Assembly (NCBI GenBank): GCA_018304465.1
Contig: JAGVWC010000009.1
Location: 62,001 to 126,000 of the forward strand
Length of the DNA stretch: 64,000 bases
Source: Candidatus Iainarchaeum sp.
Lineage (GTDB): Archaea; Iainarchaeota; Iainarchaeia; Iainarchaeales; JAGVWC01
Direction: 5' to 3'
This document shows positions 1 through 64,000 of this stretch, piece by piece (positions within the stretch are counted from its first letter, which is position 1; every line of letters starts with the position of its first letter). The notes beneath the pieces are model-generated. The model made no database searches. It was given only the letters and a program-made list of their open reading frames with translations, and had not been told where the DNA came from. A program made the translations under genes and the position numbers.

Positions 1-2
1 AA

Positions 3-560
3 TTGTTGGGAAGCGGCCATGAATATGGTGTAAAGTTTACATACCGGGTTCAGGACCAAGCCGGCGGGATTCCGCAAGCGATTGGTTTGGCGGAAGGATT
101 TGTCGGGGACGACAAGTTTGTGTCGGTGAACGGGGATAATATTTTGTTTGAAAACATCAAGCCGTTTGTGGACGAATTCGAAAAAGGAAAAGAAGAAGCC
201 CGGATTTTGTTGTACAACGGTTCAAGAGAAGATGCCCAGAAATCCGGCGTTGCCGTGCTGGAAGGCGACAAGGTGTTAAAGATCGTGGAAAAACCCAAGG
301 ATCCACCCAGCAATTGGATTTCAATCGGTGTTTTGATGTTCACGCCAGGCGTGTTTGATATCATCAAGACGCTAAAGCCAAGTGCGCGGGGAGAACTCGA
401 GATTTCGGATGTGCAAAACGAGTATATTCGACGCGGAACATTGAAAGCCAGTAAATTGCGCGACGAATGGCTGGATGCGGGAACGATTGATGAACTGGTG
501 CGCGTGAACCAGATCATTGCCGAACACGAACAAAAGAAAAAAAGGGATTCTTATACATAA
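3..560 (+). CDS. Sugar-phosphate nucleotidyltransferase, RmlA-like, 5' truncated by window edge
   Basis: This is the C-terminal part of an NDP-sugar pyrophosphorylase, which joins a hexose 1-phosphate to an NTP to make an activated sugar. The visible part has the AxGLAEGFVGDD-like stretch and the GDN metal-binding motif, then EKPKDPPSNW and a WLDAGT box, in the order found in glucose-1-phosphate thymidylyltransferases. The N-terminal signature G-G-x-GTRL is missing because the frame is already open at base 1, so the TTG at 3 is not a real start. A glycosyltransferase follows after 6 bases, which fits a surface-glycan operon. The sugar and nucleotide cannot be told from this fragment. Confidence 0.85.
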   Translation: MLGSGHEYGVKFTYRVQDQAGGIPQAIGLAEGFVGDDKFVSVNGDNILFENIKPFVDEFEKGKEEARILLYNGSREDAQKSGVAVLEGDKVLKIVEKPKDPPSNWISIGVLMFTPGVFDIIKTLKPSARGELEISDVQNEYIRRGTLKASKLRDEWLDAGTIDELVRVNQIIAEHEQKKKRDSYT

Positions 561-566
561 CGTGGT

Positions 567-1538
567 GTGGGTTTGCAGCGATTCATCTCCGTCGTGATTC
601 CGGTTCACACCCGGCGTTCGGAATTGGAAAAAAACCTGTTAGCTTTAGAGCGGCAAACGTATCCCAAAACAAGGTTTGAAGTCGTTTGCGTTGGGCAAAA
701 CGAAAACGCGCTTCCTGAGTCGTTTTGCAGACCCGAACGGTTTTCGAAGACGCGGAAGAATTTTTCTTTTTTTTCGATTCCGTCGCGCTGGCCGGATGCC
801 AAAAGAAACGCGGGAATCAAAAAAAGCCGGGGGGAAATCGTCGCGTTTACGGATGACGATTGTCTCGTGGCCGAGGATTGGCTGGAAAAAATAAACCTGG
901 CGTTCGAACAGAACCCAAAAATCGCGGGAGTCGAGGGAAAAACCGTCGGACAATCCGAATTGTTGTTTTCACACGCGACAAAAAACGAGTGCGGGGGGCT
1001 GTATCCGACGTGCAACATGGCTTTTCAAAAAAACGCGTTGCAACAAGTGAACGGGTTCGATGAACGATACCATTTTTTCCGCGAAGACATCGACTTGGCG
1101 TTTGCAGTTCAGAAAAACGCCGGACCGATTGTTTTTGACGATCACGTGGTCGTGGTGCATCCCGAGCGAAAAACGAGTGGGTTGTCCGTGTTAAACGAAT
1201 TGAAGATGTTTCGCGGAGACGTGCTGTTGTTCAAAAAATATCCAGCCGAATACAAACGAACGTTTGGTTGGCTTGGAAAAGGCGCGTTGAAACAATCATT
1301 CGCGACGTTTTTTTTGTTGGTCATGTTTTCGGTTTTTTTGGAACTGGGTTTTCCGGTCGCGGCGTTGGGAATGGTGTTCGCGTGGATCGTGTTCAAGTTT
1401 TTCTTATTGATGCGAAAGAAAAAATTTTCGTTAATCGAGGGAGTTTTGTTTTTGATCGCAAGCGGGGCAAAGGATTTGCTCGCCCCGGTTTATTATTTCA
1501 AGTATTGGCTTGAAGTAAATGAAAAAGAAAAGGGATGA
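567..1538 (+). CDS. Family 2 glycosyltransferase with C-terminal membrane segments
   Basis: A GT-A fold glycosyltransferase, 323 residues. It begins SVVIPVHTR and carries the nucleotide/metal-binding acidic box FTDDDCLVAEDW near residue 95 and the acceptor-site REDIDLAF motif near residue 173, both usual for GT2 enzymes. Two hydrophobic helices near residues 240-285 should hold it in the membrane. The GTG at 567 lies 6 bases after the upstream nucleotidyltransferase stop; a TTG at 573 is an alternative. It probably adds a sugar to a lipid-linked or cell-surface glycan. Donor and acceptor are unknown. Confidence 0.85.
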   Translation: MGLQRFISVVIPVHTRRSELEKNLLALERQTYPKTRFEVVCVGQNENALPESFCRPERFSKTRKNFSFFSIPSRWPDAKRNAGIKKSRGEIVAFTDDDCLVAEDWLEKINLAFEQNPKIAGVEGKTVGQSELLFSHATKNECGGLYPTCNMAFQKNALQQVNGFDERYHFFREDIDLAFAVQKNAGPIVFDDHVVVVHPERKTSGLSVLNELKMFRGDVLLFKKYPAEYKRTFGWLGKGALKQSFATFFLLVMFSVFLELGFPVAALGMVFAWIVFKFFLLMRKKKFSLIEGVLFLIASGAKDLLAPVYYFKYWLEVNEKEKG

Positions 1539-1602
1539 CCGTGGGAAAATCGGTTGTTTTTGAACAGGATTTTTATCTTGCAAAACAGGGTTGAATGGAA
1601 AA

Positions 1603-1610
1603 GTATTTAT
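1603..1610 (+). promoter_or_regulatory. TATA-box-like element for the TIM-barrel gene
   Basis: GTATTTAT lies about 27 bases before the ATG at 1635. That spacing suits a nearly leaderless archaeal transcript and argues against the longer ORF start at 1554. Confidence 0.45.
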
Positions 1611-1634
1611 CACTCAAAAACAAAGGGTTTACGA

Positions 1635-2618
1635 ATGGAAAAAAAGTGGTGGAACGGCGTCGTTTTCGAGCAAGACATTTACCTGGCGAAGGAATCCGAG
1701 GCCCGTGCCCGGATGAAAATCGCCGAAAAAGCAAAGCAAATCGGTTTTTTGCGGTTTGGCGGCGAATTTTTGTTTATGAAATCAAATGATGTTCAAGATT
1801 TGGAAAAACAGGAAGAATTGGCCAGGGAAATTTTCAAGCAGCATGAGAACTTGTTTGACGAAACCTATTTTTCGATTCATTGCCCATGGATTCCAACGGA
1901 TTCGACTTCGATTGAAACCAGCTTGGAAGCGCTGCAGACGCTTGAAAAATTATTGTCATTTGCCCCCGATTTGGTGTCGGTGATTAATCTTCATTTTGGA
2001 ATCGTTCCGCTGGACCGAAAATCCGTTTTCGATTCGTTCGAGAAAAAAAAAGAGGTGTTGGAGACGCTGGGAGGAGTATTGAATGATTTGAACCATAACG
2101 ACCAACGAATTTGCGTCGAAACGATTCTGATGCCATCGGATCTGCCGGATTCTTTTTTTTATTCGGGAATGCTTCCAAGCGATTTCAAATTTTTGACAAA
2201 AAACAAAAACGTCGGAGTCACGATTGATACGTGTCACGCCGGTATCAGCCAGGAGAATTGCCGGGAAATGCTTCAAAAAAACGCGTTATGCGAAGGATTG
2301 GAAAAAAAAGATTTGGACGAAGTCAACGCGCTTGCCAAAGACCCGATCGAAGCGTATCTGTCGCTTGGAAACAAGATTTGGCATGTTCATTATTCGGATT
2401 ATAAAAATCGACCCGGACAAAAGCCTTTGCACGGGCCCCCGTTTCCGGATGGAGAACGAAACGAAAACGATTTGTGGAAAGATTTGGAACGGATCCGAAA
2501 AGCGACGGACAAAAAAAAGCTGGGTGCGACGCTTGAAATCGTTGAAACCGATTATTTGACGTGTTCCAATATGTGGCAAAGCCTGCAATGGATCGCGCGA
2601 CAAGGGGGATCAAAATGA
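1635..2618 (+). CDS. Xylose-isomerase-like TIM-barrel protein (sugar isomerase / AP endonuclease family 2)
   Basis: A protein of the sugar phosphate isomerase/epimerase superfamily. Metal-ligand-type motifs appear in barrel order: SIHCPW, NLHFGI, CVETIL, TIDTCHAG, HVHYSDY and LEIVETD near the C-terminus, about 327 residues in all. The ORF is open from 1554, but ATG 1635 (MEKKWWNG) is preferred because of the TATA-like box 27 bases upstream. Its end overlaps the next nucleotidyltransferase by ATGA, so the two are co-translated. The neighbours suggest an isomerase or epimerase acting on a sugar intermediate, but an endonuclease IV-like role cannot be excluded. Confidence 0.75.
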   Translation: MEKKWWNGVVFEQDIYLAKESEARARMKIAEKAKQIGFLRFGGEFLFMKSNDVQDLEKQEELAREIFKQHENLFDETYFSIHCPWIPTDSTSIETSLEALQTLEKLLSFAPDLVSVINLHFGIVPLDRKSVFDSFEKKKEVLETLGGVLNDLNHNDQRICVETILMPSDLPDSFFYSGMLPSDFKFLTKNKNVGVTIDTCHAGISQENCREMLQKNALCEGLEKKDLDEVNALAKDPIEAYLSLGNKIWHVHYSDYKNRPGQKPLHGPPFPDGERNENDLWKDLERIRKATDKKKLGATLEIVETDYLTCSNMWQSLQWIARQGGSK

Positions 2619-3340
2619 ATTTGGGAATTCGAAAAGCATTCGTGTTGGCCGGCGGAAAAGGGGAACGTTTGCGACCATTGACCTTGGAAACCGCAAAACC
2701 GCTCGTCGAAGTCGCGGGAAAACCGATTCTTCAATGGAACCTTGAGCTGCTTCGGTCGTACGGCGTCGAAGAAGTTGTTCTTGGAATCGGTCATATGGGT
2801 CACCAGGTACAACATTTTTTCAAGGACGGAGAGGATTTGGGAATCGCGATCGCGTACAGCGTCGAAAAAGATTTTCTTGGGACCGCGGGCGCGCTCAAAT
2901 TGGCCGAGCATTTTTTGGACGACGAGGAAACCTTCATCATGATGAATGGCGACGAAGTCAAAGACGTTTTTTTTGACAAAGTAAAGAGCGTGTACGAAAA
3001 AAACGACGCGCAGGGCTGTATTTCATTGACCCGCGTGAAAGACGTTTCCGAATTCGGGTCCGTGAAACTGGATGGCGAGCGAATCACGGCGTTTTTGGAA
3101 AAAAGCCAGTCGCCGCAAAACGAACAAGGACTCGTGAATTGCGGAGCGTATGTTCTTTCAAATCAGGTGTTTGATTTGATTCCAAAAGAACAAAAGGTTT
3201 CGATTGAAAAAGACGTGTTTCCGAAGCTTGCGGAACAAAAACGCTTGTTTGGAATCGAGTCAACGGGACAATGGTTTCCAACAGATGATTTACCGCGGCT
3301 TGAAAACGCCCGAAGTGGATGGAAAACAACTTTTAAATGA
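2615..3340 (+). CDS. NDP-sugar pyrophosphorylase (mannose-1-phosphate guanylyltransferase-like)
   Basis: A complete nucleotidyltransferase of 241 residues. It starts FVLAGGKGERLRPLT, the NTP-binding signature, followed by AKPLVEVAGKPI, the acidic MNGDEV box and a C-terminal EKDVFPKLA and FPTDDLPRL region. ATG 2615 is chosen over the longer frame from 2561 because it overlaps the previous stop as ATGA and follows a strong AAGGGGG ribosome site. It is short for the family and lacks the C-terminal left-handed beta helix of acetyltransferase-fused forms. It likely makes GDP- or UDP-activated sugar for the linked glycosyltransferase. Confidence 0.85.
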   Translation: MNLGIRKAFVLAGGKGERLRPLTLETAKPLVEVAGKPILQWNLELLRSYGVEEVVLGIGHMGHQVQHFFKDGEDLGIAIAYSVEKDFLGTAGALKLAEHFLDDEETFIMMNGDEVKDVFFDKVKSVYEKNDAQGCISLTRVKDVSEFGSVKLDGERITAFLEKSQSPQNEQGLVNCGAYVLSNQVFDLIPKEQKVSIEKDVFPKLAEQKRLFGIESTGQWFPTDDLPRLENARSGWKTTFK

Positions 3341-3370
3341 ATCCCCCCATAAAACCGGTATCGCGATTAC

Positions 3371-3901
3371 ATGGAATTACGAGAACACATTCGAACCATT
3401 TCGGATTTTCCAAAACAAGGCGTTTTATTTAAGGATATCACGCCGCTTTTAGCGAACAAAAAGGCTTTTCGGCAATGCGTTGATGAAATCGTCGAGCATT
3501 ATTTAACGAAAGGAATTCATTTTGACAAAGTTGTGAGTGCCGAATCCCGTGGATTTATTTTTGGTTCTGTGCTCGCGTATGAATTTCATGCAGGATTTGT
3601 TCCATTGCGAAAACCCGGAAAATTGCCATGTAGTTGCATCCGGGAGGAATTCAAAACCGAATATTCCACTGATGCATTTGAAATGCATGCGGATGCATTA
3701 CGACCAGAGGAATCGGTATTAGTCGTTGATGATATAATTGCCAGTGGAGGAACACTGGAAGCCGCAGCGCGGTTGGTGGAACGAAGCGGCGCAAAAGTCG
3801 AAGGAATTTGTTGTGTAATTGAGTTGCCGTTTTTGGGCGGAAAAGAAAAAATAAAAAAATACGATTTTTTTTCGTTGTTTTCATTTGAGAAAGGCGAATG
3901 A
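3371..3901 (+). CDS. apt: Adenine phosphoribosyltransferase
   Basis: Converts adenine plus PRPP to AMP in purine salvage. It is 176 residues, the normal size, with the N-terminal IRTISDFPKQGVLFKDITPLL block typical of Apt, the SRGFIFG flexible-loop region and the PRPP-binding motif VLVVDDIIASGGT. A TATA-like CTTTTAAA about 37 bases before the ATG fits a short leader. Its stop overlaps the start of the methylthioadenosine phosphorylase gene as ATGA, so the adenine released by that enzyme can be recaptured directly. Confidence 0.95.
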   Translation: MELREHIRTISDFPKQGVLFKDITPLLANKKAFRQCVDEIVEHYLTKGIHFDKVVSAESRGFIFGSVLAYEFHAGFVPLRKPGKLPCSCIREEFKTEYSTDAFEMHADALRPEESVLVVDDIIASGGTLEAAARLVERSGAKVEGICCVIELPFLGGKEKIKKYDFFSLFSFEKGE

Positions 3902-4683
3902 AGATGATTGGAATTATTGGGGGAACCGGGTTGGAAGACTCGAAAATCCTAAAAAATACGGAAGAGAAAACAGTTTCCACGCCGTGGGGAGATCCTTCAA
4001 GTCCGATTACGCTCGGGGAAATTGCGGGAAAAAAAGTAGCGATTTTGTCTCGGCATGGACGAAAACACCAGTTTAATCCAACCAAAGTGAATTATCGCGC
4101 CAATATTTGGGCATTAAAAGAGCTGGGATGTCATCGGTTACTTGCGTCCACGGCGTGCGGTTCTTTGCAGGAAGAAATGCATCCGGGAGAACTCGTAATT
4201 GCGGATAATTTTATCGATTGGACACGTCATCGAACCGTTACTTTTTTTGAAAAAGACCAAGTGGCACATGTTCCCATGGCGGACCCGTTTTGTCCGACGT
4301 TGCGAAAGAATTTAGCCGACTCCGCAAAAGAGCTCAATCTTTCTTTTCATTCAAAAGGAACCATTGTAACCATTGAGGGCCCTCGTTTTTCAACGCGTGC
4401 CGAAAGCCATTTGTTTCGATCTATAAAAGCCGATGTGATTAACATGACCACGGTCCCGGAAGTGATTCTTGCGCGGGAAGCCGGCATGTGCTATGCGACT
4501 ATTGCGTTGGTAACGGATTATGATTGCTGGAAAGAAACCGAAGAAAGCGTGGATATTGCAACTGTGCTTCGGGTAATGAAGCAAAATGCGGAGAACGCTA
4601 AAATGCTTTTTATCCAAACCATTTCAAAAATTGAGGACGATCGGTGCCATTGCCAGCAATTCATTGAAAAATCCTTACTCTAA
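3898..4683 (+). CDS. mtnP: S-methyl-5'-thioadenosine phosphorylase
   Basis: Phosphorolyses methylthioadenosine, the by-product of polyamine and SAM metabolism, to adenine and methylthioribose 1-phosphate. The sequence has the family order: GIIGGTGLED, SRHGRKHQFNP phosphate-binding region, ANIWALKELG, ACGSLQ, EGPRFSTRAES and INMTTVPEVILARE, ending VTDYDCW for the base site. Length 261 is normal. It is translationally coupled to apt by an ATGA overlap. A related purine nucleoside phosphorylase role is possible, but the MTTVPE block and the apt pairing favour MTAP. Confidence 0.93.
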   Translation: MKMIGIIGGTGLEDSKILKNTEEKTVSTPWGDPSSPITLGEIAGKKVAILSRHGRKHQFNPTKVNYRANIWALKELGCHRLLASTACGSLQEEMHPGELVIADNFIDWTRHRTVTFFEKDQVAHVPMADPFCPTLRKNLADSAKELNLSFHSKGTIVTIEGPRFSTRAESHLFRSIKADVINMTTVPEVILAREAGMCYATIALVTDYDCWKETEESVDIATVLRVMKQNAENAKMLFIQTISKIEDDRCHCQQFIEKSLL

Positions 4684-4712
4684 AAATATACATAAGGAGA
4701 ATTTTTCGAGGT

Positions 4713-5180
4713 TTGTTTTTCGTGAACGTAAAGGGTAATCTGATCACGGCATGGATGCATTTGCTGGTTTTTCACGAGTTAAACCGGCTGCGCGTGACGC
4801 ATGAATGGCCGATCGAGAAAATTTTACCCGAAAAAACGGTGCTTCTCACCAAAAACGGTTCGGTGCGATCGGGAAGATTCGATTTTTTGGTTCAAACCAA
4901 GGACAAGTCCATCGGAATTGAAGTGTTGACGCGTCCAAGTCAGGGAAAACTCAAGCAAAAACTCGCTTACGCAAGCGAAGTGGACGAATTCGTGTTCGTG
5001 GTTCCAAAAGAAGCGCTGGAATTCTACAAGAAAAAAGATCACAAAATTCCAAGCAGAGTCCGGCCGAGTTTTTTCGGAAAAGAATTCAAAAGCCCGAACC
5101 TGAAAGCCTGGATCGTTGATCTGGCAGACGGACGCATTCTGAAAAAAAGCGTTTTTTCAAAAGTATTCAACACGAAGTGA
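4713..5180 (+). CDS. Hypothetical protein, possible PD-(D/E)XK nuclease-like fold
   Basis: I do not recognise the family. The 155-residue protein contains GRFDFLVQTKDKSIGIEVLT near residues 52-70, followed by a Lys-rich helix. A D-(x)n-E-x-L/T pattern on two adjacent strands is what small restriction-endonuclease-like proteins show, so a DNA-processing or decayed nuclease fold is an inference only. The TTG start at 4713 follows AAGGAGA by 12 bases; GTG 4722 is an alternative. It stands alone between mtnP and the prenyl reductase. Confidence 0.6.
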   Translation: MFFVNVKGNLITAWMHLLVFHELNRLRVTHEWPIEKILPEKTVLLTKNGSVRSGRFDFLVQTKDKSIGIEVLTRPSQGKLKQKLAYASEVDEFVFVVPKEALEFYKKKDHKIPSRVRPSFFGKEFKSPNLKAWIVDLADGRILKKSVFSKVFNTK

Positions 5181-5282
5181 GCCGCGACCGGTAATTTTGT
5201 TTTCCGAAACACAAGCCCTCTAAAACCCTTATCGTCAGGCATAAAAAGACTTTGATGAATTTTCCCTATTGGAGCGATTTTG

Positions 5283-6428
5283 ATGTCAACCGTGGCAATT
5301 GTAGGAGCGGGACCAGCCGGATTGAAAACGGCGGCACACTTGGCCAAGGAAGGCATTGACGTCACGGTGTTGGAAGAACACGAAAAAGTCGGGGAACCCT
5401 GCAATTGTTCTGGACTCATCAGCGTGGAGGGCGCCAAAAAAGCCGATTTGCCGCTGGATGACTGTTTAATCGGAAAAATAACAGGAGCCAAACTTTTTGC
5501 TCCAAACAACGCGATGCTGGTGGTTCAGCGAAACACAGCGGTTGCAAAAGTCGTGGACCGCGCCAAACTGGATCAGTTACTGGCCAAAGAAGCCCAGAAA
5601 TTCGGCGCGAATATCCGAAGCAAAAGCCGCCTGATCGATATCCGGAACGAAACCTTGTTTTTGGAGTCAAGCGGCCGCGGAGAAATTTTAAAAAGCAAGA
5701 TCGTGGTGGGTGCCGATGGTCCGAGTTCGAAAGTGCGAAATCTCATGGGAATCGAAGCCGGAATGAACGATTTCATCCATTCGTACCAGGTGCGCGCCGA
5801 AGGCGTGTTCGATCCGAATTTTGTCGAATTGTATTTCGGCGGGTTTGCGGTTAATTTTTTCGCGTGGGTAGTACCCGAATCCAAAAGCGTGGCCAAAGTC
5901 GGGCTCGGATGCAAAACCGGTTTGAATCCGAAGAATCAATTCGAAGCGTTTTTGAAGGCAAAGCAGATGGAATTGTACGATCGATTCGAGGAAAAAAGTT
6001 TTTTGATTCCGTGTCGAAAACCCTTGAACAGTCTCGTGGCGCAAAACAAGCTGTTGGTGGGCGACGCGGCGTTCCAAACCAAGGCGACGACCGGGGGCGG
6101 GATCGTGACCAGTTCGCTTGCGGGAAAACTCGCGGCGGAAACGATTCGCGAGCATTTGTTTGAGAAAAAAAAACTCGAAAATTACAACAAAAAACTCGAT
6201 TGGCTTAACAAGGAACTCAACATGCATTGGAAGATTCACAATTATTATACCAAATTAAACGACAACCAGGTCAATAAACTGTTTGAAAAAGCCAAGAAAG
6301 CAAAAGTCGAGGAATTGCTGTCGGATTACGGCAACATGGATTTTCCCACGCAGTTCATTCCGAAATTGGTTTCGAATCCGCGCGTGATCTTTTTCTTGCC
6401 GGACGTGCTGCAATTCTGGCGAAGCTGA
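5283..6428 (+). CDS. Geranylgeranyl reductase family FAD-dependent oxidoreductase
   Basis: A flavoprotein of 381 residues, expected to saturate the isoprenoid chains of archaeal membrane lipids at the membrane surface. The N-terminal Rossmann motif IVGAGPAGLKTAAHLA with ELEEH-like strand end binds FAD. GEPCNCSG matches the conserved Cys-containing box near the flavin. VGDAAFQTKATTGGG is the second FAD-contact motif, usual in this family as GDAA(x)6-GGGI. ATG 5283 is preferred over TTG 5280; GGAGCG lies 7-12 bases upstream. Which lipid intermediate it reduces cannot be told from the sequence, since archaea carry several paralogues. Confidence 0.9.
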   Translation: MSTVAIVGAGPAGLKTAAHLAKEGIDVTVLEEHEKVGEPCNCSGLISVEGAKKADLPLDDCLIGKITGAKLFAPNNAMLVVQRNTAVAKVVDRAKLDQLLAKEAQKFGANIRSKSRLIDIRNETLFLESSGRGEILKSKIVVGADGPSSKVRNLMGIEAGMNDFIHSYQVRAEGVFDPNFVELYFGGFAVNFFAWVVPESKSVAKVGLGCKTGLNPKNQFEAFLKAKQMELYDRFEEKSFLIPCRKPLNSLVAQNKLLVGDAAFQTKATTGGGIVTSSLAGKLAAETIREHLFEKKKLENYNKKLDWLNKELNMHWKIHNYYTKLNDNQVNKLFEKAKKAKVEELLSDYGNMDFPTQFIPKLVSNPRVIFFLPDVLQFWRS

Positions 6429-6497
6429 AAAATAGGACGCCAGGAAGCCCGATTGGAACCCCGATCGAAATAATAATTTGTCGGGATTTGTTTGTAC

Positions 6498-6812
6498 ATG
6501 ATTTCTTTTTCGGAAAAAGTATTCGCGGCCATGAAGCGGATTCCAAAGGGCAAAGTGTCGACCTATCGGGAAATAGCCAAATTCATCGGAAAACCCAACG
6601 CTTTTCGGGCCGTGGGGAACACGTGCAATAAGAACCCGAACGCGCCAAGAGTCCCCTGTCATCGCGTGGTAAAATCGGACGGTCGGGTCGGCGGATACGC
6701 GTTTGGAGAAAAAAAGAAAATTTTGTTGCTTCAAAACGAGGGGATCAAGGTTAAAAAAGGAAGAATTCTCAATTTTGAAGATTGTTTATTGAAAACATCA
6801 GAAGGAAGGTGA
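6498..6812 (+). CDS. Methylated-DNA-protein cysteine methyltransferase, short form
   Basis: The DNA-binding and catalytic domain of an O6-alkylguanine-DNA alkyltransferase. PCHRVV holds the acceptor cysteine, the RAVGN box holds the arginine finger region, and VSTYREIA is the recognition helix start. At about 104 residues it lacks the N-terminal ribonuclease-H-like domain of full Ogt/Ada proteins. The catalytic Cys is present, so it is not an alkyltransferase-like (ATL) protein with a replaced cysteine. Start could be TTG 6492 or ATG 6498. It ends 4 bases before the next gene, suggesting co-transcription with the two downstream genes. Confidence 0.88.
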   Translation: MISFSEKVFAAMKRIPKGKVSTYREIAKFIGKPNAFRAVGNTCNKNPNAPRVPCHRVVKSDGRVGGYAFGEKKKILLLQNEGIKVKKGRILNFEDCLLKTSEGR

Positions 6813-6816
6813 AAAA

Positions 6817-7128
6817 TTGCCTCGACGAAACCAACGAAAAGATTCGAATCGCAGCCGAAAATTCATTCGCGTTCGAAAACCGCGTAGTGCCGGATCGCAA
6901 GTCGCGCAGGCGTTTAATGTTCCGATCGGAAGCAAGATTCGAAGAAAATACAATCCGCTGGCCCGAAGAAAAAAATTCGATGTCGTGCAATCCAGAACCG
7001 CGGGCCTAAAAGTCAGACTGAACCCCGGAATGACCCTACAATTGGCCCTTGAAAAGCTTAAGAAGCTGGGAAAAAAAGAATCAAAAGGAAAATTAGTGCC
7101 GAAATCAAAACGCAGAGGCGACCAATGA
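6817..7128 (+). CDS. Small highly basic hypothetical protein
   Basis: I do not recognise this 103-residue protein. It is very rich in Arg and Lys, especially in the first 60 residues (RRNQRK, RKFIRVRKPR, KIRRKYNPLARRKK), with a shorter helical segment (ALEKLKKLGKKE) and a basic tail. That suggests nucleic-acid or ribosome binding. The TTG start is supported by GAAGGAAGGTGA just upstream, and its stop overlaps the DAHP synthase start as ATGA. The coupling to both neighbours makes it a real gene, but no function can be assigned. Confidence 0.75.
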   Translation: MPRRNQRKDSNRSRKFIRVRKPRSAGSQVAQAFNVPIGSKIRRKYNPLARRKKFDVVQSRTAGLKVRLNPGMTLQLALEKLKKLGKKESKGKLVPKSKRRGDQ

Positions 7129-7940
7129 CCAAAATGCCGCTGTATTTGCGAAAAAACACGTCCGACCAATCGGTCGTAAAAGTCGGTCCTGTGCGCATTG
7201 GCGGGCCGAAAATCGCGGTGATCGCGGGACCGTGTTCCGTGGAATCCGAAGCCCAGTTGTTGCTTTGCGCGGAATTCCTGAAAAAAAGCGGGATCAAAAT
7301 CATGCGCGCCTCGGCGTTCAAACCGCGGACCAGCCCGTATTCGTTTCAGGGATTAGGCGAAGAAGGCCTCAAGTTGTTGTCCAAAGTCGGCCATCAAACG
7401 GGGCTTGCAGTTGAAACCGAGGTCATGGATGTACGCGATGTGGCGGTTGCGGCCAAGTACGTGGATGTATTGCGGGTAGGAGCGCGCAACATGCAAAATT
7501 ACGATTTGCTGGAAGAAATGGGAAAACAGAAAAAACCGGTGATTTTGAAAAACGGTCTTGCAGCCACGATGGACGAATTCCTAAACGCTGCGGAGTACAT
7601 TCTTAAAGAAGGAAACCCGAATGTTATCTTATGTTTGCGGGGAATTCGGACTTTTGAAACCAAAACCCGTTTTTCGTTTGATCCCGGTTTGATTCCGGCG
7701 CTCAAACACGAAACCCATTTACCGGTAATCGTAGACCCGTCGCATCCGGCGGGAAAACGTGAATTCGTTCCGGCAATCGCGCGCGCGGCGATCGCGGCCG
7801 GAGCGGATGGATTACTGATCGAAGTGCATCCGAATCCCGTGCTCGCGTTAAGCGACAACGACCAGCAGCTGGATTTTCCGGAATTCGAAAAACTGCTCGG
7901 CGAGTTAAAACGCGTGACGATTGCTGTCGGCAGGCAATAA
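7125..7940 (+). CDS. aroF: 3-deoxy-7-phosphoheptulonate synthase (DAHP synthase, type I-beta)
   Basis: Condenses phosphoenolpyruvate and erythrose 4-phosphate in the first step of the shikimate pathway. The family signature GPCSVES, KPRTSPYSFQG, the metal and PEP-binding blocks KNGLAATMDEFLNAAEYI and LCLRGIRTFE, and the VDPSHPAGKR box are all present, 271 residues in total. The lack of an N-terminal regulatory domain matches the small unregulated type I-beta/KDO8P-like form. The start overlaps the basic-protein stop as ATGA. No other aromatic pathway gene is in the window, so the rest of the pathway must be elsewhere. KDO8P synthase is a less likely alternative. Confidence 0.92.
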   Translation: MTKMPLYLRKNTSDQSVVKVGPVRIGGPKIAVIAGPCSVESEAQLLLCAEFLKKSGIKIMRASAFKPRTSPYSFQGLGEEGLKLLSKVGHQTGLAVETEVMDVRDVAVAAKYVDVLRVGARNMQNYDLLEEMGKQKKPVILKNGLAATMDEFLNAAEYILKEGNPNVILCLRGIRTFETKTRFSFDPGLIPALKHETHLPVIVDPSHPAGKREFVPAIARAAIAAGADGLLIEVHPNPVLALSDNDQQLDFPEFEKLLGELKRVTIAVGRQ

Positions 7941-8007
7941 AAAAACAAGCCTGGTTTGGAAACCGCCAACGAGAAGTTCGTCTTCAAAAAAGGATTAAAA
8001 AACCGCT

Positions 8008-8214
8008 TTGACAAGTTTTTTACATGACCATCCAACTTACCTACTTGCAAGGCGACTGAAAAGGTCTAGCGGAGCCGTTCGAAGCCAGTTGTATTATATC
8101 CGGCAACAGCTTCTCGCGGGAAGTCATTTATCCGGCCTATTGAAAAGAAAAAAAATCGACGGGTTCCGAAAAGCGGTTGACGACTCCAAAAACCAAATCG
8201 GAAGGTTAATATAG
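8008..8214 (+). CDS. Doubtful small basic ORF
   Basis: A 68-residue frame fills most of the 295-base gap before the secreted protein gene. The translation is amphipathic and basic (ARRLKRSSGAVRSQLYYIRQQ), which looks like a small nucleic-acid-binding protein. However, the TTG start has no ribosome site and sits only about 12 bases after the AT-rich GATTAAAAAA, and the ORF end overlaps the TATA box of the next gene. It may be a chance ORF. Confidence 0.3.
   Translation: MTSFLHDHPTYLLARRLKRSSGAVRSQLYYIRQQLLAGSHLSGLLKRKKIDGFRKAVDDSKNQIGRLI
8207..8214 (+). promoter_or_regulatory. TATA-box-like element for the cysteine-rich secreted protein
   Basis: TTAATATA is centred about 26 bases before ATG 8236, the spacing for a leaderless archaeal transcript. 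Confidence 0.5.
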
Positions 8215-8235
8215 AGGAATTGACTTGACACACGT

Positions 8236-10125
8236 ATGAAACACGGGTTGCGGTTATTGTTCGCGCTCGTTCTGATTTTGGGTCCCGTGCTCGGACAATC
8301 CCCAGATTCTTCAGTGCTCCCAGGTGAAAACGGCGAGTTTCCAGCTGATCAAGGACCGCCGGAAAACAGTTCGGGCGAACAAGGGCCAGGCCCGCCGGGC
8401 GCAACCGGTCCAGTGCCGCCGGGTTGTTCGACCAACGAAACCGCCGCAGGGGTTTTGGAGATTTCGTGTGAGTTTGACAAAAGCGCGTTTTCGGATTTTG
8501 ATTTGAGCGCACAGGTTCAATCTTGCGCGGATTCGTTTGAAATGATTAATGGCTCGCCGGCGTGCATCGCGCGTGGAAAAACGAGTTTTAAGGAAGCATC
8601 GTGTCCGAGTGCCGGACAGATCAGCGCGTTGAAATCCAAGTGCGACGGCGAACTCAAGGAATTCGTCGACGAAGCGAATTGCAACGCCGTGGTGTGCCTG
8701 CACAGCCAGTTCAAGCAAGAGTTCGACCAAAAAATCGCGGAGACTTTTGGCGAAGAACCGGTCAAGGCCAAAGTGTTTTCGTGCCAAAAAGACGGCGGAA
8801 CTCCGATCATTGTGGGGGAAAACGTGAAATGCCTGCGGCAAATCGACGATCCGGTGCTGGTGGAAAAAAACCTGGGATCGTTGACCGTGGACGACGTGGC
8901 GGGAGCGGCTGACAAACTCGGACAGCTTAAAACCAAGTTGGATACTTTATCGGAAAAGATGTCGACGGCCCAGGAAAAGTTCGAGCAAAACGGAAAAACC
9001 GAGCAAGTGGAAGTGTTCGAATTCGGAAAAGAAAAAATCGCGTTGGTTCAGGATCAGATCAGTCAGATTCAAGAAGCATTGTCCGACCCCGCGGAACTTA
9101 GCGTCTCGGACCGGCAAGAATTGTTAATGGATATTTCGACGATCAAAAAGACGATTTCCGAAGTGACGGTCACCGTGGCCAGCGGAAAAATCGCGTCTGA
9201 AAACGAATTGGCGGACGAGATGTTCGCGCGTCTCGACGCGTATTACGGAACCCCGTGGAAAAACAAAGCGGAGTTCCAAGAGTGGCGCGACCGCGAAAAA
9301 CAAGCCTTTGACATCATCCAAAACTGTGAGCAGTATTCTGCGGCGTCGCCCAAGACTTTCGTTCCGCCAGATCCTGACGCGCGCGTAGTCAAAATCGAAG
9401 TCATGGGACTCGTGGGCACCAAATGCCGTTTCGTGTTGCATTCGGCGCGCGGGGACAAAGCCGAGTTTTTGCTTCCGGGCGAATCGTACCTGGGCTGGAA
9501 CGGACCCGAAAAATTGTTGGGTTTGACCTGCAGCGGCGATTGCGAGTGGATGACTCAGTTACTTGAAATCGTCAAGAATGGAGGTCCGAGTTCCGATCCG
9601 CAGCAGGTTTGCATTCAAAAATGCGTGTACAAGAATTGTTCGGAAGGACATTTCGCGTGCCTGGAAAAAAACCGGGTCGCGTGCGAAGCGGAATGTGGAA
9701 TTGAAAAAGAACCCTTGCCGATCGGGCCCAGTGGAGAGGTCGACAAGTACCCGTTGTGTGTTTCGATGTGCGCTGGAGGTCTGCGGTGCGGCGGTGACAT
9801 TGTTAATGCCACGTGCAGCGAGTGCGAGGAAAAATGCATGACCCAGTACGGCCCCGGCGCGTGGTATGAACGCTGTCTCAACAATGAACAATTACAGGCC
9901 CAAAAAGCCAGATGCGGAAATGGAGAATACGCCGAACCCGTGGAAGAATTCATCAAGGACAAGACGTGTATTACGGGCGTGGTCTGCAAGCAATTCGAAC
10001 CGCCTGCGGGCGACGATCCGGGAACCGGGCCTGACGTCGGCCCGACTGGTCAAGTCGTGTTGCCGGAACTGGAAAACGACTGGGTGTCGGGTTTTCTGGA
10101 TTGGCTCAATGAGTGGTTTGGATGA
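8236..10125 (+). CDS. Large secreted cysteine-rich protein of unknown function
   Basis: A 629-residue exported protein. It has a clear signal peptide (hydrophobic core LLFALVLILGPVLG, residues 5-20), then a Pro/Gly-rich linker. Scattered cysteines fill residues 55-200 and a coiled-coil-like stretch lies around 225-310. A second cysteine-dense region from about 440 to 590 has repeated C-x3-C and C-x2-C spacing, as in CIQKCVYKNC and CSECEEKC. There is no C-terminal membrane anchor; it ends DWLNEWFG. The stop overlaps the following lipoprotein gene as ATGA, so the lipoprotein may tether or assist it. Disulphide-rich extracellular structure is an inference, and I do not recognise a family. Confidence 0.8.
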   Translation: MKHGLRLLFALVLILGPVLGQSPDSSVLPGENGEFPADQGPPENSSGEQGPGPPGATGPVPPGCSTNETAAGVLEISCEFDKSAFSDFDLSAQVQSCADSFEMINGSPACIARGKTSFKEASCPSAGQISALKSKCDGELKEFVDEANCNAVVCLHSQFKQEFDQKIAETFGEEPVKAKVFSCQKDGGTPIIVGENVKCLRQIDDPVLVEKNLGSLTVDDVAGAADKLGQLKTKLDTLSEKMSTAQEKFEQNGKTEQVEVFEFGKEKIALVQDQISQIQEALSDPAELSVSDRQELLMDISTIKKTISEVTVTVASGKIASENELADEMFARLDAYYGTPWKNKAEFQEWRDREKQAFDIIQNCEQYSAASPKTFVPPDPDARVVKIEVMGLVGTKCRFVLHSARGDKAEFLLPGESYLGWNGPEKLLGLTCSGDCEWMTQLLEIVKNGGPSSDPQQVCIQKCVYKNCSEGHFACLEKNRVACEAECGIEKEPLPIGPSGEVDKYPLCVSMCAGGLRCGGDIVNATCSECEEKCMTQYGPGAWYERCLNNEQLQAQKARCGNGEYAEPVEEFIKDKTCITGVVCKQFEPPAGDDPGTGPDVGPTGQVVLPELENDWVSGFLDWLNEWFG

Positions 10126-10424
10126 AAACCGCTTTGATACTGATTGGTTTGATGGGAATTCTACTGCTGGTGGGTTGCACCCAGTATTCACCTCCAGCAA
10201 CGGGAACTGGGGACGACTCGACGCCTCAAACACCGGAAGCGATGATCGGTCAAAACCAGGATTCGAATTCCGGTTCGCAAAGTTCCAGGACTCCTTTGAC
10301 GCCATCGGCTGAACCGGGACTCGAGGCTCCGCCGTCACCTGCGGAACCCACGCCGGAAAACATAGCGAGCGAACTGGACGACTTGATGACCGACTTCGAC
10401 GACGTCGAAACTGATTTGAAGTAA
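10122..10424 (+). CDS. Small lipoprotein
   Basis: A 100-residue predicted lipoprotein. The N-terminus KTALILIGLMGILLLVGC ends in a lipobox-like LVGC, so the cysteine should be lipid-modified. A Ser/Thr/Pro-rich linker follows, then an acidic amphipathic tail (ELDDLMTDFDDVETDLK). ATG 10122 is chosen because it overlaps the upstream stop as ATGA; the ORF track's GTG at 10113 would spoil the signal peptide. Coupling with the cysteine-rich secreted protein suggests they act together at the membrane. Confidence 0.75.
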   Translation: MKTALILIGLMGILLLVGCTQYSPPATGTGDDSTPQTPEAMIGQNQDSNSGSQSSRTPLTPSAEPGLEAPPSPAEPTPENIASELDDLMTDFDDVETDLK

Positions 10425-10750
10425 ACTGGTTAACCATAGCTCCGTTTTGGTGGCGGGATAGTGAAGGCGCTCAACGATTTTTGGAACGCTCTCCGCGTAC
10501 ACGCGGCCAGATACACCTCCAACGAATGGAGTTTTACTACAATTTCATCAAGAATCGGGATGGTGGTATCGAACCACCAGCCGTTAGACTCGACTACGTT
10601 AGATGCCTGCCAAAAACCAGTATAAAACAATGATTCGCCCAACTGCTCGAACAAGCCAGTGCCCTATGGCGCCGGCTCACCAACCGAAAATGTCACCAGT
10701 TCCAAAAGCGATGAGAAACTATTAATAATATTAAATCCAAACTAATTCTG
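10425..10750. other. 326-base gap with a T-arm-like hairpin and a minus-strand ORF
   Basis: No confident gene lies here. The minus strand holds a 74-codon frame (10430-10654) with protein-like features, such as an amphipathic EIVVKLHSLEVYLAACTRR segment, but with an in-frame stop just upstream and no ribosome site. On the same strand GGTGG-TTCGATA-CCACC forms a perfect 5-bp tRNA T-arm-like hairpin, but no matching acceptor or anticodon arm was found. It could be a gene remnant or an uncharacterised RNA. Confidence 0.35.
10721..10735 (+). promoter_or_regulatory. AT-rich TATA element for the glycosidase-like surface protein
   Basis: ATTAATAATATTAAA is centred about 23 bases before ATG 10751, consistent with a leaderless transcript. 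Confidence 0.5.
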
Positions 10751-13700
10751 ATGCGTTTAGTTGTATTGTTTTTTATCGTCGCGATGATGGTGCCAGCGTT
10801 TGGCCAAGTCAACGTGATGGTAAATGACACCCTCGAACCGAATCAAGCGGATGATTTGCGGATCGGATTCCACATCAGTTTTGGTCGAACGCGGTATTCA
10901 GCGGATTTTACGAATAACCTGCTGGGACCCACGAATTTTGAAGATGGCGGCAATTGGGGATTGTTTCAGTATACTGGAGAATGGGGGCTTTCGTCCAATC
11001 CGTCCGGAGTAACGCTTTCATTGGATTCTTCCGCCGGAAATTTCATGCATGGAAAATCAAGCCAGAAAATCGCGGTGACGTCGGGTTCCGCGGTTCCGCT
11101 GAGCATGGGACAATACCAATCGTATAAAGAATTTCAGGTCGGGCCCACGTACGAGTTTTCGTGTTATATGAAACAACAGGGATTAACGCAAAATCCGCGG
11201 CTTCGAATCAGGTATCAGTGTCCGGAAGGACTCGTGGACCGATTTGAGGAATTTCCCGTATCGGATTCGTGGCAAAAATACGCGTTTCGTTTTTCGTTTA
11301 ACCAAAAATGCGCTCCGGCGGACCCCATTCAGGGAAGCGGAAGCAGCACCCGCGTCGATGTATTGAGCACCGGAACGCTTTGGGTGGACAGTTGCCAGTT
11401 GGTGGACCTAAACGATACCACGGACTGGGGGTTGTCGGCGCGGATGATTGAAGCCGTCAAAAAACTTCGCCCGGGAACGATTCGTTGGGGCGGACTCAGC
11501 GCAAACCCGATCGCGCCAAACAACATTATGGTGTCAAACCCTTTCGAAGCGACGTTGTATCAATCCGCGACCGGGGGATACGGCAGTCAGACCATGACTT
11601 TGAACCAGTTCATGAAACTGACCCAATTATCCGGAGCGGATCCGCAATGGGTGCTTTCCCAGCGGTTTTCGATGCAGGATCACACGAATTTTTTCGAGTA
11701 TTTGTTCGGCCCCGAATCGTCGGTGTACGGAAGCAAACGCACGGCGGATGGATACGGACCTTGGACCGGAAAATTCAAAAACTGGTTTTTCGAACTGGGA
11801 AACGAATTGCTGTGCTGTCCGTCGGATTCGTGCACGCCGCTTGCCTCGGGAGCCCCGTTGTGCGCGAATGGTTCGAACCAACTGCTGACCGCGGGCCCGT
11901 ACGCGGACTGGTCAACGGCACGCATCAACCATTTGAAAAACAATCCGCATTGGGATTTAAGCAAAATGAAAGTGGGTTTTGGAACCTGGTATTTTGGAAA
12001 AGAAGCGTACTCGCGTTTGACGTTAACTGAAGAAGCCGCGAACACCAACGGCGGAAAAGGGGATTTTTTGTTGACGGCCGAGTATTATCCGGATAACCCT
12101 TCTGCGTATTACACCACTCCAACCACCAATGCGAGCAAAAACCCGTTTTCTAATGCCACGGATTACTATAATGTGATCATGGGCGAGTCGGCGTACGGCG
12201 AAAAAATCCTGCAATATCACTTGGCGCTCTCGCAAGCCAGTTACACCAAACAATTACCCTATGGTTTTTATGAAGCGGGCGCAGCGGGAACCAAAACCGC
12301 GGGAACCCAGTTCAATCTGGAAACCTCGCAGGGGTTCGGAATATCCGCAGTGGATTTGGCGGTTAACATGCGCCGCATCGGCATGCTGATGATGGGCAGT
12401 TTCGCGTTAAACGGATTGGGTTGGAGCTGGGGATACATGGATAATTACCCCGTGCTCAAAAAACGGCCCAGCTATTATTTGTCGGAAATGTACGGGAGTT
12501 TTACCCGCGGAAAAATGCTGACCACGACGTTGTCCGGAAACATCATGACGTTTGATCCGTACGGTCCTGCCGCCGGCAGCGTGACCATTCCGGGAATGGA
12601 ACGATATCCGCAAACGTATCCGCAAGACGTGCCCGAAATCGCGGTGTACCCATTCAAATACAATAACCGGTATTCGTTTTTGATCATTAACCGAAGCCAA
12701 ACCAACACGATTCCGGTCAGCTTAAGCCTGCCGTACTCGCCGTCGAGTACGGCGCAGATTCATTTCGTGACGGCGGATTCGATCCAGGCCAACAATAACA
12801 CAACGGAAACCGTGAAACTACAGCACCAAACCGTTTCGAATTTTTCGAATAATTACACGGTGCAAGCCAAACCGTTTTCGGCGTACGTCGTCGTTAATTA
12901 CGCGGCGTCCACCACGGTTTGTTTGGATGAAGACCAAGACGGGTACGGAGCAAACGAATACGAAATCGCGCAATGTTCCGCTTCGACCACCAAAGTGGAT
13001 TGTGATGACGTGAATCCCCGCATCAAACCCGATAACTCAAACGCGTTTTGCGACTGTAATCCTTCGGATGGATATTACATCGGCGGATTCGAAATCACGG
13101 ACAGCATCGACAATGATTGCGACGGAACCGTGGATGACTTGAACGGACCGGTTCAGCCGCCGGTTTGTCTTGATTCCGATCATGACAATTACACGAGCGC
13201 CACCTGCGGCGGATCCGACTGCGACGATTCCAACGCGTCGATTCATCCGAACCAGACGGAAGTGTGCTCGGATTTGCGGGACAATGATTGCAACGGAAAA
13301 TCGGATTGTAACGACGCGTCGTGCAGTCAGTTTCCCGCGTGTCTCCAGCTTACCTGTACGGACGCGGATAACGACGGTTACGGCAGCGCGAATCTTTCGC
13401 AATGCGCGAATTCCCAGTTGGATTGCGTGGACACGAATGCCTTGATTAATCCCGGAAGAACCGAAGTCTGTGGAAACGGAGTGGATGAAGACTGTAACGC
13501 CGCAAACGATTTGTGCCCCGCGGGGCCCGCATGCACGCTGAACGCGGATTGTAATTCGGGTTTTTTGTGTTGCAATAGCGCATGTCGGGTCAGCGCGTGT
13601 ACTTCGGATGCCAATTGTAGCGCTGGAAAACGATGCGAAAACCCGGGTACTTGCGCCGCGACTTGCGTCACCGCGCCGCTTCCACCCGTGTGTACGGTGG

Positions 13701-14509
13701 ACGCCAATTGTAGTGGTGGAAAATTGTGTTGTAGCGGCGCGTGCATCACTGCGGCCTGCAGTTCTACCACGCCTTGTCCAACCGGATTCGAATGCAAAGA
13801 AACTGGGTCCTGCGGAGCATATTGTTCGTTGATTCCGTTGAAAAAATTCAAGATTACGACCCCCGCGTTTTTGGTGAACGGCCAGTCCTTTACCGTGAAT
13901 GTAAAAGACGAACTGGGAACCGTTTTGTCCGGAGTACGCGTACAGTACGGAGATGAGAACAAACAAACCGATGGAAATGGATCGGTTTCGTTTGTGGCTA
14001 AAACGGGTAAAACCGTTGTGGAAGTGGCCAAAGACGGGTATCAAACCGCAAAAATCGTAAAATTCATCAAATCCAGCGGAAGCGCGGGACCCAACAACCC
14101 GGTTTCAACGGTTGCGGGAGAAATCCAGTTATCCTTGGTGGATGAAAATATTTTCGTGAATGAAGAATTTGTCGTGATTGTTACGGACGATAATGGCTCG
14201 CCGCTTCCAAACGCCACGATTCGATACGGAAATCAAACAAAGCAAACGGATGAAGAAGGAACCGTTACCCTGACCGCACAAAAAAATGTGGTGGCGATTA
14301 CCGCTTCGAGCGGAGCCAAACGCAGTTCGTTAACTATTTTTCCAAAAACAAACCCTGTGACCCCGGATGGCGGAGAAGAACCGCAACCGGAACCCGGTGC
14401 GATTGACTGGATTGCCGTTGTCGGCGGCATCGCGGTAGTCTTGTTTTTGATCGTGTTGGGTTTACGCGTGTATTACATGGTTCGAAGAAACCAGCCCGCT
14501 AATCCGTGA
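10751..14509 (+). CDS. Surface-anchored glycosidase-like protein with MopE-type repeats
   Basis: A 1252-residue exported protein. The order is: signal peptide (LVVLFFIVAMMVPAFG); a carbohydrate-binding-like beta region (about 45-215); a TIM-barrel-like region with LRPGTIRWGG, FELGNEL and YGFYEAGAAG. The last two resemble the Asn-Glu acid/base and nucleophile Glu sites of clan GH-A, as in GH51 arabinofuranosidases. Next come three acidic repeats of the form D-x-D-x-DGYG...DCDD with a paired CNG/D tail (MopE-like metal binding, about 720-920), cysteine-rich knots, two Ig/carboxypeptidase-regulatory-like domains and a C-terminal membrane helix with a basic end. It probably acts on polysaccharide outside the cell. 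The glycosidase call rests on short motifs. Confidence 0.7.
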   Translation: MRLVVLFFIVAMMVPAFGQVNVMVNDTLEPNQADDLRIGFHISFGRTRYSADFTNNLLGPTNFEDGGNWGLFQYTGEWGLSSNPSGVTLSLDSSAGNFMHGKSSQKIAVTSGSAVPLSMGQYQSYKEFQVGPTYEFSCYMKQQGLTQNPRLRIRYQCPEGLVDRFEEFPVSDSWQKYAFRFSFNQKCAPADPIQGSGSSTRVDVLSTGTLWVDSCQLVDLNDTTDWGLSARMIEAVKKLRPGTIRWGGLSANPIAPNNIMVSNPFEATLYQSATGGYGSQTMTLNQFMKLTQLSGADPQWVLSQRFSMQDHTNFFEYLFGPESSVYGSKRTADGYGPWTGKFKNWFFELGNELLCCPSDSCTPLASGAPLCANGSNQLLTAGPYADWSTARINHLKNNPHWDLSKMKVGFGTWYFGKEAYSRLTLTEEAANTNGGKGDFLLTAEYYPDNPSAYYTTPTTNASKNPFSNATDYYNVIMGESAYGEKILQYHLALSQASYTKQLPYGFYEAGAAGTKTAGTQFNLETSQGFGISAVDLAVNMRRIGMLMMGSFALNGLGWSWGYMDNYPVLKKRPSYYLSEMYGSFTRGKMLTTTLSGNIMTFDPYGPAAGSVTIPGMERYPQTYPQDVPEIAVYPFKYNNRYSFLIINRSQTNTIPVSLSLPYSPSSTAQIHFVTADSIQANNNTTETVKLQHQTVSNFSNNYTVQAKPFSAYVVVNYAASTTVCLDEDQDGYGANEYEIAQCSASTTKVDCDDVNPRIKPDNSNAFCDCNPSDGYYIGGFEITDSIDNDCDGTVDDLNGPVQPPVCLDSDHDNYTSATCGGSDCDDSNASIHPNQTEVCSDLRDNDCNGKSDCNDASCSQFPACLQLTCTDADNDGYGSANLSQCANSQLDCVDTNALINPGRTEVCGNGVDEDCNAANDLCPAGPACTLNADCNSGFLCCNSACRVSACTSDANCSAGKRCENPGTCAATCVTAPLPPVCTVDANCSGGKLCCSGACITAACSSTTPCPTGFECKETGSCGAYCSLIPLKKFKITTPAFLVNGQSFTVNVKDELGTVLSGVRVQYGDENKQTDGNGSVSFVAKTGKTVVEVAKDGYQTAKIVKFIKSSGSAGPNNPVSTVAGEIQLSLVDENIFVNEEFVVIVTDDNGSPLPNATIRYGNQTKQTDEEGTVTLTAQKNVVAITASSGAKRSSLTIFPKTNPVTPDGGEEPQPEPGAIDWIAVVGGIAVVLFLIVLGLRVYYMVRRNQPANP

Positions 14510-15248
14510 ACCGTTGTGAAAGCGCGTGGAATTCGTGTTCCCACAGTTCTTTTGGAAACGTCACGGGTCCCAGCGGAAGAAAACCGGTAGTAAACAATCC
14601 TGTTTGGTCGAGCTGTTTTCCGAACACGAATTCGAAGTACCCGGGCAAATGCGCGTATTCGCGGATGACCATGCGAATGTGGTACGGTGACAGGAATTTT
14701 CCGTGATGTGACAATAATTCGAATTCGTGGCTTGCGAAAAAATCGAGAAAACCGTGAAGAGATTCTTTGGGCTGGGATAATTCGCGTTGGTTGGATACGC
14801 CGGGCTTGTGAAGGGATTCGCACACGATGTTTCCGGCGCCATCCGAAAAAACGCTTCCGACAAAACCGTTTCCCGGATTCGTGATCTGGGTCGTGACCAG
14901 ATAAGAATAATCCAACAGAACCGACGGGTTGTTGGCGATCCATTTTTCGACTTCCGAAAACGATTTTACGCCAAACAAGTATCCTTTGGTTAATTGCGGC
15001 GTGCGTTCTCGGTCCGAGGGTTCAAAAATAAACAAGCATGGAGAAAACTGGTTGACGAATACGCGTATTTTTTCCTGCAACTGCAAAAGATCCGACGGGT
15101 TTTTAGGGGAAAAAGATTCCCATTTCACGGTTGAAAGACCCAACGCCAGAATTTTTTCATAAACGTCGGTCGTTGAAGCCGCGTTTTGAATCGATTTGTT
15201 TTGACCCGCTTTTTGCAACGCGTTTTCCCATTGATTCCACGTGGCCAT
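14499..15248 (-). CDS. Hypothetical protein
   Basis: A 249-residue protein that I do not recognise. It looks soluble and globular, with alternating strands and helices (CLFIFEPSDRER, FGVKSFSEVEKWI, SYLVTTQITNPGNGFVGSVF), no signal peptide and no membrane segment. Its last codons overlap the tail of the convergent surface protein gene by 11 bases. It stands alone on this strand, separated by about 140 bases from the SDR-like gene. Confidence 0.65.
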   Translation of the reverse strand: MATWNQWENALQKAGQNKSIQNAASTTDVYEKILALGLSTVKWESFSPKNPSDLLQLQEKIRVFVNQFSPCLFIFEPSDRERTPQLTKGYLFGVKSFSEVEKWIANNPSVLLDYSYLVTTQITNPGNGFVGSVFSDGAGNIVCESLHKPGVSNQRELSQPKESLHGFLDFFASHEFELLSHHGKFLSPYHIRMVIREYAHLPGYFEFVFGKQLDQTGLFTTGFLPLGPVTFPKELWEHEFHALSQRFTD

Positions 15249-15387
15249 ATCGTTTTTTCGAAGACCAAAAAATTATTAATTCAGTTGACTGGTTCAACCT
15301 TTGGATCCGAAGGAAAAATTTTCGAAAAAATCCTTTTCAACCAAAAACCGTTTTTTTAACAGGGTTGATTCGATGTCGTTCCCTTTG

Positions 15388-16191
15388 TCAGTTTCTTTTC
15401 ATGCGCGATTTTTTCAGCGCTTTTGTTCTAGAGCAGCCCATTTCTTTTAGCCAGCGCGCTTTGAGGCTCGCATGATCCTGGAAAAATCCAGAATGATAAT
15501 TTGGATTGGGGCGAAAAATGTCGATTTCCTGCCAAAACAGGCTGGTGTCCAAAAGGGGGCGCAAGCTTGCCGCCGCGACCTGATAGCAACGCAGCCAGTA
15601 ACGTTTGTCGGCAAATGGACGCTCGCCGTGTTTTTCCGTGCTGCCAACATTGATGAATACGCCACGCACGTTCCCTCGAACTTGGTTTCGAATATATTCG
15701 CGGAGCAGGTTCTTGGATTTTGAGTAGGATTGCCACCATGGAACGACAAAACGGTCACTGATTGATCCGAAGGCGCACAGCGTCAGGACGTTTTTTTTTC
15801 TCTTACCCCAAGATTTTGCTCGCTTCAGAAGTGGCTCTGTCAAGTTTTTGAATCCAGAAAAATTACTGGAAAAGACGTCGTCGTCAATGCCATCGCGATC
15901 CGCATCATATTTGGGCCGTCCGGTCTTTTCGAAAAAGAATGGTCCAATGGCATATACCAGTATGATTTCACGATAATGCCGAAGCGGAAGATCGGAAATG
16001 AACCGTTCGGAACTCTGGGAATCAAGAACGTTCACCGCATACAGGTTTTTTTTTGGATCCGCGGTGTTTTGGGAAATACCGACACATTGTGTGTTCGGAA
16101 GCGAACCTAGAAAACGCGAAAACGTTTCACCCATCTTGCCGCGTGCGCCGGCGACAATAACGAGTCGAAAGGATTCTTTTGCTTGCGCCAT
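15388..16191 (-). CDS. NAD(P)-binding SDR-like / epimerase-like protein
   Basis: A 267-residue Rossmann protein. VIVAGARGKMGETFSRFLG is a glycine-rich dinucleotide-binding loop. A hydrophobic strand ending LTLCAFGSIS and the segment SYSKSKNLLREY follow, giving the Ser and Tyr-x3-Lys arrangement of short-chain dehydrogenases. The C-terminal half is basic and ends with a Lys/Arg-rich tail. The substrate is unknown. The acidic insert KYDADRDGIDDDVF after the fourth strand is unusual for the family. It is divergently arranged with the winged-helix regulator downstream of 16282, sharing a 90-base intergenic region. Confidence 0.65.
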   Translation of the reverse strand: MAQAKESFRLVIVAGARGKMGETFSRFLGSLPNTQCVGISQNTADPKKNLYAVNVLDSQSSERFISDLPLRHYREIILVYAIGPFFFEKTGRPKYDADRDGIDDDVFSSNFSGFKNLTEPLLKRAKSWGKRKKNVLTLCAFGSISDRFVVPWWQSYSKSKNLLREYIRNQVRGNVRGVFINVGSTEKHGERPFADKRYWLRCYQVAAASLRPLLDTSLFWQEIDIFRPNPNYHSGFFQDHASLKARWLKEMGCSRTKALKKSRMKRN

Positions 16192-16250
16192 ACTTAAATT
16201 CGGTTATCTTCCCTATTCTACTTCCCGTTCAAGCGGTTTTTAACCGTTTA

Positions 16251-16258
16251 GTTTAAAT
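16251..16258 (+). promoter_or_regulatory. TATA-box-like element for the winged-helix gene
   Basis: GTTTAAAT is centred about 27 bases before ATG 16282. This supports ATG 16282 rather than the TTG at 16258 used by the ORF track. Confidence 0.45.
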
Positions 16259-16281
16259 TGTTCGACAGGCCACTTGTTCTA

Positions 16282-17136
16282 ATGCCCTTGGAATTTGTCT
16301 TGCCATTCGGAAAAAAAAGCGGCCTGAAAAACTTGATTTTCAGCATTCTGGCCAATGAACACCCCTTGCGTCTCATCAACCTGGTTACGCGTATCCGTCG
16401 ACGGTACGGAAAAGAGGTTTCGTTCCAAGCCGTGCGCAAAGCGGTGCTTGGACTCGTAGAGGAAGGTATTTTGGTGCGCGAGGAAAACAGGTATTCAATT
16501 GACAAGGCATGGTTGCGCGGAATCAAACAGTCAGTTGACGCATTGTACGCGGACCTGAACGAGGAAAAAAGCACCGCAAAGCGGACGGAATCGATTCGAG
16601 GAGAAGTATCGATTTTTTCCTTCGATTCGCTTAACTCCATGGTGTTGTTTTGGCAAGATATAATTTCGAACTGGTTTTCATCCTTCAAAAAAGGTGATTA
16701 CAACATGAATTGCTACCAGGCCGCACATGCATGGGAAAGCTTACTTCACTTGGAACGCGAAAAGACGGTAATGGGCCAGTTGCGCAAAAAGAGAATCAAA
16801 AGCGTGATTGTCTGTATGGGCAATACGCCATTAGACCACAACATCATGCGTTTTTACAAAAAAATCGGGGTCAAAATGGTCATTCGACCGTCATTTTCGC
16901 AGTTTGATCGTGGGCATTATTTGGCAACATACGGCGATCTCGTAGTGCAAACCCAGTACCCGGGCGAAATTATGCGCGCCCTTGAACGCTTTTTCAAGAA
17001 AAACAAGTCTCTTGAAGACCTTGACCTGAAAGCATTGTCGGACATCGCCAACCAAAAATGCGCCTTGAAACTCACGGTAATCAAAAACCTTGAAATGGCA
17101 CGACAACTCAATCGTTCGATTATGGCCGTGCCTTAA
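16282..17136 (+). CDS. Winged-helix DNA-binding protein with unknown C-terminal domain
   Basis: A 284-residue protein. The first 80 residues (SGLKNLIFSILANEHPLRL, VSFQAVRKAVLGLVEEGILVREENRYSID) form a typical winged-helix with recognition helix and wing. The remaining part is an alpha/beta domain with SVIVCMGNTPLDHNIMRFYKK and a MAR-like tail, possibly sensing a ligand. I cannot name the effector. It is the last gene before the first tRNA-derived repeat at 17180, so it marks the left border of the accessory island. Confidence 0.7.
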   Translation: MPLEFVLPFGKKSGLKNLIFSILANEHPLRLINLVTRIRRRYGKEVSFQAVRKAVLGLVEEGILVREENRYSIDKAWLRGIKQSVDALYADLNEEKSTAKRTESIRGEVSIFSFDSLNSMVLFWQDIISNWFSSFKKGDYNMNCYQAAHAWESLLHLEREKTVMGQLRKKRIKSVIVCMGNTPLDHNIMRFYKKIGVKMVIRPSFSQFDRGHYLATYGDLVVQTQYPGEIMRALERFFKKNKSLEDLDLKALSDIANQKCALKLTVIKNLEMARQLNRSIMAVP

Positions 17137-17179
17137 TTGAAAAAAAAAGCACGGTTGAAGGGATATGACTTTTACAGCA

Positions 17180-17197
17180 TTAGCCCCGGAGAAAATA
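17180..17197 (+). repeat. att-like repeat A
   Basis: TTAGCCCCGGAGAAAATA. It is identical over 18 bases to repeat B and matches the tRNA-Gln 3' end (minus strand) except for one substitution in the first 13 bases. Interpreted as an attachment-site scar at the left end of the island. Confidence 0.6.
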
Positions 17198-17257
17198 CAT
17201 CTGAAACTGTGCAAAAAAGAGTTTCCGAAACAAATTCTCCAGGCACTTGGAAATTGA

Positions 17258-18328
17258 TCAGGGATAAAAATCGATTCGCGGATCAACAAACTTTTTCCAG
17301 TATTCCTTTTTTTCCGTCACATTTTGCGGAACGGTGTAAATATCCGAGCGGAGAGGCTTTCCCGCCACACTTTCTTTCATAGCGCGGGTCGGCTTCCAGT
17401 CCAAGCCAATTTTTTTCATCGCTTTTTGAAACAGATAACATCGGAGTTCAAGCATTTTTTGTTTCAGTTTTTCCTTGTCCAAACCTGCAAGTCGTTCCCA
17501 CTGTGCGACCGAAAAATCAGACAACACCATTTCCAATTCTCGGATTTTTTCAAACGGAACTGGCTTTTTATCCAGCAACACCGCCCAATGAGTCAGCCCG
17601 TTAATTGGGTCGCCCTCATATGCGCTGTGTGCAGAGACGGTATCTATTTTGATTCGCACGTTTTCGTAGACACAAAAAATTTGTAGGTCTTTTCCCGGCA
17701 ATGCGCTCGCTTGAGGCCAAAGTTCTGTTGCCTTTAAATTTAACACTTCTTTTATTGCCAACGAGTGGTTTTTCCCGAATACGTTCGTGGCATCATACGG
17801 ACCGTTGACTTCGATCCCAAAATCAGTGTAAATGTCTGAGTACAACCCGTTAATGACGTGGTATCCGGCCATATACAACCGTCCTAATTGGCGTGCGATG
17901 TCGGGAGTGGCTTTCAAAAATGCGATTTCTTTAAGCATTTTTTGAATTTCGTCTTCCGAATAGACTGAATTGATTCCATCTACGCAAAATGGGTTGGAGT
18001 GGCGTTGTATATTGTTGATTTCATAAAAAAATTCAACCAATTCCAGTCTTTTTTTTTTGCTAATCTTCGCGAGTTTCAATTCCGTTGTGAGAAAGAAAAG
18101 TTGGGTGCTGAGCGCGCTTGGATTTGGAAACAATTTGGCCAATTCTTTCTTGCTCAGTCCGCTTTCGTCGCATTTTTTCTTCAAGTTTGCCAAGAAGTCA
18201 ATCCATTCTTTTGCGTATAAGGAGTGCATGGCAATAAAATCAACTGGCTGAAGCGTAGTCGTATCCATCCCGACAAGTGCGTCCGAAAATCCGTCCACCA
18301 GTGGGTCTAACCAGGCATCATTTTTCAA
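17258..18328 (-). CDS. Unknown helical protein partnered with a PEP-mobile-domain protein
   Basis: The ORF opens at 18442, but its first part lies over the upstream PEP-domain gene. TTG 18328, 9 bases after GGGGAAG and overlapping the upstream stop, is the likely start (about 356 residues); an ATG at 18355 is possible. The protein is mostly helical, with charged helices (AKISKKKRLELVEFFYEIN) and a mixed region around GIEVNGPYDATNVFGKNHS. It has no signal peptide or membrane segment, and I do not recognise the family. Tight coupling implies it works with the swivelling phosphohistidine domain encoded just before it. Confidence 0.65.
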   Translation of the reverse strand: MKNDAWLDPLVDGFSDALVGMDTTTLQPVDFIAMHSLYAKEWIDFLANLKKKCDESGLSKKELAKLFPNPSALSTQLFFLTTELKLAKISKKKRLELVEFFYEINNIQRHSNPFCVDGINSVYSEDEIQKMLKEIAFLKATPDIARQLGRLYMAGYHVINGLYSDIYTDFGIEVNGPYDATNVFGKNHSLAIKEVLNLKATELWPQASALPGKDLQIFCVYENVRIKIDTVSAHSAYEGDPINGLTHWAVLLDKKPVPFEKIRELEMVLSDFSVAQWERLAGLDKEKLKQKMLELRCYLFQKAMKKIGLDWKPTRAMKESVAGKPLRSDIYTVPQNVTEKKEYWKKFVDPRIDFYP

Positions 18329-18647
18329 GCGCAAACACTTCCCCGGTTTTTCCATCCATTTCAACCAGTTGTCCGTTTCGAAGGCGTACCGTCGCATCTC
18401 TTGTTCCAACCACACAAGGGATTCCCATCTCACGCGCAACAATAGCAGGATGGGACATCATAGCCCCGATATCGCAAATAATTCCGCCCGCTTTTGACAT
18501 GAGCGGAACCATTGTTGGATCAGTAATTCGCGTGACGAGGATATCGCCGTTTTGAAAAGACGGCCAGTCGGTTTTTTCCAGGATGACCTTTACTTTCCCC
18601 CTTATTTTTCCAGAACTTACCCCAACACCCTGTAAAATTTTTTCCAA
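18318..18647 (-). CDS. Stand-alone PEP-utilising enzyme mobile (phosphohistidine) domain
   Basis: A 109-residue protein that is only the swivelling domain of PEP synthase/PPDK-type enzymes. The signature GGIICDIGAMMSHPAIVARE with GIPCVVGT contains the phospho-accepting His in SHPAIVAR. Full-length enzymes have this domain between an ATP-grasp domain and a PEP-binding barrel, neither of which is in this gene. It is followed by an overlapping gene of unknown fold. It could shuttle phosphate between unlinked domains, or be a binding module as in rifampicin phosphotransferase-like proteins. Confidence 0.85.
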   Translation of the reverse strand: MEKILQGVGVSSGKIRGKVKVILEKTDWPSFQNGDILVTRITDPTMVPLMSKAGGIICDIGAMMSHPAIVAREMGIPCVVGTRDATVRLRNGQLVEMDGKTGEVFALEK

Positions 18648-18658
18648 ACAACCACCCC

Positions 18659-19408
18659 TTATTTTCGCACTTGAATCGTTCTACGCGTTCCGTCACTGTA
18701 GACGAGTTGAATAACGCTTTGTCCTCGTTGTAATGCCTTGCCTACCGGTACTTTTCTTCCGGTAAGCGCTTCAACGGCATAATCTACTTGGATTGGAATT
18801 CCCTTTTCCCCGCCGTGACTCACGAAATTCAAAAAATAAACCGGAGAACCTCTGGTTAATTCTTTTCCGTGTAATCGAAAAATATCTGCAACCTCGGTCA
18901 CTTGGTGCATTTTTTCTCGCACACGCGCTTGGGATTCAAAACTTGGTACGGATTTACCGGCTCCGTATTGTTCCATTTTTCCGATAATATTTTGCTGGGC
19001 CTTTCTTGTTTTTGGATACTGTCGAAATCGTTTGTCCGTATTAACAAGGGCCAAACTTGGATTTTGAACGTGATGATGTCCTTGTACGTGAATGCCCTCA
19101 TCTGAAAGTTTTGCGGAAATACCCAAAAAGTTGGCTTGGTCTGTTTCGACCGCGCGTTGTAATGGAGAAGCGATTCCGGTATAGAAAAGGCCGCGTGCTC
19201 TAATCTGACGCCAGATGCTTGGATTTCGCTTTAAAACTTCTATGAAACGCTCGCCATGACGTGTTGCATGTGCAAGACCGGGCAAGCTAAGAGGATATTG
19301 ATTTTCGTTTGCCCAACGTCCCGGTTGCATGATGGCTCGGTCATGTCGCGTGACGGCAAAAATTCCAACCAAACGTTTGGAAGACGCAGTCCTCTTTATC
19401 GGCTTCAA
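18659..19408 (-). CDS. Histidine phosphatase superfamily protein
   Basis: A 249-residue member of the phosphoglycerate-mutase-like superfamily. The catalytic VTRHDRA (RH motif) is near residue 20, the second arginine is in ASPLQRAVET near residue 83, and the second histidine is in NFVSHGGEKG near residue 198, as expected for phosphate transfer through a phosphohistidine. The TTG start follows GGTGA by 7 bases. The gene ends 11 bases before the PEP mobile-domain gene, so a three-gene unit built around phosphohistidine chemistry is likely. The substrate is unknown. Confidence 0.8.
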   Translation of the reverse strand: MKPIKRTASSKRLVGIFAVTRHDRAIMQPGRWANENQYPLSLPGLAHATRHGERFIEVLKRNPSIWRQIRARGLFYTGIASPLQRAVETDQANFLGISAKLSDEGIHVQGHHHVQNPSLALVNTDKRFRQYPKTRKAQQNIIGKMEQYGAGKSVPSFESQARVREKMHQVTEVADIFRLHGKELTRGSPVYFLNFVSHGGEKGIPIQVDYAVEALTGRKVPVGKALQRGQSVIQLVYSDGTRRTIQVRK

Positions 19409-19508
19409 CGGTGCTCACCTTGACAATTTATTCAATAAACCTGCAAAGGCTTTTTTAAGGTGCTTTTCCCAACTTTGGTTGAAGCGCCAGTAAAATCGCT
19501 TTTGTTTG

Positions 19509-19681
19509 TTATTCCAGTGCCGCCATGCGCGCTTCGAGCTCTTTTTCTCGGCCCAGTTTTTCGGCCACGACCTTTGGATTGATTGAGATGCCGCAGGTCG
19601 GACAAACCCTGGTGATTTTTTTTGGGTTACGAATACCACAAAATCTGAAATATGCGGAAAAAATTGTTTCGGGGTTAGGGT
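19509..19681 (-). pseudogene. Zinc-ribbon fragment, possible integrase C-terminal remnant
   Basis: A reading frame not matching any listed ORF encodes RFCGIRNPKK, CPTCGISINPKVVAEKLGREKE and stops at 19509. C-x-x-C-G followed by a charged helix is the usual tail of archaeal tyrosine recombinases. No start codon lies upstream and the first CxxC pair has lost a cysteine, so it is probably a remnant. It lies between repeats A and B, as a lost integrase of that cassette would. Confidence 0.45.
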
Positions 19682-20121
19682 TGAGAATGATGTGTGAGGA
19701 AGTCTCTCGGCGATACGACCTTGATTTTTTGCAATTCTTTTATCTTGAGCACGTTCTTGTCTCCGCTAATTAAAAAATCTGCATTAGCAGTTAGAGCGCA
19801 ATGAAAAAACTTGTCATCGTCGGGGTCTTCTGGCACGACTTTCGGCAAATACTTGGGTTGCACAAAAGCTGATTTTTGCTCGAAAGCCGCAAGCGCAAAA
19901 TCTCGAAATTCAACGGATGCGTACTTGGCGATTGCGTCGCGACCTAACACCCCCCTGATTTCACCCAAGATTTCTTCAGTCGCAAAGTTCTGGATTTTGT
20001 CAGAAAGCAACAACTTGAAAATATTGGCAGGCGGGCTTTCGCGCGACAACACAGCCGAAATAATGACGTTGGTGTCCAGTACCACATTAGGCTTTCTTTC
20101 GGGTTTTTCGGATAACGTCAT
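19675..20121 (-). CDS. PIN-domain ribonuclease toxin (VapC-like)
   Basis: A PIN-domain protein of the putative toxin family. VLDTNVIISAVL gives the first acidic residue, EILGEIRGVL the second, and EDPDDDKFFHCAL with DFLISGDKN completes the Mg2+ site; these proteins cleave RNA. The ORF opens at 20160, but ATG 20121 (MTLSEKPER) is a better start and overlaps the antitoxin by 35 bases; GTG 20085 directly before VLDTN is another choice. It pairs with the AbrB-like gene as a toxin-antitoxin module, common on mobile islands. Confidence 0.85.
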   Translation of the reverse strand: MTLSEKPERKPNVVLDTNVIISAVLSRESPPANIFKLLLSDKIQNFATEEILGEIRGVLGRDAIAKYASVEFRDFALAAFEQKSAFVQPKYLPKVVPEDPDDDKFFHCALTANADFLISGDKNVLKIKELQKIKVVSPRDFLTHHSQP

Positions 20122-20344
20122 TGATTTCTTCCTCGGTAAACTTGTTTTTGACGCCGGCACGCAAACGCTGGAATTCGGATACCAATTTCTGTGTATTCAT
20201 TTTCTTTAAAACAATAGTGTTCTTGTCCAACGGAGAAACCGTAAAAATCGTCTCCGATTCGGATTCCGTGAATTCACGCGTTTTTTTCGGAATAACAAGC
20301 TGGCCCTTAGTGGACATACGAGTCGTTTCAACAATTGTTTCCAT
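20087..20344 (-). CDS. AbrB/SpoVT-type antitoxin
   Basis: A small swapped-hairpin DNA-binding protein. TTRMSTKGQLVIPKKTRE is the AbrB signature, followed by a C-terminal helix (EEEINDVIRKTRKKA) that should bind the PIN toxin. METIVETT at 20344 is the likely start; the ORF track extends it to 20374. As in other modules of this kind it should repress its own promoter and neutralise the downstream PIN RNase. The two genes overlap. Confidence 0.82.
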   Translation of the reverse strand: METIVETTRMSTKGQLVIPKKTREFTESESETIFTVSPLDKNTIVLKKMNTQKLVSEFQRLRAGVKNKFTEEEINDVIRKTRKKA

Positions 20345-20422
20345 TCGTTTCACCCTGATACTATTAAAGGACAACCAATTTTTAAAACTTCTTAAAAGTA
20401 GGAAAATCTTAAAAGTAAGATT

Positions 20423-20488
20423 TTAGCCCCGGAGAAAATAACAGGGGAAGAGTAGGAGCCCAACCTCTTTTCGGCTTTTTGTCTTGCC
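20423..20488 (+). repeat. att-like repeat B with extended homology to repeat C
   Basis: It starts TTAGCCCCGGAGAAAATA (identical to repeat A) and continues, without gaps, in a 66-base match to repeat C with about 12 mismatches by my count. A perfect 8-bp inverted repeat AAAATCTT/AAGATTTT overlaps its left edge (20403-20424). Confidence 0.6.
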
Positions 20489-20545
20489 TTTTTTTTTATG
20501 AGTTGTACGTAAGGGTTTTTAGAGACTTGTGCCAAAATAACTTTA

Positions 20546-21088
20546 ATGGCATGGAAAGTTATCAATTCAAAGTATGCGTTTGACAACAAATTTGTGAAAG
20601 TCAGACAAGACGAATGCCTATTGCCGAACGGGTCTTCATCCGATTTTTTTACTGTAGAAATTCGAGATTGGGCACTGGTAGTTGCGTTTACGCCTTCAAA
20701 AGAAATCGTTTTGGTAAAACAATACCGGCACTCCGCCGGTCAAGAGCTGATTGAATTACCCGCAGGAGTAATGAAAAAAGATGAAAAACCGGAAGACGCA
20801 ATAAAACGTGAATTTTTGGAAGAAACCGGCATGGGACTAAAACAGATAGAAGAACTGGGAGCCTGGTTCACCATGAGCGGAAAAAGCAATTGTAAAACTA
20901 CCGCGTTTTTTGGGATTACGATGGAGCAAAAAGGAGCACAGCAATTGGACAAAGAAGAAAATATTCACATTCTTTTCAAAAAACCAAAAGAAGTTTTGCA
21001 AATGATTGCAACCGGAGAAATCAAAACAGCCCCTTATATCGCGGGAATCTTGGCCGCAAAAGAAAAACATCCCGAATATTTCAAGTGA
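20546..21088 (+). CDS. NUDIX hydrolase (ADP-ribose/NDP-sugar pyrophosphatase-like)
   Basis: A 180-residue NUDIX enzyme. The box is complete: GVMKKDEKPEDAIKREFLEETG, with REFLEE holding the metal-binding glutamates. The upstream LPAG-preceding strand and QYRHSAGQELIELP match the ADP-ribose pyrophosphatase branch, which cleaves nucleoside-diphosphate-linked sugars. It is the first gene of the B-C cassette, 18 bases before a sugar nucleotidyltransferase, so it may act on the same nucleotide sugars. The start MAWKV fits the start of the domain. Confidence 0.88.
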   Translation: MAWKVINSKYAFDNKFVKVRQDECLLPNGSSSDFFTVEIRDWALVVAFTPSKEIVLVKQYRHSAGQELIELPAGVMKKDEKPEDAIKREFLEETGMGLKQIEELGAWFTMSGKSNCKTTAFFGITMEQKGAQQLDKEENIHILFKKPKEVLQMIATGEIKTAPYIAGILAAKEKHPEYFK

Positions 21089-21106
21089 CCTTGAAGGTTT
21101 TGAAGA

Positions 21107-21868
21107 TTGAAGGCGATCATTTTAGCGGGTGGCCAAGGAAAACGATTCGGAATTGCTCAAAAAATACTGCCAAAATCGTTGGTTCCGATTGGAGGAACGC
21201 CAATTCTGAAAGCGGTTATTGAGGATTTTGCGCAAAATCCAGAAGTAGACGAAGTTATCATTCTTGCAGGGGGAAACCGAAGAATTCGAAATTTTGCCAA
21301 CTGGACTCGCTTCAAAAAACCCGTGGCCGTTCTAAACGTGGATAAAGGCGTTTTTGGAGACCTATTGAGTGTTCGAGACAAAATCGGAAATCAGCCTTTT
21401 ATCATAGGAAATGCTGACAATCTGGTTCTTGCCAGACTCCCAACCAAGGAACAATTTGAAAAGTCCAATGCTTGGATGGTAACCGCAGTTACCCGAATCA
21501 AAAAACCAGGAGAATTTACGGGAATTGAATTTGAAGGCGAAACCGTTACCCGTGTCGATGAAAAAACAAGAACAAGTCAAACCGACTTCGGGGTTGTTGG
21601 CAAAAAAATGCTTTCGCCAGAAGTAATGGATTTTATTGCAACCCAATCATTTCCAAGAAACTCCGGCATTGGGGCATTAACCCAACGCCTTTTCGAAACC
21701 GGAAAAAAAATAGTCCCAATTATCGTTCCACGAGAAAATATTATCCACGTTACCAACTTTTCGGATTGGTGGAAACACAGCAAACGCTATGATTCCTTAC
21801 GCGCCGCATGGATTGCCACCAAATCAAGAATTCCGAAAAGAAAGCCCAGACGACCATACAAACGGTGA
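21107..21868 (+). CDS. Nucleotidyltransferase of the NTP_transferase family
   Basis: A 253-residue nucleotidyltransferase. AIILAGGQGKRFG is the NTP-binding signature, followed by PKSLVPIGGTPILKAVIEDF, the VIILAGGN strand, IIGNADNLV as the acidic metal box and KKPGEFTGIEFEGE. The tail is very basic (KSRIPKRKPRRPYKR), unusual for sugar pyrophosphorylases. The TTG start is inferred from the signature. It faces the convergent GAPDH-like gene with a 1-base gap. It is a paralogue, not a copy, of the core-region nucleotidyltransferases and probably arrived with the island. Confidence 0.82.
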   Translation: MKAIILAGGQGKRFGIAQKILPKSLVPIGGTPILKAVIEDFAQNPEVDEVIILAGGNRRIRNFANWTRFKKPVAVLNVDKGVFGDLLSVRDKIGNQPFIIGNADNLVLARLPTKEQFEKSNAWMVTAVTRIKKPGEFTGIEFEGETVTRVDEKTRTSQTDFGVVGKKMLSPEVMDFIATQSFPRNSGIGALTQRLFETGKKIVPIIVPRENIIHVTNFSDWWKHSKRYDSLRAAWIATKSRIPKRKPRRPYKR

Positions 21869-21869
21869 A

Positions 21870-22844
21870 TCATAGGCGGGCCACTATGATTTTGGCAACA
21901 TCGTTAAAACGGGTTGCTGAATTCTCATTGTCAAACCACGCGGACAACAACAACTGGTTCCCAATCACCCGTGTTTGTTTGCCAAGCACAATAGCAGAAA
22001 ACGAAGAACCAATAAAGGCGTTTGAATCCTTTTCCGACTTCAAGAGCTGAACAAGGCCCTTCAAACTTTTCCTGCTTGCTTCCTCAAAAATACGGTTTAC
22101 CTGCCGCGGAGTGGCCTTTTTCTTCAAAACAAATCGTAGGTCCATCAAAGAAACGCCCGGATACGGGACCGTTCGATAATTCACAAAAAAATCCTTAAGA
22201 ACCGGGAAGAGTTTAGGCCCTACGTACTCCAAAGTGCAGGGCTTTAGCAAAATTTCACCAAACGGTTTTGAGATTTTATTCAGAGGTGTATTGTGAATAA
22301 CGCTTGCCGAAGCCGACAAAATTCCAAACTTGGAATGAACGATCTTGGCGACCGGAAGAAAACAATTGATGGTACAAGACCCATATGAGACAACATGGTG
22401 CTTTGAAGCAGCATATTCCTTTTCGTTAAACCCAACAATAAGCGTTTTATCTGCCGACATAGAAGTAGCTGAAATCAAAACTTTACGAATATTTTTCCGA
22501 AAATGCTGCATCGCTTGCTTTCGTTTCGTAAACTGACCAGAACACTCAAACACCAGTGAAACATCTTCAGACCACGGAATTAATCCTGGTTTTGATTCGG
22601 ATAAAAGCCCAATTTTTTTGTTACTTATCGAGAGCGTGTTCTTTCCAATCAGCCTAACCGGAAATCCGATAGGCCCAACAACGGCATCTGCTTTTAGGTT
22701 TCGAACAATTTGTGAAGGAGACGAAAACGGTTCATTAATTTGCACAATTTCATAGTTGGTCTTGCCCGAATTTTTTTCATGTATCCAAAGTCGAAGCAAA
22801 CGAAGCCCAAAACGACCAAGACCATTCAAACCAACTTTAATCAA
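21870..22844 (-). CDS. Divergent glyceraldehyde-3-phosphate dehydrogenase-like protein (bacterial type)
   Basis: The protein resembles the bacterial/eukaryal GAPDH, not the archaeal type II enzyme. KVGLNGLGRFGLRLLRLW is the NAD-binding start, SYGSCTINCFLPV holds the catalytic cysteine in its SCTxN box, and RTVPYPGVSLMDLRF matches the C-terminal TPNVSVVDL strand. TTG 22844 (MIKVGLNGLG, about 324 residues) is preferred over the ORF start at 22925 because it matches the family N-terminus and follows TTGGGGA. Several usual residues around the active-site His region (ASVIHNTPLN) differ, so activity or substrate may have changed. It sits in a mobile cassette with NUDIX and nucleotidyltransferase genes. 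Confidence 0.78.
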   Translation of the reverse strand: MIKVGLNGLGRFGLRLLRLWIHEKNSGKTNYEIVQINEPFSSPSQIVRNLKADAVVGPIGFPVRLIGKNTLSISNKKIGLLSESKPGLIPWSEDVSLVFECSGQFTKRKQAMQHFRKNIRKVLISATSMSADKTLIVGFNEKEYAASKHHVVSYGSCTINCFLPVAKIVHSKFGILSASASVIHNTPLNKISKPFGEILLKPCTLEYVGPKLFPVLKDFFVNYRTVPYPGVSLMDLRFVLKKKATPRQVNRIFEEASRKSLKGLVQLLKSEKDSNAFIGSSFSAIVLGKQTRVIGNQLLLSAWFDNENSATRFNDVAKIIVARL

Positions 22845-22929
22845 ACCAATCCCCAAGTTCAACAAAATTGATACGTTGATTCTATTAAAACGGTTATTTT
22901 CACCGACACTTGCCGAAGACGACATTTCG

Positions 22930-23008
22930 GACTTTTTCCCTGTTAGCCTCGGAGAGAAAAACAGAGAAAAAGTAGGAGTCCAACTCCTTTACGGGATTTT
23001 GTCTTGCC
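22930..23008 (+). repeat. att-like repeat C with shared left flank and hairpin
   Basis: GACTTTTTCCCTGTTAGCC is identical over 19 bases to the left side of repeat D. It continues TTAGCCTCGGAGAG and then matches repeat B to 23008. It contains the perfect hairpin AGGAGT-CCA-ACTCCT (22974-22988). Confidence 0.6.
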
Positions 23009-23067
23009 GTTTACTGACTGTGCGGAAGTCTTTTTATTACTTTTTGTGTTGAGCAATAATTCATTTT

Positions 23068-23098
23068 ATTGCTTAATATAATAAGCAATATTTATAAA
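23068..23098 (+). promoter_or_regulatory. Palindromic operator next to TATA box of the ATPase gene
   Basis: ATTGCTTA-ATATAA-TAAGCAAT is a perfect inverted repeat, directly followed by TTTATAAA (23091-23098) about 26 bases before ATG 23121. A regulator binding the palindrome would block transcription-factor access to the TATA region. Confidence 0.55.
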
Positions 23099-23120
23099 CG
23101 GTTTGGCAGATAATTAAGTC

Positions 23121-24398
23121 ATGATTTCAAAACAGGCCCTGAAAACGGTTATTTCAGACCAATGGAAGGAATTCGAATCCTTAAAGGATTCCGTTCCGCG
23201 AAGCGTTTTTTCCAAAGCCTCTTCGTATACCGGCGCTTCGGCATTTGTCGTCAAAGGCGTGAGGCGTTGCGGGAAGTCCACTTTGCTCAAACAGTTGTTA
23301 AAAGCGAAGTTTGATGGGAATTTTTTTTATTTCAATTTTGACGACGATCGGATAGCCGGTTTTATCACTGCCGATTTTCAAACTTTGATTGAAACCTTGA
23401 TTGAGGCATATGGAGAGAAAAAGACCGTTCTTTTCGACGAGATTCAGAACATTGCCGGCTGGGAACTGTTCATCAACCGGATTTTGCGCCAAGGCTACAA
23501 GGTTTTCATCACCGGTTCCAATGCGAACCTGCTAAGCAAGGAGCTTGGAACCCATCTGACGGGCCGTCATGTGGACATTGAACTGTACCCATTTTCATTT
23601 TGCGAGTTCTTGAAAGCAAACAAAATCGAAGTCCCGAGAAAAGGGTTCTATTCTACCGAACAAAAAGCCCAATTATCCAAAAAATTCAAGGAATACATTT
23701 TGAAAGGAGGAATGCCAGAACCCGTCGTACTAAAAAACGAGGAAATGTTGACCCAAGTATTCAACGATATTGTGCAAAAAGATATTGTCACCCGATACAA
23801 TCCGCGAAAACCGTCCGAACTCAAAATCGTATTAAAATTCCTGCTGGCCAATGTTTCAAATCCCATCACATATCGTTCCATCCAAAGCAACTTTAACATT
23901 AAATCCGCGAACACGATACAAAAATACACAGAATACGCGGAAGAAACATACCTAGTTTTCTCAGTCCAACGGTTTGAAAAAACACTTAAAAAGTTTGATA
24001 AAAACCCGAAAAAAATATATTGCGTCGACAACGGGTTGATCCTGAAGAATACTCCAACGATTTTGGAACGAAAAGGCGCCTTGTTGGAAAACATTGTTGC
24101 GGTTCAATTGAAACGCATTGGAAAAGAATTTTACTATTACAAAAACAAGTCCTCGCATAACGAAGCCGACTTCGTGGTACCCGATGAAAAAACCGCGATT
24201 CAGGTTTGTTACGAACTCACGGACACCAATAAAGAACGAGAACTAAAAGGATTAACCGACGCAATGAAGGAAACCAAAGCAAATACGGGGCATATTCTTA
24301 CGCTGGAGCAGGAACAGGAAATAGAATACAATGACAAGAAGATCCCTGTCAAACCCGTCTGGCAATGGTTAATCGAAACTGAACCCGATAACACGTAA
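23121..24398 (+). CDS. AAA ATPase with DUF4143 C-terminal domain
   Basis: A 425-residue ATPase. VVKGVRRCGKSTLLKQL is the Walker A, KTVLFDEIQNIAGWE the Walker B with the usual EIQ, and ITGSNANLLSKEL the sensor 1 region. The C-terminal half, with KKIYCVDNGLI, LLENIVAVQLKR and a PD-(D/E)XK-like EADFVV...AIQVCYE stretch, is the DUF4143 nuclease-like domain. These proteins are widespread in archaea and mobile regions, but their role is unknown. Transcription from the palindrome-plus-TATA promoter should be nearly leaderless, with the ATG at the expected start point. Confidence 0.9.
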   Translation: MISKQALKTVISDQWKEFESLKDSVPRSVFSKASSYTGASAFVVKGVRRCGKSTLLKQLLKAKFDGNFFYFNFDDDRIAGFITADFQTLIETLIEAYGEKKTVLFDEIQNIAGWELFINRILRQGYKVFITGSNANLLSKELGTHLTGRHVDIELYPFSFCEFLKANKIEVPRKGFYSTEQKAQLSKKFKEYILKGGMPEPVVLKNEEMLTQVFNDIVQKDIVTRYNPRKPSELKIVLKFLLANVSNPITYRSIQSNFNIKSANTIQKYTEYAEETYLVFSVQRFEKTLKKFDKNPKKIYCVDNGLILKNTPTILERKGALLENIVAVQLKRIGKEFYYYKNKSSHNEADFVVPDEKTAIQVCYELTDTNKERELKGLTDAMKETKANTGHILTLEQEQEIEYNDKKIPVKPVWQWLIETEPDNT

Positions 24399-24421
24399 AA
24401 ACTGTGATGAGAAGAAGGAAA

Positions 24422-26257
24422 ATGAGCCATATATTTCAATTCAAGATTCAACTGGATGAAATTCAACCGCTTATTTGGCGGCGTTTTCTGGTCGGAGACG
24501 GGATAACTTTTCAACAGCTTCATGAAACCATCCAGACCGCCATGGAATGGGAGGATTCTCACATGTATGAATTCGTAATTGGCGAACATACGATTATATG
24601 CAGTGAAGAAGGGCATAATTTTGCCGAAGCGGACTTTCGAAAACTGTTCAAATCACCCGAATTTCTGAAAATGCTCGAAAAGCAGCAAATCGGAAAAGAA
24701 GGAACGATGCTCAATCTCAGAAAAGTTAACGCGCTAAAAGAAAAAATAGAAAAAAACAAGCCAAAGCAACTATTTGACCTGGAGACCCCGCTTCAGGCAC
24801 TCGTAAACAAAGAGGGGCAAGAATTCAAGTACAGCGATGACTTCGGAGACAACTGGAACCACACAGTCACCTTGGAAAAAATAATTGAGCAAAAAGACGC
24901 AAAAGAATACCCGATCTGCCTTGAAGGTGCCCGCGCAACTCCGCCTGAAGACTGTGGAGGCGTCACAGGGTATTACGAACTCGTGAAGGCAATGGCAAAC
25001 AAAAACAGCCCGCAACGGAAAGAATTGTTGGATTGGCTCGGATATGAATTCGATCCGGAAAAGTTTGGCCCGAACCAAATCAACAAGACGCTTTCCGACA
25101 AAACAACCCGCGAATTTTCGAATGAAGAATCAGCAAGAGTCCCTCTTTCTCCGCTCGTTCGGAAACTGACCCAACTTGACAACGAAGAAGGGTATAAACT
25201 CGGACAAAAAGAGGCAATGGATATGATGGCCCGCACAATCGATGAAATCGTTCAGGGCGGAGAAGCAATAACCCCTGAGCTTGGAATGCTATTGAATAGA
25301 GAAGAAACCTACAGCAGTTATTTTGCACTAAAAGCAATGCGAAAAATCGGTAGTCCGAAAGCGATACCGCCCCTGATTCAATTCCTGAAGACTTTTGAGA
25401 ACGGAGATTATTACGAATCCTACGAAGAAGCGATGTTCGCGCTTAACGACATTGGCAAGCCATCCATAACACCACTAATAAACGAAATAAGATCAAGTTT
25501 CAAAAAAAAGGAATATTACACCTATCTCGTGGGGGGCCTTACGCAGATTAAAAGCGAAGAAGCCTACGCATTCATGCTGGAAATCGTAGAAGATTACTTG
25601 AAAAACGACAAAAAATACGGGGCCTGGTTTGACATTGTTCATTTCATTTTTGATCTCGACAAACAGGAAAAAAAGGAAGCCATTCCGCTTCTTCAGCGAA
25701 TACTACTTGAAAAAGCGCTTGATCCGCGGCAAATTCGCGAAATAGCGGACACGATCAAAGAGATTGAAGATCCAAAAAAGTTTAAGGAAAGAATCGATCA
25801 AAAAATGGATGCCATCGACGGAGCTGAGAATATTCCGCTAAAAGAACTGTTAACGACCGAATGCGACGTTAAAGCGTTTCGGGAACTCGAAAAGGATTCA
25901 GAAAATTTTTACAAAACCTTCGATACGTTCTTTTTCATGATTGACGTGAGCGTTAAGCAATACCATAAAGTGAACCCCGATTTAACGGACGAAGACGTTC
26001 TTGAAGCATTGAAGCGCATAAAAGAGAATATTTGGAGAGACGAAAACGACACCGAAGTGGAAGCGGTTATAAAGAAGCAAATCAAACAGTATTTGTTATC
26101 CGCAAAACAAGAGGGGCAAATGGTAAGCACGATTGAACTGAAAACGCTGGTAGGAAAGATAATAAAACGAATCAAAAACCAATCGTTGGGGGAAGAAAGT
26201 TATTTGGAATCCATCGACTCACTTTTTGGCAAAAGCCCGGGCAACAGACCTGTTTAA
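24422..26257 (+). CDS. pRiA4b ORF-3-like protein fused to HEAT-like repeats
   Basis: The N-terminal 190 residues (IFQFKIQLDEIQPLIWRRFLV, QQLHETIQTAMEWEDSHMYEF, YSDDFGDNWNHTVTLEKI) match the plasmid pRiA4b ORF-3 family, often carried by mobile elements. A linker follows, then a region rich in HEAT/PBS-lyase-like helical pairs around residues 290-460 (YFALKAMRKIGSPKAIPPLIQFL) and a long charged C-terminal helical domain. ATG 24422 is chosen because GAAGAAGGAAA precedes it; the ORF track's GTG 24404 has none. Total about 611 residues. The function of the family is unknown; the HEAT part suggests a protein-protein scaffold. Confidence 0.78.
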   Translation: MSHIFQFKIQLDEIQPLIWRRFLVGDGITFQQLHETIQTAMEWEDSHMYEFVIGEHTIICSEEGHNFAEADFRKLFKSPEFLKMLEKQQIGKEGTMLNLRKVNALKEKIEKNKPKQLFDLETPLQALVNKEGQEFKYSDDFGDNWNHTVTLEKIIEQKDAKEYPICLEGARATPPEDCGGVTGYYELVKAMANKNSPQRKELLDWLGYEFDPEKFGPNQINKTLSDKTTREFSNEESARVPLSPLVRKLTQLDNEEGYKLGQKEAMDMMARTIDEIVQGGEAITPELGMLLNREETYSSYFALKAMRKIGSPKAIPPLIQFLKTFENGDYYESYEEAMFALNDIGKPSITPLINEIRSSFKKKEYYTYLVGGLTQIKSEEAYAFMLEIVEDYLKNDKKYGAWFDIVHFIFDLDKQEKKEAIPLLQRILLEKALDPRQIREIADTIKEIEDPKKFKERIDQKMDAIDGAENIPLKELLTTECDVKAFRELEKDSENFYKTFDTFFFMIDVSVKQYHKVNPDLTDEDVLEALKRIKENIWRDENDTEVEAVIKKQIKQYLLSAKQEGQMVSTIELKTLVGKIIKRIKNQSLGEESYLESIDSLFGKSPGNRPV

Positions 26258-26296
26258 AACCGTTTGCAAAAATCCAATCGCCCAAATTGGCTTGAT

Positions 26297-26900
26297 TTAA
26301 TCCAAATCCCAAAAATCGGTTCCGTTGTCTTGAAGTTGTTCAAGGCGCATCCAGATGACGACCGCTCTGCGCTTTTTTTCAGGGAGTTTGCAGATAGTAA
26401 TCGCGCCCGCGTTCATGAGACGATAGAATTCGCTGACCGTGATCGGATTTTGACCGAATTGTTTGGCGAGTTCTTCGAATTTTTCCCTGCAATCAAAAAG
26501 AATTTCGTCATGGTTAAAACATTTCCGATCACAGTTGTTCCCTGCATAAGTATTGATTGCTCTGACGATGAGCAGAACCAGAGGTTTTTTCCGGAATTTT
26601 CCAATGGACGTCAAGACCCATTTTATTTCGGCATACGAAAAATCTTGCGGCAATGTTTTTTATTTCGGTCAAGCCTTTGTTCGGGTTTTCGTTGACCGCT
26701 TTTTTGATTAATTCGATTTTGGTAGGAGAAAGAAGTTCCTCAATCCGCGTTCGCTTTTGCCCCAATAAAATTCGAATGTGGTTTTCGATGGTAGAAAATG
26801 CGAGTTTTCGCTTGTAGGCAATTTCAGGCATTGAAAACCCCGCTTTATGCAATTCCAGAGTCATTTCAAGCGAATTTATCAATGCATTCTTTTCTTTCAT
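26297..26900 (-). pseudogene. Frameshifted HTH protein of the RecQ-C-terminal (HTH_40-like) type
   Basis: Two overlapping ORFs (26529-26900 and 26297-26653) belong to one gene. The first has an HTH: LHKAGFSMPEIAYKRKLAFSTIENHI. Joining the frames at the A6 run in GAAATAAAAAAC gives EIKTLPQDFSYAEIKWVLTSI, a continuous second HTH-like domain typical of helix-turn-helix units at the end of helicases. One base too many in the run would explain the break; sequencing error and real decay are both possible. The combined protein would be about 200 residues. The downstream half also contains an AITIC/KLPEKKRR segment. Confidence 0.55.
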
Positions 26901-26980
26901 TCATTAAGAAGTAGGAAGTTTTCAGTATAAATGATGATAGGATATCAGCCCACGATTTCATAGAACGCTCTGTCGGCTAC

Positions 26981-27007
26981 GACTTTTTCCCTGTTAGCCC
27001 CAGAGAG
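26981..27007 (+). repeat. att-like repeat D
   Basis: GACTTTTTCCCTG plus TTAGCCCCAGAGAG. The last 14 bases are identical to the 3' end of the tRNA-Gln gene (repeat E), and the first 19 bases (GACTTTTTCCCTGTTAGCC) are identical to the start of repeat C. It is the best candidate for the outer attachment site of the integrase-bearing cassette. Confidence 0.7.
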
Positions 27008-27136
27008 GCCGAAGAACGGAAGTAATCAGCCTGTGAAATTTTTTTCTTCGCTTCATTTATATTACGACGTTGAAAAATATAAATGTGACGTTTTTGATTT
27101 GGGGCTTTCATGACCGATGTAATTTTTTTGTTCTTG

Positions 27137-27967
27137 TTATTTTTTTGGTAGCGAAGCAAATATTTCTTGTGTGAGTTCCTTGATTTCTTTTTTTGGTCTT
27201 CTGTTTCTGTGGGAATAGAGCGCTAGGAATAGAGCGTATGGCTTCCAGAATTGTTGTGTTTGTGTGAACTCGTTTGTGTTTCCGCCATTTCGCTTGTATT
27301 CGGATATGAATCTTGCTTGTTGTTGTGGAGTTAGTTTCAATTTGGTCATAGTTCGCCAAAGTTCAAAGTCGCGAAATGAAATGCCTGCATCTCCGATATC
27401 AATTGCGACGAGTTTGCCTTTGCGTGTTACGATGTTGTCGCGTGCCAAGTCGTTGTGTGACAAGACCAGCGGCAGGCGGGTGGCTGCATGGGTCAAAAAG
27501 AATGTGCGCAAGCGATTTGCCTGTGAAGCAGTTAGGAATCTTTCTTGTTCTAGTATTCGGGTTCTTTCTTTTATCCGGTTGAAAACGGTTTCTATTTTGG
27601 GAACCTGAATTTTAAGGGGAATGTGTGCAGAATGCATTTTGGCGACCATTCGAGCCATTTCTGCGATCTGGCCTCCGGTTAATCTTTTTCCTTCAAGGGT
27701 TTCTCCTGCAATATAATCTAACAGAACAAATGGTCCTTTTCTTAGCAACACTTTTTGTACGGGAACTCGGCGTTGTACCCAAGCATTTGATATTGCTTCT
27801 AATTCTTGGGCTCTGCGTGGATTTTTTTCCATGTGGTAGCGGTACTGTGGATCGGGCCTGTTGTCAATAAACACATGTCTTTCGTTAACTGAACCGCGAG
27901 TGACTTCCCGAAATTGTGGGGTAATCACAGGGCTTTTTTGAACCTGTTTTCTGCTGCTCCTTTTCAT
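27137..27967 (-). CDS. Aminoglycoside phosphotransferase-like kinase
   Basis: A protein kinase-like-fold small-molecule kinase of 276 residues. LVLSHNDLARDNIV is the catalytic HxDxxxxN loop (catalytic Asp with downstream Asn), and LVAIDIGDAGISFRDFEL carries the metal-binding Asp. An FVLLDYIAGETL hinge strand lies before these. The ATP-binding Lys region is not clear in the N-terminal part. ATG 27967 is the likely start; TTG 27985 also opens the frame. The substrate is unknown: these enzymes phosphorylate antibiotics, sugars or choline-like compounds. It lies in the youngest cassette beside the integrase. Confidence 0.8.
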   Translation of the reverse strand: MKRSSRKQVQKSPVITPQFREVTRGSVNERHVFIDNRPDPQYRYHMEKNPRRAQELEAISNAWVQRRVPVQKVLLRKGPFVLLDYIAGETLEGKRLTGGQIAEMARMVAKMHSAHIPLKIQVPKIETVFNRIKERTRILEQERFLTASQANRLRTFFLTHAATRLPLVLSHNDLARDNIVTRKGKLVAIDIGDAGISFRDFELWRTMTKLKLTPQQQARFISEYKRNGGNTNEFTQTQQFWKPYALFLALYSHRNRRPKKEIKELTQEIFASLPKK

Positions 27968-28036
27968 GGCAACATCAAGAACCAATCACTATTTGTATGT
28001 TTCGAATGCATTGAGATTTGTAAAATGTAACGCAGA

Positions 28037-29268
28037 TTAAATTTTTGAGTCGGTTCCAAAAATCGCGTCTTCGGCTAAGGGTATTTTTTCCAGTATTTGA
28101 ACTACATTAGACTCTCCACCGAAAGCGTGTAAACAGTTGTGACAGACGTATCTTCGTTGGGTGGTTCGAAAAACGATTTTTTGCCGTCTACGATGCGTAG
28201 AAAGACAAAAACAGCAGGGGGGAGAAACGATTCCGATGGCTTCGCGGTAGGCTTGGTTGGCGTCGTCGGAGATTAAGCCGGAGTAGATTTTGATCATTTG
28301 GCTGGATTCGTTTCCCCAGATTCGCTTGCAGGCAAGGGACTGGCTTTTCAGGTTTTTGAGTGCCCAGGTGGCAGCGGATCGGCGGAATTTGGTGAAATAG
28401 ATTTTTTGGCCTTCGTATTGGGAGTATCGGAATCCTTTGGAGGATTTTTTTTGGGCCCAGTGGCCTAGGCCGACTTTGATAGCTAGTCGTTTGAGGGTGA
28501 GGTTGAGTAGTTGGTTGCTGATTGGTTTTGGGGGTCCATTGGTGGTACAAAAGAGAAAGTCATTGGGTTGTTGGCGGGGCTTTTTTCGTACCATTCACGG
28601 ACGTAGTAGGCAAGGTCGGGGGTTAGCAAGACGTTTTCGCGGGGAAAGGTTTTGGATTCAAGGAATGAGGCGGCTACGGTTCCGTCGGAATTGAATTCGA
28701 GGTTTTTTCGGCGTAATCCTAGTAGTTCGCCGGAGCGGGGTCCGCAGCCAAAGCCAACGGCAAGAAGAGCTTTGTGTTGCGTGTTTCCAGCGTTCAATAG
28801 TTTGGAGAATGTTTCGTCGGTGATGAGGAATTCGTCGAGTTTTGCTTTTCGCTTGGGGTCGGAATAGGGATTTTGAACGGTGATGGCGTCTTTGCAATTG
28901 AGCAAAATGGTGGGATAGCGATCGGGATTGGTCCACTTGATCCAGATTTTGATGTTTTTGACCATTTCCCGCCAGGTATGCAAGGAATAAACTTTGTGTT
29001 TGTTTTCGTATCGCTCAATGAGTTTAACCAATTCGTTGGTTTCGCTTTCTTGAAACGGTTTCAAAGGCTTTTCGAATAAGGTGGAAAAGAAGTGTAATTG
29101 GCTGGCTAAGCGGCTTTTTCGGGCAATGCTTAATTGTTTCTTTTTGAATCGATAGTTTTCGAGAAAATCAAGAATCAGAGTCTTATTAGGATTAGGTAAA
29201 CGATTGATTTTGACGAGTTCGGCAGCCATTCGCCGTTCTAAACAGTGCGGATCAAATATCTGGTCCAT
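28037..29268 (-). pseudogene. Tyrosine recombinase (integrase) with a frameshift at an A6 run
   Basis: Two ORFs (28483-29268 and 28037-28594) form one phage-type integrase, together about 410 residues. The first has an N-terminal SAM-like region and the catalytic arginine in GFGCGPRSGELLGL. The second holds FTKFRRSAATWAL (second catalytic Arg box) and MIKIYSGL (the Tyr nucleophile), then a C-terminal zinc ribbon CCFC...CHNC. They join if the run of six A in TACGAAAAAAGCC were seven. The ATG at 29268 is only 64 bases from the tRNA, the usual position for tRNA-targeting integrases. The frameshift may be inactivating or a read error. Confidence 0.8.
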
Positions 29269-29331
29269 ATAATTAATCCCTCTCCTTTCACATAGTTAAG
29301 AAACGAAGAGAAGACTAATTACTTTCAGTTA

Positions 29332-29345
29332 TTAGCCCCAGAGAG
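29332..29345 (+). repeat. att-like repeat E (tRNA 3' end)
   Basis: TTAGCCCCAGAGAG is the 3' end of the tRNA-Gln gene read on the plus strand. It is identical to repeat D and similar to A, B and C. It is the likely integration target core. Confidence 0.75.
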
Positions 29346-29424
29346 ATTCGAACTCTCGTCACGGGAGCGCTCCTACTTAGACATAATCAGAGTCCCGGAT
29401 GCTTGGCCACTACACTATGGGGCT
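29333..29424 (-). tRNA. tRNA-Gln (anticodon CTG) with a 19-base canonical intron
   Basis: Folded by hand on the minus strand: acceptor AGCCCCA/TGGGGCT with discriminator A, anticodon stem CGGGA/TCCCG with loop CT-CTG-A, variable TGAC, and T-arm GAGAG-TTCGAAT-CTCTC. The 19 bases TTATGTCTAAGTAGGAGCG sit between positions 37 and 38. CTCT pairs with GGAG as the 4-bp core with 3-base bulges GAT and CGC on opposite strands, the archaeal splice motif. Cutting after the second bulge base on each side leaves a normal 7-base loop. CCA is not encoded. Mature length about 73. Confidence 0.9.
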
Positions 29425-29429
29425 GTGGA

Positions 29430-30381
29430 TGTGGAGGTTGATTAGTGACTTCTTGCTGAAGAATGTTTAAAAGCTTTCGTTGTTTTGTCGGGTGCCAAAA
29501 ACCGACTTTTTTTTCAAATCGTGCAAGAGACGAACGTCGTTTGATCTGAAGCGAGTAAAGCATTTTGTATTTCGGATTTTTTAATCACGTGCCGCGGAAA
29601 GGACGAATGCCTTCGGCTTCCAATAAAGGGCAGATTTGATCGAGTATTTTGCAGCTTGTACTGGCATAACGAATCGATCGGGTGCTTGGAATGCAAGATC
29701 CGTCGGAATCAAACAACCCGCGAATGCAGGCTTTGTAAGATCAGTATTTTGGGTTTGGAAGATTCGATCTGGAATAATTATTCGGTCGGCTTTTTTTCCG
29801 CCGATAAAGCCGAAATACGTGCAAAAAAACCAATGGAACACAAATGAGCTGATAGATAGACAGACACATCCACGGCGAGGGTATTTTTTCGGTTTCAATG
29901 CAAAAGTGGAAACCAACAGATAGGAATACAACTCCGCATGATCCGAAGAATCGAAAAATACTTGTATGACCCGCTTACGAAATCCCTTCTGAAAACTCCC
30001 AGAAATCGATCCGTCGCCGAGCAATAATCCGACGATGTAACATAGTTCCGGCGACAGTTTTTTGGGAAACTTCATTTTGTGTCCCGAATAGTTCGCGCTG
30101 AGATAAAATTCTTTTTCGTCGAATCGTTGTCGGTATTCGAGTCGCTTTTCCGCCGGAAGAAATTCGATCATGCGATCGAGTTGTTTGAGCGGAATTGGTT
30201 TTCCTCTCCAAGGCCATTCGCAAACCTGTTTAAATTTCAGATTTAATTTTCGGGCAGTTTCGGTTACGCCACCAAGTTCGTGGCACATTCTTTTTATTTC
30301 TTCTCGGATTCCGTGAGCGAATATTTTTTCTTCGTTGTCTTGGCAAGCAGGTTCAAAAATCGATAATGTTTCGTTTTGCAT
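29430..30381 (-). pseudogene. Decayed LAGLIDADG homing endonuclease
   Basis: The ORF 29581-30381 has an N-terminal charged domain and the first LAGLIDADG helix in LCYIVGLLLGDGSIS near residue 120. At KPAFAG the frame breaks. One base inserted would continue as GLFDSDGSCIPS (second LAGLIDADG motif) and LEAEGIRPFRGT, meet a TGA, and go on as YSLQIKRRSSLARFEKKVG to just before the tRNA. So there is one frameshift (about 29720) and one nonsense codon (29585-29587). It stands free, directly upstream of an intron-bearing tRNA gene, and is presumably dead. Confidence 0.7.
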
Positions 30382-30455
30382 TCACGGAATTCGGATTTGC
30401 TTTTTTTACGTCTTTAGAAGCGGTGCATCGCCAGTGAAATAGTAAGCATTGCCTC

Positions 30456-30474
30456 TTGCCATCAAGGATGGCAA
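30456..30474. repeat. Perfect hairpin between the endonuclease remnant and the prenyl transferase gene
   Basis: TTGCCATC-AAG-GATGGCAA is a perfect 8-bp stem with a 3-base loop, just downstream of the minus-strand prenyl transferase stop. No T-run follows. It could be a transcript-end structure or a small repeat. Confidence 0.4.
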
Positions 30475-30503
30475 AGTCTCTTGAAGGAACCGTACGAAAT
30501 CGG

Positions 30504-31202
30504 CTATTTTCCGTATCTGCGATCTCGTTCGTTGAATTCGGTAACGGCTTGGTTGAGGTCGTTTTTCTGGATTTCGGGCCAGTATTTGTCCAAAAAATAG
30601 AGTTCGGAGTAGGCGGATTGGTAGGTTAAAAAACCGCTTAGGCGTTTGGTTCCGCTGGTGCGGACAATCAAATCGGGAAACGAAAAATCGGAGTACAGGA
30701 ATCGTTTGAATGTTTCCGTGGTGACGTCCGATAATTTGAGTAATCCTTGTTGGTAATCCGTCGCGATTTTTTTGGCGGCGTCCACGATTTCGTTTTGTCC
30801 GGAGTAACCGATCGCGAGGTTGATGGTGCGGGTTTTGTTATCTTCGGTTTTTTTTTCCAAGTCCGTCATTTTTTCTTTGAGTTTTTTTGGCAACAGATCG
30901 GTTTGCCCGATGAAGCGTAACCGAAGGTTTTGGTCTTCGAAAATCGGATTGGCCGCGGCTTTGTCGAGTTCGCGGTCGAATATTTTGAGAAGCAAATGCA
31001 GTTCGGTTTTGTTTCGCGTCAGATTTTCCAACGAAAGCGTGTAAAAAGTCCCGGTTTTAATGGCGGGATAATCGGATAGCCAGTGCATGACGTCCCACGC
31101 TTTTTGGGTGCCCAAGCGATAGGAATCCACCAGGGAAATACCGTGTTGTTTGGCGAACCGGCGGTTTCCATCCGGAATAAACGCAATAGACGAGAGTTCC
31201 AT
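30504..31202 (-). CDS. uppS: cis-Prenyl transferase (polyprenyl diphosphate synthase)
   Basis: Makes long-chain polyprenyl diphosphate, the lipid carrier for glycan assembly. IPDGNRRFAKQHG is the active-site motif with the catalytic Asp, GTFYTLSLENLTR the second block, LAIGYSGQNEIVDA the third, and DLIVRTSGTKRLSGFL plus YSELYFLDKYWPE the C-terminal signature. Length is 232 residues, normal. The archaeal product is dolichyl/polyprenyl phosphate for N-glycosylation, which fits the surface-glycan genes at the window start. A normal DGNRR motif gives high confidence. Confidence 0.95.
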   Translation of the reverse strand: MELSSIAFIPDGNRRFAKQHGISLVDSYRLGTQKAWDVMHWLSDYPAIKTGTFYTLSLENLTRNKTELHLLLKIFDRELDKAAANPIFEDQNLRLRFIGQTDLLPKKLKEKMTDLEKKTEDNKTRTINLAIGYSGQNEIVDAAKKIATDYQQGLLKLSDVTTETFKRFLYSDFSFPDLIVRTSGTKRLSGFLTYQSAYSELYFLDKYWPEIQKNDLNQAVTEFNERDRRYGK

Positions 31203-31293
31203 AAATTTGTCTCCGATAAAAACGATTCATTGGTTTTGGTACAATCCTCGAATGGAGTGCCCAATAACCTGCCCTAAATACCTAATAACAACG

Positions 31294-31302
31294 CTTTTAA
31301 AT
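31294..31302 (+). promoter_or_regulatory. TATA-box-like element
   Basis: CTTTTAAATTT about 23 bases before ATG 31320 supports that start rather than TTG 31308. Confidence 0.4.
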
Positions 31303-31319
31303 TTCGAATGTTGTGGTCT

Positions 31320-31580
31320 ATGAAGGGAACGGATTTGGTTTCACCAAAAGAAGCGGAGCGACAAAAACGCATTGACGCGATTTTGAACCGGATGCAACAG
31401 CAGATTCGGGAAGTAGAAGCCCTCAAAAAAGAACTTGAAACCGAACCCGGAAAAGAGCCTTCTCCAACAGAAGCCAAAAAATTGATTGAAGAAATCAAGG
31501 TTCCGGATTTGGAAGTATTGCCGGACAAAAAAGAAAAGCGGGTTGTGAATTCGTTTGTTATCGAACAAGACCCGCAATGA
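31320..31580 (+). CDS. Small coiled-coil hypothetical protein
   Basis: An 86-residue protein with a charged coiled-coil stretch (KEAERQKRIDAILNRMQQQIREVEALKKELE) and a Pro/Lys-rich tail. It is not recognised. Its end overlaps the start of the DUF192 gene by 26 bases, so translation is likely coupled. ATG 31320 sits at a suitable distance from a TATA-like box. Confidence 0.6.
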   Translation: MKGTDLVSPKEAERQKRIDAILNRMQQQIREVEALKKELETEPGKEPSPTEAKKLIEEIKVPDLEVLPDKKEKRVVNSFVIEQDPQ

Positions 31581-31971
31581 AACGATTTGTGAAAACGTGC
31601 GGTTCGCGTCCACTACTTGGCAACGGTTCAAGGGGTTGATGTTCGAGCAGGAAAAAAATTTCGATTATTGTCTCGTGTTTGAATTCGATGGTTCCCACCG
31701 CATCGAAGCGAGTATTCACATGCTGTTTGTTTTTTTTCCGATTGACGCGGTGTATTTGGATGAAAACAAAAAAGTGGTGGACATCAAACGAAATTTGAGA
31801 CCCTTTTCCCTGAATTATACTCCCAAAGCGCCCAGCAAATATTTAATCGAGATTCCAACGCACCTTGCCAGCGCGATTGGGATCGGAGACCAGTTATTTT
31901 GGGAGCTGGATGTCAAAAAGCGGGATGTGCAGCCGTATTTCCCAGCGACTCGAACCGCCGCAGGACTTTGA
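31555..31971 (+). CDS. DUF192 family protein
   Basis: A 138-residue member of the DUF192 family, whose role is unknown but which is widespread in archaea and bacteria. The hallmark GLMF after R-F-K, the SIHMLFVFFPIDAVYLDENKKVVDI block, and YLIEIPTHLASAIGIGDQL are present. The TTG start at 31555 overlaps the coiled-coil ORF; a GTG at about 31600 would be too late for the domain start. No signal peptide is visible, though some members are exported. Confidence 0.88.
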   Translation: MLSNKTRNETICENVRFASTTWQRFKGLMFEQEKNFDYCLVFEFDGSHRIEASIHMLFVFFPIDAVYLDENKKVVDIKRNLRPFSLNYTPKAPSKYLIEIPTHLASAIGIGDQLFWELDVKKRDVQPYFPATRTAAGL

Positions 31972-32074
31972 CCGATGGTATGAGTGTCCATCGGCATTAG
32001 TATCCTGGCATTGGGTGCGATCGGGTACGAATATTTCAAAAAATAGTCGTCAACATAACGGGGGCTCAAACACG

Positions 32075-32084
32075 TTTTTTTAAA
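32075..32084 (+). promoter_or_regulatory. TATA-box-like element
   Basis: TTTTTTAAAT about 27 bases before ATG 32107 suggests a leaderless transcript. Confidence 0.4.
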
Positions 32085-32106
32085 TCGTTTGCTAAAGAAC
32101 TTGTTC

Positions 32107-32292
32107 ATGGACTTAAGCGGTTATATGAAGCGAAGCCGGTCCTCCGGAATGCGTGTCAATGACCGTGCGCGGTTTTGTTTGAATTGCAGCAAGCAACTCG
32201 ACAAGGAATCCGGGCACTTGTTTTTCCAGGGTTTTTGCAGTCAAAACTGTAAAGACGACTATTTGGAATCGATCCGTTCCGGAAAAGGATAA
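32107..32292 (+). CDS. Small zinc-binding protein
   Basis: A 61-residue protein with FCLNCSK and GFCSQNCKDDYLE, giving a C-x2-C...C-x3-C arrangement typical of a treble-clef or zinc-ribbon site. The N-terminus is basic (KRSRSSGMRVNDRAR), so nucleic-acid binding is plausible. ATG 32107 is chosen over TTG 32089 because of the TATA box at the right distance. The role is unknown. Confidence 0.65.
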   Translation: MDLSGYMKRSRSSGMRVNDRARFCLNCSKQLDKESGHLFFQGFCSQNCKDDYLESIRSGKG

Positions 32293-32351
32293 ACCGTTTT
32301 TCTGAACCCAATCAACGCATTTTTATTCCTTAACTTCGTTTTCTTTGAAGC

Positions 32352-35045
32352 ATGACTGCTTCACAAACGGATTATTCGTGTCTTTCGGCCGAAGACGCTT
32401 TAAAATCCCTTAAAACAACCGAAAAAGGGCTTTCAAGCGAATGGGCGGAAGTTCGGTTAAAAGAAGTGGGGCCCAACGAACTGGCCAAAAAAAAGAAAAA
32501 TCTGGTTCTTGAAATTCTGGTCGAACAGTTTTCGGACGTCATGGTATTGATTTTGCTGGCAGCCGCGATTCTACTGTTTTTTGTGGTCAACGAAACCTTG
32601 GACGCTGTCGTGATTCTGGCGATTGTCCTGTTGAACGCGCTGGTGGGATTCATTCAGGAATACAAAGCGGAAAACGCCATTGAAGCCATCAAAAAGTTGT
32701 CGGCGTTTTCGGCGCGCGTGTTGCGAAACGGAAAAGTCGTGAACGTCAACGCTGCCGAATTGGTTCCGGGTGACATCATTTTTTTGGAAGCAGGCGACAA
32801 GATTCCGGCGGACGGGCGCATCCTGGAGAGTTTTTCGCTGTTGGTGGACGAATCATCTTTGACGGGAGAATCCACGGTTGTCGAAAAATCTTCGGAACCG
32901 CTTTTACGTCCAACTGATTTGGCGGACAAAAAAAACATGGTGTTTAAACAGACGATTGTCGCGAATGGAAAAGCCACGGTGGCGGTCACGAATACCGGAA
33001 TGACCACCGAAATCGGAAGAATCGCAGGATTGCTTTCCGAAATCGAGTCCGAAGAAACCCCGCTGGTCAAGCGGTTGAAAAAAGCGTCGGTCCAAATCGG
33101 AATTTTTATTACGGTCGTTTCGGCGGGGTTGATTCTGATTGGTCTTTGGCAGGGAAAAGAAGCCATGGAACTGGCGCTGGTTGCGATCAGTTTGGCGGTC
33201 GCCGCGGTTCCGGAAGGATTGCCTGCCATCATTACGATTACGTTGACGATCGGCGCGACGGTCATGAGCAAAAAAAAAGCGATTGTGCGCAAAATCCAGG
33301 CGGTGGAAACGATCGGCAACTGTTCCGTGATTTGTTCGGACAAAACCGGGACTTTGACCAAAAACGAAATGACGGTCACGCGGGTTTTTTCTTCGTCAGG
33401 AGAATTCGTTGTTTCGGGAAGCGGTTTTGACGTCCAAGGCGCGTTTTTTTCGGGAACCAAAAAAGTGTCGGTGGAAAAAGAACCGGAATTGGATTGGCTT
33501 TTGAAAGCCGTGGTGTTGGCCAACGACGCCACGTTTTCGGCGACCGAACAACGCGGGGATTCGACGGAATTGGCGTTGCTGGTGGCCGCGTACAAAGCGG
33601 GATTAAAACAAGACGAATTATCGTCCCGGTTCGAGGTGTTTGAACAAAACCCGTTTAACACCGAGCGAAAAGCGATGAGCGTGCAGGCGCGGCAAGAAGG
33701 ACGACACTTCGTGTTCGTGAAAGGAAGCGGAGAAACGATTTTGGAAAAAAGCGACCGGATTTTCGTGAACGGAAAAGAAATCGCTTTGTCGGAGGAATGG
33801 AAAAAGAAAATGCTGTTTCAAAACGCGGAAATGGCGTCCCTTGGATTACGCGTTTTGGGCGTGGGAATGATTGAAAGCAAATCGCCGGTTCCCAAAGAAA
33901 AAATGGAGGAAAACGTGGTGTTTTTGGGTTTAGTGGGAATGATCGACGCCGCACGACCCGAAGCAAAAGAATCCATTGCCAAGTGTCATCACGCGGGAAT
34001 CGAAGTCAAGATGATTACGGGAGACCATCCTTTGACCGCGCTTGCGGTCGGAAAAGAACTGGGATTATGCCAGCGACCGGAAGACGTGATCACGGGAAGC
34101 GAATTGGATTGCCTTTCGGGAAAATTATTGGAAGACGCTATTTTGAATAAACGGATTTTTGCGCGCGTAAACCCCGAACACAAGATGGTGATTGTCCAGG
34201 TATTGCAAAAAAAAGGGTTTGTTGTGGGCATGACGGGCGACGGAATCAATGACGGACCCGCGTTAAAGCAAGCCGATGTCGGGTTTGCCATGGGCATCAC
34301 CGGAACCGACGTGGCCAAGGAATCCGCCCAGATCGTTTTGGCCGACGACAATTTCGCGACGATTGTCACGGGAATCGAGGAAGGACGCCGGATTTATTCG
34401 AATATTCGCGGGTTCATGAAATATTTGTTCGCGGCAAACCTCGGCGAAATCCTCATTATTTCGTTGGCGATTCTGCTTGATTTTCGGTTTCTTCCCTTGG
34501 TGGCCATCCAGATTCTTTGGTTAAACCTTGCAACCGACGGGCTTCCGGCTTTGGCGTTGGGCGCCGAAAAAGGCGATCAGGACGTCATGGACAAAAAACC
34601 GCGTCGCCCCACCGAAGGATTGTTGCATGGATTGGAATCGTTTATTCTGGTGGCTGGAGTCATCAGCGCGATCATGGTGCTGGGCGTGTTTTCGTGGGGA
34701 ATCAACGAAGGGTTGTCCTTGGAAAAAGCGCGTACCTTGGCGTTTAACATGCTGGTGTTGTTCGAACTCGTGCTGGTGTTTAATTGCCGGAGCGAAGAAA
34801 AAACAATGCTTGAAAAGCCTTTTTGGACGAATCGAAAACTGATGGTGGCCGTGGTGGCATCGGGTTTGCTGCAGGTAATGATCACCCAGATTGATTGGTT
34901 CCACCCGATTTTTGAGACAACGGATTTGGCGGTTGCGGAATGGATCGGACTTGGACTATTGTCTTTTTCGGCGATCGTGGTGCCCTATTTGGCCCGCGGA
35001 TTAAACGGTTGGATATCCAAATTCAGACCGGAACGGAGCGGATAA
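32352..35045 (+). CDS. P-type cation-transporting ATPase (P2A/Ca2+-like)
   Basis: An 897-residue ion pump of the plasma membrane. TGES (A-domain), the phosphorylation motif CSDKTGTLTKNE, KGSGETILE and TGDGINDGPALKQADVGFAMG (P-domain) are present. Transmembrane pairs lie around residues 60-100 and 250-300 and in the C-terminal third. PEGLP in the fourth membrane helix and NLATDGLPALALG in the sixth are ion-site motifs of the calcium/SERCA-like branch. The N-terminal TTEKGLSSEWAEVRL is the usual cation-ATPase N-domain. Substrate Ca2+ or Mn2+ is an inference; Na+/H+ pumps cannot be excluded. Confidence 0.93.
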   Translation: MTASQTDYSCLSAEDALKSLKTTEKGLSSEWAEVRLKEVGPNELAKKKKNLVLEILVEQFSDVMVLILLAAAILLFFVVNETLDAVVILAIVLLNALVGFIQEYKAENAIEAIKKLSAFSARVLRNGKVVNVNAAELVPGDIIFLEAGDKIPADGRILESFSLLVDESSLTGESTVVEKSSEPLLRPTDLADKKNMVFKQTIVANGKATVAVTNTGMTTEIGRIAGLLSEIESEETPLVKRLKKASVQIGIFITVVSAGLILIGLWQGKEAMELALVAISLAVAAVPEGLPAIITITLTIGATVMSKKKAIVRKIQAVETIGNCSVICSDKTGTLTKNEMTVTRVFSSSGEFVVSGSGFDVQGAFFSGTKKVSVEKEPELDWLLKAVVLANDATFSATEQRGDSTELALLVAAYKAGLKQDELSSRFEVFEQNPFNTERKAMSVQARQEGRHFVFVKGSGETILEKSDRIFVNGKEIALSEEWKKKMLFQNAEMASLGLRVLGVGMIESKSPVPKEKMEENVVFLGLVGMIDAARPEAKESIAKCHHAGIEVKMITGDHPLTALAVGKELGLCQRPEDVITGSELDCLSGKLLEDAILNKRIFARVNPEHKMVIVQVLQKKGFVVGMTGDGINDGPALKQADVGFAMGITGTDVAKESAQIVLADDNFATIVTGIEEGRRIYSNIRGFMKYLFAANLGEILIISLAILLDFRFLPLVAIQILWLNLATDGLPALALGAEKGDQDVMDKKPRRPTEGLLHGLESFILVAGVISAIMVLGVFSWGINEGLSLEKARTLAFNMLVLFELVLVFNCRSEEKTMLEKPFWTNRKLMVAVVASGLLQVMITQIDWFHPIFETTDLAVAEWIGLGLLSFSAIVVPYLARGLNGWISKFRPERSG

Positions 35046-35047
35046 GA

Positions 35048-35458
35048 ATGCAGGAATTGGAGGGAACGGTTGTTTCCGGAGCGGAGCGCGCCCAAGAATT
35101 GATTTCAAAACCAGGGTATCGGGTGCAGCTTCGCAGAATGCTCGGCATTGATATTTTTCCGGGAACATTGAATCTGGAAGTCGACGAAGAGGAACGCGAA
35201 TCGTTTTTGGCGCAGATTCGCGGGTTTGAAATCACGGGGTTTAGCGAAGAGGAAAACGAATTCGGAATGTTGTTTGTGTATCCCGTGTTTTTCGAAAACG
35301 GTCAAAAAGGCGGAGTCATTGTTCCGGAAAAAGCCGAACACGGTTCGGAAATCATCGAAATCGTTGCCGCGGATAATTTGCGAAAAAAATTCGGTTTAAG
35401 CGACGGAAGTTCGTTTCGGATTTTTGCGGGCGACTACGTGTATCCCGAAAAAACCTAG
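35048..35458 (+). CDS. ribK: CTP-dependent riboflavin kinase (DUF120 family)
   Basis: Archaeal riboflavin kinase that uses CTP to make FMN. GTVVSGAERAQELISKPGYRVQLRRMLGIDIFPGTLN matches the family's N-terminal G-x-V-x-S-G and P-G-T-L-N boxes that bind CTP and Mg2+. It has 136 residues, the size of the stand-alone catalytic domain, without the N-terminal winged helix of longer forms. ATG 35048 follows the ATPase stop by 2 bases; the ORF track's 34940 start lies inside the ATPase gene. Confidence 0.9.
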   Translation: MQELEGTVVSGAERAQELISKPGYRVQLRRMLGIDIFPGTLNLEVDEEERESFLAQIRGFEITGFSEEENEFGMLFVYPVFFENGQKGGVIVPEKAEHGSEIIEIVAADNLRKKFGLSDGSSFRIFAGDYVYPEKT

Positions 35459-35486
35459 CGGTTCGTTGATCGCCGGTGAATCGCTT

Positions 35487-35495
35487 TTTTTTAAA
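35487..35495 (+). promoter_or_regulatory. TATA-box-like element for the first filament operon
   Basis: TTTTTAAAC about 27 bases before ATG 35519, as for other nearly leaderless genes here. Confidence 0.4.
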
Positions 35496-35518
35496 CGTCT
35501 TGGGTCTTTTCTTCGAAG

Positions 35519-36976
35519 ATGACAAAAAAGGAAGCGCCAATGGATTCCAAAGGCGTTTTAGGCTGGCATTTTTGTCCGGTGCAAGACCCGGATATCGCCA
35601 AAGTAGTGGTTTCAAGCGACTTGTTTTCGATCGTTGAATTGCGGAATGAAAAACGCGTGTACGTGATCGCTTTTCCGACGCTTTCAAAAGACGAAGAACA
35701 ATTGGTTTTGGAAGTGTTGGTTTCTTTTCAGACGCAATCGGATACGAGTCGTTTTGACGCCGAGGATTTTCGGGTTTTTTTCGATTCGTTCTGCGAAGAA
35801 CGATTCCTAGACTTGGAGTCCGCGCAATCAGAGTACTTGTTTCGGTTGCTGTATTGTTTGGCATTTTTAGCCGGACCGCTCCAGTTTTTGTTGGAAAACA
35901 AAAACCTTGAAGAAATCGCGGTGTGCGGCGTTGAAAGGTCCACTCCGGTTCGGGTTTTTGACCGTGATTTCGGATGGCTCGAAACCAACCTGGTTATTTT
36001 TTCACCAGAGCTGTTTCGGAATCTGGTGAACCGGATTGTCCGAAAAACCGGGCGAAGGCTTTCGCTTAAAACCCCGCGCATCAACGCGGTGCTCGAAGAC
36101 GGTTCGCGAATTCATGCGGCCATGGAACCGGTTTCTTTTTCGGGCCCGACCTTGACGATTCGAAAGTTTCGCGAACGCCCTTTTTCCCCGTTGGAATTGA
36201 TCCGCTTTGGAACCCTCAGTTCGGAAATGGCCGCGTTTCTTTGGATGGCGTTTTTGACGGATTGTTCGGTTTTGTTGTGCGGAAACACGGGTAGTGGAAA
36301 AACAAGTTCGTTAAACGCGTTTTTTTGTTTTGTTCCGGAAAAAGAACGCGTGATTTCGGTGGAAGAAACCCCGGAATTGAAGTTGTCGCATCCGCATTGG
36401 ATTCGTTTGACTACCAGCGAAGAAGCCGGTATTTCGATGCGGTCCCTTATTTTGGATTCGCTTCGCATGCGGCCGGACCGCATTGTAGTGGGAGAAATCC
36501 GGAGCAAAGGGGAAGTCAAGGCGTTTTTGGACACGTTGCTTGCGGGACAAGGAAAAGGATCCATGGCCACGTTTCACGCGCAATCCGGCAAGGAAGCGTT
36601 GGTTCGAATGAGATCGTACGGAGTGCTCGAAATGGATTTGGCGTCGATCGATTTGATCGTGGTGCAGCGGCGGTTTTCCCGGGTAGACCCGGCAACGCTG
36701 CGGCAAACGGAAGAACGCAGAATCGTCGAGATCAGCGAAGTGGATTGGAACGGAAGCGGCGTGGAATTACGCAAATTATTCGAATTCGATTTTGGGTTGC
36801 GGCAGTTCAAGCGGGTGAATCAAAGCATTCGGTTGGCGGCCAAGATGGTTCACACCTTTGGAGTAAATCCGTTGGGGTTAGAGCAGCTGTTGGCCAAACG
36901 CAGGTTAGATCTCGAAGAACGAGTGATTAAGGAAACCGATTGGGGGGTCAAAGAAAAATGGATTCGGGAATCCTAA
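35519..36976 (+). CDS. Type II/IV secretion ATPase (TadA/VirB11-like), first set
   Basis: A hexameric motor ATPase of 485 residues for an archaeal type IV-filament or secretion system, acting at the inner face of the membrane. CGNTGSGKTSSLNAF is Walker A; ERVISVEETPEL is the Asp box; MRPDRIVVGEIRS is the Walker B arginine region; GKGSMATFHAQ is the His box. The N-terminal 190 residues form the usual regulatory domain. It has no intein, unlike the second ATPase at 53-57 kb. Its stop overlaps the first F-domain gene by 19 bases. Confidence 0.9.
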   Translation: MTKKEAPMDSKGVLGWHFCPVQDPDIAKVVVSSDLFSIVELRNEKRVYVIAFPTLSKDEEQLVLEVLVSFQTQSDTSRFDAEDFRVFFDSFCEERFLDLESAQSEYLFRLLYCLAFLAGPLQFLLENKNLEEIAVCGVERSTPVRVFDRDFGWLETNLVIFSPELFRNLVNRIVRKTGRRLSLKTPRINAVLEDGSRIHAAMEPVSFSGPTLTIRKFRERPFSPLELIRFGTLSSEMAAFLWMAFLTDCSVLLCGNTGSGKTSSLNAFFCFVPEKERVISVEETPELKLSHPHWIRLTTSEEAGISMRSLILDSLRMRPDRIVVGEIRSKGEVKAFLDTLLAGQGKGSMATFHAQSGKEALVRMRSYGVLEMDLASIDLIVVQRRFSRVDPATLRQTEERRIVEISEVDWNGSGVELRKLFEFDFGLRQFKRVNQSIRLAAKMVHTFGVNPLGLEQLLAKRRLDLEERVIKETDWGVKEKWIRES

Positions 36977-37788
36977 GCCAACAGTGGGCGGAATTTGAAA
37001 AATCCCTTTCAAAACGGCTGGAGTTATCAGGAAAAAAAGAAACCGCGATTTTTTTCGTGAAAAAAAAGTTTGTGGAACGGTTGTGGGTGCTGGGGGCCGT
37101 TTGGATTTTGTACGCGGTTTTTTTTTTGGATCTCGTGGCAGGATTTGGGGTCGGAGCGATCGTTTTTTTGGGTTGGTTTTTTGCGGGAATCAACGCGCCT
37201 TTTTCGGATTTGACGCGAAAAACCGAACAGTTTGAAAAAGAGTTGCCGTTGGCGTTGATGGCGTTAAGCGTGGAACTCAATATTGGAATTCCGTTTGAAC
37301 GCGGTTTGGCTGACATCGCGCGGTCCGGATATGGCCGGACAAGCGCCGAGTTCAAGACGGTTTTTGACGAAGTGGCCAAAAAAGGAAGCAGCGTGTCGGA
37401 GTCGCTGCAGCATTTGTCGGATCGGCTCGAGTCGCGGCAAGTCCGGCGCGTGGTCCTGGCCTTGATCAACGCGTATGAACAAGGGTCTCGCAAGGAAGCG
37501 GGATTGGCCGTGCGACGAATCGGGTTGGAACTGTTGTCGGAACAGCGGATAAAAGCGCGGGAATTCGGATCCAAGCTCGCGGTTTTTTCCCTGGTGTTCA
37601 TCACGGTTTCGGCGATCGCGCCGGCGTTGTTCCAGAGTTTCGTGATTGTCGGAGGGTTGTTTTTGGATTTTGATTTTTCGCCGCTACAGGTGTTGCTCGC
37701 GATCACGGTCGGGTTTCCGGCGCTGGATCTGGGCGTATTGGGATTGATTCGAAATCAAACACCGGTTTTTTTGCGGGATTGGAAATAA
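36958..37788 (+). CDS. Type II secretion F-domain protein, TadB-like
   Basis: A membrane platform protein of 276 residues. It has two hydrophobic helices (LWVLGAVWILYAVFFLDLVAGF region) at the N-terminus, the cytoplasmic F domain (ELPLALMALSVELNIGIPFERGL), and two or three more helices at the C-terminus. ATG 36958 is chosen over TTG 36940; GGGGGGTC upstream serves as ribosome site. It should sit in the membrane above the ATPase gene product and be paired with the second F-domain protein 9 bases later. Confidence 0.85.
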   Translation: MDSGILSQQWAEFEKSLSKRLELSGKKETAIFFVKKKFVERLWVLGAVWILYAVFFLDLVAGFGVGAIVFLGWFFAGINAPFSDLTRKTEQFEKELPLALMALSVELNIGIPFERGLADIARSGYGRTSAEFKTVFDEVAKKGSSVSESLQHLSDRLESRQVRRVVLALINAYEQGSRKEAGLAVRRIGLELLSEQRIKAREFGSKLAVFSLVFITVSAIAPALFQSFVIVGGLFLDFDFSPLQVLLAITVGFPALDLGVLGLIRNQTPVFLRDWK

Positions 37789-37797
37789 AGGAGGGAA

Positions 37798-38700
37798 GTG
37801 ACGGTGGATAGCCGGATCGTGACGCGGAAATTGGAAACGCTTTTGGTCGCGTGCGAATCGCCTCAAACCGCGGGGGTTTTTTTGGACCGGTCTATTCGAG
37901 AAGGCGCCGCAGCCGCGGCGGCGGGAGTCGTCGCGCTGTGGGTCCTGCAAACCCCTATGTTCTACATAACTTGCGCGGGCGCGGGGCTTTTTTTCCTCCC
38001 CGCTTTTTTTCGGTTCTTGTTTCTTTTGGTTGAATCCGATCGGCGTCGAAAACAACGAGAAGAAATGGTGCCGGATTTGTTGTTGCAGGCCAGTGTGTTT
38101 CCGCCGGGCACTCCCATCATGAAATTGATTTCGTATTGTGCGCGCTCGGATTTTGGGTTTCTTGGAGCCGAGTTTTTCCGGGCGGTCACCGAAATCGAGC
38201 GCGGTGCTTCGGTGGAATCAGCGTTAGGCGCGGTTTCCAGGCGTTGCAAAAGCCCCAGCGTGGATCGCGCGGTTCATTTGATCGTGCTTGGGTATTCCAC
38301 CGGATGCGACTTGTCGGAGACGTTTCGCCAGACCGCGGAAGACCTCTTGGAGACCCAAAGCATTCTTCGCGAGCGAAGTGCGTTGTTGTGGGTGGAAAAA
38401 TACACGATCTTGGTTGCGGGCGGCGTTGTGGTGCCGGTCGTATTGGGTTTGCTTTCCGGGTTGTCCGCGGACCTGGATGTCTCGGCGTTTAGTACCCTTG
38501 AAATCGGAGCCAGTAGCGTGGATCGAAAAAGCCTTTCCGAAATGGCGGGAATTGGAACCTGGATTTATTTGATTGAATACGGGGTTTTGGCGAGTTTTTT
38601 TGTGGCCATTCAGGAAGGCCGCTGGAAACGAGGCGTGTTGTACGCCGCGGTCCTGGTTCCGTTGGGTTTGGCGGGTTTTTGGCTGGCCGCGGGATGGTAA
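37798..38700 (+). CDS. Type II secretion F-domain protein, TadC-like
   Basis: A 300-residue second platform protein, with membrane helices near the N-terminus (AAAAAGVVALWVLQTPMFYITCAGAGLFF), a cytoplasmic helical domain (VPDLLLQASVFPPGTPIMKLI) and several C-terminal helices. The GTG start is backed by AAAGGAGGGAAG directly upstream, the strongest ribosome site in this operon. With the previous gene it gives the two-subunit arrangement of Tad-like systems. No pilin gene is adjacent, so its substrate is encoded elsewhere, or it shares the pilins of the second locus. Confidence 0.8.
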   Translation: MTVDSRIVTRKLETLLVACESPQTAGVFLDRSIREGAAAAAAGVVALWVLQTPMFYITCAGAGLFFLPAFFRFLFLLVESDRRRKQREEMVPDLLLQASVFPPGTPIMKLISYCARSDFGFLGAEFFRAVTEIERGASVESALGAVSRRCKSPSVDRAVHLIVLGYSTGCDLSETFRQTAEDLLETQSILRERSALLWVEKYTILVAGGVVVPVVLGLLSGLSADLDVSAFSTLEIGASSVDRKSLSEMAGIGTWIYLIEYGVLASFFVAIQEGRWKRGVLYAAVLVPLGLAGFWLAAGW

Positions 38701-38725
38701 GGATACAGCGGAAAAAAGGCGTGGT

Positions 38726-38733
38726 TTTATAAA
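38726..38733 (+). promoter_or_regulatory. TATA-box-like element for the PAC2 gene
   Basis: TTTATAAA is centred about 30 bases before ATG 38760, consistent with a leaderless start. Confidence 0.5.
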
Positions 38734-38759
38734 GAATTAAATCGTTTTTTAGTTGGTGC

Positions 38760-39512
38760 ATGAAAATGGAACATTCGTCGATTGAATTTGTGGAATGGAA
38801 CAAGAAAAACCTCGCGGGATACACCTTGATAGAAGGGTTTCCGGGTCTTGGGCTTGTTGGAACGATTGCCGCCAAGTATGTGGTTGAAAAAGGCGGTTTT
38901 GAGGAATTAGGAGTCATTGAATCCGACGGGTTTTCCTCCATTATCCGGGTGCATGACGGCATGCCGGTGTTTCCTTCGCGTATTTACGTGAACGACAAAC
39001 AAAAACTCGTCGTGTTGATTTCGGAACAAATTATTCCCAAACAATTAACCCCGAAATTGGCCAAGAAAACGGTGCAATGGATCAAATCCAAGGGAATCAA
39101 ACGCGCCATTTCGCTTGCGGGCATCAATACCGGTGATCCAAAAGACCAGAATATTTATGGAATCGCGGACAACATTCAGTCCAAGCAAATGCTGGAAAAA
39201 AACGGGGTGCTCATGATCAAGGAAGGAATCACGACCGGTGTTACGGCGTTGATCCTGTTGGAGCTTCAAAAAGAAACTGCGATTGAAGCCATGTCGCTCA
39301 TGGGACCGGTGTCGATTGGCGCGGATTACAAAGCCGCGGCGAAACTCCTTGAAAAACTCAATACCGTGCTTGGATTAAACATCGATGTCAAACCGTTGTT
39401 GGCGGAAGCCAAAAAAACCGAAAGAGAAATCTTGGATCATTTGCAGAAAGTCAAGGAAACCGGCGAAACCATTCAGGAACTCGAAGACAAGACCACGACA
39501 ATGTATGCGTAA
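38760..39512 (+). CDS. PAC2 family (proteasome-assembly-chaperone-like) protein
   Basis: A 250-residue member of the PAC2 family, related to proteasome assembly chaperones. TLIEGFPGLGLVGTIAAKYV is the hallmark N-terminal block, followed by VVLISEQIIP, AISLAGIN and a KEGITTGVTALILLE helix, ending in a coiled-coil tail (EREILDHLQKVKETGETIQELED). The coiled coil is a common archaeal extension. The archaeal function is not settled. It starts near-leaderless and is followed after 10 bases by a basic membrane-associated protein gene. Confidence 0.9.
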   Translation: MKMEHSSIEFVEWNKKNLAGYTLIEGFPGLGLVGTIAAKYVVEKGGFEELGVIESDGFSSIIRVHDGMPVFPSRIYVNDKQKLVVLISEQIIPKQLTPKLAKKTVQWIKSKGIKRAISLAGINTGDPKDQNIYGIADNIQSKQMLEKNGVLMIKEGITTGVTALILLELQKETAIEAMSLMGPVSIGADYKAAAKLLEKLNTVLGLNIDVKPLLAEAKKTEREILDHLQKVKETGETIQELEDKTTTMYA

Positions 39513-39521
39513 GGCGAAAAA

Positions 39522-40247
39522 ATGGCAAACGCAAGAAGACCCAGTCGACGACGCGGTTCTCCGCAGCATTCCGCGGGAAGCATCGAGGATTATCCGACAG
39601 GAGAAGATCGAAGGGCCAAGCGCACACCGTGGGCCATGGAACCGGAACCCGGCGAATTGACGCCGGCGCAACGGCAGTCGTACGAGAAAATCATAAAGGA
39701 CCGCACGGTTCTCCGGGAGCGAATCAACGATGAATTACGCGAACGCCAGGCCAAGGCGTTTCGTCTGGCCACATGGAGTTCGCCGCTTCGAACCTACGCG
39801 TATCCGGATAACCCGTTTTCCTGGAAAAAATTCAATATTTTCGGGGAAAAATTTGAACGCGTGTGGGGTCCGGCGCGGGCGACCGTTTTTTTGGTATCGC
39901 TTCCGTTTCGTTTGGCGTGGTTTCCGATTTCGTTGGGTTCAAGGTTTGCCGCGCGGGCGATTGCCAAGTATCAGATCACTTCCTCGCATGTAAAGGAACG
40001 GGCGATTGAAGTGGCCAACAGTGAAAAAGTCAGCATGCGAAGAGCAAAGGAAATGGTCAGAGCCAAAGACGCGAAAAGTCGGGAAGACCGAAAATCCACC
40101 GCGTTCCAGGCGGCCATGAAAGCCGATACCTGGACGGAGCAAGGAATCAAGTACGGCGACGCGGTCGAGCAACTGAAAAGGGACAAGTTGCGGAAAATCA
40201 AAACGTTGCGGAACAAAGCCCTTGGCCGAGACAAAAAAACGGCCTGA
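39522..40247 (+). CDS. Hypothetical basic membrane-associated protein
   Basis: A 241-residue protein I do not recognise. The N-terminal 75 residues are Arg/Pro-rich and disordered. A hydrophobic segment (ATVFLVSLPFRLAWFPISLGSRFAARAIA) at about residues 125-155 may enter the membrane as a hairpin or amphipathic helix. The C-terminal third is a charged helix (KRDKLRKIKTLRNKALGRDKK). It starts 9 bases after the PAC2 gene stop, so the two may be co-transcribed. Confidence 0.7.
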   Translation: MANARRPSRRRGSPQHSAGSIEDYPTGEDRRAKRTPWAMEPEPGELTPAQRQSYEKIIKDRTVLRERINDELRERQAKAFRLATWSSPLRTYAYPDNPFSWKKFNIFGEKFERVWGPARATVFLVSLPFRLAWFPISLGSRFAARAIAKYQITSSHVKERAIEVANSEKVSMRRAKEMVRAKDAKSREDRKSTAFQAAMKADTWTEQGIKYGDAVEQLKRDKLRKIKTLRNKALGRDKKTA

Positions 40248-40252
40248 TTTTT

Positions 40253-43200
40253 TTATTCGAATTCTTTGAATCGAATCGCGATGATGGTTCCGATGAGCGC
40301 GAGCACGAACAATAACAATACCACGGGGTTCGTGGGAAGCGACGGAAGATTGAATCCAAGTCCGTCGTTTCCGCCGACGTTCAGATTCAAAACGTTTCCG
40401 CTGGCTTGACTGGTCACGCGTCCGTCCGCACCGGCTTGGGTTGAGATCCCGTTTTTCTTGAAGGCTTCAAGCAACGGCAGTAATTGGGCGTTTTCGGTAT
40501 ACCACAGGCCTTTGTCCGGATCGTACCAGAACGCGCCGTTTTCGCCTTGGGCGCTGGTCAGGGTTTCGGGTCGGCCGTTATAAGATAAAATCGGTCGGCC
40601 ATTCTCCGAGCTGAAATCAAGCGCGTGTTCTTTTCCGTCCGCGGTCGTGATTTTGACGCCGGTCGGGGTTTGTTCGATGGATTTGATGGGTTGGTCCACG
40701 AGGGTTTCTCCCGTGGCTTTGTCAATGACTTTGAAGTACGGTACACAGGCCCCATTTTCGAGTTTGCTGTACAAAACGAATCGTTTGCTGGGCGTGTCGA
40801 AGATTTTGTAGGGACCCATTTTGTCAAGACTGTCGTTGAACAAACCCGCTTTGTATTGCGAGGTTTCGTTGTTTGAGTTTCCGGTGACGTCGAGGTTTAG
40901 CGCGGGTTCTTCACAACCGGTTTCGGGATTCGGCGAACTGGTTTTGGTGGCTTTGAGGCCCGTTACGTCGTTTTGCGTCAGAATCGCTTTTTCGTTTCGC
41001 TTGAGCCAGACAATGAGTTCGTTGGTTTCGGGTTTGTAAACGATGACGCCGTTTCGGAATTGAATGCTTTGCAGGTGACCCACGTCAGGTGTTCCGCCGA
41101 GGGTCGGCGTCATGATGGCAAACGTGTTCGCGAGTATTTCTACTTTGGCCGAACCGCCTTCCGCGATTTTTCGGGGGTTTCCTTCGGCAACGATGCGTCG
41201 CGCGCCGGGTTCGGGGTGAATATTCGGATGCGTGTCCGTGACAATGGCTTCGGTTGGACCGAATACTTCGGTTAAGTGTTCGGAATTAAGCGGAACTCCG
41301 GTTTGGGCCAGAACGCCGCTTTTGATGCAGTCCAATACTTCGCGATTAAGCACGATCAAGTCGCCTTGGGCGTCCATCAGGAAAATGACTTCGTTGGAGT
41401 TCGCAGGCAAACCGATTTTGGTGAGCGTGTTCGGGTATTCATACGCGGGAATCTGCAGGTTTTCCGCGGGTAAACGGGCGATGTCGGGGTTCGTGATTAC
41501 GTCTTTTCCGTTCACGCGGACTTTTCCGTCTTTGAAATTGTTTTCAATCGTGGTGTTGCCGTCCGAAATGAGTTCTTTTCCTTCGGTTCGGTATTTGGAC
41601 ACGTTGGTTTCCGCGTTGCCCTGGGTCCACAGATAAAACAAGTGCATTCCCGTGAATTGACCCGTGTTGCTTCCTTCGCTGACAATCACGGCTTCCACCA
41701 GGTCTTTGGTTTCCGCGTTTTGCACGAGCGATTCAATGCGGTCGCGCATGTCTTCTGTTGCTTCGCTGGCCCAGGTGCCGGAACCGTCGTTGGTGGGGGG
41801 TTGCGGTAGTCGACCATCAGGCGTGTTGTTTTGCGGATACGTCGTGTCGCGGCCTTGCAGGCTGTCGAGCACGCGGTCGGTTCCGTCTTTGAGGATGTTT
41901 GCGACTTTGTCGGTTCCGAGTTCGCCGTTTGCTTCCTTGCCTTTTTCCTTGTCGGGTGCCGGCGAAAAGAAATGAATGAAATATCCTTCCTGGGCATCCA
42001 CGCAGTCCTGTAGTTGCGGCGCGATGAGTACTTGCTGTACGATGCTGCCCAAAAAACCGGCCCAGGTAAAGAGCATGTAACCGATGTTTTCCCCGAACGC
42101 AAGGGCTCCGCCAATCGATGCGTCACCGGGTAAAAGGCTTCCGATAATTGGAATGTTCGCGTTTAGGGCTTTGACTTTTTCTTCGCAGGTTTCTTTTTTG
42201 CGGATCGCTTCTTCGAGATTGATACCGCCTTCTTCGATGTCACCGGTTTGTCCTTTTAGGTTGGTGTGACGCGTGAAAGCGATCAGGGTTTGTCCGACGT
42301 CTTTTTGGTCGGCGGGCGTGTCTTCAAGAATGAATGTTTGCAACCGGTCTGGAGCCGTGAAATACGGCGCGAAGGTTTTGAGGTTTTTCGTGGACAAGGT
42401 GATGCCGCAGTTGGGACAATCCGAGGGACCGGAAACATACGTGACGAGGTTTCCGGTTTCGCTGCGCATTTCGTTGTTGGTCAAAGACTGGAACAAGTCG
42501 TTGGCGGGATTGTAGCTTTCGGAGAGTTTGTTTAGGACCATTTTCCAGGGAAGTTTGTTCAAAAACAAAACGAAGATGTCGCCTTGGTCGCTTCCTTCGT
42601 TGGCGAAGAATTCGACGAACGCGTCGTTGTAGATCTGGGTCGAGCCCAACGTGATTTCCAGTGTTTTCCACGTATCGGGCAGTTGATAAAGCGACAAGTC
42701 TTCGCTTCCGAATCCGCGTTTGAATCCCCAGAACGCGAACGGGTACGCGGTCCATTTGGCGCCGCCTTTGGGGGAAAGATACGCTTTGATGATCTGGTCT
42801 TCGTATGCCATGGATTGATCCAAAAGACTCGCGTAGTGTTTTCGAAATTGCCAGTTGTGTTCACGCGCCCATTGGAGCATGGTGTCCGAGTTTCGCGACC
42901 AGGCGCCCGTTCTCCAGGAAACACGGGGCCCTAACAGAATGTCGGACATTTCTTGGGCGGATATTTCGCGGACTTTTTCGTAGCCGCCGCCGAACAATTG
43001 CACGTCTCCCGCGGTTTTCTTTATGATATATTTGACGTTTTGCGGCTGGAAGGGAACCATGGTTCCGTCATCGAGTTTGGCGAAAGCGCCCGCGTGCAGT
43101 CCGTGACTGGCAGCGCCTTCAATGTCCGCCCGTCCGACTTGCGCAAGCATGTTTCCTTTCGGAGTAGGCGAATACAGCACGAGTTTGTCGCCGACGTGTT

Positions 43201-44860
43201 CAAGCGTGGTTTTGTAATCCTTCACGTCGCCGGCATCAAAATGGAAGTTACCGCTTTTGTTGAGTTTTTGGAAAATGATATCCGCGAAATCCGAGTCGAC
43301 GGCGGGCTGTACGTATTCTCCGAGCGTGTCTTCGCGTTTGACCGCGTACTTGGCCCAGTTCAAGGATTTGTGGTTTAATACCCATTCCGGAATATCAAGT
43401 CCCGTGACGTCATCGATTTCGTGGTAAATCTGACCCATTTTTCCCGCGGCGCGGATTCGCGCCTGGAGAAACGCGGGGTCAGCGGCTTTGAGTCCTTTGG
43501 TGGCCGCGGCGAGTTCTTGCTGGGCCAATTTGGATTCAAGATCGTACGATTTCGCGATTTTTCGCATATAGGCAATGTAATCATAGACTTTTCCTTTTTG
43601 TTCTTTGGTCGTGTATTTGGGAATCAGTTCCTTTTCGATGACCGGGTTCCATCCGGCGTTGAATCCGCCGCCTTGGATGACGAATTTTTTTTCAGAGATG
43701 ATATTGTCAAACGGCAAGGCTTCTTGCTGGATTCTGCGGTACTGGCGGTTGAGAATGTATCGCGAGTACAGTCCACCAGGTCGCGCGTACAGGCTTTTGA
43801 TGCGTTGCGCCAACGCGGTTTCCCCGATTTTAAAGAATGGTTGGCGGCTTCCGACGTAACCGAAGGCTTTTTTGGCCTGGTTGATCAGAGTGGGTCCGAA
43901 GCTTCCGATGAGCATGTCGGTGGAAATGTAGGCGTTGAATAATTTGTCAAACATGGAATAGGTATTGATGTAACACGCGGCGTTCGTGCAGTTCGAGTTC
44001 ATCGTGGCTTTGAAGGTTCCGGCGAGGATGCTGTTCGGAATCGGATTGCTTTCTTTTCGCTGGGCGATTTTGGCTTCGAGCACGTTGTTGTCTTTGGAGG
44101 CTTCGATGAGTTCGTTTCGCACGTACGCGGCTTCGCCGTCGCTTAATCCCGTGGGTTTGTAGTCTTCGTTGTCGGGTTTGGCAAAACTCCACAAATCGTT
44201 AAAAACGTTTTTGACGTTGGCGACCACACCGGCGCCGCTGTTTCGATAGGAAAGGCTTTGGCCCACGAGTCCGCAGCTGGTGTTGACGTCTTCGCATTTT
44301 CCGACGCGCAGCGTGTCGGTTAATTCGAGTCCGAACGCGAACGCGCCTTTGTTGAATTTGTTCAGACGGTGAACGATTTCCTCGGGATTGATTTTTTGTC
44401 CAGGAACGGTTTGTTTGATGGCGAGTTGTCCTTCCAAGTCCGGCAAAATCAAAGTATTTTGATCGATACTGTCCCGGTCCTTGTTCGGAGGCGTTCCAGA
44501 AGACATTTCTTTTCCGACGAATCCTTTACGCAAGGTTTCGTCCCAAAACCGGTTTCGCTCGCGCGGATCCAGCACGGTACTTGAGCAGGCGAATCCGTCG
44601 CGATTGGGGATTCCGTTTCCCGTCAAGTCGCGGGTATCGATGCGCTCCGTTGAATCGGGATCCGGGTTTACGGGAGAAGCGTTTGGATCGGTTTGGGCCC
44701 AGACCGAAATCGAAAACACGGTGTTTAGGAGCAAAATGATCAGGAACAAAGAATAAAGTTGTTTTTGCGCGCTCACGAAATCCACCGAATGACCGCCCAA
44801 CCGACGGCTACGTAATGAAGTATTTATTAAATTTAATAGTTTCGGAGTAGAAAAAGCCAT
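40253..44860 (-). CDS. Giant predicted surface protein, 1535 residues
   Basis: Not recognised as a known family. The N-terminus has a long basic leader, then a hydrophobic core (YSLFLIILLLNTVFSISVWAQ, residues 35-56), which suggests a non-standard signal peptide. The middle contains a largely soluble region of about 900 residues, a membrane-like stretch (FGENIGYMLFTWAGFLGSIVQQVL) near residue 970, and acidic, Asn/Thr-rich linkers. The C-terminus ends in one membrane helix (VVLLLFVLALIGTIIAIRF) and EFE. It may form a surface layer or an adhesin. It is transcribed with the small polytopic membrane protein 4 bases upstream. Confidence 0.75.
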   Translation of the reverse strand: MAFSTPKLLNLINTSLRSRRLGGHSVDFVSAQKQLYSLFLIILLLNTVFSISVWAQTDPNASPVNPDPDSTERIDTRDLTGNGIPNRDGFACSSTVLDPRERNRFWDETLRKGFVGKEMSSGTPPNKDRDSIDQNTLILPDLEGQLAIKQTVPGQKINPEEIVHRLNKFNKGAFAFGLELTDTLRVGKCEDVNTSCGLVGQSLSYRNSGAGVVANVKNVFNDLWSFAKPDNEDYKPTGLSDGEAAYVRNELIEASKDNNVLEAKIAQRKESNPIPNSILAGTFKATMNSNCTNAACYINTYSMFDKLFNAYISTDMLIGSFGPTLINQAKKAFGYVGSRQPFFKIGETALAQRIKSLYARPGGLYSRYILNRQYRRIQQEALPFDNIISEKKFVIQGGGFNAGWNPVIEKELIPKYTTKEQKGKVYDYIAYMRKIAKSYDLESKLAQQELAAATKGLKAADPAFLQARIRAAGKMGQIYHEIDDVTGLDIPEWVLNHKSLNWAKYAVKREDTLGEYVQPAVDSDFADIIFQKLNKSGNFHFDAGDVKDYKTTLEHVGDKLVLYSPTPKGNMLAQVGRADIEGAASHGLHAGAFAKLDDGTMVPFQPQNVKYIIKKTAGDVQLFGGGYEKVREISAQEMSDILLGPRVSWRTGAWSRNSDTMLQWAREHNWQFRKHYASLLDQSMAYEDQIIKAYLSPKGGAKWTAYPFAFWGFKRGFGSEDLSLYQLPDTWKTLEITLGSTQIYNDAFVEFFANEGSDQGDIFVLFLNKLPWKMVLNKLSESYNPANDLFQSLTNNEMRSETGNLVTYVSGPSDCPNCGITLSTKNLKTFAPYFTAPDRLQTFILEDTPADQKDVGQTLIAFTRHTNLKGQTGDIEEGGINLEEAIRKKETCEEKVKALNANIPIIGSLLPGDASIGGALAFGENIGYMLFTWAGFLGSIVQQVLIAPQLQDCVDAQEGYFIHFFSPAPDKEKGKEANGELGTDKVANILKDGTDRVLDSLQGRDTTYPQNNTPDGRLPQPPTNDGSGTWASEATEDMRDRIESLVQNAETKDLVEAVIVSEGSNTGQFTGMHLFYLWTQGNAETNVSKYRTEGKELISDGNTTIENNFKDGKVRVNGKDVITNPDIARLPAENLQIPAYEYPNTLTKIGLPANSNEVIFLMDAQGDLIVLNREVLDCIKSGVLAQTGVPLNSEHLTEVFGPTEAIVTDTHPNIHPEPGARRIVAEGNPRKIAEGGSAKVEILANTFAIMTPTLGGTPDVGHLQSIQFRNGVIVYKPETNELIVWLKRNEKAILTQNDVTGLKATKTSSPNPETGCEEPALNLDVTGNSNNETSQYKAGLFNDSLDKMGPYKIFDTPSKRFVLYSKLENGACVPYFKVIDKATGETLVDQPIKSIEQTPTGVKITTADGKEHALDFSSENGRPILSYNGRPETLTSAQGENGAFWYDPDKGLWYTENAQLLPLLEAFKKNGISTQAGADGRVTSQASGNVLNLNVGGNDGLGFNLPSLPTNPVVLLLFVLALIGTIIAIRFKEFE

Positions 44861-44863
44861 CGT

Positions 44864-45397
44864 TTAGGCGAAATAGATCAAATAAATCGTTCCGGCCACT
44901 ACGTCGATTCCGATCGCGGGAAGCAAAAACAGTACCGCGACAATGCCGACGAAAACGCTTCCGAATACTCCGCCGGCAAACGAAACGATTTTGTTCGGAG
45001 TGCGTTTTTGAACGCTTTCGGAAATTGCCGTGCCGAGGAAAATAAACGGGAGCACCAAGGCGGACAACATGGCGGAAACGATTCCGACGCGGAGTACGGC
45101 CACGATAAACCGCAGTAATTCGTCGATAAACGACGGTCCGAGAGTTTCGGGAACCGCGCCTTGATTAAAATCCGCGCGTCCCAAAAAGAACGGAACGAAA
45201 TACACAAGCATTATTAATACGAAAAATAATATATACGTCGAAAAGACGGTGGCTTTGAGCCAGGAATGATCCTTGCTAAACGAGGCATGAATTTTTTTTC
45301 CGATGAATGCAAGAATGAATACGGGGATTCCTAAAAGAATGGTTTGCCGAACAAGATCCACGAAAGAAAAAACAATATTTTCCAGCAAGCCTGCCAT
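44864..45397 (-). CDS. Polytopic membrane protein (4 predicted helices)
   Basis: A 177-residue membrane protein. Hydrophobic segments lie at about residues 20-34, 50-72, 90-125 and 140-170 (for example VFSTYILFFVLIMLVYFVPFFLG and VFVGIVAVLFLLPAIGIDVVAGTIYLIYFA). It lacks a recognisable motif. Its stop is 4 bases before the giant surface protein gene, and the two should be one transcript, so it may help export or anchor it. Confidence 0.75.
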   Translation of the reverse strand: MAGLLENIVFSFVDLVRQTILLGIPVFILAFIGKKIHASFSKDHSWLKATVFSTYILFFVLIMLVYFVPFFLGRADFNQGAVPETLGPSFIDELLRFIVAVLRVGIVSAMLSALVLPFIFLGTAISESVQKRTPNKIVSFAGGVFGSVFVGIVAVLFLLPAIGIDVVAGTIYLIYFA

Positions 45398-45438
45398 GAA
45401 AGGATGAAGGGAAAAGAACTATAAAAAGGTTGTGTTGA

Positions 45439-46323
45439 ATGGATTGGATTGGTCTTGGAATTTATTCGTACGCGCTGATTGGCGCGATGCCGTCGGGCTA
45501 CTTGACTTTAAAAATTCTTTTTGCCCGCGAGCTTGCCCAGCGTGACGTGATCAAGCGTCTGCAGTGGTCCGCGGTCACCGGAATCGGTTTTACTTTTACG
45601 TGCGGCGTGGTGGCGTACGGAGTGTCGTTTTTCTCGCCGTCCATTCCATTGGTTTCGGCGTTCGTGTACGCGACCTCGCTTGGGTTTTTGGGGCTAACAA
45701 TCGCCGCGGCGATCGCGAACGGGGTTTCGCATCGATCGGAATTCGCGTCAAAAGTTTCGTCCTTGAATCCGATCACGCCCAGTCCGCTTCCGTCGACCAA
45801 TCCCATGCCGGCTTCGTCGCCTTTAAGAAACGTTTCCGAACCGGAACCGATTCCGCTTCCATCCCGGGATGATTCGTTGTCGTTTGAATCCAACCGAAGC
45901 AGGCCGAAAAAAGAGTCTTCGATGCTGGATTCGTCCACTTCGATTCCGACCATGAAAAAAAGTCTTTTTTCCGAAAAAAAACCCGTGTTGCAATCACAGG
46001 AAAAATCCCTTGAAGACGAGTTTGCCAAGCTGACTCAAAAAGTGGAATTGGCGCTCACCGATACCGAAATTGCGCAAAAAAACCAGGCGGTTTCAAAACC
46101 CGTTGCTTCGGAACCCATCCGACCCCCGGTTCAAAAACAGGCGGCTTTCGGCGATTCATGGCAACCCGTAAAACCCAGTTTTGGTTCCACTGCAAAACCT
46201 TCGACGGACATGGATCGATCGCAAAAAGAATTGGATGAACAGGAAGCGGAATTGGAAAAATTAAAACAGGAACTTTCCCGCCGATTCAAATCCGAGGACG
46301 ATAAAAAAGGAGAATCCGCATAG
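45439..46323 (+). CDS. Membrane protein with three N-terminal helices and disordered tail
   Basis: A 294-residue protein. The first 100 residues have three membrane helices (IGLGIYSYALIGAMPSGYL, VTGIGFTFTCGVVAYGVSFF, AFVYATSLGFLGLTIAAAIA). The rest is a long Ser/Pro/Lys-rich disordered linker with a helical end (EKSLEDEFAKLTQKVELAL, EAELEKLKQELSRR). It is not recognised. The AT-rich element ATAAAAAGG lies 11-18 bases before the ATG, closer than usual. It starts divergently from the 44864 gene and is followed after 8 bases by another low-complexity protein gene. Confidence 0.7.
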   Translation: MDWIGLGIYSYALIGAMPSGYLTLKILFARELAQRDVIKRLQWSAVTGIGFTFTCGVVAYGVSFFSPSIPLVSAFVYATSLGFLGLTIAAAIANGVSHRSEFASKVSSLNPITPSPLPSTNPMPASSPLRNVSEPEPIPLPSRDDSLSFESNRSRPKKESSMLDSSTSIPTMKKSLFSEKKPVLQSQEKSLEDEFAKLTQKVELALTDTEIAQKNQAVSKPVASEPIRPPVQKQAAFGDSWQPVKPSFGSTAKPSTDMDRSQKELDEQEAELEKLKQELSRRFKSEDDKKGESA

Positions 46324-46331
46324 GAGTCAAG

Positions 46332-47054
46332 ATGGCCAACCAAACGCCACGACGATTGCGGCGGTTCGATCGTCAACATCAAAAAGAAGGGCTTGCGGGG
46401 GCACCGACTGATTTTTCTTCGGAAAAAACCGTTTCCGACGAATCCGCCCGACCACCGGGAACACGCGAATCGGAATTACGGTATTGGGACACGCGGGATT
46501 CGAAACTGGACGAATTGAGCCAAAGTCTTTTTGAGCAGCTTGAAAAAGACGCAAGCGAAGAAGGAACTTCCGTGCATGCGCACGCTCATTCGTCGCACGG
46601 AACCGAAAACCAGTTTCCTGCCGCAACGCCGCCCAAGACCGCCGAGAACCCGCCTCAAAAAGAATCGTTTTTGGAAGCGCGGCGCAAACGGCGCGAACAA
46701 GAACCCGTTTCTTCGCCGCCGGTATTGCCCCAAAACACGCCTCCGTCCCAGGGTATTCCCCCCATGGAACCCGTTTCTAAAAACCCGAAAGCCAAAATCG
46801 AAGCGCCGGCGCAAGTAACGCCGCCGGTCAGCGGAATGGATGTGAAGGATTTGTTCGGAAACGAGTCCACGGGCCCCGAAAAAAACGCGGCTGTCGAAGA
46901 CGAGTTGAAGAAACTGGAAAAAGAACTGGGTGCGTCCGAAAGCGGTTCGGAAACGCCTGCCGGGGATTTGGATTTACCCGATTTTTCGGATTTGTCACTT
47001 GAATCCGATTTGGAAAAAGCGAAAAAAGAATCCAAGAAAAAAAAACTGCCTTAA
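46332..47054 (+). CDS. Proline/glutamate-rich low-complexity hypothetical protein
   Basis: A 240-residue protein with no recognised domain. The sequence is strongly polar, with Arg-rich ends, Pro/Thr-rich repeats and Lys/Glu blocks (DELKKLEKELGASESGSE). No membrane segment or signal peptide was found. It is likely an intrinsically disordered partner of the previous membrane protein, which shares its biased composition. Its last 4 bases overlap the convergent pilin-like gene. Confidence 0.6.
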   Translation: MANQTPRRLRRFDRQHQKEGLAGAPTDFSSEKTVSDESARPPGTRESELRYWDTRDSKLDELSQSLFEQLEKDASEEGTSVHAHAHSSHGTENQFPAATPPKTAENPPQKESFLEARRKRREQEPVSSPPVLPQNTPPSQGIPPMEPVSKNPKAKIEAPAQVTPPVSGMDVKDLFGNESTGPEKNAAVEDELKKLEKELGASESGSETPAGDLDLPDFSDLSLESDLEKAKKESKKKKLP

Positions 47055-47881
47055 GGCGTCGCGTGTTTTTCGAATATCTTGTTGGTTTGCGCGCAAGCGC
47101 TCGCGGGAAAATCCGGCACGTCGGCTTCGCAGCAGCGAAGCGGTCCGAACACGTCGTTTGGGGATCCGGCTTGGTCCGGAAAGCTGGCGCTGGGCCACAC
47201 GATCAGATCCGCCTGGACGTTGCGGTATTTCAGGTCGCTTCCGGCTTGCGAAACGAGTAATTGGGAGCGGCCGCTGGTTTTGGATTTGTTCGAGATCGCG
47301 AACAACAAATTGTCCACGTCCGAAATGCTTTGCGGCCGGCAGAAAAAAAACGTGTGCCCCTGGTTTTCCACGATGACGTATCTTGGATCGGAGGCGTATC
47401 GGGGATCGGGATCATGCGTCACCGTGTACGTGCTTTTGTAGAATAAAAAAAACGGAAAGCTGTCCAGCGTGCTCGAACCGGTGGATGCGAGTTGTTCGGG
47501 CGGAATGTAAAAGTAAAACAGGTAGTCGTAGGCGGGCGCAAGCGGGATCATGGCGTTTTGAATGTTGTCGCGAAGCGCGTATGCGGTGCGGGAAAACGAT
47601 TCGTCGTCAAAATAATCTTCCTTGAGTCCGGCAAGCAAAAAATCGTTTTCTTTGGGGTTCGGATTGGTCATGTCGCGCGGAATCGTCGTGTAGAGAATGG
47701 TTTTGAGGGCGCTTGACGTGAATTCCTGGAGTTCTTTTTTTTGGACGTTTCGTTCGAGGTTTTCGCCGTAGAGAACCGAAAACGAGAACAAAAACGCGGA
47801 CAGCGTCGTTGCGATTATGAGAAAGTACATGGCGTCCGTGATCGCGGCTTGTCCTCGCTGTGAAAGCGGAATCAGCGCCAA
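47051..47881 (-). CDS. Type IV pilin-like protein 7 (last in the filament locus)
   Basis: A 276-residue protein with a class III-like N-terminus: SQRGQAAITDAMYF followed by a hydrophobic helix (LIIATTLSAFLFSFSVLY). The GQ before a polar-then-hydrophobic stretch resembles archaeal pilin leaders cut by the prepilin peptidase. The C-terminal region is large, with CRP and CC pairs (RCCEADVPDFPASACAQ), so it may be a capping or minor subunit. It overlaps the upstream pilin-like gene by 10 bases. Confidence 0.7.
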   Translation of the reverse strand: MALIPLSQRGQAAITDAMYFLIIATTLSAFLFSFSVLYGENLERNVQKKELQEFTSSALKTILYTTIPRDMTNPNPKENDFLLAGLKEDYFDDESFSRTAYALRDNIQNAMIPLAPAYDYLFYFYIPPEQLASTGSSTLDSFPFFLFYKSTYTVTHDPDPRYASDPRYVIVENQGHTFFFCRPQSISDVDNLLFAISNKSKTSGRSQLLVSQAGSDLKYRNVQADLIVWPSASFPDQAGSPNDVFGPLRCCEADVPDFPASACAQTNKIFEKHATP

Positions 47882-48381
47882 ACCGTCACCACCAGCATTC
47901 CGGTTTTGACGTCGCCGTCAAGGTTGACGGCCACGGGATACATGACGTTTTCGGGTTGTTGCGCCGCGAGATTGGTGAAAAACAAGGACTGGTCCGAGTT
48001 TTCGCAGAGAAATGGTTGTCCCTCAAATTCGATCATTTCCGCGACGTCTTCCGGTTCGCTGTCTTCGAATAGTTTGATGCGTTTGTAGCCGGAAGAATAA
48101 TCGCCCATGTTGTAAATCGCGGCGCGGAACTTGAAACTCGTGATGTTTAATGTTCTGCAGGCGGTTTCGAATTGGTCGTAATCATTGATGAGGCTGTCGC
48201 CTTTGAGGGTGGAACCGATTTTTAATTTGAGGAGTTTTTGATCGAATTTTTCCTGTCTTAAGTCGAATTGATTAAAGGTAAATCCCAGCGAAGCGAAAAA
48301 AACGAGTAACGCGAACGTGAGCGGGATCAAGGACGGCAAGTCGTCTCCGATGGACCCGAGGTACCCTTTTTTGTTCAGCAA
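47872..48381 (-). CDS. Type IV pilin-like protein 6
   Basis: About 169 residues. The true start is likely the TTG at 48381, which overlaps the previous stop (TTGCTGA); the ORF track's longer start lies in the upstream gene. The N-terminus LNKKGYLGSIGDDLPSLIPLTFALLVFFASLGFTF gives a short basic leader and a hydrophobic helix in the pilin position. The remainder has a CRTLNITSFKFR strand region and YPVAVNLDGDVKTGML. A minor pilin or assembly factor is likely. Confidence 0.65.
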   Translation of the reverse strand: MLNKKGYLGSIGDDLPSLIPLTFALLVFFASLGFTFNQFDLRQEKFDQKLLKLKIGSTLKGDSLINDYDQFETACRTLNITSFKFRAAIYNMGDYSSGYKRIKLFEDSEPEDVAEMIEFEGQPFLCENSDQSLFFTNLAAQQPENVMYPVAVNLDGDVKTGMLVVTVWR

Positions 48382-49046
48382 TTGTAAACGCCTCCGAGTC
48401 GCGTGCTTTTGATGCGGGCCACGGCGTAACCGTAATTGGTTTCGCATTGGTGGACGCGGGAACTACATGGAATCACGTACAAGTAGGTTTCGCCGTTATA
48501 GACTTCTTTGACGAGTTTGACCGCGTTTTCGGGCGGGGTCGGAGCCGCGACCGGGTTTAAGGTGACGAAAATGTTTCCAAGCGCGTCCGGCACGGGGATT
48601 TTTAACGCGGTGAGCGGATCTGTTGTTCCGGATCTGGCATCCCATTCGAATATCTGAATGTGCGCGTTCGTGACGATGCGTTGCGCGGATAGCACTTGGT
48701 TGTCTTTTTTGGTTCGGATTGAAAAAATCAGGGCGTTTGCGGGATCCGTTGAAAGGTCGGCCAGCACGTTTTCCTGGCTGTTGATCTGAAACAGGTAATA
48801 CAATTTGTTGCCTCCTTCGCTTCTTCCAAGCGTGTTGATGTACGGCGGCAATGTCAAGGTGACTTCGTGGCAGATGCTTGACGAATTAATGACGCCAAAG
48901 GCGTCTTCGGTGATCTGGGACAAGACGGTGTCGGCTTGTTGTTTTTCAAGGGATTGCGCGAGATAAAAAGCGAAGTAACTTCCGATGGCAAACAAGGCCG
49001 TGACCAAAATGAGCATGTTGAGTTTGGATAAAATGTAGTCGAGCAT
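48375..49046 (-). CDS. Filament-locus membrane-anchored protein 5 (pilin-like)
   Basis: ATG 49046 (MLDYILSKLNMLILVTALFAIG) is chosen; the ORF track's 49307 start lies inside the upstream gene, whose stop is 2 bases away. The N-terminal hydrophobic helix is followed by an extracellular beta-rich domain with four Cys (SSICHEV, CSSRVHQCET, GVYNC). It has 223 residues. It lacks an obvious GQ-type cleavage site, so it may be a minor component instead of a major pilin. It belongs to the same run of genes. Confidence 0.65.
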   Translation of the reverse strand: MLDYILSKLNMLILVTALFAIGSYFAFYLAQSLEKQQADTVLSQITEDAFGVINSSSICHEVTLTLPPYINTLGRSEGGNKLYYLFQINSQENVLADLSTDPANALIFSIRTKKDNQVLSAQRIVTNAHIQIFEWDARSGTTDPLTALKIPVPDALGNIFVTLNPVAAPTPPENAVKLVKEVYNGETYLYVIPCSSRVHQCETNYGYAVARIKSTRLGGVYNC

Positions 49047-49048
49047 GG

Positions 49049-49576
49049 TTATCGCTCCCGTACATACGCGCAGATATTGGGGAACGCGGAGTTGTTTCCG
49101 CTTTTGTTGACCAGCGTGTACGCGCCGCGCGGAATCGAATCCTTGAAATTGACGAGTTTGTATCCGTCGCGGTCCTGGCATGGAGACGACGTCAAAAATT
49201 GCGTGAGAACGGACGCGGATTCTAGGCAGATGAGTTCGCGCCAGTCCACGGCGTCGTATTCGAATAGAAGGCATTCGCGTTTGGTTCCGCCGCAGTAATA
49301 ATTGCACAGGGGTTCCGAGTTCAATACGCGTAGTTTGATGGATTCTTTTTTCTGGTCAAAACAGCCAGGTGGAAAAAAATTGAGTTGGGTGTCGGTTCCT
49401 TTGACGACTTCCTGAACCTTGCTTTTGAGTTCGCTTCCGCTGCGCTTGATTTCGGCTTTGCATTGTTCTTCCATCAGAACGTTCATGGCCGTGAACGCGA
49501 TCACGATGACGAATCCCATGATGATGACTGAAATGAGCACTTCAAATGGCGCGCTTTCTTGTCCGCGGTTTTTCAT
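49049..49576 (-). CDS. Type IV pilin-like protein 4
   Basis: ATG 49576 starts MKNRGQESAPFEVLISVIIMGFVIVIAF, a basic leader with a GQ/ES cleavage-like site and a long hydrophobic helix, matching the archaeal class III signal pattern. The 175-residue protein continues with cysteines in CNYYCGGTKRECLLF, CLES, CQDRDG and NICAY, suggesting disulphides in the pilin body. The ORF track's start at 49591 adds five residues only. Confidence 0.72.
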   Translation of the reverse strand: MKNRGQESAPFEVLISVIIMGFVIVIAFTAMNVLMEEQCKAEIKRSGSELKSKVQEVVKGTDTQLNFFPPGCFDQKKESIKLRVLNSEPLCNYYCGGTKRECLLFEYDAVDWRELICLESASVLTQFLTSSPCQDRDGYKLVNFKDSIPRGAYTLVNKSGNNSAFPNICAYVRER

Positions 49577-49603
49577 TGGATTCCCTCCCACGGGAAGTTT
49601 TTT

Positions 49604-49777
49604 TCATTGGTTTGCGGCTTTGGTGTCTTTGATGAGTTGTTGGCTTTGTTTGAACATGGGTTTGACCACGGCAATCAGCAGTAATGCGGCGATAATGAGC
49701 ACGATAAGCATGTAGAGCGATCCCCATTCGCTTTGACAGCGTTTTTCGGACAGCAATCGTTTCAAACCGGTTTCCAT
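49604..49777 (-). CDS. Small pilin-like protein 3, missed by the ORF track
   Basis: A 57-residue reading frame starting ATG 49777: a basic, Cys-containing N-terminus (METGLKRLLSEKRCQSEWGS), a hydrophobic helix (LYMLIVLIIAALLLIAVV) and a short charged tail (FKQSQQLIKDTKAANQ). It fills the gap between two pilin-like genes in the same strand and orientation. It could be a minor pilin or a small membrane assembly factor. It falls below the track's 60-residue cut-off. Confidence 0.7.
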   Translation of the reverse strand: METGLKRLLSEKRCQSEWGSLYMLIVLIIAALLLIAVVKPMFKQSQQLIKDTKAANQ

Positions 49778-49898
49778 GACTAATTAGAAGGCGTTTTGCC
49801 TATTTAATTATTACCAACGGCCTTTTGGAAAAAGACCGGCGAAAACGAAAGTATTCGCTTGGAAGCGGAAAAAAGAAAAAAGAAAGAAAAAAAGACTT

Positions 49899-50438
49899 TT
49901 AGCGTGCGATGCGAAGCGAAATAATGCATACTTCGGCGTCAGCGACCGCGCTGGAAAAGTCGCACATGTCCATTTGGAGTTTGTCGCGCATATTCAGGGT
50001 ATCGAGCGTCGCGCCGAGTTCGGTTTCTCCGTAATCGCAGATCACGTCGATGCGGGCTTGCGCGGGAGAAGATCCTTTGTATCGCAGGGCTTTTCCGTCA
50101 GTAATGAATTCAAATCCGCGGTTATTCGTGGCAAAGTCGCCTAATGTAAGGCACAAGTCGTCGGCTTGGGGTCCGCCTTTGGCGGCTGCGGCGATTCCTT
50201 TGACGTTTAACGTGGTGTCAAAGTTGAATAGTGAGGTTCGACTGGATTTGATGTTGGACGGAGCGGTATAGGCGCCTTTGAGGGTTTCGGCGGCGGCCGT
50301 GGTCGGATCTTGTCCGACATTGAAAAACTTGGCCAAATCGAGTACTCCGAATAATACGCTTAGAATGGCAATGGCGACCACAGCGGCGATCAGTAGTTGG
50401 AAAACGCTGGAGCCTTGTCCTGTTTGGTTCAAAATCAT
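49899..50438 (-). CDS. Type IV pilin-like protein 2
   Basis: A 179-residue protein. MILNQTGQGSSVFQLLIAAVVAIAILSVLFGVL is a class III-like signal (polar GQGSS followed by a hydrophobic helix). The rest is a globular domain with AAAAKGGPQADDLCLTLG and two further Cys near the C-terminus. A TATA-like box at 50485-50494 suggests its own promoter, which could set pilin expression apart from that of the motor genes. Confidence 0.75.
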   Translation of the reverse strand: MILNQTGQGSSVFQLLIAAVVAIAILSVLFGVLDLAKFFNVGQDPTTAAAETLKGAYTAPSNIKSSRTSLFNFDTTLNVKGIAAAAKGGPQADDLCLTLGDFATNNRGFEFITDGKALRYKGSSPAQARIDVICDYGETELGATLDTLNMRDKLQMDMCDFSSAVADAEVCIISLRIAR

Positions 50439-50484
50439 GATTGGTTCACCGTCCGATTAATGCTGTATTAAGAATTCGGTTCCG

Positions 50485-50494
50485 ATATATAAAA
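50485..50494 (-). promoter_or_regulatory. TATA-box-like element inside the filament locus
   Basis: TTTATATAT (minus strand) lies about 50 bases before the ATG at 50438. This gives a leader of about 25 bases and a ribosome-site-like GGTGA. Confidence 0.45.
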
Positions 50495-50518
50495 CTGATG
50501 GGAAAGAAGGAAACCGTT

Positions 50519-50959
50519 CTAATTCGGTTTTAATCCGAATCCGATGCGGCAACACGTGTTACAACCGTTTAAGCATTGGGATGCGGGAGAACACAAGTAA
50601 TACACGTTCAGTTGGGTGTTTTGTTTGATGAGGACGACGCCAGGTTGGATCGAACTGATGGATTCGGTTTCGCGGGATTCCAGTTCGATGCATTCGGGTT
50701 CGAGGCCGCGCCGGCGGGCCAGTCCAACGGAAGAAAATTGTTCTCCCGCGCGAAACAGCAATTCGGGTTCGGTAATGACTTCGTTGGTTGGGGTCTGGAA
50801 CGCGCGGTCGAGAGTTTTTTCGAAGCGTTCTTTGCTTAACAGGAATTTTTCGTTTTCAAAGTATTGGATCAGACCGATGATGATCACCAAAATCGCGAGT
50901 CCCATGACGGCGGCGATCAAGATGTTGAAGGGTTCGAAGAATTGGCCTTTTGGATTCAT
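50519..50959 (-). CDS. Type IV pilin-like protein 1
   Basis: ATG 50959 overlaps the upstream platform stop as ATGA, so the start is firm. The N-terminus MNPKGQFFEPFNILIAAVMGLAILVIIIGLI has a KGQ cleavage-like site and hydrophobic helix. The 146-residue protein ends with a cysteine cluster (CSPASQCLNGCNTCCRIG) that may form a disulphide knot or bind metal. The ORF track's earlier start (51013) lies inside the platform gene. Confidence 0.75.
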   Translation of the reverse strand: MNPKGQFFEPFNILIAAVMGLAILVIIIGLIQYFENEKFLLSKERFEKTLDRAFQTPTNEVITEPELLFRAGEQFSSVGLARRRGLEPECIELESRETESISSIQPGVVLIKQNTQLNVYYLCSPASQCLNGCNTCCRIGFGLKPN

Positions 50960-53325
50960 GAGCCCAGCGCTCCCACAACAGAGTTCGAGATAAGCACGCT
51001 GACGATAAAACAAAGAATCGCGATCGGAAGGGATTGCGCAAGATTGATCTTGAACAACACGTCGTTGTCTTCCTCGATCTTGGTGTTGTAGTAAGTCATG
51101 ATGATGACGAGTTCGATTACGTAAATGGCGACGATGAGAACGAATTGGACCGGCGTGACCATGGTTTGGAATACTTCCGGGTTTTGTCCCAGCAGCCCGG
51201 TTCCGACGTTGGATAAGTCGGGCAATCCCGGCACCGAAACAGAACTTGACGTCGTGACCGAAGAACTTCCTTGACTTGAAACGATTTGCGATAACGTAAC
51301 CATGACGACTTTTTGTAGCGACGTCGTGATTCCCAATACGATCGGAGCGATGAAAATCACCATGGTGTGCATCATGGACGTGACTTCGCGAACCAGGGCG
51401 GACAGCATGCGCGTGACTTTTTCCTGGTTGGTGAGTTGCATGGAAAGCGACATCAGGGTGCGCGCGGATACATTGACGCCAAGATTCACGGAATCCACGA
51501 GGAGTTTCATCGAGCTTTTGATGATGGCTGATGGAATGTTGCGCAGCGCGCCGAAGGTTTTGTCGAACACGGCGGCCTCAAGCGGCATTCCAAGCAGTGA
51601 AATGTTTTCCACTATTTTTCCGTAAATGCGTTCTGCCACGATGGTTTTGGGCAAAAATTCACGGGTGTGCTGCAGGGCTTCTTCGACGGGTTTGTTTTCG
51701 CCCATGCGTGACGCGAGAATGTAAAGACTGTCGCGGAATTCGGTTTCCATTTGCATGGTTTCAAGCTGCACTTTTCGTTTTCCCTGGTTCGAAAAAAACA
51801 AGTAAAAATACGCGAGCAATCCAAACGTCAATAGTCCTCCGAAAACGAGTTTGTACGGCGTGATGTCGTGAGTTCCCTGGGCAAAGTAGCGTTGTCGCTC
51901 CAAGGCAATGCGGTCCCTGCGCTGGACGGGATCCGTGATTTCGGTAGATAATTCTTTGTCGAGCAATCCGTCGGGTTCGAAATAATTCGTGGGTTTGTTG
52001 TCTTCCAACAGCACTTTTTCGGAGTTCGGATCGGGTGGAATCAGGTACGTGGATTGTCCGAGTTCGTCTTTTCCGTAGGGGACTCCGAATTGGGATAATC
52101 CCAAGGTGATTCCGCCGCACACCAAAAGGATCACGAGCAATCCGAGTCGAAGATCGACCATCATGTTTCCGATTTGCGCCTTGTTTTTGGGCGGAAGACC
52201 CGGATGGTTGTCCGGAACAACGGGCGGTTCGTAGGTGGGGGGACGGGTCAAGACGACGTTTCGCGCGAAAATGAACGCGCCAAGCGGAATCAAGATATTG
52301 TAGACCAGGATCAGGATTTCGGGGCGCGCCAAGGGCGCGCCGGAAAAAACGCTTCCGATGGGAAGAATGATAATCAGGATCAACGGCAAAAGCACGCCGA
52401 GATAAAACAGCATGATGGAGGGCTGTGAGAGCTGGCGTGCGTAATTTTCCATTTTGTTCTTGATGGAATCAAGCATTTCCGTGACGGTCCGATCGAGTAA
52501 CAGGTAGCGTTTGGATTCGGATTCTTCGAGCACGGACGCGCGGATCATCATGAGCGATCGTTTGAATTCGTCCGAGAATTTTCCCCAGCGGTACGCCATG
52601 GCGTCGAGTCCTTCGGAAAGCGTGTTGTAAAAACCCAGTTGGACTTCCCAGATCATTTTTCGCAGATCGTCCGCGATTTTTCCGCGGCCGTGTTCGGCGG
52701 CGAATTCGATCGCACGCTCGAGATTGGGAACGAGTTTCATGGACATCGTCATGTAACCCACGATTTCGGGTACGTACGTGAGCGCGCGGATTTGTTCTTC
52801 GCGTGCTTTTTCAAGCGGATAGCGTTGCACGTAATTGATCAAAAACAAGGCGATCAGCAACAAGGGCATGAAAATGTACACCAACGCCATTTCCATGCTT
52901 TTCGTAAAACCAATCACGAGCTGGAGCACCGAAATCGTGCCGCAGACCTGGATTCCTTCATCGTCGAATTTGGAGCAGTCGGGAATCAGCGGCACCGCAG
53001 CCAGGAGCAACCCGATCAATAGCGCGATTCCCACCCCGGCAAACATCGTGAACGAAACCGCGGATCCGAATTCGGATGCTTTCAGATCCCATCCCAAAAA
53101 ATCGATGGCTTCACGGTGTTCTTCGGAGTACCGGGCTTTCATGTCCGGTCGGATGAATTGTGTGGTCCATTTGCAGAATTTGACAAAGGCGGGCACCGTG
53201 GATTTGACGAGTTTTGTTTCGCCTTTTTCGAAATCGCGGTCTTCGGTGCGGATGCTTTTGTAGATTTCTCCCGGCGACGCATTGGGTTCGTAAAACGGCC
53301 GTTTATTGGCGTCAGACGGCGGCAT
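50956..53325 (-). CDS. FlaJ/TadC-like platform with two fused F domains
   Basis: A 789-residue integral membrane protein. Two F domains are fused. The first has LTYVPEIVGYMTMSMKLVPNLERAI and RASVLEESESKRY around residues 190-280; the second has SLYILASRMGENKPVEEALQ and KSSMKLLVDSVNLGV around 530-640. Each is flanked by membrane helices, with pairs near residues 95-165, 300-350, 395-410, 490-510 and 665-790. It anchors the ATPase to the membrane and moves pilins. The first filament set encodes the two halves as separate genes. The start overlaps the ATPase stop by 14 bases. Confidence 0.85.
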   Translation of the reverse strand: MPPSDANKRPFYEPNASPGEIYKSIRTEDRDFEKGETKLVKSTVPAFVKFCKWTTQFIRPDMKARYSEEHREAIDFLGWDLKASEFGSAVSFTMFAGVGIALLIGLLLAAVPLIPDCSKFDDEGIQVCGTISVLQLVIGFTKSMEMALVYIFMPLLLIALFLINYVQRYPLEKAREEQIRALTYVPEIVGYMTMSMKLVPNLERAIEFAAEHGRGKIADDLRKMIWEVQLGFYNTLSEGLDAMAYRWGKFSDEFKRSLMMIRASVLEESESKRYLLLDRTVTEMLDSIKNKMENYARQLSQPSIMLFYLGVLLPLILIIILPIGSVFSGAPLARPEILILVYNILIPLGAFIFARNVVLTRPPTYEPPVVPDNHPGLPPKNKAQIGNMMVDLRLGLLVILLVCGGITLGLSQFGVPYGKDELGQSTYLIPPDPNSEKVLLEDNKPTNYFEPDGLLDKELSTEITDPVQRRDRIALERQRYFAQGTHDITPYKLVFGGLLTFGLLAYFYLFFSNQGKRKVQLETMQMETEFRDSLYILASRMGENKPVEEALQHTREFLPKTIVAERIYGKIVENISLLGMPLEAAVFDKTFGALRNIPSAIIKSSMKLLVDSVNLGVNVSARTLMSLSMQLTNQEKVTRMLSALVREVTSMMHTMVIFIAPIVLGITTSLQKVVMVTLSQIVSSQGSSSVTTSSSVSVPGLPDLSNVGTGLLGQNPEVFQTMVTPVQFVLIVAIYVIELVIIMTYYNTKIEEDNDVLFKINLAQSLPIAILCFIVSVLISNSVVGALGS

Positions 53326-56300
53326 GGCTTACCCGTTCTTGGCTGGTTTTTTTCTTTTCAAGCAGGCGTTTTAAGAGTTTGTTTTGCACCCATTCTTTCC
53401 AGTCCACCAGCAACTGGTCGTAATCGACTTTTTTTCCGGCGGACAACTGGTCTTCGCGCAGAATCATGTATTTGTTGTTGGTTTGACAGTAGTTTTCGGC
53501 TTCGATGAGTTCGGGTATCTCGTACTTGTTTTTCAGGTCCACCAAAAATGCTTTGCTCGCGGCGTTGGTTTTGATCGCTTTCCAGATTTCCTCGATCGTC
53601 ATTCCCGAAGTGGATTGAATGCGCTCGAACAGGTCCGAGTCCTTGAGATTGTCTTCGAGCAAATCAATGCGGTCGTCTTTGGCATGGTATCTCATGATAT
53701 CCAGTAGTCCGCCTTCTTTGTCCGGGTCCGTGGTCCAGTGTTTTTTGACTTCCGTGACTTGGACGAGGCGACGATGGCGTTTTAAGGATCCGCGAAAACG
53801 AATCGGTCGGCAGACCACGACCAGATCGGTTGCTTTGAAAGACGTGGTGGGAACCGCAAGATCGTTGACGACGCGGTCCCAAACCGAGTACGCGGAATCG
53901 CCGTGAATGGTTCCAAGTACGATGTTTCCCGCGGCGCCAACCCGCATGGCTTCGTACAATACTTTGGCTTCGGTGGAACGCACTTCTCCGAGCACCAGTG
54001 CCGAGTCGCCTAATCGCAGCGCGGTTCGAAGGGATTCTTCGGGCCCGACTTCGGATTCGGTTTTTGAAACCGAGATCGGCGAGCGGGTTTTGAGCCGTTG
54101 AATATTGAAGCCCACGTTTTTCATGTATTCCGCAGGAATTTCGAGCGTGTTATGGGCGATAATGTTTTCACAAATAAAATTTTCGCATCCCGGGACCGAG
54201 AAATCGTACACGAATCGTTCGTTGGTTTCAAGCTTTTGAATTGCGGTTACTTCGTCCCACAAAATCTCGGATTCGACGAGTGTATTCAAACGATCAATCA
54301 AAACAGTCTGGGTTTTGGCGGTTGAAAGCATTTGCGATAGTTTTCGGCGCCCAATATTGTTTCCGCGGGTAATGTAATCACTATAACTGAACTTGTCGAT
54401 GAGGCGGGCCAAGGTTTTTTTGATCGGGATTCCAAGCGGAATCGTATCGGTGGCGTCTTGAGTGGGGCGATGGGTACAAAGGAGTTCCAAACGCGTTGTT
54501 TTTTCAATCTGGAGAAAACCGATTTTTTCTTTGAAACGATCGAAGTTTTGCCGGCCCCCGATATATAAACGGTACGTTTTGTCCCTTTCCTTTTGGGGAC
54601 CGACTCTTGCGGTAATTCCAAAATGCAACAATAGGGTCTGAAGCTGATCGATCATTTGCTTTGAGCAAAGACTGATTCCGAGTTCTTTTTGCGAAGCGTT
54701 GCCGTCTCCGCTGAAAAGTCCTTTGAGAAAATGACCTTTTTGGCGTTGGTCTAAATTAAACGCCCAATTTGGAATTTGCTTGGTATATGCATTCCCTTTC
54801 AGATGCAATATGTTTTTGAAAAACCAGACAAGGTTCGTGTTCGAGATGACGGTCGAGAACTGGTCGTGATGAATTCGCGGAACAAGCCCGAGTTTATCGC
54901 AGATGTCTTTAAGCAGTTTTTTGCTGGGGGCATCCCCGACCGAAACAATGATTGCGAAGCGAGAATCGTAGCATCCGTCCGCAAGCCATAATCCCGCTAG
55001 TTCGATCCAATCGTTGGACAATGGGATCGTTAGCGGAAGCGGGCGGGATTTTTGATCGATTTTGAATTTAAGATTGGTAGTGTCCAGCGAAACTTTGTTT
55101 CGAAGTTGTTCATAGATCTTGACGGGCAGTATTCCCTTGCGTTTCCATACGGAAGAAGAATTTTTTTTGTAACCGTTTTCTCTGGCGGCTTGCTTGACCA
55201 ATTTCCAGTTTTGTGCAATCCACGGTTTGATTTCGCTTCCGAGGAGAAAGCCCTTTTTGGAAGCAACCAAAGTATCCAGCACGGGGAACGCGCAAATCAA
55301 TGAAGGATCGTTCGGCAGAGTGCTTGGAACGGCGATTCGTTTTCCGACAGTTAGATCGGATGTCTTGATGGGAACAATTTGCGCGTTTTGGTCTAACGCG
55401 AAAAGAGAATGATCGCAAGTAACTTTGAGTGTTCGGCCGCTTTTTGTCCGAACCTCAAGAATGTCTTTGGTGACAGCATGCCGGGAAAATTGGGATACCC
55501 GTGCAAGAACAATTTTTCCGGATTTATCCATCGAATACACATGAATGTCTTCCGGATTGGAATCGAGCAGGTCGCGCCCATGAATATCGATTGACCCGAA
55601 TTTTGAAATCTGTTCGTCGATGAGAGCTCCAACGGTTGTGAATTCAAATGATTCCTTTCGTTTCACTTGAATTTTTGAATCACCGGTGACGCTGTCTTCC
55701 TGTAGAATAATCCGCGTGTTCTGAAGAATTTCCAGCATCAGGGCCTGGAGCAGCGATGTTTTTCCCGCGCCGCGCGAACCCGTAACAAGCGTGGTGGCTT
55801 GCTGGTCGATGAAAAACGAGAGTAGTCCCGCCGAAAGCGGCGTCATGAAATGATTGTCAATGAACTGGGGCAGTGTCCAAGGCGTGACTTTGTGGAGTCG
55901 AAACGCGAACGCGATTCCGTCGGGAGAAAGCGGGGGCCCGATGACGGCGACACGGGCGTCGGAATCATCGAGATCGAAATCAAGCACGGGGTGGGCTTCG
56001 TCGAACGGACGGCCGCTCATGGCGCGGAGTTTGGAAACCATGGAATTGGCTTCGTCCGCGGTGTACACGATGTTGGTCTGGCATTGTCCGTAGTCGGAGT
56101 GCACCACGTAAATTGGTTTCATTCCGATGGGCGCGTCGACGTAAATATCGGTGAGGCGTTTGTCCTGCAATACCAGTTCGAGGATTCCGTATCCGACAGT
56201 ATAACGCGCCACGACTTCGGCGAGTTCGCGGGCTTCGTCGTTTGAAAGCGGGATTTTCATGGATTGCGCGATGTCATGAATCGTGCTTTCGTAGATGCGC

Positions 56301-57172
56301 GTGAAGTATTTGCGGCTTTTGGCAACCATGGAAAGCGATGTTTTCCCGGGTTTGTAACTGGCAACGATTTCCTTGGTTTTCGAGAGAATGAAGTATTTTT
56401 CGGGGGGCAAAGAGTATTCCGGCGGGTTCACGAAATACAATGCTTCGGTTTTGTTCGGGTGTTTGAAGATCTGGACGTTGGCGAGGCCGATGTTGTATTC
56501 GTCCAAGAGTTCGAGTTCTTCGTCGTCGCCAAACAAGAGGCGGCTTCCGATAAAAGACGGTTTGATTTCGGCTTCGAACATCGAACGGTAGATTTCGCGG
56601 CTTTCGGGGACTTTTTGGAGTTTTTGCAAAAAGTCTTTGGCGCGTCCGATGAGTTCGGTGGATTCGAAGCGTTTCTTGATTTCGGTCAGTGTCGCGAGGT
56701 AAACCGCGTTGCATTCGCGAACCTTGTCTCCAAGACCGCTTAATTTTTCCTGTTCGGTTCGGATTTCATGCAGACACGTTAAGTATGCCATTACAGGGTC
56801 GTACGCGAGCAAATCGTGCGTGACGCGCACGATCGCGTCGTGGCGCGTGGCGAAGAATTTTTCGCATTCGAGGTCCGGCGTTCCGAGGTGCGCGTAGCTC
56901 CACATCGCGTCGTTTTCGAATTTCCGGATCAAGGAAGAGACTTCGGTGAGCATTTTGGTTTCGTGTTCGTCGTAGACGCGTTCGTATACTTCGGCGAATA
57001 CGATCAGGTCCGCGTCAACTTCCTGGAGCACGGATAACACGTGGAACATGCACGCGCGGTCTTCGGCGAGGCTTGCGCCGTACACGCAGTTCCGGCAGTC
57101 GAAAACGAGGTGGCGTTTTCCGCCCATATCCTTGACGACATAATCGCCGACTTCAAATTGCCCGATTTTCAT
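53312..57172 (-). CDS. Archaeal TadA/FlaI-like secretion ATPase interrupted by an intein, second set
   Basis: The ORF has 1286 residues. Without the intein (residues 494-1008) the ATPase is about 771 residues. The N-terminal region has FDCRNCVYGASLAEDRAC, a conserved cysteine set of archaeal secretion ATPases. LVTGSRGAGKTSLLQAL is Walker A, and the Asp box RIILQED-TLEIP is split by the intein. Downstream are LVLGEVRS (Walker B) and GTIHGDSAYSVWDRVVNDL (His box). Splicing must occur to rebuild the catalytic region. A TATA box at 57199-57204 gives a nearly leaderless start at ATG 57172. Confidence 0.9.
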   Translation of the reverse strand: MKIGQFEVGDYVVKDMGGKRHLVFDCRNCVYGASLAEDRACMFHVLSVLQEVDADLIVFAEVYERVYDEHETKMLTEVSSLIRKFENDAMWSYAHLGTPDLECEKFFATRHDAIVRVTHDLLAYDPVMAYLTCLHEIRTEQEKLSGLGDKVRECNAVYLATLTEIKKRFESTELIGRAKDFLQKLQKVPESREIYRSMFEAEIKPSFIGSRLLFGDDEELELLDEYNIGLANVQIFKHPNKTEALYFVNPPEYSLPPEKYFILSKTKEIVASYKPGKTSLSMVAKSRKYFTRIYESTIHDIAQSMKIPLSNDEARELAEVVARYTVGYGILELVLQDKRLTDIYVDAPIGMKPIYVVHSDYGQCQTNIVYTADEANSMVSKLRAMSGRPFDEAHPVLDFDLDDSDARVAVIGPPLSPDGIAFAFRLHKVTPWTLPQFIDNHFMTPLSAGLLSFFIDQQATTLVTGSRGAGKTSLLQALMLEILQNTRIILQEDSVTGDSKIQVKRKESFEFTTVGALIDEQISKFGSIDIHGRDLLDSNPEDIHVYSMDKSGKIVLARVSQFSRHAVTKDILEVRTKSGRTLKVTCDHSLFALDQNAQIVPIKTSDLTVGKRIAVPSTLPNDPSLICAFPVLDTLVASKKGFLLGSEIKPWIAQNWKLVKQAARENGYKKNSSSVWKRKGILPVKIYEQLRNKVSLDTTNLKFKIDQKSRPLPLTIPLSNDWIELAGLWLADGCYDSRFAIIVSVGDAPSKKLLKDICDKLGLVPRIHHDQFSTVISNTNLVWFFKNILHLKGNAYTKQIPNWAFNLDQRQKGHFLKGLFSGDGNASQKELGISLCSKQMIDQLQTLLLHFGITARVGPQKERDKTYRLYIGGRQNFDRFKEKIGFLQIEKTTRLELLCTHRPTQDATDTIPLGIPIKKTLARLIDKFSYSDYITRGNNIGRRKLSQMLSTAKTQTVLIDRLNTLVESEILWDEVTAIQKLETNERFVYDFSVPGCENFICENIIAHNTLEIPAEYMKNVGFNIQRLKTRSPISVSKTESEVGPEESLRTALRLGDSALVLGEVRSTEAKVLYEAMRVGAAGNIVLGTIHGDSAYSVWDRVVNDLAVPTTSFKATDLVVVCRPIRFRGSLKRHRRLVQVTEVKKHWTTDPDKEGGLLDIMRYHAKDDRIDLLEDNLKDSDLFERIQSTSGMTIEEIWKAIKTNAASKAFLVDLKNKYEIPELIEAENYCQTNNKYMILREDQLSAGKKVDYDQLLVDWKEWVQNKLLKRLLEKKKTSQERVSHAAV
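54149..55693 (-). mobile_element. Intein with LAGLIDADG endonuclease in the secretion ATPase
   Basis: A 515-residue intein between ...LQED and TLEIP. Ser1 begins SVTGDSKIQVK (block A). The block B signature is TCDHSLFALD. LAGLIDADG-type helices are ELAGLWLADGCYDS and FLKGLFSGDGNAS. Block F is VYDFSVPGCENFICENIIAHN, with the terminal Asn and the +1 Thr as extein nucleophile. Both splice-site residues and both endonuclease motifs look intact, so splicing should work. The insertion point is the conserved catalytic acidic box, a common homing site in essential ATPases. Confidence 0.92.
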
Positions 57173-57198
57173 CGAATTCGGTCCCCTGTTGTTCTCTC

Positions 57199-57204
57199 TA
57201 TATA
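57199..57204 (-). promoter_or_regulatory. TATA box of the intein-bearing filament operon
   Basis: TATATA lies about 27 bases before the ATG at 57172 on the minus strand, giving a nearly leaderless transcript for the nine-gene locus. Confidence 0.5.
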
Positions 57205-57303
57205 CAAGGACTTGTGATTAATAAGGTTTGTTGACCGGAGAGCCCGCACATTCCCGACCAGCGGGTTTTTATTTTGGCGATTCGTTTTCGTTGTGGGTTT
57301 TGA

Positions 57304-58224
57304 ATGGAATTCGGACGGATTTTAAAATCCGGTTTGGTGGAGTGGTTAAAAGAACCGCGACTGGTTCGCTTGTTCGTGATTATTTTCGCGGTGTATTTTG
57401 TTTCGAGCCTGTTGACCACCGCTTTCATGGCCGCGTCTTTTGGATTGGATTTGTCCTGGCAAATGATCAAGTCCGAATGGGAAGTGATTCCAAATGACGA
57501 GAACTGGGCGGAAGATTTGACAGGCGATGCTTTTGTTAGCCGCGCGGTTTTGTTCGGATTGGCGGGATTGTTAATCGGAATCGCGGTATTGATCGTGGCC
57601 ACGATGATTTCGGCGTTCGCGGTGCACGAATCCATGATTTGGAAACGGATCCGCACAGGGACGATTTCGATCGGAAAATCATTGAAGTTTGTCGTTTTCA
57701 ATTTTTACGCGTGCATCGTGATTTTGCTGTTGTTGATGGACCCAATCTGGCTTGTGGTGCCGGTGATCAGCATGATCCTGATCGCGGTTGGACTTTTGTT
57801 CGGAGGCTTGGCCTTGGTTTTGTTGGTGCTGGGTTTTCTTGGGTTGCTGGCATACGCCGGAATCGTTATTTACCATATTTATCGTCTTTCGTTTGCGGAC
57901 ATCGCGTGGCTTTCCTCCGAGATGCCGATGCAGGACGCGTTGGAAGAATCCTGGCAGGCGACCAAAGGTCGTTTTTGGGAAATTTTCATCGGGGCTTTTG
58001 GTGCCAACATCGTGTCGGCGTTGCTTGCCGGAGTCGTGGTTTCGATTCTGGCGTTGGCGCCGATGATGATCGGGGACGCCTCGCAAAGTCCCGCGGTAAT
58101 AGCGATTTGCATGGGCGTACTGAATTTGTTGCGCGCCGTAATGACTTCGTTTTTGTTCATGGCGTCGTTTGCCATTATCGCCGAGATTTACGTTCAGGTT
58201 CTTCGCGACCCCAAGAAGCATTAA
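57304..58224 (+). CDS. Polytopic membrane protein (about six helices)
   Basis: A 306-residue membrane protein. Hydrophobic segments include RLFVIIFAVYFVSSLLTTAF, FGLAGLLIGIAVLIVATMI, FYACIVILLLLMDPIWLVVPVISMILIA, VLLVLGFLGLLAYAGIV, FGANIVSALLAGVVVSILALAP and LLRAVMTSFLFMASFAII. No catalytic motif was seen. The pattern resembles the DUF4013-like/YciC group, but I am unsure. It lies 24 bases before the archaeosortase-like gene and may be co-transcribed with it. Confidence 0.7.
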   Translation: MEFGRILKSGLVEWLKEPRLVRLFVIIFAVYFVSSLLTTAFMAASFGLDLSWQMIKSEWEVIPNDENWAEDLTGDAFVSRAVLFGLAGLLIGIAVLIVATMISAFAVHESMIWKRIRTGTISIGKSLKFVVFNFYACIVILLLLMDPIWLVVPVISMILIAVGLLFGGLALVLLVLGFLGLLAYAGIVIYHIYRLSFADIAWLSSEMPMQDALEESWQATKGRFWEIFIGAFGANIVSALLAGVVVSILALAPMMIGDASQSPAVIAICMGVLNLLRAVMTSFLFMASFAIIAEIYVQVLRDPKKH

Positions 58225-58248
58225 AAAAACTCTCTTGGTTTTTCTATC

Positions 58249-58779
58249 ATGCAAAAACAGAATCCGCATGATTACGAATCCGCCAAAAAAGCCGTGGTGA
58301 GCGCGGGAAAATTTTTTCTGTTCCTGCTGGTTTCTTTTTCGGTTCTGTTCGTTTTGTCGATTTTGATTCCCGTGGCGGATTTCGAGCGGCTGCTCGCCGC
58401 ATTGGTCCAGAATGCGTTGTCGTTTTTTCGGATCGAAGCGTTCGCGGGGTTCGAGGAAGACGCGTTTGTTCAGGTGGTGTCGGGACCCAAAATCGTTTTC
58501 AATTTTTTGTGCACGGGCATCACCGAAACGATTATTTTGCTGAGCGCGATTTTTGCAACGTTTGAAATCGAATGGAAAAAAAGGCTCGTCGGAGCCGCGG
58601 CCGGAATCGTCGCGGTGTTCGCGTTCAATCTCGTCCGGATTTTCGTCACGGTGTGGTCGATCTTGACGCAGCCACTCGAAGTGGTGGTGTTGTCGCATGA
58701 AGTATTGTTCCGGATTTTTTTATTCGTGGTCATCGCGGGACTGTATTGGGCGTGGCTTCGATGGAGTCGAAAAAAATAA
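58249..58779 (+). CDS. Archaeosortase/exosortase-like transpeptidase
   Basis: A 176-residue polytopic membrane protein with the three catalytic residues of the exosortase superfamily in the right order: Cys88 in NFLCTGITE, Arg130 in FNLVRIF and His150 in VLSHEVLF, each at the edge of a membrane helix. The helices are around residues 20-40, 80-105, 115-140 and 150-172. Such enzymes cleave C-terminal sorting signals of surface proteins and transfer them to a lipid or other anchor. The next gene product ends in a PEP-CTERM-like tail, so the pair may be enzyme and substrate. The small size is near the lower end for the family. Confidence 0.8.
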   Translation: MQKQNPHDYESAKKAVVSAGKFFLFLLVSFSVLFVLSILIPVADFERLLAALVQNALSFFRIEAFAGFEEDAFVQVVSGPKIVFNFLCTGITETIILLSAIFATFEIEWKKRLVGAAAGIVAVFAFNLVRIFVTVWSILTQPLEVVVLSHEVLFRIFLFVVIAGLYWAWLRWSRKK

Positions 58780-58790
58780 TCAAAGCAAAG

Positions 58791-58798
58791 TTTATATT
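58791..58798 (+). promoter_or_regulatory. TATA-box-like element for the sorted surface protein
   Basis: TTTATATT is centred about 27 bases before ATG 58822, consistent with leaderless transcription. Confidence 0.5.
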
Positions 58799-58821
58799 GT
58801 CGGAAATGGCACTATTAAGTT

Positions 58822-61068
58822 ATGCGGTTTTGGTCTGGAATCGGTCTTGGCAGCGGGGTGTTGCTGGCTTTTTTTTTGGTGTTTCAAACCGTTGCGGCGG
58901 GAAACATTGATTTTGCGGCTAACGAATTGGCGAGTCTTTCGTGGGCGTGTAAAAGTCCCGGCATCAGTTGCGGTCCAGCGGGTTCGTATAATTGCAGCGG
59001 CGGAATAACGAATGATGTCACGTCGTGCAACGATACCGCGAACCAGATTTGCAAAGCGTATAACGACGGTACATGGTTTGCAACCGGCGCGTATTGGGGA
59101 ACCGGCACCACGCGAACCATGTTTGGTCATCCGGGCCTGGATAATTGCTATCGAAGAACCTATCGTTTGACCCTGAGTGGTTGGGTTCCGAATGAGTGGG
59201 TGCCCTACCCCAAAAGCGATAATGGAACTTACATCGGAGTGGAAGTGGGTTGTTGGCCGCCGCTTGACTCGGTCCAGCCGTTTCTTCCCGCGATGACGTG
59301 CGGAAGCTGCTTGGTGAGTTTTAGCTGCGCGCAATGCAACAATGAATGCACGGCGGGCGCGACACGCTGCAGCGGTTCCTCGGCGCAAGTCTGCAGTGCG
59401 AATTCGAATGGTTGTTTGTCCTGGCAAAACGTCGCCAATTGCGGTGCCGCAAGTTGCGGAGCGGGGGGAACCAGGTATTGTAATGCCGCGGGCGATGTCG
59501 TGCAAGACCAGACGTGTTCGGGCGGATGTAACAACGGAAGTTGTGTCGGCGACTGGACCAACAGCCAACTTGTTTCCAACTGCAGTCCCGGAACCACCTA
59601 CAGCGCATGGAGCGCGCCTTACTGCAAACCCGGAGATTTGACCAAAACGTACCATACCCGCGATGTCCTCACCAAGGGCTGCCGCGGGGCACCTGGAACC
59701 TGTTTTACGGACAACAGCGAAGAAGAAGCCGTTGCGAATAATTGTAGCGCGAGTCAAGTGTGTTATAGCGGCGCGTGTGTAGATGTGGTGTGTAATGCTT
59801 CCGTTGCCCCGACGCCGATTCTTCGAAACAATTCTTCCACGTATACCGGCGCCTACCAGGGATTCGTAGCCAAGCCAGGCACGGGTCCGGCCACGCTTAA
59901 CTGCGGAAACAATTCTTACGCTTCGATCGGTTGCACGGATCCGGTTGGAACCAACGGAACCTGTACCGCGGATTGCGCGTATCCGACTGCGGGAACTTTC
60001 ACGACGAGTTCGTTTTTGCTTTCTTCCAACGGATATTCGGCAACGTGTGCCGCCCAAAACGTGTGCGTCTATAATACCTGCGCGGATATGCCGGGTCGCT
60101 GTGGAAACGTTCCGCTTGGATGCGGACAATTCGACCCCGCCTGCAACAACTGCACCGCAGGAACCGAAGCATGCGTCAACACCGACTGCCGCGTCATCAG
60201 CTGCAACGTTTCATCGCAATCGCCGATCACTCCCCAAAGCACGTCCACGATTTCGATTGGATACACTGGATTTGCGTCAAAACCCGCAGGTTCAATTCCC
60301 TGCGGAACCATTCCGCAAAGCAGCGCGACGTTGAATTGCACCAATCCGAATGCGAATGGCGACGGAACCTGCACCGCGACCTGCGGACCGTTTTTCACGG
60401 TTGGCAACTATTCCACTCAGTCGTTTGGTCTTTCCAATGGCGAAAGCAATGCCGCGTGCGCTTCAAGCGTGGTGGAAGTCGGTGGAGTTTCGGGCACGGT
60501 TTCGATTTTTATCCGGACACTCAATGGAAAAGGCGAGGATGTTTCGCAGTTCGCAAAAAAAGATACGATCAACGTGGTGATTGACGTGGTTAACAATACT
60601 TCGAATCCGATTGGCGGACCCGGAAACGATTTGTCGGTTTCGTTTTTGACCAAAGAAGAGAATCTGAAAAAAAGAATCAACGTGGGGTTTTCGGCGGGCG
60701 CCAATTCCGCGATCAACATCGATTCGGGTTCGGAGGACGTTGATCTGAAACCGTTGGATTTGTCGGACGGTATTTTTTTGTTGCGGGTGGCGATTCCAAC
60801 CGAAGGCGCGAATTTCAGCCGCGAATACGTCGCCGAAATTCCGTTTGAAACCCGTCGTTTCGAAGAATCGACCGGTGAAAAACTTTTTCTTCAAGCCACT
60901 CCGTTTTCGAGCCAAAAATATATTTCCGTGCTGGATATCCAGGCCAGCGCGGTTCCCGAAACCAACGTAATCGGAGCCGCGCTCGTGGGGTTGTTGGCAT
61001 TGGCGTTTGTTTTTGGCAGTCGGCAAAAAAAGCGCGTTTTTTTGGTTTTAAGGCCAAAAGGGCAATAG
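58822..61068 (+). CDS. Cysteine-rich secreted surface protein with a PEP-CTERM-like tail
   Basis: A 748-residue protein with an N-terminal signal (GLGSGVLLAFFLVFQTVAAG), then a long cysteine-rich region with repeated CxxxC and CNNGSC units. A domain containing FIRTLNGKGEDVSQFAKKDTINVVID follows, then a C-terminal segment VPETNVIGAALVGLLALAFVFGSRQKKR. The VPE followed by a hydrophobic helix and a basic end matches the archaeal/bacterial sorting-signal pattern recognised by exosortases. The extracellular cysteines are probably disulphide-bonded. No catalytic function is seen. The archaeosortase gene lies 40 bases upstream. Confidence 0.82.
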   Translation: MRFWSGIGLGSGVLLAFFLVFQTVAAGNIDFAANELASLSWACKSPGISCGPAGSYNCSGGITNDVTSCNDTANQICKAYNDGTWFATGAYWGTGTTRTMFGHPGLDNCYRRTYRLTLSGWVPNEWVPYPKSDNGTYIGVEVGCWPPLDSVQPFLPAMTCGSCLVSFSCAQCNNECTAGATRCSGSSAQVCSANSNGCLSWQNVANCGAASCGAGGTRYCNAAGDVVQDQTCSGGCNNGSCVGDWTNSQLVSNCSPGTTYSAWSAPYCKPGDLTKTYHTRDVLTKGCRGAPGTCFTDNSEEEAVANNCSASQVCYSGACVDVVCNASVAPTPILRNNSSTYTGAYQGFVAKPGTGPATLNCGNNSYASIGCTDPVGTNGTCTADCAYPTAGTFTTSSFLLSSNGYSATCAAQNVCVYNTCADMPGRCGNVPLGCGQFDPACNNCTAGTEACVNTDCRVISCNVSSQSPITPQSTSTISIGYTGFASKPAGSIPCGTIPQSSATLNCTNPNANGDGTCTATCGPFFTVGNYSTQSFGLSNGESNAACASSVVEVGGVSGTVSIFIRTLNGKGEDVSQFAKKDTINVVIDVVNNTSNPIGGPGNDLSVSFLTKEENLKKRINVGFSAGANSAINIDSGSEDVDLKPLDLSDGIFLLRVAIPTEGANFSREYVAEIPFETRRFEESTGEKLFLQATPFSSQKYISVLDIQASAVPETNVIGAALVGLLALAFVFGSRQKKRVFLVLRPKGQ

Positions 61069-61070
61069 AA

Positions 61071-61080
61071 TTTATATAAT
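61071..61080 (+). promoter_or_regulatory. TATA-box-like element for the terminal partial gene
   Basis: TTTATATAAT ends about 38 bases before ATG 61119, giving a transcription start near 61103 and a short leader. ATG 61092 would lie before the expected start point. Confidence 0.4.
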
Positions 61081-61118
61081 AGAATCCCCTAATGGTGTGG
61101 GTTAACGGCCGGGATAAT

Positions 61119-64000
61119 ATGGCGATTCTGCAGACATTATCGGAATGGTATGCCAAGGCAGAAGACAAGTTTTTTTCGACCTTGGATTGGCTGGATTCCA
61201 AAGGAGTCCCAGTGTACGCGTACAGCAACGCGTTGGAATCCAGGGGAATTCCTTCTTTTCCCGTCACGGTTTGCCTGATTGTATTGCTGTTGTTTGGTTT
61301 GGCGTGGCTTTTGTTCTTGCCCGCGGCCAGCGGAACCACCTTGGATTTGGGTTTAACCGACCAGGGAGAAAACGCGTTGTCGGGCGTATCCGTCAAGGTT
61401 CTGGATGAAAGCGGCAAAAATATTTTCGAAGGAACCAAAAACAACGGGGATTCGATTGCGCTTTCGGGAGTCGTGGGAAAAGAATTGTCGGTGCTTGCGT
61501 CCAAAGACGGTTTTGATCCCGCATCCACGAAAATACGCGTGCGAAGCGAAAACGAAAGCGTTTCATTGATGCTGCAAAAACAATTCATTCCCGTGGTCGC
61601 CCAAGTGCGATTCGTGGATTCGATTACGGGGGTTCCGATTACGAACGCCGCGGTTTCTTTTTCCTGGCAGAATCTGAACCAGACCGCAACCACGGACGCC
61701 AACGGTTTTGTCACGTTAACGGGTTTTCCCGGAAACGAGGATATTTTGGTGGCGGTCACGTCGGATAATTACGAGTCCAAGCAAAGCACGATTCGGCTGT
61801 TGGACGGACAAAAACAAAGCATTCCCTTGGTTCCAAAGCAAAGCGCGCAATTCGGAAACGCGAAAATCATCGTTAAAGTATTTGAAAAACAAACGCAGTT
61901 GTCCCTCGATGACGCGCACGTCGTGCTGTTGAATCCACAATCGAACGCGAGTTATTCCGAAGGATCCACGCAAGACGGACAATTCATCGCGGATCTGCCC
62001 AAAGGCACCGTGTTCGTCGCGCGGGTTTCAAAAGGCGGGTATGTCAAATTCGTTTCCGCCCAGCAAACCGTTCGCGACGAGGAAATGCAATTGAACGTGG
62101 AGCTGGTCAAAGGCGGAACCAAAGTTCGGGTCACGGTCCAGTCCAAAGAAAGCAGTTTGCCGCTGGCGGGCACCTTGGTGTCATTGTACAAAACCGACGG
62201 TTCACGGGTCGAAGAACAATCCGCGCCGTTTAGCGGAACCGTGGATTTTTCGGGATTGCAACCGGATGAAAATTATTTCGTCGGCGGTTATTTGACGGGG
62301 TTCGTTCCGGCGCTCGAGTTTTTTTCGCCGTTTGAAACCAACGAATTGACGTTGGAATTGGAAACCGAAAGCACTTCGAACATGGCCAAATTCAACGTGT
62401 TCGTCACGGGTTCGGACGGTCTTGCGGGAAACAACGCGGGCGTATCTTTTTTCGAAGTGATCAACGGGTATACGATTCCCACGGGTTTGCCAACAGTAGT
62501 CACGGAGTACGACGGATACGTGTCCATCAAGGCGCCGGTTGGAAAAAACATTCTTGGCCGCGCGTCAAGAGGACTTGAAACCGGGGACGCGAACAAGATC
62601 GTCGCCTTGGGAGAAAACAATGTTGCGATTCGCATGAAACTCACGGACACCGCCAAGCGACTGCGCGTACTCGGGTTTGACGGAAACCCCGTAGTCCAGG
62701 CATTCTTGCACGTCGAATCCCCGTCCAAAGAAGTGTTGTTTGACGGAAACATCGGGGACGACGGCAGTATTTTGTTTGACGCCAAAAAAAGCGATTCCAT
62801 TAACGTCACGGTTTCCTTGCCGGACGGAAACGTGTTTTCAAGCCAGGAAATAGTCAAAGGAAAAAGCGAAGTCATCGTGCGGTTAAAACCCAACAACACG
62901 GACGCGCTGGCTCCGCCCATCAAATTTTTGGGACTCGAACAATCGGATGGCACCGTGGTGCAAAGCCTCACGCCGGGAACCGAATATTGGGCGAAGTTCC
63001 AGATCGACTGGGTGGAAGGACAATACCGCGGCGGCGTGCATGTGCGCATCGGAAACGACAACGAACCGTTCGCCGAATCCGACGATGTCGGAATCATGGG
63101 TTTTGACGCCGGCGGGTTTTCGTCGTTCGCGTATTCGCGTTCGTATTCCCCGCTTCCGTCCCCCGGAAACGAATCCCTCGATCTTCGCAACAAAGGCGAA
63201 GCCGGCCAGTACAACAAATGGGCGGAGATTTATTTTGACAATCCGAAAGGAACCCAGATTATCCGCGTGAAAGTCAAAGCGAAAGAAACCATTTCCAAGC
63301 AAACCGTTTTTCTGCATTACCGCGCGTGGTCTTTGGTCGGAACCGCGTATCACCGGTCTCCGGAAGACCCGGAATTAAAGAACGAACAATTCTCGAATTC
63401 GAAAACCGCGTTGTACGCGCAGACGAACGCGGAAACCCTGTCCGTGTTTTCGACACAGCCCGACTGCCAGGGAAAAGCCTGCGCCACGTTCACGATCGTT
63501 TCAAGCGACGGGGAAACGGTTCAAAAATCCGATTTCACGTACGCGGCGCGTGGACGCGTCTACGCGATCGAAGCCACGATTCGAAGCCAGCAAGCCATGG
63601 GCGCGCTGATCAAAGCGACGACCCCCAAACAAAAACCAAAATTGTTTTTTACGGGAAGCGAAGTCGAGAGTTTCACGCAGTTCATTGACACGAATTCCAC
63701 GCAAACCGCGATGGAAATCAACGATTTAAGCGTGCTTGAAAACGTCGAGCGAAAAGCCCGCATTTATTTCAAACCAGTCCAGGACGGCCCCGCGACGATT
63801 CACATGGAGTTTTTGGGCGAGGACGTCATCGTCAAAGAGGATTTCTTTTTCAATGTCGGCGAGGACAAAACCTTGTTCGTGGCGGTGGAACCCGGAATCG
63901 TTAATCTGGGTTCTTCATTCAAAGTCATCGTAACGGACGACAAGAACAAAGGAGTCGAAAACGCCACGGTGCACATCCGCGATAATCTTAACGCGATCGC
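61119..64000 (+). CDS. Membrane-anchored multi-domain extracellular protein, 3' truncated by window edge
   Basis: An open frame of 960 codons that runs off the window; it is not in the ORF track because it has no stop here. The N-terminus is soluble for about 45 residues, then has one signal-anchor helix (FPVTVCLIVLLLFGLAWLLFLPAAS). The rest is a series of repeated beta-sandwich-like domains with carboxypeptidase-regulatory/Ig-like pattern (SGVSVKVLDESGKNIFEGT, NAAVSFSWQNLNQTATTDANGFVTL, GTLVSLYKTDG). One later region has two cysteines (PDCQGKACAT). An adhesin or surface stalk is the likely role. ATG 61119 is the preferred start; ATG 61092 is in frame. Confidence 0.82.
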   Translation, partial: MAILQTLSEWYAKAEDKFFSTLDWLDSKGVPVYAYSNALESRGIPSFPVTVCLIVLLLFGLAWLLFLPAASGTTLDLGLTDQGENALSGVSVKVLDESGKNIFEGTKNNGDSIALSGVVGKELSVLASKDGFDPASTKIRVRSENESVSLMLQKQFIPVVAQVRFVDSITGVPITNAAVSFSWQNLNQTATTDANGFVTLTGFPGNEDILVAVTSDNYESKQSTIRLLDGQKQSIPLVPKQSAQFGNAKIIVKVFEKQTQLSLDDAHVVLLNPQSNASYSEGSTQDGQFIADLPKGTVFVARVSKGGYVKFVSAQQTVRDEEMQLNVELVKGGTKVRVTVQSKESSLPLAGTLVSLYKTDGSRVEEQSAPFSGTVDFSGLQPDENYFVGGYLTGFVPALEFFSPFETNELTLELETESTSNMAKFNVFVTGSDGLAGNNAGVSFFEVINGYTIPTGLPTVVTEYDGYVSIKAPVGKNILGRASRGLETGDANKIVALGENNVAIRMKLTDTAKRLRVLGFDGNPVVQAFLHVESPSKEVLFDGNIGDDGSILFDAKKSDSINVTVSLPDGNVFSSQEIVKGKSEVIVRLKPNNTDALAPPIKFLGLEQSDGTVVQSLTPGTEYWAKFQIDWVEGQYRGGVHVRIGNDNEPFAESDDVGIMGFDAGGFSSFAYSRSYSPLPSPGNESLDLRNKGEAGQYNKWAEIYFDNPKGTQIIRVKVKAKETISKQTVFLHYRAWSLVGTAYHRSPEDPELKNEQFSNSKTALYAQTNAETLSVFSTQPDCQGKACATFTIVSSDGETVQKSDFTYAARGRVYAIEATIRSQQAMGALIKATTPKQKPKLFFTGSEVESFTQFIDTNSTQTAMEINDLSVLENVERKARIYFKPVQDGPATIHMEFLGEDVIVKEDFFFNVGEDKTLFVAVEPGIVNLGSSFKVIVTDDKNKGVENATVHIRDNLNAI

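Follow-up and report, generated by a model that had tools for sequence, protein, structure and literature searches.

The secretion ATPase gene of a probable pilus-type locus in Candidatus Iainarchaeum sp. is interrupted by a 515-aa class 1 mobile intein with a LAGLIDADG homing endonuclease, which occupies positions 54149–55693 on the minus strand of the window (the whole stretch of 64,000 nucleotides that was analysed). We hold this explanation with high confidence as a whole, that is, with splicing, homing and horizontal acquisition included. The intein lies at ED^T in the ASP box of the ATPase, where the caret marks the insertion point.

Identification and anatomy of the intein

The insert corresponds exactly to codons 494–1008 of a 1286-aa open reading frame at 53312–57172 (minus strand, as are all the features described below). 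Its N-terminal junction reads RIILQED/SVTGDSK and its C-terminal junction ENIIAHN/TLEIPAEY, and deletion of the insert in silico gives RIILQED-TLEIPAEY, the same as the uninterrupted QEDTLEIP-type sequence found in 29 orthologues. Within the insert, Pfam recognises Intein_splicing (E = 1e-22) and LAGLIDADG_3 (E = 2.7e-17), with T2SSE in the flanks, and NCBIfam intein_Nterm matches residues 495–591. The class 1 residues are all present, namely Ser1, the block B TxxH motif T92-C-D-H95 (TCDH, 55409–55420), Asp497 of block F (VYD), His514-Asn515 at the C-terminus (block G IIAHN, 54149–54163) and Thr+1. The two endonuclease motifs, GLWLADG (54974–54994) and GLFSGDG (54701–54721), retain their acidic residues D239 and D330, respectively, and the frame is open and free of stop codons.

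An AlphaFold model of the insert, built from 32 related inteins, has a pLDDT of 93.7 and a pTM of 0.92. Its best match in the PDB is PI-PkoII (2cw7, E = 3e-32, TM 0.77), followed by the TliVMA intein and PI-PfuI; the predicted model has the HINT fold expected of a class 1 intein, and its top PDB matches are all inteins. An earlier note, made from the letters alone, had proposed a full-length intein with these same limits and with Ser1, TCDH, two LAGLIDADG helices and HN/T intact. The exact junctions, the Pfam and NCBIfam matches and the intein-free orthologues bear out the first point, and every one of the residues it listed is indeed present. That the insert is instead an ordinary domain of the ATPase has a virtually nil probability and is refuted by its absence from the 29 orthologues together with the intein profile and fold matches.

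The host ATPase and the insertion site

The precursor gene encodes a TadA/GspE/FlaI-type secretion (pilus) ATPase of the T2SSE family, 1286 aa long before and 771 aa long after splicing, whose closest solved relatives are 2oap, CpaF and FlaI. The C-terminal half of the spliced protein aligns with afGspE (2oap), full-length CpaF (9e24) and FlaI, with the Walker A motif, ASP box, Walker B motif and HIS box in order. The junctions and the comparison with orthologues delimit an N-extein (residues 1–493, 55694–57172) and a C-extein (53312–54148 including the stop codon), the latter starting with Thr+1, which is T494 of the spliced protein. Alignment with orthologues and CpaF places the Walker A motif GSRGAGKT in the N-extein (55757–55780; K471 is equivalent to CpaF K287). 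The N-extein ends with the first acidic pair of the ASP box, E492-D493 (55694–55699), aligned to E308-D309 of CpaF. The C-extein opens with the second half of the box, T494-L495-E496 (54140–54148), and further on contains the Walker B region LGEVRS with the catalytic Glu (53975–53992) and the HIS box GTIHGDS (53894–53914), both located by alignment with orthologues and solved relatives. E492, D493, T494 and E496 are invariant in the 17 orthologues aligned.

The insertion point in the spliced protein, D493/T494, is thus 22 residues past the Walker A lysine K471. The aligned counterpart of E496, E312 of CpaF, is an ASP-box residue near Mg2+ in the cryo-EM structure (PMC11300603), and the ASP-box Glu of PilB is likewise a Mg2+ ligand (PMC5424180). 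The earlier note had placed the insertion at the catalytic acidic box; it does fall within the ASP box, but three residues before the Mg2+-binding Glu rather than at the hydrolytic Walker B glutamate. The intein leaves Walker A and the ED pair in the N-extein and puts the Mg2+-binding E496, the Walker B Glu and the HIS box in the C-extein. Because the ASP box is split and the Mg2+-binding Glu is separated from the N-extein motifs, it is strongly implied that the unspliced ATPase would be unable to hydrolyse ATP and that splicing would be required before activity.

By the established class 1 mechanism, self-excision would proceed from an ester at Ser1 through transesterification to Thr+1 and cyclisation of Asn515 to the joining of D493 to T494. 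Excision would rebuild the ASP box, so that the motor would become functional only once spliced.

Residues 1–300 of the ATPase include an early Cys-rich stretch (CRNCVY...CMFH), a possible metal site whose C26, C29, C41 and H44 do not vary among 17 orthologues. The window's own genome also encodes paralogous ATPases that have no inteins.

The neighbouring genes agree with this assignment of the host. The ATPase gene is directly upstream of a gene for a TadC-like membrane platform protein (50956–53325; Pfam T2SSF, E = 3e-6), which overlaps the stop-codon end of the ATPase gene by 14 bases, and a TadC/GspF gene thus adjoins the motor. A run of small open reading frames follows at 47872–51013. 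A Pfam search of these gave no match; when their translations were read by eye, several had a pilin-like hydrophobic N-terminus (GQxxxFxxLI...), and they are probably pilins or minor pilins. Judged from its genes, this is probably a locus for an archaeal type IV filament, with pilus assembly as its predicted function.

Empty alleles and horizontal acquisition

A close orthologue of the ATPase (55–70% identity) is found in about 42 of 53 genomes of the same order. In 29 of these orthologues the site was read directly and is uninterrupted (QEDTLE-type), with approximately 60–67% identity across it; the intein-free alleles that the earlier note suggested looking for in relatives are therefore present as exact empty sites. 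The ASP-box intein occurs in the orthologues of only six of the 75 genomes of the order (G000, which is the window genome, G001, G022, G023, G024 and G065). Filled and empty alleles can be closely related: within genus g35, G065 is filled and G045 is empty, with flanking DNA that is 87% identical.

In the ATPase tree, monophyly of the intein bearers is rejected (AU p = 5.7e-42), and the pattern of presence and absence needs six changes. The host and intein trees also disagree with each other. The host tree pairs the window ATPase with that of G001 (L071), whereas the intein tree pairs the window intein (L001) with that of G065 (L070). The host data reject the intein-tree grouping (p = 0.005), and the intein data reject the host-tree grouping only marginally (p = 0.048). 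Furthermore, the intein has a GC content of 0.450 and a GC3 of 0.487, compared with 0.532 and 0.669 for one extein and 0.515 and 0.616 for the other. Taken together, the empty alleles, the patchiness, the disagreement between the host and intein trees and the differing GC content support horizontal acquisition of the intein by the window ATPase gene.

In homing, the ED^T codons of an intein-free allele would be cleaved by the endonuclease, and the element would then be copied in during repair. Co-conversion of the flanks around the filled allele is not claimed here: in L070/L010, the closest filled/empty pair, the similarity of the blocks adjacent to the site (0.70–0.77) is below that of the others (0.80–0.97), but the pair L074/L016 has no clear identity trend toward the site.

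The ASP-box intein family across archaea

A scan of one genome per species, with search patterns in intein blocks B and F, gave 79 loci, 72 of which parse as ED/S[VI]...HN/TxE[IL]. After addition of the order's own inteins and removal of duplicates, 74 distinct inteins at ED^T were obtained, and their hosts fall into four paralogous ATPase groups. The record titles name Diapherotrites/Iainarchaeum, Micrarchaeota, Aenigmatarchaeota, Woesearchaeota, Pacearchaeota, Nanoarchaeota, Nanohalarchaeota (also Nanosalinarum), Borrarchaeum and unplaced archaea; ED^T inteins are therefore present in many DPANN lineages and in at least one Asgard genome. They are all 466–544 aa long, with no mini-intein among them, and a recognisable LAGLIDADG motif is missing in two or three of the collected copies (L139 and L142; second motif in L145 and L148).

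Altogether 81 relatives could be parsed, S[VI] being demanded after ED, and seven loci remained unparsed. S1, TxxH, HN and T+1 are kept in all 81, although the patterns favour intact copies. Degenerate or mutated ASP-box copies were sought among the relatives and none was found in the parsed loci, in a scan that is biased to blocks B and F and under-represents decayed copies. Relatives with mutated splice residues, or a normal domain at this position, were what the earlier note had named as evidence against its reading; with 81 of 81 relatives intact and 29 orthologues free of the insert, neither is observed. In the linker between blocks F and G there is also a cysteine at intein position 508 (54170–54172; motif ENFxC), conserved in 65 of the 81 ASP-box inteins even though Ser and Thr serve as the splice nucleophiles.

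The endonuclease region has a dN/dS of 0.10–0.25 in close pairs, about the same as that of the splicing domain, which supports the view that the endonuclease is maintained under selection. A relic in which splicing or the endonuclease is dead is therefore a highly improbable reading of the window intein. The window intein and its relatives retain the splicing residues and the acidic residue of each LAGLIDADG motif, the frame has no stops, related copies have a dN/dS far below 1 in the splicing domain as well as in the endonuclease, and a dead intein would abolish the ATPase. The window intein is, from its sequence, probably active in splicing.

Clustering on the intein tree follows the ATPase groups: the group of the window intein (50 rows) forms one side of a starred branch, and the four groups require four changes against the least possible three. 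Since the clusters largely match the four ATPase groups, transfer of the intein between paralogue groups appears to be rare or old.

Selfish element or host switch

What, then, maintains the intein in a pilus motor? Its specific target would be the ASP-box codons in the secretion/pilus ATPases of archaea, and it could persist there because these codons are nearly immutable and an imprecise loss would kill the motor. We favour reading the ASP-box intein as a selfish element, any benefit to the host being hypothetical.

It could be argued instead that the intein is a post-translational switch, in which conditional splicing, responsive to redox state, temperature or contact with a partner, gates pilus assembly. 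The split ASP box implies that splicing would have to precede activity, the conservation of the linker Cys508 in 65 of 81 relatives is unexplained, and other inteins are known to splice conditionally (PMC6195587). Nevertheless, the patchy distribution, with most orthologues intein-free, indicates that hosts do not need the intein; its nucleophiles, Ser1 and Thr+1, are not redox-sensitive Cys; and the purifying selection on the endonuclease is as expected for a homing parasite. We therefore regard a switch as quite unlikely, and the coupling of pilus function to splicing conditions that the earlier note had raised finds no support in these data. The more specific suggestion, that conditional splicing of the ASP-box intein licenses filament assembly in small, often host-associated archaea, with Cys508 as a possible redox handle, seems to us very unlikely. 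Redox switching through the splice nucleophiles is ruled out, these being Ser and Thr. The selfish element thus remains the preferred reading.

Other insertion sites and other inteins of the genome

Four intein sites occur in the secretion ATPases of this order: GK^T (site A, after the Walker A lysine), ED^T, GEVRS^T (site C) and GHDG^ (site D). A site A intein is present in G001, in tandem with the ASP-box intein and 22 residues from it, and the locus L039 (2097–5318) contains two full-length inteins in one ATPase, at GK^T and ED^T with this same spacing. A Nanohalarchaeota ATPase (L099) also combines site A and ASP-box inteins, while a paralogue in the window's own genome (L187) has the site A intein only. 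Site C is occupied in G037. Site D is occupied by a Cys1 intein in G012 and by an Ala1...SN^C intein in G002; GHDG-ALAYDE at the start of the 2jmz chain identifies this as the KlbA site. A single secretion ATPase of G002 (L186, C1:79000–86000) combines an ASP-box class 1 intein with an intein of the class 2 type (Ala1, SN^C) at the KlbA site, the latter retaining a LAGLIDADG-like endonuclease region.

The window genome itself is rich in inteins. A census based on family searches gave about 15 inteins in 13 genes of the 1.25-Mb assembly (loci L002–L008 and L187–L192), the hosts being, by reading, Rad50, aRF1 (at GGQ^S), MCM (two), two HerA/FtsK-like ATPases, a tyrosine recombinase, a MinD/ParA-like ATPase, ribonucleotide reductase (two), SRP54, the RFC small subunit and RtcB. 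A further locus of this genome (L193, C15:201800–205600) encodes a secreted protein in which a signal-like sequence precedes a HINT-like N-terminal region, and is not an intein inside a conserved host.

Comparison with known systems

The earlier note had considered inteins to be uncommon in secretion or pilus ATPases; this is contradicted by KlbA, by the 74 ED^T inteins and by the four sites in this order. A search of open-access papers, which did not extend to InBase, preprints or most subscription journals, turned up no earlier description of the ASP-box allele or of its breadth. The ED^T intein is thus an apparently undescribed, widespread allele, new within a known kind, that of inteins in this ATPase family. 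With this allele, the KlbA site and two further sites (GK^T and GEVRS^T) in one order, the filament-assembly ATPases are among the heavily invaded intein hosts of archaea. One recent survey hardly covered the lineages concerned, its Table 1 including only two DPANN genomes (PMC10643990). The filled and empty sister alleles provide a natural set to test gene flow among DPANN lineages, and an intein at a Mg2+ site could serve in the design of splice-dependent ATPases. No view of intein biology is overturned.

Like TadA/CpaF, afGspE (2oap) and FlaI, the window extein has Walker A, ASP box, Walker B and HIS box and is adjoined by tadC. It differs from them in a long N-terminal domain (~300 aa) with no match in solved structures, and the sequences of the solved homologues (2oap, CpaF and FlaI) align without an insert at ED^T.

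The nearest precedent for the insertion is KlbA. The KlbA inteins (M. jannaschii MJ0781, PDB 2jmz/2jnq) likewise interrupt a catalytic motif of an archaeal TadA/GspE-type secretion ATPase; the M. jannaschii intein, the class 2 prototype, is in the same ATPase family, and all class 2 inteins then known were KlbA orthologues with Ala1 and a penultimate Ser (PMC4031507). Is the window intein then simply a member of this allele? The shared ATPase superfamily and the KlbA inteins in paralogues of this order (L186) would speak for it. However, KlbA inteins have Ala1, a penultimate Ser and Cys+1 at GHDG^, on the HIS-box side (PMC4031507), whereas the window intein has Ser1, His-Asn and Thr+1 at ED^T in the ASP box, and the presence of both in L186 makes them separate alleles. 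Membership in the KlbA class 2 allele is refuted by position and residues (Ala1, Ser-Asn, Cys+1 and GHDG^ are all lacking) and is, in our estimation, barely conceivable.

PI-PkoII (2cw7), TliVMA (7qss) and PI-PfuI (1dq3), the closest solved folds, share with the window intein a HINT domain into which a two-motif LAGLIDADG endonuclease is inserted, but they belong to other host proteins and other insertion sites and are only 16–18% identical to it. Haloarchaeal MCM is likewise an ATPase with several insertion sites at its ATP-binding motifs, one of them after the Walker A Lys, and with tandem inteins in one gene (PMC10643990); in the present case, in contrast, the host is a filament-assembly ATPase of DPANN archaea.
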